Shown here one piece after another: positions 1-10,708 of a stretch of 10,708 nucleotides of DNA (positions within the stretch are counted from its first letter, which is position 1; every line of letters starts with the position of its first letter). The notes under the pieces were generated by a model. That model was not told the DNA's origin, searched no databases, and was given only the letters and a program-made list of their open reading frames with translations. Origin of the DNA: Actinomycetes bacterium (GTDB lineage Bacteria > Actinomycetota > Acidimicrobiia > Acidimicrobiales > Palsa-688); NCBI GenBank assembly GCA_021816565.1, contig JAKAXN010000129.1, forward strand, positions 1-10,708, in the 5' to 3' direction. Both the position numbers and the translations under genes were made by a program.

Positions 1-508
1 GCAGGTGCTCCAGCCGGCCCCCGGCCGCCAGCAGCAGCCGGAGCGGCCGCTCCAGGTCCGGGTCTTCGAGAATCGAGTCCACGAACTCCGACCAGCGGGC
101 CTCGAACTGGATCTGGGAGGTGATCTCGTCGAGCACCTCGATGCGCGGTGGCAGGCCGGCCTCGATCGGGAACTCGGCGAGGATCCGCTGGGCGAAGGAG
201 TGAAGCGTGCCGATGGCCGCCCGGTCCAGGTCGGCGAGCCCCGAGCGGCACATCCCGGACCGCTCGGAGCGGCGCTGCATCTCGGCCCGTATACGGTCCG
301 CCAGCTCGGCGGCGGCCTTCTCGGTGAAGGTGATGGCGGCGATGTGGTCGGCCGGTACGCCCGACTCCACCAGCGCCACGAAGCGGTCCACCAGGCAGGT
401 GGTCTTGCCCGATCCGGCCCCCGCTTCGAGGAACAAGGTGCGTGCCAGCTGCTCGCTGACGGCCCTTCGGGCCCGGTGGTCGTCTGTCGTCGTTGTGTCA
501 GCGGCCAC
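1..508 (-). CDS. UvrD/AddA-like ATP-dependent DNA helicase, N-terminal part (runs off left edge)
   Basis: This is the N-terminal 169 codons of a superfamily 1A helicase, which uses ATP to translocate along and unwind DNA, here probably as the motor of an AddAB-type repair complex. Three motifs are visible in order: the Walker A motif AGAGSGKTT (residues 29-37), motif Ia AITFTEKAAAEL (58-69) and IGTLHSFAQRIL (99-110). Their order and spacing fit UvrD, RecB and AddA. The start is a GTG at 506-508 that overlaps the end of the upstream nuclease gene by 11 nt, which indicates translational coupling and one operon. The remainder, including the second motor half and any C-terminal nuclease domain, lies outside the window. 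Assignment to AddA rather than AdnB or another UvrD paralogue rests mainly on the neighbour. Confidence 0.93.
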   Translation of the reverse strand, partial: MAADTTTTDDHRARRAVSEQLARTLFLEAGAGSGKTTCLVDRFVALVESGVPADHIAAITFTEKAAAELADRIRAEMQRRSERSGMCRSGLADLDRAAIGTLHSFAQRILAEFPIEAGLPPRIEVLDEITSQIQFEARWSEFVDSILEDPDLERPLRLLLAAGGRLEHL

Positions 509-3500
509 CGGCCAGCGCCTCCGGCTCGACGAGTTCGATGTAATCCCGCAGGACCGGGTGAGCGCGCTTGCGCTCCCACTCCCTGCGGGTCTCCGCGGTG
601 CTCAGCCCGTCGGGGGAGCAGTAGCGGCAGTCGACGTAGTGGTAGGGCGGGTCGGCGGACGGCCGGCGGGGGAATATCCCCGACCGGATCCCGTCGACGA
701 TCGCCGCGATGGCCGCCCCCACCTCCTTCTCGACCTGCGGGCCGACCGGGTAGCCGAGCCTGCGGAACCCGCCCTTGTCGGTGGTGAACCAGTAGTACGC
801 CTCCACCATGGACCGCCCGAGCACGTGGCGGGCCGCCGCCGCGTACACCGCCAGCTGCAGGTGCCGGCCGCCCAGATGCGGGTCTCCCTCGGCCAGGTCC
901 CTGTAGGTGCTGAGTCCCCCGGTCTTGTAGTCGAGCACCGTCAAGGCGTCGGCACCGCCGTCATCGACGCGGTCGATCGACCCCCGGAACGCCACGGATC
1001 GCCCGTCGGGCAGCGGGTACGGCGCCCCCTCGAAGCTCAGCTCCGTGCGGAGCGGCCGGCCCGTGTCCTCCCGGGCGAAGCGGGCCAGGTCCTTGACGAT
1101 CCGGGCCCGGTCCCGCCGCCAGAAGACCCCCCGGCCGCTCAGCCCCTGGGCTGCCAGGAGCTGGCACTCCTCCTCGGCGATCCGCTCGAGCAGCTCCCGG
1201 GCGGCCCCCTCCCAGGGCCCGTGGCTGCCCCCGGGGATCTGCCCGGCGATGAAGCGCTCGAGGATCCGGTGCATCAACGTGCCCTTCTCCAGGGCGGACA
1301 TCTCCAGGCGGGTCTCCGGCTCCTCGACCGCTTCCACCCCCAGCAGGTGGTTCATGAAGAAGGCGTGGGGGCAGCGGGCCCACTCCTGCAGCCGGGTGGC
1401 CGACGTGACCGTCCCCGCCGTGTAGTCGGGCAGCTCCGCGCCGGTGAGGTGGCCGTCGAAGCGGGTGAAGCGCGCCGAGCGGCGTGCCCGGGCCAGTGCC
1501 ATCCCGCCTCGGAGGACGGCGTCGGCGGCCATCACCGGGGAGGGGTCCGACAGCATGCCCGACAGGCGCAGGTCCTGGGCGGTGGCCGGGAAGTCGGTGG
1601 AGGCGATACCCGCGGCGTGCGACGCCACGGCCTCGAACCAGGGCGCTGCCAGCCCGGCCAGGTCGTCGGTGAAGAGCGCCGGTCGGCCGGCCAGCACGGC
1701 GGCGTCGGCCAGCAGCCACCGCGACGCCGGGCGGCCGGTGCTGCGGCGCAGATCGCCCCGGGGGAACACCAGGACCGCCTGCTCGGAGCCGGCGACCGCG
1801 GCGAGCAGATGGCGGTGGTCGTCGTGGAGCCGCTCGGACCGCAGCTTCAGCTCCCCCCGGCCGGCCCGGCGGACCTCGTCGGGGAGCAGCGAGTCCTCGA
1901 CGCGCTGGACCGGGAACGACCCCTCGGCCATCCCCAGCACCACCGTCCGGGCCGTGCGGACCCCCACCGCCGACCCCACGGGTGCCACCAGCACGCCGTC
2001 ACCCAGCCGGCCGACCCGGCGCAGGGCCAGCTCCAGCTCCGCGTCGAGCGCCCGGCGGAAGACGTCCAGACCGGGCGGCGCACCCCCCAGCTGGTCCAGG
2101 CCGGCCAGGCGCTCCACCGCCTGTTCCACCCGTTCGGCGGCCCGGAGTTCCTCGTCGGGCCACCCTTGCCGGCGGCGTTCGCCCCCCACCCACTTGTCGA
2201 GCAGGGCCGTCACCGCGTCCGACAGGGAGCGCCACGAGCCGGCGGCGTGGAGCGCCTCCAGGTCCGACCGGAGCCGGCCCACGAACGACTGGAGCCGCTC
2301 GGCCTGCTCGGCGTCGAGGCTCAGGCGGCGGGCCCGCGGCTCGTCCTCGTCGCGCCGCGCCTCCGTCGCGGTCAGGCGACGGCGGGCCGCGTACATCTGC
2401 AGGCGCCCGGTCCAATCCGACCCGCACACCACGCCGGCGTCGCGCGACACCCGCTCCCATGCGCGGGCCGGGGCCGGGCGGTCACCGTCGAGCAGCCCCG
2501 ATCCCGACACCAGCCCCAGCACCTCGTCGCGCCGGAAATCGCCGTCGGCCAGGCCCAGCAGGGCCCGGACCGTGCGCCCCAGGAACATCTCCCCGAGGGT
2601 CCGTACCGGCGCCCCGGAATGAGGTATGCCGGCCGCCTCGAGGTGCTCGTGGAGCAGCCGGGCGTAGGGTTCGGCCGGACCGTAGAGGACCGCCATCCGC
2701 CCGAGGGGCACGCCGTCTCTCATCCAGCCGGCTATCAGCCGCAAGGCGCCCCGCACCTCCTCGTCGGGGTCGCTGACGCTCACGATACGGCTGCACACCG
2801 GACGCTCGACAGGCGCCCCAGGGACCTCGATCCCGGCCCGGCGGTGGGCTTCGATGACCGGTCGGTCGGCGTCGGCCTCGCCGGTCAGGCCGACGTTGAC
2901 CCTGAGCGGGGCCACCCCGGCCAGTGCCCGCAGCAGCCGGGCTTCGGCCGCCGAGGGGTGCTGCAGGAGATGCACGATCACTGCGGCCCCTGCCACGCCG
3001 CCCGCCTCCACCACGCCGGTGGCGGCGGCGATCAGGTCTGCCTCGTCGTACCATCCGCCAGCGAGCGCCTCCCGGGCCTGCCGGTGGACGCGGACCACGT
3101 CGGAGGCCAGCCCCCCGGTCCCGGCCAGCCCGTCGAGGGCCTCTTCGGTCAGGCCGGCCAGCTCCCGCGCTGCCGACACCAGGGCCAGCTCCGTCGCCGG
3201 GTGGTCGGCCACCGGCGCAAAGCGCCCGGGGTCGACCTCCAGAACCTGCCGTATCGCCGCGGCCAGCACCGGGCCGCTGACCGGTCGCCGTCCGGCCGCC
3301 GCCAGCCGGGCCGAGCCCAGGCGCTCGGCCACGCGGGCCAGGGTCGTGAAGGTGACGGCGGCCAAGCCCCCGGGCCGGGCGGCCAGCTCCCGCCGGATAG
3401 CCACCCCCGCATAGTTGGACGCCACCACCACCGTCACCTCGGCCAGCGGGTCACCGTCCTTGGCCCGGGTGATCTGCTCGGCCAGCAGGTCGGTCGCGGC

Positions 3501-3566
3501 GGGTCCGTAGGCGGTGACCAGGGCGTCGATCCACGGGCCGTCCGCACCGGCCTTCCCGCTCAGCAC
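498..3566 (-). CDS. AddB-like PD-(D/E)XK nuclease with degenerate helicase region
   Basis: This 1022-aa protein is the probable partner of the following helicase in processing double-strand breaks. The C-terminal nuclease domain is well marked: GTLMHRILERF with H766, GSIDRVD (862-868, D865), LDYKTGG (878-884, D879 and K881) and QLAVYA (904-909, Q904). These are the RecB/AddB nuclease motifs. The N-terminal half resembles an SF1 fold (TVVVASNYAGVAIRREL near 45-61) but I see no Walker A GxGKT, so it is probably not a working motor. This fits AddB-like proteins whose helicase half is structural. Cys732, Cys980 and Cys983 match three of the four iron-sulfur ligands expected around such nuclease domains, while the fourth site is Ser989. 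The GTG start at 3566 is the first possible after an in-frame stop at 3600-3602, with a GGAGG-like stretch about 10 nt upstream. An AdnA-type identity is the main alternative. Confidence 0.9.
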   Translation of the reverse strand: MLSGKAGADGPWIDALVTAYGPAATDLLAEQITRAKDGDPLAEVTVVVASNYAGVAIRRELAARPGGLAAVTFTTLARVAERLGSARLAAAGRRPVSGPVLAAAIRQVLEVDPGRFAPVADHPATELALVSAARELAGLTEEALDGLAGTGGLASDVVRVHRQAREALAGGWYDEADLIAAATGVVEAGGVAGAAVIVHLLQHPSAAEARLLRALAGVAPLRVNVGLTGEADADRPVIEAHRRAGIEVPGAPVERPVCSRIVSVSDPDEEVRGALRLIAGWMRDGVPLGRMAVLYGPAEPYARLLHEHLEAAGIPHSGAPVRTLGEMFLGRTVRALLGLADGDFRRDEVLGLVSGSGLLDGDRPAPARAWERVSRDAGVVCGSDWTGRLQMYAARRRLTATEARRDEDEPRARRLSLDAEQAERLQSFVGRLRSDLEALHAAGSWRSLSDAVTALLDKWVGGERRRQGWPDEELRAAERVEQAVERLAGLDQLGGAPPGLDVFRRALDAELELALRRVGRLGDGVLVAPVGSAVGVRTARTVVLGMAEGSFPVQRVEDSLLPDEVRRAGRGELKLRSERLHDDHRHLLAAVAGSEQAVLVFPRGDLRRSTGRPASRWLLADAAVLAGRPALFTDDLAGLAAPWFEAVASHAAGIASTDFPATAQDLRLSGMLSDPSPVMAADAVLRGGMALARARRSARFTRFDGHLTGAELPDYTAGTVTSATRLQEWARCPHAFFMNHLLGVEAVEEPETRLEMSALEKGTLMHRILERFIAGQIPGGSHGPWEGAARELLERIAEEECQLLAAQGLSGRGVFWRRDRARIVKDLARFAREDTGRPLRTELSFEGAPYPLPDGRSVAFRGSIDRVDDGGADALTVLDYKTGGLSTYRDLAEGDPHLGGRHLQLAVYAAAARHVLGRSMVEAYYWFTTDKGGFRRLGYPVGPQVEKEVGAAIAAIVDGIRSGIFPRRPSADPPYHYVDCRYCSPDGLSTAETRREWERKRAHPVLRDYIELVEPEALAGGR

Positions 3567-3760
3567 CGGCCGCCCGCCTCCGCGGCCGGAGCCTTCCGGT
3601 CACGCCCGGGGCCATCGACCACCGGCACCGTCGCCGCCCGTACCTGCGTCCCGCCCGTCACCATGCCCACGATAGGTGGCCCCTGTGACGGCCGGGCCGC
3701 CGGTCCCCGGCGCCCCCGGGGGTCGCGGGGTGCTTCCCCGGATGGGGGGAGCAGGGGCTG

Positions 3761-3766
3761 TAGTAT
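3761..3766 (+). promoter_or_regulatory. Possible -10 element for the tRNA-Thr gene
   Basis: TAGTAT lies 28 bp upstream of the mature tRNA 5' end, fits the TANNNT pattern, and is the most A/T-rich hexamer in this otherwise GC-rich gap. Transcription would begin near 3773, just before the leader hairpin at 3775-3790. No convincing -35 element was found, so the call is tentative. Confidence 0.35.
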
Positions 3767-3774
3767 CGTCGCCT

Positions 3775-3790
3775 CGGCACGAAAGTGCCG
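3775..3790 (+). other. GNRA-loop hairpin in the tRNA leader
   Basis: CGGCAC-GAAA-GTGCCG forms a perfect 6-bp stem closed by a GAAA tetraloop. It ends four bases before the mature 5' end of tRNA-Thr, so it would lie in the precursor leader removed by RNase P. The structure is seen directly in the sequence. A role in processing or stability is inference. Confidence 0.45.
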
Positions 3791-3794
3791 GTAG

Positions 3795-3867
3795 GCCCGA
3801 GTAGCTCAGCCGGCAGAGCAACGCACTCGTAATGCGTAGGTCAGCGGTTCGATTCCGCTCTCGGGCT
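3795..3867 (+). tRNA. tRNA-Thr (anticodon CGU)
   Basis: A full cloverleaf can be folded by eye. The 7-bp acceptor stem pairs 3795-3801 with 3860-3866, and the D arm starts with GCTC. The anticodon stem ACGCA/TGCGT encloses the loop CTCGTAA, giving anticodon CGT, which reads ACG (threonine). The T arm is AGCGG-TTCGATT-CCGCT. The discriminator base is T at 3867. CCA is not encoded. A T-run (3876-3880) follows, but I see no stable hairpin before it. Translated frames across this gene give nonsense peptides that should not be annotated as proteins. Confidence 0.95.
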
Positions 3868-3934
3868 CTCGGACGTTTTTCCAGGTCAGCCGGCTGAGGA
3901 GGGGGTCTGGGCCGGGATTCGCTGGCTCGACAGA

Positions 3935-4108
3935 CTTGGCCGATGTCCGAAGGCTGCCAACTTGGCCCGGCATCTGACCAGCTCTCGTAGGTCGCGGACC
4001 CCGGCGGGCGATCCACGCCTCCGGCACGTCATTGCGCCGCAGCCGGTTCGCCAGCTCGGTGGCATCTTTCACGTCGTTCTCCACCCGACGGGTGTCCGAG
4101 CTGTCCAC
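3935..4108 (-). pseudogene. Degenerate fragment of an IS110-family (DEDD) transposase
   Basis: Reading leftwards from 4108, one frame gives DTRRVENDVKDATELANRL and then LRRNDVPEAWIA. This is the IS110-family segment holding the last two acidic residues of the DEDD catalytic site (the D-x2-D in NDVKDA). After about 4007 the homology moves to another frame, VRDLRELVRCRAKL, and near 3958 it returns to the first frame with GSLRTSAK. The joined product resembles a stretch of IS110 transposase with two single-base indels. The N-terminal DEDD residues, the C-terminal half with the conserved serine, and any element ends are missing. This is a dead scrap of an insertion element 68 bp downstream of the tRNA gene. 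The family assignment comes from motif recognition, not a search. Confidence 0.75.
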
Positions 4109-4233
4109 TGGTTTTCGGCTCCCCGAAGGTATAGGCCACGGACAACACGGCGATCGCTTCGCGGTGGTGGTGTCCCCCCGGCCTCGGAGGGGGGTCCACT
4201 CCCGGGCGGCGGGGTGCCCAGAGCCAGTTGCGA

Positions 4234-5283
4234 TCATTGGGACGGCCCGGCCCTCAGCACCTCGGTCGCGTGCGGCAGCCGCGGGCGTGACTGGTCCACC
4301 AGGACGGGTGAGTCGGTGCCGGCGCCGATCGGACCGGGCGCTATGTCGGATCGGCCGCTTTCGGCATGGAGGAAGGCGGCCGCGACCCGGGCCGGCTGGT
4401 CCACCTGCAGGTAGTGGTTGGCCCCGGGAACGAGGTAGAGGAGGTTCCGGCCGGGCTTGACCATCAGGAATTCGTTCCAGACGGCCGTTGCCACCCGGGG
4501 CGGCGAGACGGTGTCGAGCAGCCCCCAGATCAGAGTTGTGGGCACATCTGAAGCGGCAAGCCGCCCGAGCCAGTCGCGCTCGTGTTGAGCGCGTTCGACG
4601 AGGTACTGGATGGTCTCGTGGAGGACCTTGATGCCGTCGTTGTGGGCGAAGGTGGTCGTGAGCGCCGCGACGTCCGGGTGCTCGGGCGGTCGGGGCGGTG
4701 AGAAGGTCATCTCTCCCATGCCGGCGGCGAGCATTTCAGGGGTGAGACCGTCCAGCAGCGCCGGCGCGGTCGTGGCATCGAGCACCTGCCGCTGGAAGTC
4801 GGTGAGGTTCGACAGGGGAAGGAAGATGTTGCCGTTGGTCAGGACCAGATGCTCGACCACCGGGTGACGGGAACGGTCGGGGTCTCCGTGGGTTCCGAGC
4901 ACGTAGTTGAGGGCGACGCTCGACCCCCGGTCGTGGCCGAGGACCACTAGCGACTCGGCACCGACGATGTCGCGGATGTAGTAGTCGAGAAGCTCAGCGT
5001 CGCGCCCCAGGCTGTAGCCCCAGCCCACTGGTTTGTCCGAATATCCGTAGCCTGGAAAGTCCAGCGCGCAGACCCGGTAGTGCTCCTCGAGCAGGCCCAC
5101 GAGCTCGAACCAGTCGATGCTGCACGTCGGGAACCCATGGACCAGCAGGAGCACGGGGCGATCGGTGCGGCCGGCCTCCACATGGAAGATCGCCACTTCG
5201 TCGCCCCCGCCGTCACGTGGTGCCCACCGGAAATAGGAGCCTCGGGCCCGCCAGGCGGCAGCTCGCTCGTCAACGCCCATCAT
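4234..5283 (-). CDS. Alpha/beta hydrolase with Asp nucleophile (haloalkane dehalogenase / epoxide hydrolase type)
   Basis: This 349-aa protein is an alpha/beta-hydrolase-fold enzyme. Numbered from the ATG at 5283, it has an oxyanion-side HGFPT motif (49-53), the nucleophile elbow LGHDRGS with Asp118, the acid Asp257 in GLLDTVSP and the base His290 in GANHYLQVDQP. An Asp in the elbow is typical of epoxide hydrolases and of haloalkane or fluoroacetate dehalogenases, which act through a covalent ester intermediate. Esterases use Ser there. The substrate cannot be read from sequence, and I do not see the halide-stabilising Trp next to the nucleophile (it is Arg119). GGAGG at 5289-5293 sits 5 and 8 nt from two consecutive ATGs (5283, 5280), which argues against the in-frame TTG at 5295. 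About 40 C-terminal residues rich in Pro, Gly and Ser extend beyond the fold. No signal peptide is seen, so it is probably cytoplasmic. Confidence 0.88.
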   Translation of the reverse strand: MMGVDERAAAWRARGSYFRWAPRDGGGDEVAIFHVEAGRTDRPVLLLVHGFPTCSIDWFELVGLLEEHYRVCALDFPGYGYSDKPVGWGYSLGRDAELLDYYIRDIVGAESLVVLGHDRGSSVALNYVLGTHGDPDRSRHPVVEHLVLTNGNIFLPLSNLTDFQRQVLDATTAPALLDGLTPEMLAAGMGEMTFSPPRPPEHPDVAALTTTFAHNDGIKVLHETIQYLVERAQHERDWLGRLAASDVPTTLIWGLLDTVSPPRVATAVWNEFLMVKPGRNLLYLVPGANHYLQVDQPARVAAAFLHAESGRSDIAPGPIGAGTDSPVLVDQSRPRLPHATEVLRAGPSQ

Positions 5284-5506
5284 GGTTGCCTCCAATGTGT
5301 TTCCTGGTGGCAGCGGGGTTGCTGCCGGGACAATTCATGCCGAACAAGAGCCGGGGAGAACGGCTGACGGCGATCCCCACGGGAGGCTCCCCGGTGCCAT
5401 TGCCAACGACATGGATGGCGTGACCGCAGACGCTTCGGCGGTTCTCGGGGGCGCTCCTGAGCGACTCCGGCGTAGACCTGCTGTCGCGGCCAGGTCCGCT
5501 GGGGCG
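5284..5506. other. Stretch without a convincing gene
   Basis: Open frames cross this stretch on both strands, but their translations are Arg/Pro/Gly/Ser-rich, lack recognisable motifs, and no frame is better than the others. It may hold the eroded 3' end of the decayed gene at 5507-6119 plus the hydrolase leader. No terminator or promoter was identified. Confidence 0.4.
5289..5293 (-). promoter_or_regulatory. Ribosome binding site deciding the hydrolase start
   Basis: GGAGG on the minus strand lies 5 nt before ATG 5283 and 8 nt before ATG 5280. It overlaps the alternative TTG at 5293-5295, which therefore cannot use it. It supports one of the two ATGs as the true start. Confidence 0.7.
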
Positions 5507-6119
5507 GAGGATCAGACCTTCCACCAAGATCAACCAGCCAGGCGCGGTGAACGAGAGAGCGGGGCCGGTCAACCGCCCGTCCGGCGACACGTCCAATCGC
5601 TTGCCGCTGTAGAGACCGAAGCGGGCGGTGGCCGTAGCCCCGCGTTGCGCACACATTCGTCCCGGAGCGCTCCGCCAGAACGCCTCCAGCGCCTTCTCCT
5701 CGGAATAGACCGGGTGCATCCCCTTCGGAGGCGGATCGATCCGGAAGGCGCCCACGCCCCTGTCGCTGTAGCCGGGGGACAGGTAGGGAAGCTGGAGGCG
5801 GTGGCCTTGGCTGCTTCCCATGATGCTGAGAGTACGGCCCGGGGGTGTGAGCCTGGCGTTACAGAACGGCCACGGACCCCATTCGGGCTCGGCAACCCGG
5901 CCCGGATCCGACCACAGCGGCGGTAGGGCCGGGGTCCAGATCACCAAGGTGGCGGCGGTCGGGAATCTGCCTCCCCTTACGGGCCACCCTGAAGGGCGTG
6001 GTCGATGCCATGGCTTGCGCTCCTGCAGAGGTAGACCATGGTTGGGTCGGAGCCGGGGAGCTTCGCCGTCCAGACAGTCCATCCCATCGGCCACTCGGTG
6101 GTCGCCACTCGGTGGTCAC
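5507..6119 (-). pseudogene. Decayed gene of unknown function, broken by a 14-bp duplication and a later frameshift
   Basis: A GTG at 6119 is preceded by GAGG with 6-nt spacing and lies 15 nt after the stop of the upstream membrane-protein gene, as in an operon. It reads VTTEW before a 14-bp tandem duplication (6090-6117) throws the frame. The frame after the duplication gives protein-like sequence including GWTVWTAKLPGSDPTMVYLCR, but stops at 5977-5979. Protein-like sequence then resumes in a third register from about 5975, with segments such as SDPGRVAEPEWGPWPF, HPVYSEEKALEAFW and CAQRGATATARFGLYSGK, and fades after about 5507. I do not recognise the family. A GTG at 6108 is in the post-duplication frame and could bypass the first lesion, but not the second. 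A sequencing error at the second site is possible. Confidence 0.55.
6090..6117 (-). repeat. Exact 14-bp tandem duplication
   Basis: GACCACCGAGTGGC occurs twice with no gap (minus strand, 6117-6104 and 6103-6090). Fourteen is not a multiple of three, so it shifts the reading frame of the gene starting at 6119. Removing one copy restores VTTEWPMGWTVW as one continuous frame, which suggests a recent replication-slippage event. Confidence 0.85.
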
Positions 6120-6134
6120 TCCGTTCCTCGGCCC

Positions 6135-6542
6135 CTAGCGAATAGTCCAAGCCGCCCAGACGGCCACCAACGAAGCAGCCGTTGGAGCGACGAATAAGGG
6201 CCAGTGCTCGCCACGCAAGGGGAACTTCTTGATCGTGCCGTCGCGAACATTCATCCATAGGAAGAAGATGGCGGCGAGTGCGAAGAAACCCATGAAACAG
6301 AGGTCCAACACCAACGCTCCCGACAACGACGATCGGCGGTTGGAGACACCGATTGGGAGTCCGATGGTCATGCTGAAGCCGCTGGCCATCCTGGCCGCCG
6401 CCCTGCGCGAGAGAGCCCTGCGGTTCGTCGTAGGGAATTGCGGAAGAGTTCCCCTCATCGGCTCATCGTGCGGCGCGGGCCCGACAGTATGGGCCGCTGT
6501 GGGCGCACCATGGTGACCCTCTGTCAAATCCTGACTCTCCAC
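6135..6542 (-). CDS. Small membrane protein, unknown function
   Basis: This reading frame encodes up to 135 aa. Two hydrophobic segments, about residues 74-96 ([20 protein letters not shown] onward) and 114-133 ([19 protein letters not shown]), are separated by a basic loop [19 protein letters not shown], suggesting a two-pass membrane protein. The membrane part looks like real protein. The first ~70 residues are polar and less convincing. The start is uncertain: the GTG at 6542 directly abuts AAGGAG, so that site is too close. TTG 6527, ATG 6458 and ATG 6389 are in-frame alternatives, and the last would leave an 84-aa protein. The gene is richer in A/T than its neighbours and lies 15 nt upstream of the decayed gene at 6119, perhaps its former operon partner. 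I do not recognise the family. Confidence 0.55.
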
Positions 6543-6588
6543 CTCCTTCGTATCGGCACTATCAGGCCGATCATTGAAGATCCGGTCG

Positions 6589-6840
6589 GATCACCTGCGC
6601 GGCTCATTTCGACATTCCTTGCCTGGATTGGATGGACCGGGGCCCAGCAGCCTGACGACGAGGTCTGCTTCTTCCATGCGGGAGGGCTGGTGTTTCGGCC
6701 TGTGGACGGCCCTGGGAGGCCACGGGGCCCCGGGCATCGAGCTAACGACCGGAGCGTTCGCGGATCCCGACGGCTATGTGTGGGAGGTGGCCCACAATCC
6801 CGGGTGGACGGTCGCGGCGGACGGCTCCGTCACGATCTGA
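6589..6840 (+). pseudogene. Decayed VOC (glyoxalase/bleomycin-resistance-like) gene
   Basis: The 3' end, [19 protein letters not shown] followed by AADGSVTI and a TGA at 6838-6840, is the typical C-terminus of a VOC-superfamily protein and includes the WEV glutamate used in metal binding. Upstream, VOC-like sequence is split between frames: SFRH in one frame, [20 protein letters not shown] and HAGGLVF in another, then [16 protein letters not shown] back in the first. An extra C in TTTCGGC near 6699 accounts for the second shift. About 45 residues normally found between the GIEL and FADPDG segments are missing, as is the first beta strand. It is therefore a remnant with indels and an internal deletion. 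The joined frame of 88 codons from 6574 is open but would not make a complete fold. Confidence 0.72.
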
Positions 6841-6863
6841 ACCATCGCCGACGCCCACGCCGT
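6838..6863 (+). promoter_or_regulatory. Weak candidate ECF-type promoter upstream of the hemerythrin gene
   Basis: TGAACC (6838-6843), 17 nt, then CGTGAG (6861-6866) resembles the two strong sites at 8688-8752 but has a spacer one base longer. It overlaps the stop codon of the VOC remnant and lies about 90 nt before the hemerythrin start. A chance match in GC-rich DNA is quite possible. Confidence 0.25.
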
Positions 6864-6942
6864 GAGGGGGCGACCCCGCCCCAGCAGGCAAATGACCCCG
6901 TCCATCCGTCCACATCCCCTTCCCGGGGGGCCGGGCCGGTCG

Positions 6943-6948
6943 TAGCAT
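6943..6948 (+). promoter_or_regulatory. Possible -10 element for a leaderless hemerythrin mRNA
   Basis: TAGCAT fits TANNNT and ends 6 nt before the GTG at 6955, which has no Shine-Dalgarno sequence. That spacing would place transcription start at or next to the start codon, as in the leaderless mRNAs common in actinobacteria. Confidence 0.35.
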
Positions 6949-6954
6949 CGGCAC

Positions 6955-7494
6955 GTGGGAGTGAGTGCTGGTGAGGTGCTCTCCCGGGAGCACGATCGGC
7001 TCAGTCAGGCCTTCGACCGGATACGGGACGAGCACGTCGATCACGTCGCCGCCTGGCACACGGCGGTCAAGCTGATGACCACCCACGTCGCCGTGGAGCG
7101 CACCTTCCTCTACCCGGTGGTGAAGAAGCGGCACCTGGGCGCAGCCGGTCTGGCCCGGGGTCTGCAGCATGACTACAGCCGGCTCGAGCACCTGCTCGTG
7201 CTGACCGAGCGGCGCAAGATCAACTCCCCCGACATGGTGGATCTGGTCACCGAGCTTCTCGGCGTGTTCGAGGCCCACGTGGATCGCTGCGCCACCGGCC
7301 TCATCCCGGCCATGGACAAGAGCCTCAGCCCGGCCGAGATGGAGGAACTCGGTATCGCGATGTCCGCAGCGGAGAACGTCATCGTCAGCCATCCGCATCC
7401 GCACCTGCTGGCTCTGGGCCCGGTGTACCCCCTGACCACCCGCATGGCCTCCAGGTGGGACCGCTGGCGTGACCGCACCGTCCGCAACCAGTAG
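6955..7494 (+). CDS. Hemerythrin HHE domain-containing protein
   Basis: This 179-aa, mostly helical protein matches the hemerythrin-like four-helix bundle that normally holds an oxo-bridged diiron site for binding O2 or for iron or redox sensing. Likely ligands are His13 (SREHDRL), His44 and Glu48 (THVAVERTF), His72 (QHDYSRLEH) and His108 (FEAHVDRCA). In the usual H-x3-E of the last helix, the Glu position is Cys112, so the site may be altered. The C-terminal third (from about 125) has no recognisable motif apart from SHPHPH (145-150). No signal peptide or membrane segment is seen, so it is probably cytoplasmic. GTG 6955 is chosen as the outermost start; GTG 6961 is equally possible. It is convergent with the anti-sigma gene, with 20 nt between stops and no clear terminator. 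Confidence 0.85.
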   Translation: MGVSAGEVLSREHDRLSQAFDRIRDEHVDHVAAWHTAVKLMTTHVAVERTFLYPVVKKRHLGAAGLARGLQHDYSRLEHLLVLTERRKINSPDMVDLVTELLGVFEAHVDRCATGLIPAMDKSLSPAEMEELGIAMSAAENVIVSHPHPHLLALGPVYPLTTRMASRWDRWRDRTVRNQ

Positions 7495-7514
7495 AGGTGG
7501 CAGGGGTCAAGTCG

Positions 7515-8159
7515 TCAACGGCCCACGGGGACGGCGATCAACTGGCGGCCGCTGCTGGTGTCGACCACCAGCCGCACGAGCTGGTCTTCGGGGATGGCCG
7601 TGGTCCCCTGCACGGCCGCCGTGCCGGTGTAGCTGGCCCGCCAGGTCCCGGCGATGTCCCGGCGACCGTCGCGGGCCACCGCCAGCAGGATGCATTCCTG
7701 CCCGGCCGGCACCCCGCTCACCCGCACGCTGATGGCCGTCCCGGACGCCTTCGGCTGCAGGGTGAACCGGGCCGACACCCCCGCCGCCGACGCTGCCACA
7801 TGGGACGGGGTCCGGCCGGGGCCGCCGGCCAGTTCTGCGCCGGCCGTCGCAGCCGCTCCTGCGATGAGCGCCGTCACCGCCGCGGCGGCGAGCCACCGGC
7901 GACGGCGTAGCCGCTGACGGCGGGCTGCAGCCGCGACCAGCCGGTCGGCGAACCCGGTATCCGGCCCGGCCGGAGCCGACCCGACCCGGTCCGGGTCCAC
8001 CAGGGCCAGCAGGTCCGCCAGACCGGCCAGCTCCGCCATTTCCGCGGCGCAGCTGTCGCAGCCGGACAGGTGGGCCTCGAGCTCCGCGGCCTCCGTCGGA
8101 TCGAGGATGCCGAGAAGGTGCGCCCCCAGGTCACCACGGCGATCGGCGCACGCGGTCAC
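7515..8159 (-). CDS. Zinc-finger membrane-anchored anti-sigma factor (RslA-like)
   Basis: This 214-aa protein probably holds the ECF sigma factor encoded just upstream inactive at the membrane. The cytoplasmic N-terminal domain has the ZAS motif H30-x3-C34-x2-C37 (HLSGCDSC), with Cys4 as a possible further ligand. A basic stretch RRQRLRRRR (80-88) precedes a single transmembrane helix at about 89-108, giving an N-in topology. The remaining ~105 residues form an external domain (SVRVSGVPAGQE, GTWRASYTG, LVRLVVDTSSG) like those of RslA or RskA proteins, where the signal or regulated proteolysis would act. The GTG start overlaps the sigma stop by 4 nt (GTGA), indicating translational coupling. 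Redox loss of zinc releases the partner in related proteins. That this one senses redox is inference. Confidence 0.9.
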   Translation of the reverse strand: MTACADRRGDLGAHLLGILDPTEAAELEAHLSGCDSCAAEMAELAGLADLLALVDPDRVGSAPAGPDTGFADRLVAAAARRQRLRRRRWLAAAAVTALIAGAAATAGAELAGGPGRTPSHVAASAAGVSARFTLQPKASGTAISVRVSGVPAGQECILLAVARDGRRDIAGTWRASYTGTAAVQGTTAIPEDQLVRLVVDTSSGRQLIAVPVGR

Positions 8160-8665
8160 GGGTTGACCCCCCGCTCCTGTAGCGCCAGGCGCAGGGCTCG
8201 CAGCGCGTAGTAGCAGCGGGACTTCACGGTGCCCGGCGGAATCCCCAGTACCCGGGCCGCCTCACCGACGGACCGGCCACGGAGGTGGGTCTCGATCAGC
8301 ACGCTGCGGTGCTCCGCCGAGAGGGTGCGCAGCGCATCCTCCACGAGCCATCCGACGAGGGCCTGGTCCAGATGGTCCGATACGGAGGCGATCTCGCGTT
8401 CGTCCAACTCGACCTCGGGCGGACGGGCCTGGCGGGCCCGGTGCTGGTCGATGGCGATCCGCCGGGCGACGGTCATGAGCCACGGCCGGAGCCCGCCCCG
8501 GTCCGGGTCCAGGGCCTGCGGATGGCGCCACGCCCGCAGCAGCGTCTCCTGCACGATGTCCTCCGCTCTTCCCCTGTCGCCGCCGGTGAGCCGGGTGGCG
8601 TAGCCGAGCAGCGGCCCGGCGTGTTCGGCGCACAGCGCCCGCAGCATCTGCTCGTCGGCGACCAC
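8156..8665 (-). CDS. ECF (extracytoplasmic function) RNA polymerase sigma factor, SigL/SigK-like
   Basis: This 169-aa sigma factor has only regions 2 and 4, as ECF factors do. Region 2 spans about residues 5-75 with the -10-binding helix AEDIVQETLLRAWRH (34-48) and the WLMTVARRIAID segment. Region 4 spans about 110-162 with the helix-turn-helix RSVGEAARVLGIPPGTVKSR (131-150) that reads the -35. The GTG at 8665 is preceded by GGAGG with 7-nt spacing. The longer frame from 8725 would add a Gly-rich head and would begin upstream of the predicted promoter at 8688-8712, so it is rejected. It is co-transcribed with the anti-sigma factor and diverges from the lipoprotein gene. The promoter pair between them predicts autoregulation. 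The SigL-like label rests on the RslA-like partner and the TGAACC/CGT sites. Confidence 0.92.
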   Translation of the reverse strand: MVADEQMLRALCAEHAGPLLGYATRLTGGDRGRAEDIVQETLLRAWRHPQALDPDRGGLRPWLMTVARRIAIDQHRARQARPPEVELDEREIASVSDHLDQALVGWLVEDALRTLSAEHRSVLIETHLRGRSVGEAARVLGIPPGTVKSRCYYALRALRLALQERGVNP

Positions 8666-8687
8666 CGCACCACCTCCACCCCCTCCC

Positions 8688-8712
8688 ACGGATCCAGCCT
8701 GCCTCCGGTTCA
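8688..8712 (-). promoter_or_regulatory. ECF-type promoter of the sigma/anti-sigma operon (autoregulatory)
   Basis: On the minus strand TGAACC (8712-8707) is followed by exactly 16 nt and CGTGGG (8690-8685). This matches the TGAACC-N16/17-CGT pattern reported for mycobacterial SigL-type promoters. It would start transcription about 15 nt before the GTG at 8665. The same architecture is repeated on the other strand at 8728-8752, which makes chance unlikely. Confidence 0.75.
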
Positions 8713-8727
8713 CTCCCGGCGCCACGG

Positions 8728-8752
8728 TGAACCGTCCGGGTCCGCCGACCGT
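8728..8752 (+). promoter_or_regulatory. ECF-type promoter of the lipoprotein gene
   Basis: TGAACC (8728-8733), a 16-nt spacer and CGTGGTG (8750-8756) mirror the sigma-operon promoter. The two -35 elements lie back to back in an 8-bp perfect inverted repeat, CGGTTCAC / GTGAACCG (8706-8713 and 8727-8734). Transcription from about 8760 would give a leader of about 45 nt with AGGAAGGA before the ATG at 8805. Confidence 0.75.
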
Positions 8753-8804
8753 GGTGTCGGAAGTGGGAGCAGGACTGAGAGCAGCTCACAGGAAGGACCC
8801 AGCC

Positions 8805-9380
8805 ATGATCCGACGTCCACCGTCGTGCCTGGTCGCACTCGCCGCCGGGGGTCTGGCCCTCGCCGGTATCGGAGCCGGGTGCGGGTCCAGTGGTACCCGG
8901 GCGGCCGGCGCCACCGGCAGCACCACCCGCCAGCCGGCGGCCGGCACCAGCCTCCAGCCCCCGGGCCACTCCACCGGGGGCGCATCGGTCGACGTCCGCT
9001 CGACCGGCCTCGGCCAGGTCCTGGTCACCCCGACCGGGAACGTCATCTACCTGCTGACCTCGGACCGGCCCGGTGCCCGGGCCTGTTCGGGGGCGTGCCT
9101 GGACCTCTGGCCGCCGGTGATGGTCCACGGGGCGCCGAGCGCCGGTCCGGGGGTCAGCGCCCGGCTCGGCGAGCTACCGCTCAACGGTGGCCAGCAGCTC
9201 ACCGTGGACGGCCACCCCGCCTACACCTTCTCCGGCGACAGCAGCGCCGGGCAGACCGCGGGGGAGGGCATACACAGCTTCGGCGGCACGTGGTGGGCGT
9301 TGTCGGCCTCCGGAGCGGCGGTCACCAACGCCGGGGCGGCGAGGCCACCCTCGACCGGCGGCTCGTACGGCGGGTACTGA
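8805..9380 (+). CDS. Secreted lipoprotein with Yx(FWY)xxD-type repeats (COG4315/PF03640-like)
   Basis: This 191-aa protein has a lipoprotein signal peptide: MIRR, a hydrophobic stretch to residue 25, and Cys26 in GIGAGC as the lipid-modified residue. A flexible Ala/Gly/Thr/Ser linker follows. The mature part has two units resembling the predicted-lipoprotein repeat family: TPTGNVIYLLTSD (Tyr82, Asp87) with the Cys pair ACSGACLDLWPPV (Cys94, Cys98), and DGHPAYTFSGD (Tyr140, Asp145) followed by SFGGTWWALSASG. The family has no agreed function; envelope or redox roles have been suggested. The ATG at 8805 has AGGAAGGA upstream, and the longer frame from 8727 would bury the signal peptide, so it is rejected. 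It is expressed divergently from the sigma gene and is probably its direct target. The C-terminal tail is Gly/Ser/Tyr-rich. Confidence 0.87.
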   Translation: MIRRPPSCLVALAAGGLALAGIGAGCGSSGTRAAGATGSTTRQPAAGTSLQPPGHSTGGASVDVRSTGLGQVLVTPTGNVIYLLTSDRPGARACSGACLDLWPPVMVHGAPSAGPGVSARLGELPLNGGQQLTVDGHPAYTFSGDSSAGQTAGEGIHSFGGTWWALSASGAAVTNAGAARPPSTGGSYGGY

Positions 9381-9454
9381 AGCCGCGGACCGTCCGGCCG
9401 AAGCCCCGTTGGGGGACCTGCCCGGCCCGCCGGAGCACCCCGTGCACCTCGCCG

Positions 9455-10093
9455 TCAGACCGGCCGGCCGTCGCGCGTCGCTCCGGCACGAGCACCGTCC
9501 CGACTGCTCTTGCGGTTGCCGTGGGGCGGGAGCATCACGAAGCGCTGCCTCCATATCGGGGCCGGCGGGCCCAGCTGACCGCGCAGATGCGCAACGACAG
9601 CGGAGCTCCGCCGCAGGATGCGCAGCGCGCCCGCGATCATCAGAGCGGCGATCGGCAGCTCGAACAGCGCCGCGCTGATGAGCGCCCAACCCTGTTCGGA
9701 ACTGCCCCATCCCAACGACACGTCGAACCACGCGTCACAGAACAACATCGTCGCTGCGATGCCGAGCCCGAGGATCGCCAGCTGCCGACGCTGCAGGAGC
9801 AACCAGCCGGTCAACCCGAAGCAGAGAGCGAGCACCACATCGAAGCCGGCCCACGCCACATTCCACGCTCGCACCGAGTGTGATCGTGGCAGTGACGTGG
9901 CAAGGTAGGCGATCCACGGCAGAAGCAGCACTGCGCCCACGCAGGTCACCACGAGCAGCAGGATTCGCTGCTTCGGTGGGCGGCTTCCACCGAGCGGTCG
10001 GTCAACCACCTCGTCGAGCAGCCGCGCGACCTGCGCCCGCTCCTCCGCTGACCACCCCCGAACGTCCGCTCTATCTGGCACGCCCACCGTCAT
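9455..10093 (-). CDS. Four-pass integral membrane protein, unknown function
   Basis: This 212-aa protein has a cytoplasmic-looking head with an acidic helix (SAEERAQVARLLDEVVDRP) and four hydrophobic segments at about residues 44-66, 77-100, 105-127 and 136-159. Between them are conserved-looking motifs PWIAYLATSLP, WAGFDVVLA and DAWFDVSLGW (120-129), then FELPIAALMI. I recall this pattern from uncharacterised actinobacterial membrane proteins, but I cannot name a family or role. The tail (about 160-212) is basic. ATG 10093 is preferred over the TTG at 10156 because it begins with ordinary protein sequence, although its Shine-Dalgarno (GGCGATAAG) is weak. It is convergent with the lipoprotein gene (74 nt between stops) and lies 98 nt downstream of the soxR stop, on the same strand. 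Confidence 0.75.
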   Translation of the reverse strand: MTVGVPDRADVRGWSAEERAQVARLLDEVVDRPLGGSRPPKQRILLLVVTCVGAVLLLPWIAYLATSLPRSHSVRAWNVAWAGFDVVLALCFGLTGWLLLQRRQLAILGLGIAATMLFCDAWFDVSLGWGSSEQGWALISAALFELPIAALMIAGALRILRRSSAVVAHLRGQLGPPAPIWRQRFVMLPPHGNRKSSRDGARAGATRDGRPV

Positions 10094-10191
10094 GAGCTTA
10101 TCGCCGGGGGTGTAATCACGGCTGGGTGAACCCGTCTCGGTATACGGGCTCGGCAAGCGGTGGAGATGCCCGATCCGTGCCCTTCAGCGGG

Positions 10192-10644
10192 CTACCCCCG
10201 GTGGAGCGGCTGCCCGTCCTCGTCGAGCAGCCACCGGGCACCGGGACCGTCGGCGGCCGCTACGTCGTGGGGGTTGAGCAGGTGGCAGACCCGCAGCGAG
10301 AGGCATCCGCAGCCGATGCAGGTGTCCAGGCGGTCGCGCACCCGCTGCAGCTCGGCGATGCGCCGGTCGATCAGCGGCCGCCACGAGCGCGACAGACGCT
10401 TCCAGTCGGCGGCGGTCGGCGTCCGCCCCTCGGGCAGCGTGGACAGTGCCCGGGTGATGTCGTCCAGGCTCAGCCCGACGCGCTGGGCGGCCCGGATGAA
10501 GGCGATGCGGCGCAGGACCTCCCGGTGGTAGCGGCGCTGACCTCCGTCGGTACGGGTGGCGGCGATCAGCCCCTCCCGCTCGTAGTACCTGAGGGTCGAA
10601 GCCGTCACGTTGGCCCGGTCGGCCACCTCTCCGATGGTGAGCAC
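10192..10644 (-). CDS. soxR: Redox-sensitive MerR-family transcriptional regulator SoxR
   Basis: This 150-aa regulator begins with a winged-helix DNA-binding domain (LTIGEVADRANVTASTLRYY, then EREGLI, TDGGQRRYHREVLRRI). A dimerisation helix follows (about 80-108, with Trp81), then the cluster Cys109-x2-Cys112-x-Cys114-x5-Cys120. That spacing is identical to the [2Fe-2S] ligand set of E. coli SoxR. In the known family, oxidation or nitrosylation of the cluster by redox-cycling compounds twists the operator DNA and activates a promoter with an over-long spacer. Actinobacterial SoxR proteins often control oxidoreductases or efflux rather than soxS. Start is GTG 10644, with AGGA 9 nt upstream and a TAGGAT that could instead make a leaderless mRNA. 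The matching operator lies 28 nt upstream. Confidence 0.95.
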   Translation of the reverse strand: MLTIGEVADRANVTASTLRYYEREGLIAATRTDGGQRRYHREVLRRIAFIRAAQRVGLSLDDITRALSTLPEGRTPTAADWKRLSRSWRPLIDRRIAELQRVRDRLDTCIGCGCLSLRVCHLLNPHDVAAADGPGARWLLDEDGQPLHRG

Positions 10645-10651
10645 GGGAATA

Positions 10652-10657
10652 ATCCTA
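10652..10657 (-). promoter_or_regulatory. soxR: Possible -10 element of soxR
   Basis: TAGGAT on the minus strand ends 7 nt before the GTG at 10644, the spacing expected of a leaderless transcript. The -35 region (around 10675-10680) would lie inside the SoxR box, so SoxR bound there would probably repress its own gene. No good -35 sequence is seen. Confidence 0.4.
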
Positions 10658-10667
10658 TTTCAGCCTC

Positions 10668-10698
10668 TTGACCTGAAGTTAACTTTAAGTTCTACCGT
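10668..10698 (+). promoter_or_regulatory. MerR-type promoter with 19-bp spacer, facing right
   Basis: TTGACC (10668-10673) and TACCGT (10693-10698) are separated by exactly 19 bp, the over-long spacer characteristic of promoters activated by MerR and SoxR. The SoxR box fills the spacer. An ATG at 10706-10708 lies 7 nt after the -10, so the target gene may be leaderless and starts at the window edge. Confidence 0.65.
10672..10689. promoter_or_regulatory. SoxR operator (SoxR box)
   Basis: CCTGAAGTTAACTTTAAG agrees with the classical SoxR box CCTCAAGTTAACTTGAGG at 15 of 18 positions. The central palindrome AAGTTAACTT (10676-10685) is perfect. Its place, next to soxR and centred in a 19-bp promoter spacer, makes the assignment strong. 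Confidence 0.88.
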
Positions 10699-10708
10699 GC
10701 TCCCCATG

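Follow-up and report, generated by a model that had tools for sequence, protein, structure and literature searches.

Mirrored SigL-type promoter-like sites between a sigma/anti-sigma gene pair and a divergent PF03640 gene for a probable lipoprotein

The window analyzed here is a stretch of 10,708 bases in which a gap of 139 bp separates a SigL-type ECF sigma factor gene (start 8665, minus strand) from a divergent gene for a probable lipoprotein (ATG 8805, plus strand). Comparison of this sequence with those of its relatives suggests, at roughly five chances in six, that the gap is the divergent regulatory region of a SigL-RslA-type envelope/redox module, in which TGAACC-N16-CGT would be read in both directions and the PF03640 lipoprotein would be a recurrent neighboring target. 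An autoregulated SigL-RslA module is a known kind of system; a tie of PF03640 or COG4315 to SigL, as a neighbor or otherwise, was not found in print in the open-licence literature that was searched. The named relatives of the window proteins belong to Actinomycetota and include Acidimicrobiales and Mycobacteriales metagenome genomes.

Table 1. Coordinates and supporting matches of features in the window.
Feature	Position	Strand	Basis or detail
AddA-like helicase, start only	2-508	-	far under NCBIfam AddAB cut-off
AddB-like nuclease	498-3566	-	far under NCBIfam AddAB cut-off
RslA-like zinc anti-sigma factor, 214 aa, GTG start	7515-8159	-	zf-HC2 PF13490; PDB 3hug_B
SigL-type ECF sigma factor, 169 aa, GTG start	8156-8665	-	PF04542/PF04545; NF007227; PDB 6dv9_F
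SigL-type promoter-like site, sigma/anti-sigma side	8686-8712	-	TGAACC-GGAGGCAGGCTGGATC-CGTGG, reading 8712 to 8686
Parts of the minus site		-	-35 TGAACC 8712-8707; 16-bp spacer; -10 core CGT 8690-8688
Perfect 8-bp inverted repeat enclosing both -35 boxes	8706-8734		CGGTTCAC-N13-GTGAACCG; arms 8706-8713 and 8727-8734
SigL-type promoter-like site, lipoprotein side	8728-8754	+	TGAACC-GTCCGGGTCCGCCGAC-CGTGG
Parts of the plus site		+	-35 TGAACC 8728-8733; 16-bp spacer; -10 core CGT 8750-8752
Probable lipoprotein, 191 aa, two repeats	8805-9380	+	Pfam PF03640 (Lipoprotein_15, 'secreted repeat of unknown function')
SoxR-type MerR regulator, third gene from sigma in the lipoprotein direction	10192-10644	-	TIGR01950, 204 bits versus 116.9

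Two opposed promoter-like sites in the gap

A first-pass annotation had reported TGAACC-N16-CGTGG twice in the gap, once per strand, with the -35 elements in an 8-bp perfect inverted repeat. Both observations were reproduced (Table 1): even with N17 allowed, the motif has exactly two matches in the whole window, on opposite strands and both inside the gap. The spacers, described there as identical, are equal in length (16 bp) and differ in sequence. The arrangement sought for a SigL-type promoter, a -35 box followed by a spacer of 16-17 bp, is present twice in the gap as TGAACC, which we take to be the -35 box of M. tuberculosis SigL, followed by 16 bp.

That such a pair arose by chance in a G+C-rich gap is the least credible of the explanations considered. 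The motif is short, and one TGAACC-N17-CGT lies outside the gap (the window has seven TGAACC in all); against this, 0.01 matches to TGAACC-N16/17-CGTGG are expected per shuffled window and none of 200 shuffles contained two, while in 200,000 Markov sequences generated from the gap's own dinucleotides TGAACC-N16-CGT appeared on at least one strand in 145 and on both strands in none. The motif also recurs at SigL-like genes of relatives, as described below. The looser third match (6838-6863, plus strand) overlaps the stop of an ORF, 117 bp before a hemerythrin-domain gene (6955-7494), and is itself likely a chance occurrence because N17 is rare in relatives.

According to a study of M. tuberculosis SigL (PMC6372665), the -10 region of SigL promoters is C-14 G-13 T-12 G-11 N C/A A G, the promoter of sigL itself (P-sigL) is SigL-dependent with a CGTG-containing -10 region that starts CGTGTCAG, and the targets named include pks7-pks10, Rv1138c-Rv1139c, recN and sigL. 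Measured against this consensus, the minus site (CGTGGGAG) matches every position except -9, and the plus site matches at -14 to -11 only, departing after CGTG. Using the numbering of the same study, transcription is predicted to start near 8676 on the sigma side and near 8764 on the lipoprotein side, with predicted leaders of approximately 11 and 41 nt, respectively.

A SigL-RslA-like gene pair

The sigma factor scored 238.5 bits (cut-off 202) against NF007227 (PRK09645), presumably the SigL model, whose printed name is only 'sigma-70 family', and its solved relatives in the PDB were, best first, SigL (6dv9_F, 4e-38), 3hug_A (3.5e-16) and SigK (4.7e-11). These matches, together with the recurrence of the motif and its spacing at SigL-like genes, support the earlier assignment of the protein to the SigL type. 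SigK-RskA of Mycobacterium combines an ECF sigma factor, a membrane anti-sigma factor and secreted-protein targets; the window sigma factor differs from it, reaching 73.5 bits where the SigK model has a cut-off of 226, and identity with SigK was rejected. SigM was rejected as well, the score being under the cut-off of its model.

The anti-sigma gene starts within the sigma stop, the two overlapping as GTGA. Its product carries an N-terminal HLSGCDSC, corresponding to the HxxxCxxC motif, scores 30.6 bits against zf-HC2 PF13490 (cut-off 22.2), has RslA (3hug_B, 2.8e-6) as its best solved relative and, judged by eye, contains a hydrophobic stretch followed by an extracytoplasmic tail. The window pair thus resembles SigL-RslA of M. 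tuberculosis both in the nearest solved relatives of the two proteins and in joining a sigma factor to an anti-sigma factor with a zinc motif. To our knowledge, no PF03640 lipoprotein gene lies beside SigL-RslA in M. tuberculosis. In PMC2877774, 3hug_A is the sigma part of the SigL-RslA complex and zinc release from RslA upon oxidation weakens sigma binding; in PMC10449499, the Rip1 protease acts on RslA.

Upstream of 8665, in-frame GTG codons occur at 8689, within the -10 element, at 8713, where the -35 box lies, and at 8725, farther upstream than that box; the next in-frame start downstream of 8665 is ATG 8647. Since the three upstream GTGs lie in or upstream of the promoter, translation would begin at 8665 or 8647 if the minus promoter is used. 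Five predicted proteins (P0001-P0005, 77-93% identical) begin M(V/I)ADE at the residue matching 8665, as placed by gene callers, and these orthologues favor 8665 over 8647. The sites had been said to fix the start at 8665; they would exclude the upstream GTGs, given use of the minus promoter, and are also compatible with 8647, so that the preference for 8665 comes from the orthologues.

Recurrence of the motif at SigL-like genes

For comparison we used 81 SigL-like loci, comprising the best 80 of 439 qualifying stretches from a genome scan with the sigma factor plus the window, and searched both strands of the 300 bp upstream of each sigma gene for the strict site TGAACC-N16-CGT. In these 300-bp stretches (best 80 of 439 plus the window), CGT at N16 occurred 39 times, compared with the 0.34 that the remaining DNA of these loci would predict, whereas the N15 spacing was absent and N17 occurred once; viewed from the -35 box, 39 of 45 TGAACC were followed by CGT at N16. 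A surplus at N10 (13) and N12 (4) was rejected as separate spacings, 12 of the 13 and all four of the latter being the same N16 boxes. At the level of loci (best 80 of 439 plus the window), 34 of 81 carry a strict site, while 1,079 permuted motifs averaged 0.11 loci with a maximum of 6 and the reversed motif was found at none.

A strict site directed toward the sigma gene is present at 22 of the 81 loci, window included (best 80 of 439 plus the window). In the window, 47 bp separate this site from the start of sigma, and among the matches listed the distance is 40-48 bp at 13 of the 21 other loci of this kind. Of 27 further SigL-like loci (L134-L160), just four (L135, L136, L151 and L160) have a strict sigma-directed site, those without it coming mostly from Streptomyces-sized genomes of 7 to 10 Mb. 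The locus counts are not independent because they include related species, with Kribbella (three), Lentzea and Saccharothrix each counted more than once. The motif and its spacing recur at SigL-like genes of Actinomycetota far above controls, yet they are not universal, and many loci are without a strict site.

Pairing with a divergent PF03640 gene

A divergent PF03640 gene accompanies the sigma gene at 18 of the 81 loci, window included (best 80 of 439 plus the window), and a strict site points into this gene at all 18, or 17 of 17 besides the window among the matches listed. By comparison, none of the 63 loci without a divergent PF03640 gene has a divergent strict site within 300 bp (best 80 of 439 plus the window). 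The site lies within 300 bp of sigma in 17 of the 18; at L055 it is farther out, adjoining the lipoprotein gene, and the sigma-side site of this locus has a 17-bp spacer. At L065 the divergent PF03640 gene sits in a long frame. Long stop-to-stop frames also produced a 'downDiv' label for L064 and L069, which was discarded as an artefact, both being divergent like L063. The nearest relatives with readable DNA (L001 and L002) have no PF03640 match in the fetched stretch. A divergent PF03640 gene is also present at two of the 27 further loci: L136, which is the same place as L129 and has both arms, and L137, where no strict site accompanies the divergent gene pair.

Both arms occur within 300 bp at L057, L061, L065, L080 and the window (best 80 of 439 plus the window), and the number of base pairs between their -35 boxes is 2, 2, 14, 14 and 15, respectively, with 9 at L129. 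The closest counterparts are the sigL/PF03640 gaps of Kribbella (L057, L061 and L080), which have the same gene pair and two mirrored TGAACC-N16-CGT sites and differ from the window in this distance and in a -10 that continues CGTA. Instead of housing two -35 boxes, the perfect inverted repeat could be the operator of a dimeric regulator, either a repressor or an activator; the window does contain a SoxR-type MerR gene (Table 1). This explanation was set aside as very improbable because the distance between arms varies from 2 to 15 bp in relatives while N16-CGT is kept in each arm; in addition, 29 of the 34 site-bearing loci (best 80 of 439 plus the window) have a lone arm.

A comparison of the divergent gap among relatives, suggested in the first-pass annotation as a check on both sites, gave a mixed outcome. 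Conservation extends to the lipoprotein-side site of all 18 loci and to both arms at L057, L061, L065, L080 and L129, but loci of Lentzea, Saccharothrix and Umezawaea have the lipoprotein-side site only, their sigma side being empty even at one mismatch, and L137 has neither. The lipoprotein-directed site retained alone in Lentzea and Saccharothrix, like the 23 of 27 further SigL-like loci without a strict sigma-directed site, would be expected if only the plus site works, in which case expression of the sigma genes would be driven from another place and the minus site would be a relic or weak. We consider this improbable: the minus site is the better of the two fits to the published -10 region of SigL, its position relative to the sigma start is like that of several relatives, and a strict sigma-directed site is found at more than the window alone, as counted above.

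When 74 sigma proteins were placed on a quickly built tree, seven rows carried a label for a divergent PF03640 gene with two sites, including L055, where the pair is not tight. The label requires at least five gains or losses, four of them forced by well-supported branches, and it is only mildly clustered, since 8 of 500 shuffles were equally low. The mirrored pair may have been gained repeatedly, or it may be an old state that was lost elsewhere. Taken together, the relatives suggest that the mirrored pairing of sigma and PF03640 genes is real and recurrent.

A downstream arrangement in Micromonosporaceae

The sigL-rslA-lipoprotein cluster of Micromonosporaceae (L010 and others) contains the same three kinds of gene and mirrored SigL-type boxes, but there the lipoprotein gene follows the anti-sigma gene on the same strand (34 loci, among the matches listed). 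A strict minus-strand TGAACC-N16-CGT is present in the stretch searched at 29 of these 34 loci (for example, L010:7368-7392); in a gap alignment this arm is directed toward the 3' end of the anti-sigma gene, with a repeat that by eye resembles a hairpin lying in between. The -35 boxes of the two genes differ from those of the window, that of the lipoprotein gene being TCAACC-like and that of sigma TGATCC. For the lipoprotein gene, a TCAACC-like N16/17-CGTA box was found at 32 of 34 loci with a pattern that was picked after seeing the alignment. Its -35 box is 33-35 bp from that of the minus arm in 28 of the 29 loci with both boxes; the exception is L029, where a match within the anti-sigma gene was met first and gave a value of 192. 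For sigma, a one-mismatch search placed the TGATCC box 230-297 bp upstream, with CGT at N16 in 25 of 34 loci and at N17 in six.

The Micromonosporaceae minus arm may be an antisense promoter through which SigL acts on the anti-sigma gene. If it works, a SigL-driven antisense transcript would follow, and this variant would offer a test of whether a sigma factor can oppose the gene of its own anti-sigma partner by antisense transcription.

PF03640 genes and their sites

The window lipoprotein matches PF03640 in two stretches (1.3e-17, 63.5 bits, cut-off 24.4), and no solved relative was found in the PDB up to an E value of 1. A homologue search gave 70 proteins, window protein included, and Y82, C94, C98, W102, Y140, D145, G153 and W163 are invariant in 78 aligned sequences. 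As read by eye, the putative lipobox of the window protein, GIGAGC, has an unusual residue at -3, and that of the homologue P0243 is a clean LAGC. One conjecture is that C94 and C98 would suit extracytoplasmic redox or metal handling. PMC8078820 lists PF03640 with a low score in a table of modeled repeat families. There is also a weak match of the window lipoprotein to a family named after SCO0930, which PMC6295645 places in the SigU regulon.

Whether the site follows the PF03640 gene or the sigma gene can be judged from a sample of 26 PF03640 genes, 25 from 12 genomes and one from G172. A strict site was present at 13 of the 26, 11 within the script's search window and two (L167 and L172) ahead of the domain but inside a frame that is too long; the other 13 were without one. 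For 14 PF03640 genes the fetched stretch contains no SigL-like gene, not counting L168 and L170, whose sigma genes are just outside it, and four of these 14 (L161, L169, L173 and L194) have a site where approximately 0.05 are expected from background density. The link between site and PF03640 is not a matter of mere neighborhood, because these four of 14 have the site with no SigL-like gene nearby, and it does not extend to the half of the sampled genes that are without it.

A model for the divergent gap

By analogy with SigL-RslA of M. tuberculosis, a signal would cause the membrane anti-sigma factor to release the sigma factor, and RNA polymerase loaded with sigma would then read TGAACC-N16-CGT in both directions. 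Leftward transcription would yield more sigma and anti-sigma factor from the two overlapping genes, and rightward transcription would yield the PF03640 lipoprotein. The sigma factor would probably use both sites in its own organism, and the trigger would presumably be redox or envelope stress. Some competition between the two promoters would be expected, since -35 boxes 15 bp apart crowd the upstream parts of the polymerases.

Positive autoregulation is likely and net positive feedback is presumed, although the sign of the net feedback cannot be read from sequence because the sigma and anti-sigma genes overlap and are read together; according to PMC4821874, the net sign hinges on protein amounts and affinities. 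For this reason 'self-amplifying' was an overstatement in the first-pass annotation. The circuit proposed there retains its two-way SigL-type sites.

A broader joint reading is possible but doubtful. PF03640 lipoproteins would be a core and old output of SigL-RslA throughout Actinomycetota and might act back on the membrane anti-sigma factor through the conserved CxxxC pair; the mirrored -35 boxes would compete for one holoenzyme; and the Micromonosporaceae arm would have turned into a SigL-driven antisense promoter, providing a second positive-feedback route.

If the sites function as proposed, PF03640 would be tied by promoter sequence to SigL-RslA signaling, which gives a testable condition for studying this family, and SigL-type factors would gain a recurrent target. 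The mirrored gap would represent a compact natural divergent ECF promoter pair.

Mirrored sites in motif-only scans

Scanning 246 genomes of the phylum for GGTTCA-N0-30-TGAACC-N16-CGT gave matches in 39, and both -10 arms were present at five places. Two of the five are at SigL-like genes with anti-sigma genes (L129 and L133), and the mirrored pair of L129 adjoins a PF03640 gene. At L133, which has a SigL-like sigma and an anti-sigma gene, the mirrored pair faces a different protein with a signal-like start and no PF03640 match. The place at L132 overlaps a long open frame. The mirrored pairs of L130 and L131 precede genes that are related to each other, with 74% DNA identity over 330 bp, and so may mark a second mirrored target. 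Twelve genomes chosen for their SigL-like genes contained seven two-arm places, four of which are sigL-PF03640 gaps. Two more mirrored TGAACC-N16-CGT pairs occur in a Kribbella genome (G004) at C6:13698-13755 and C7:521294-521346 (L095-L098), and one of these two stands before a gene whose product begins with a signal-peptide-like stretch.
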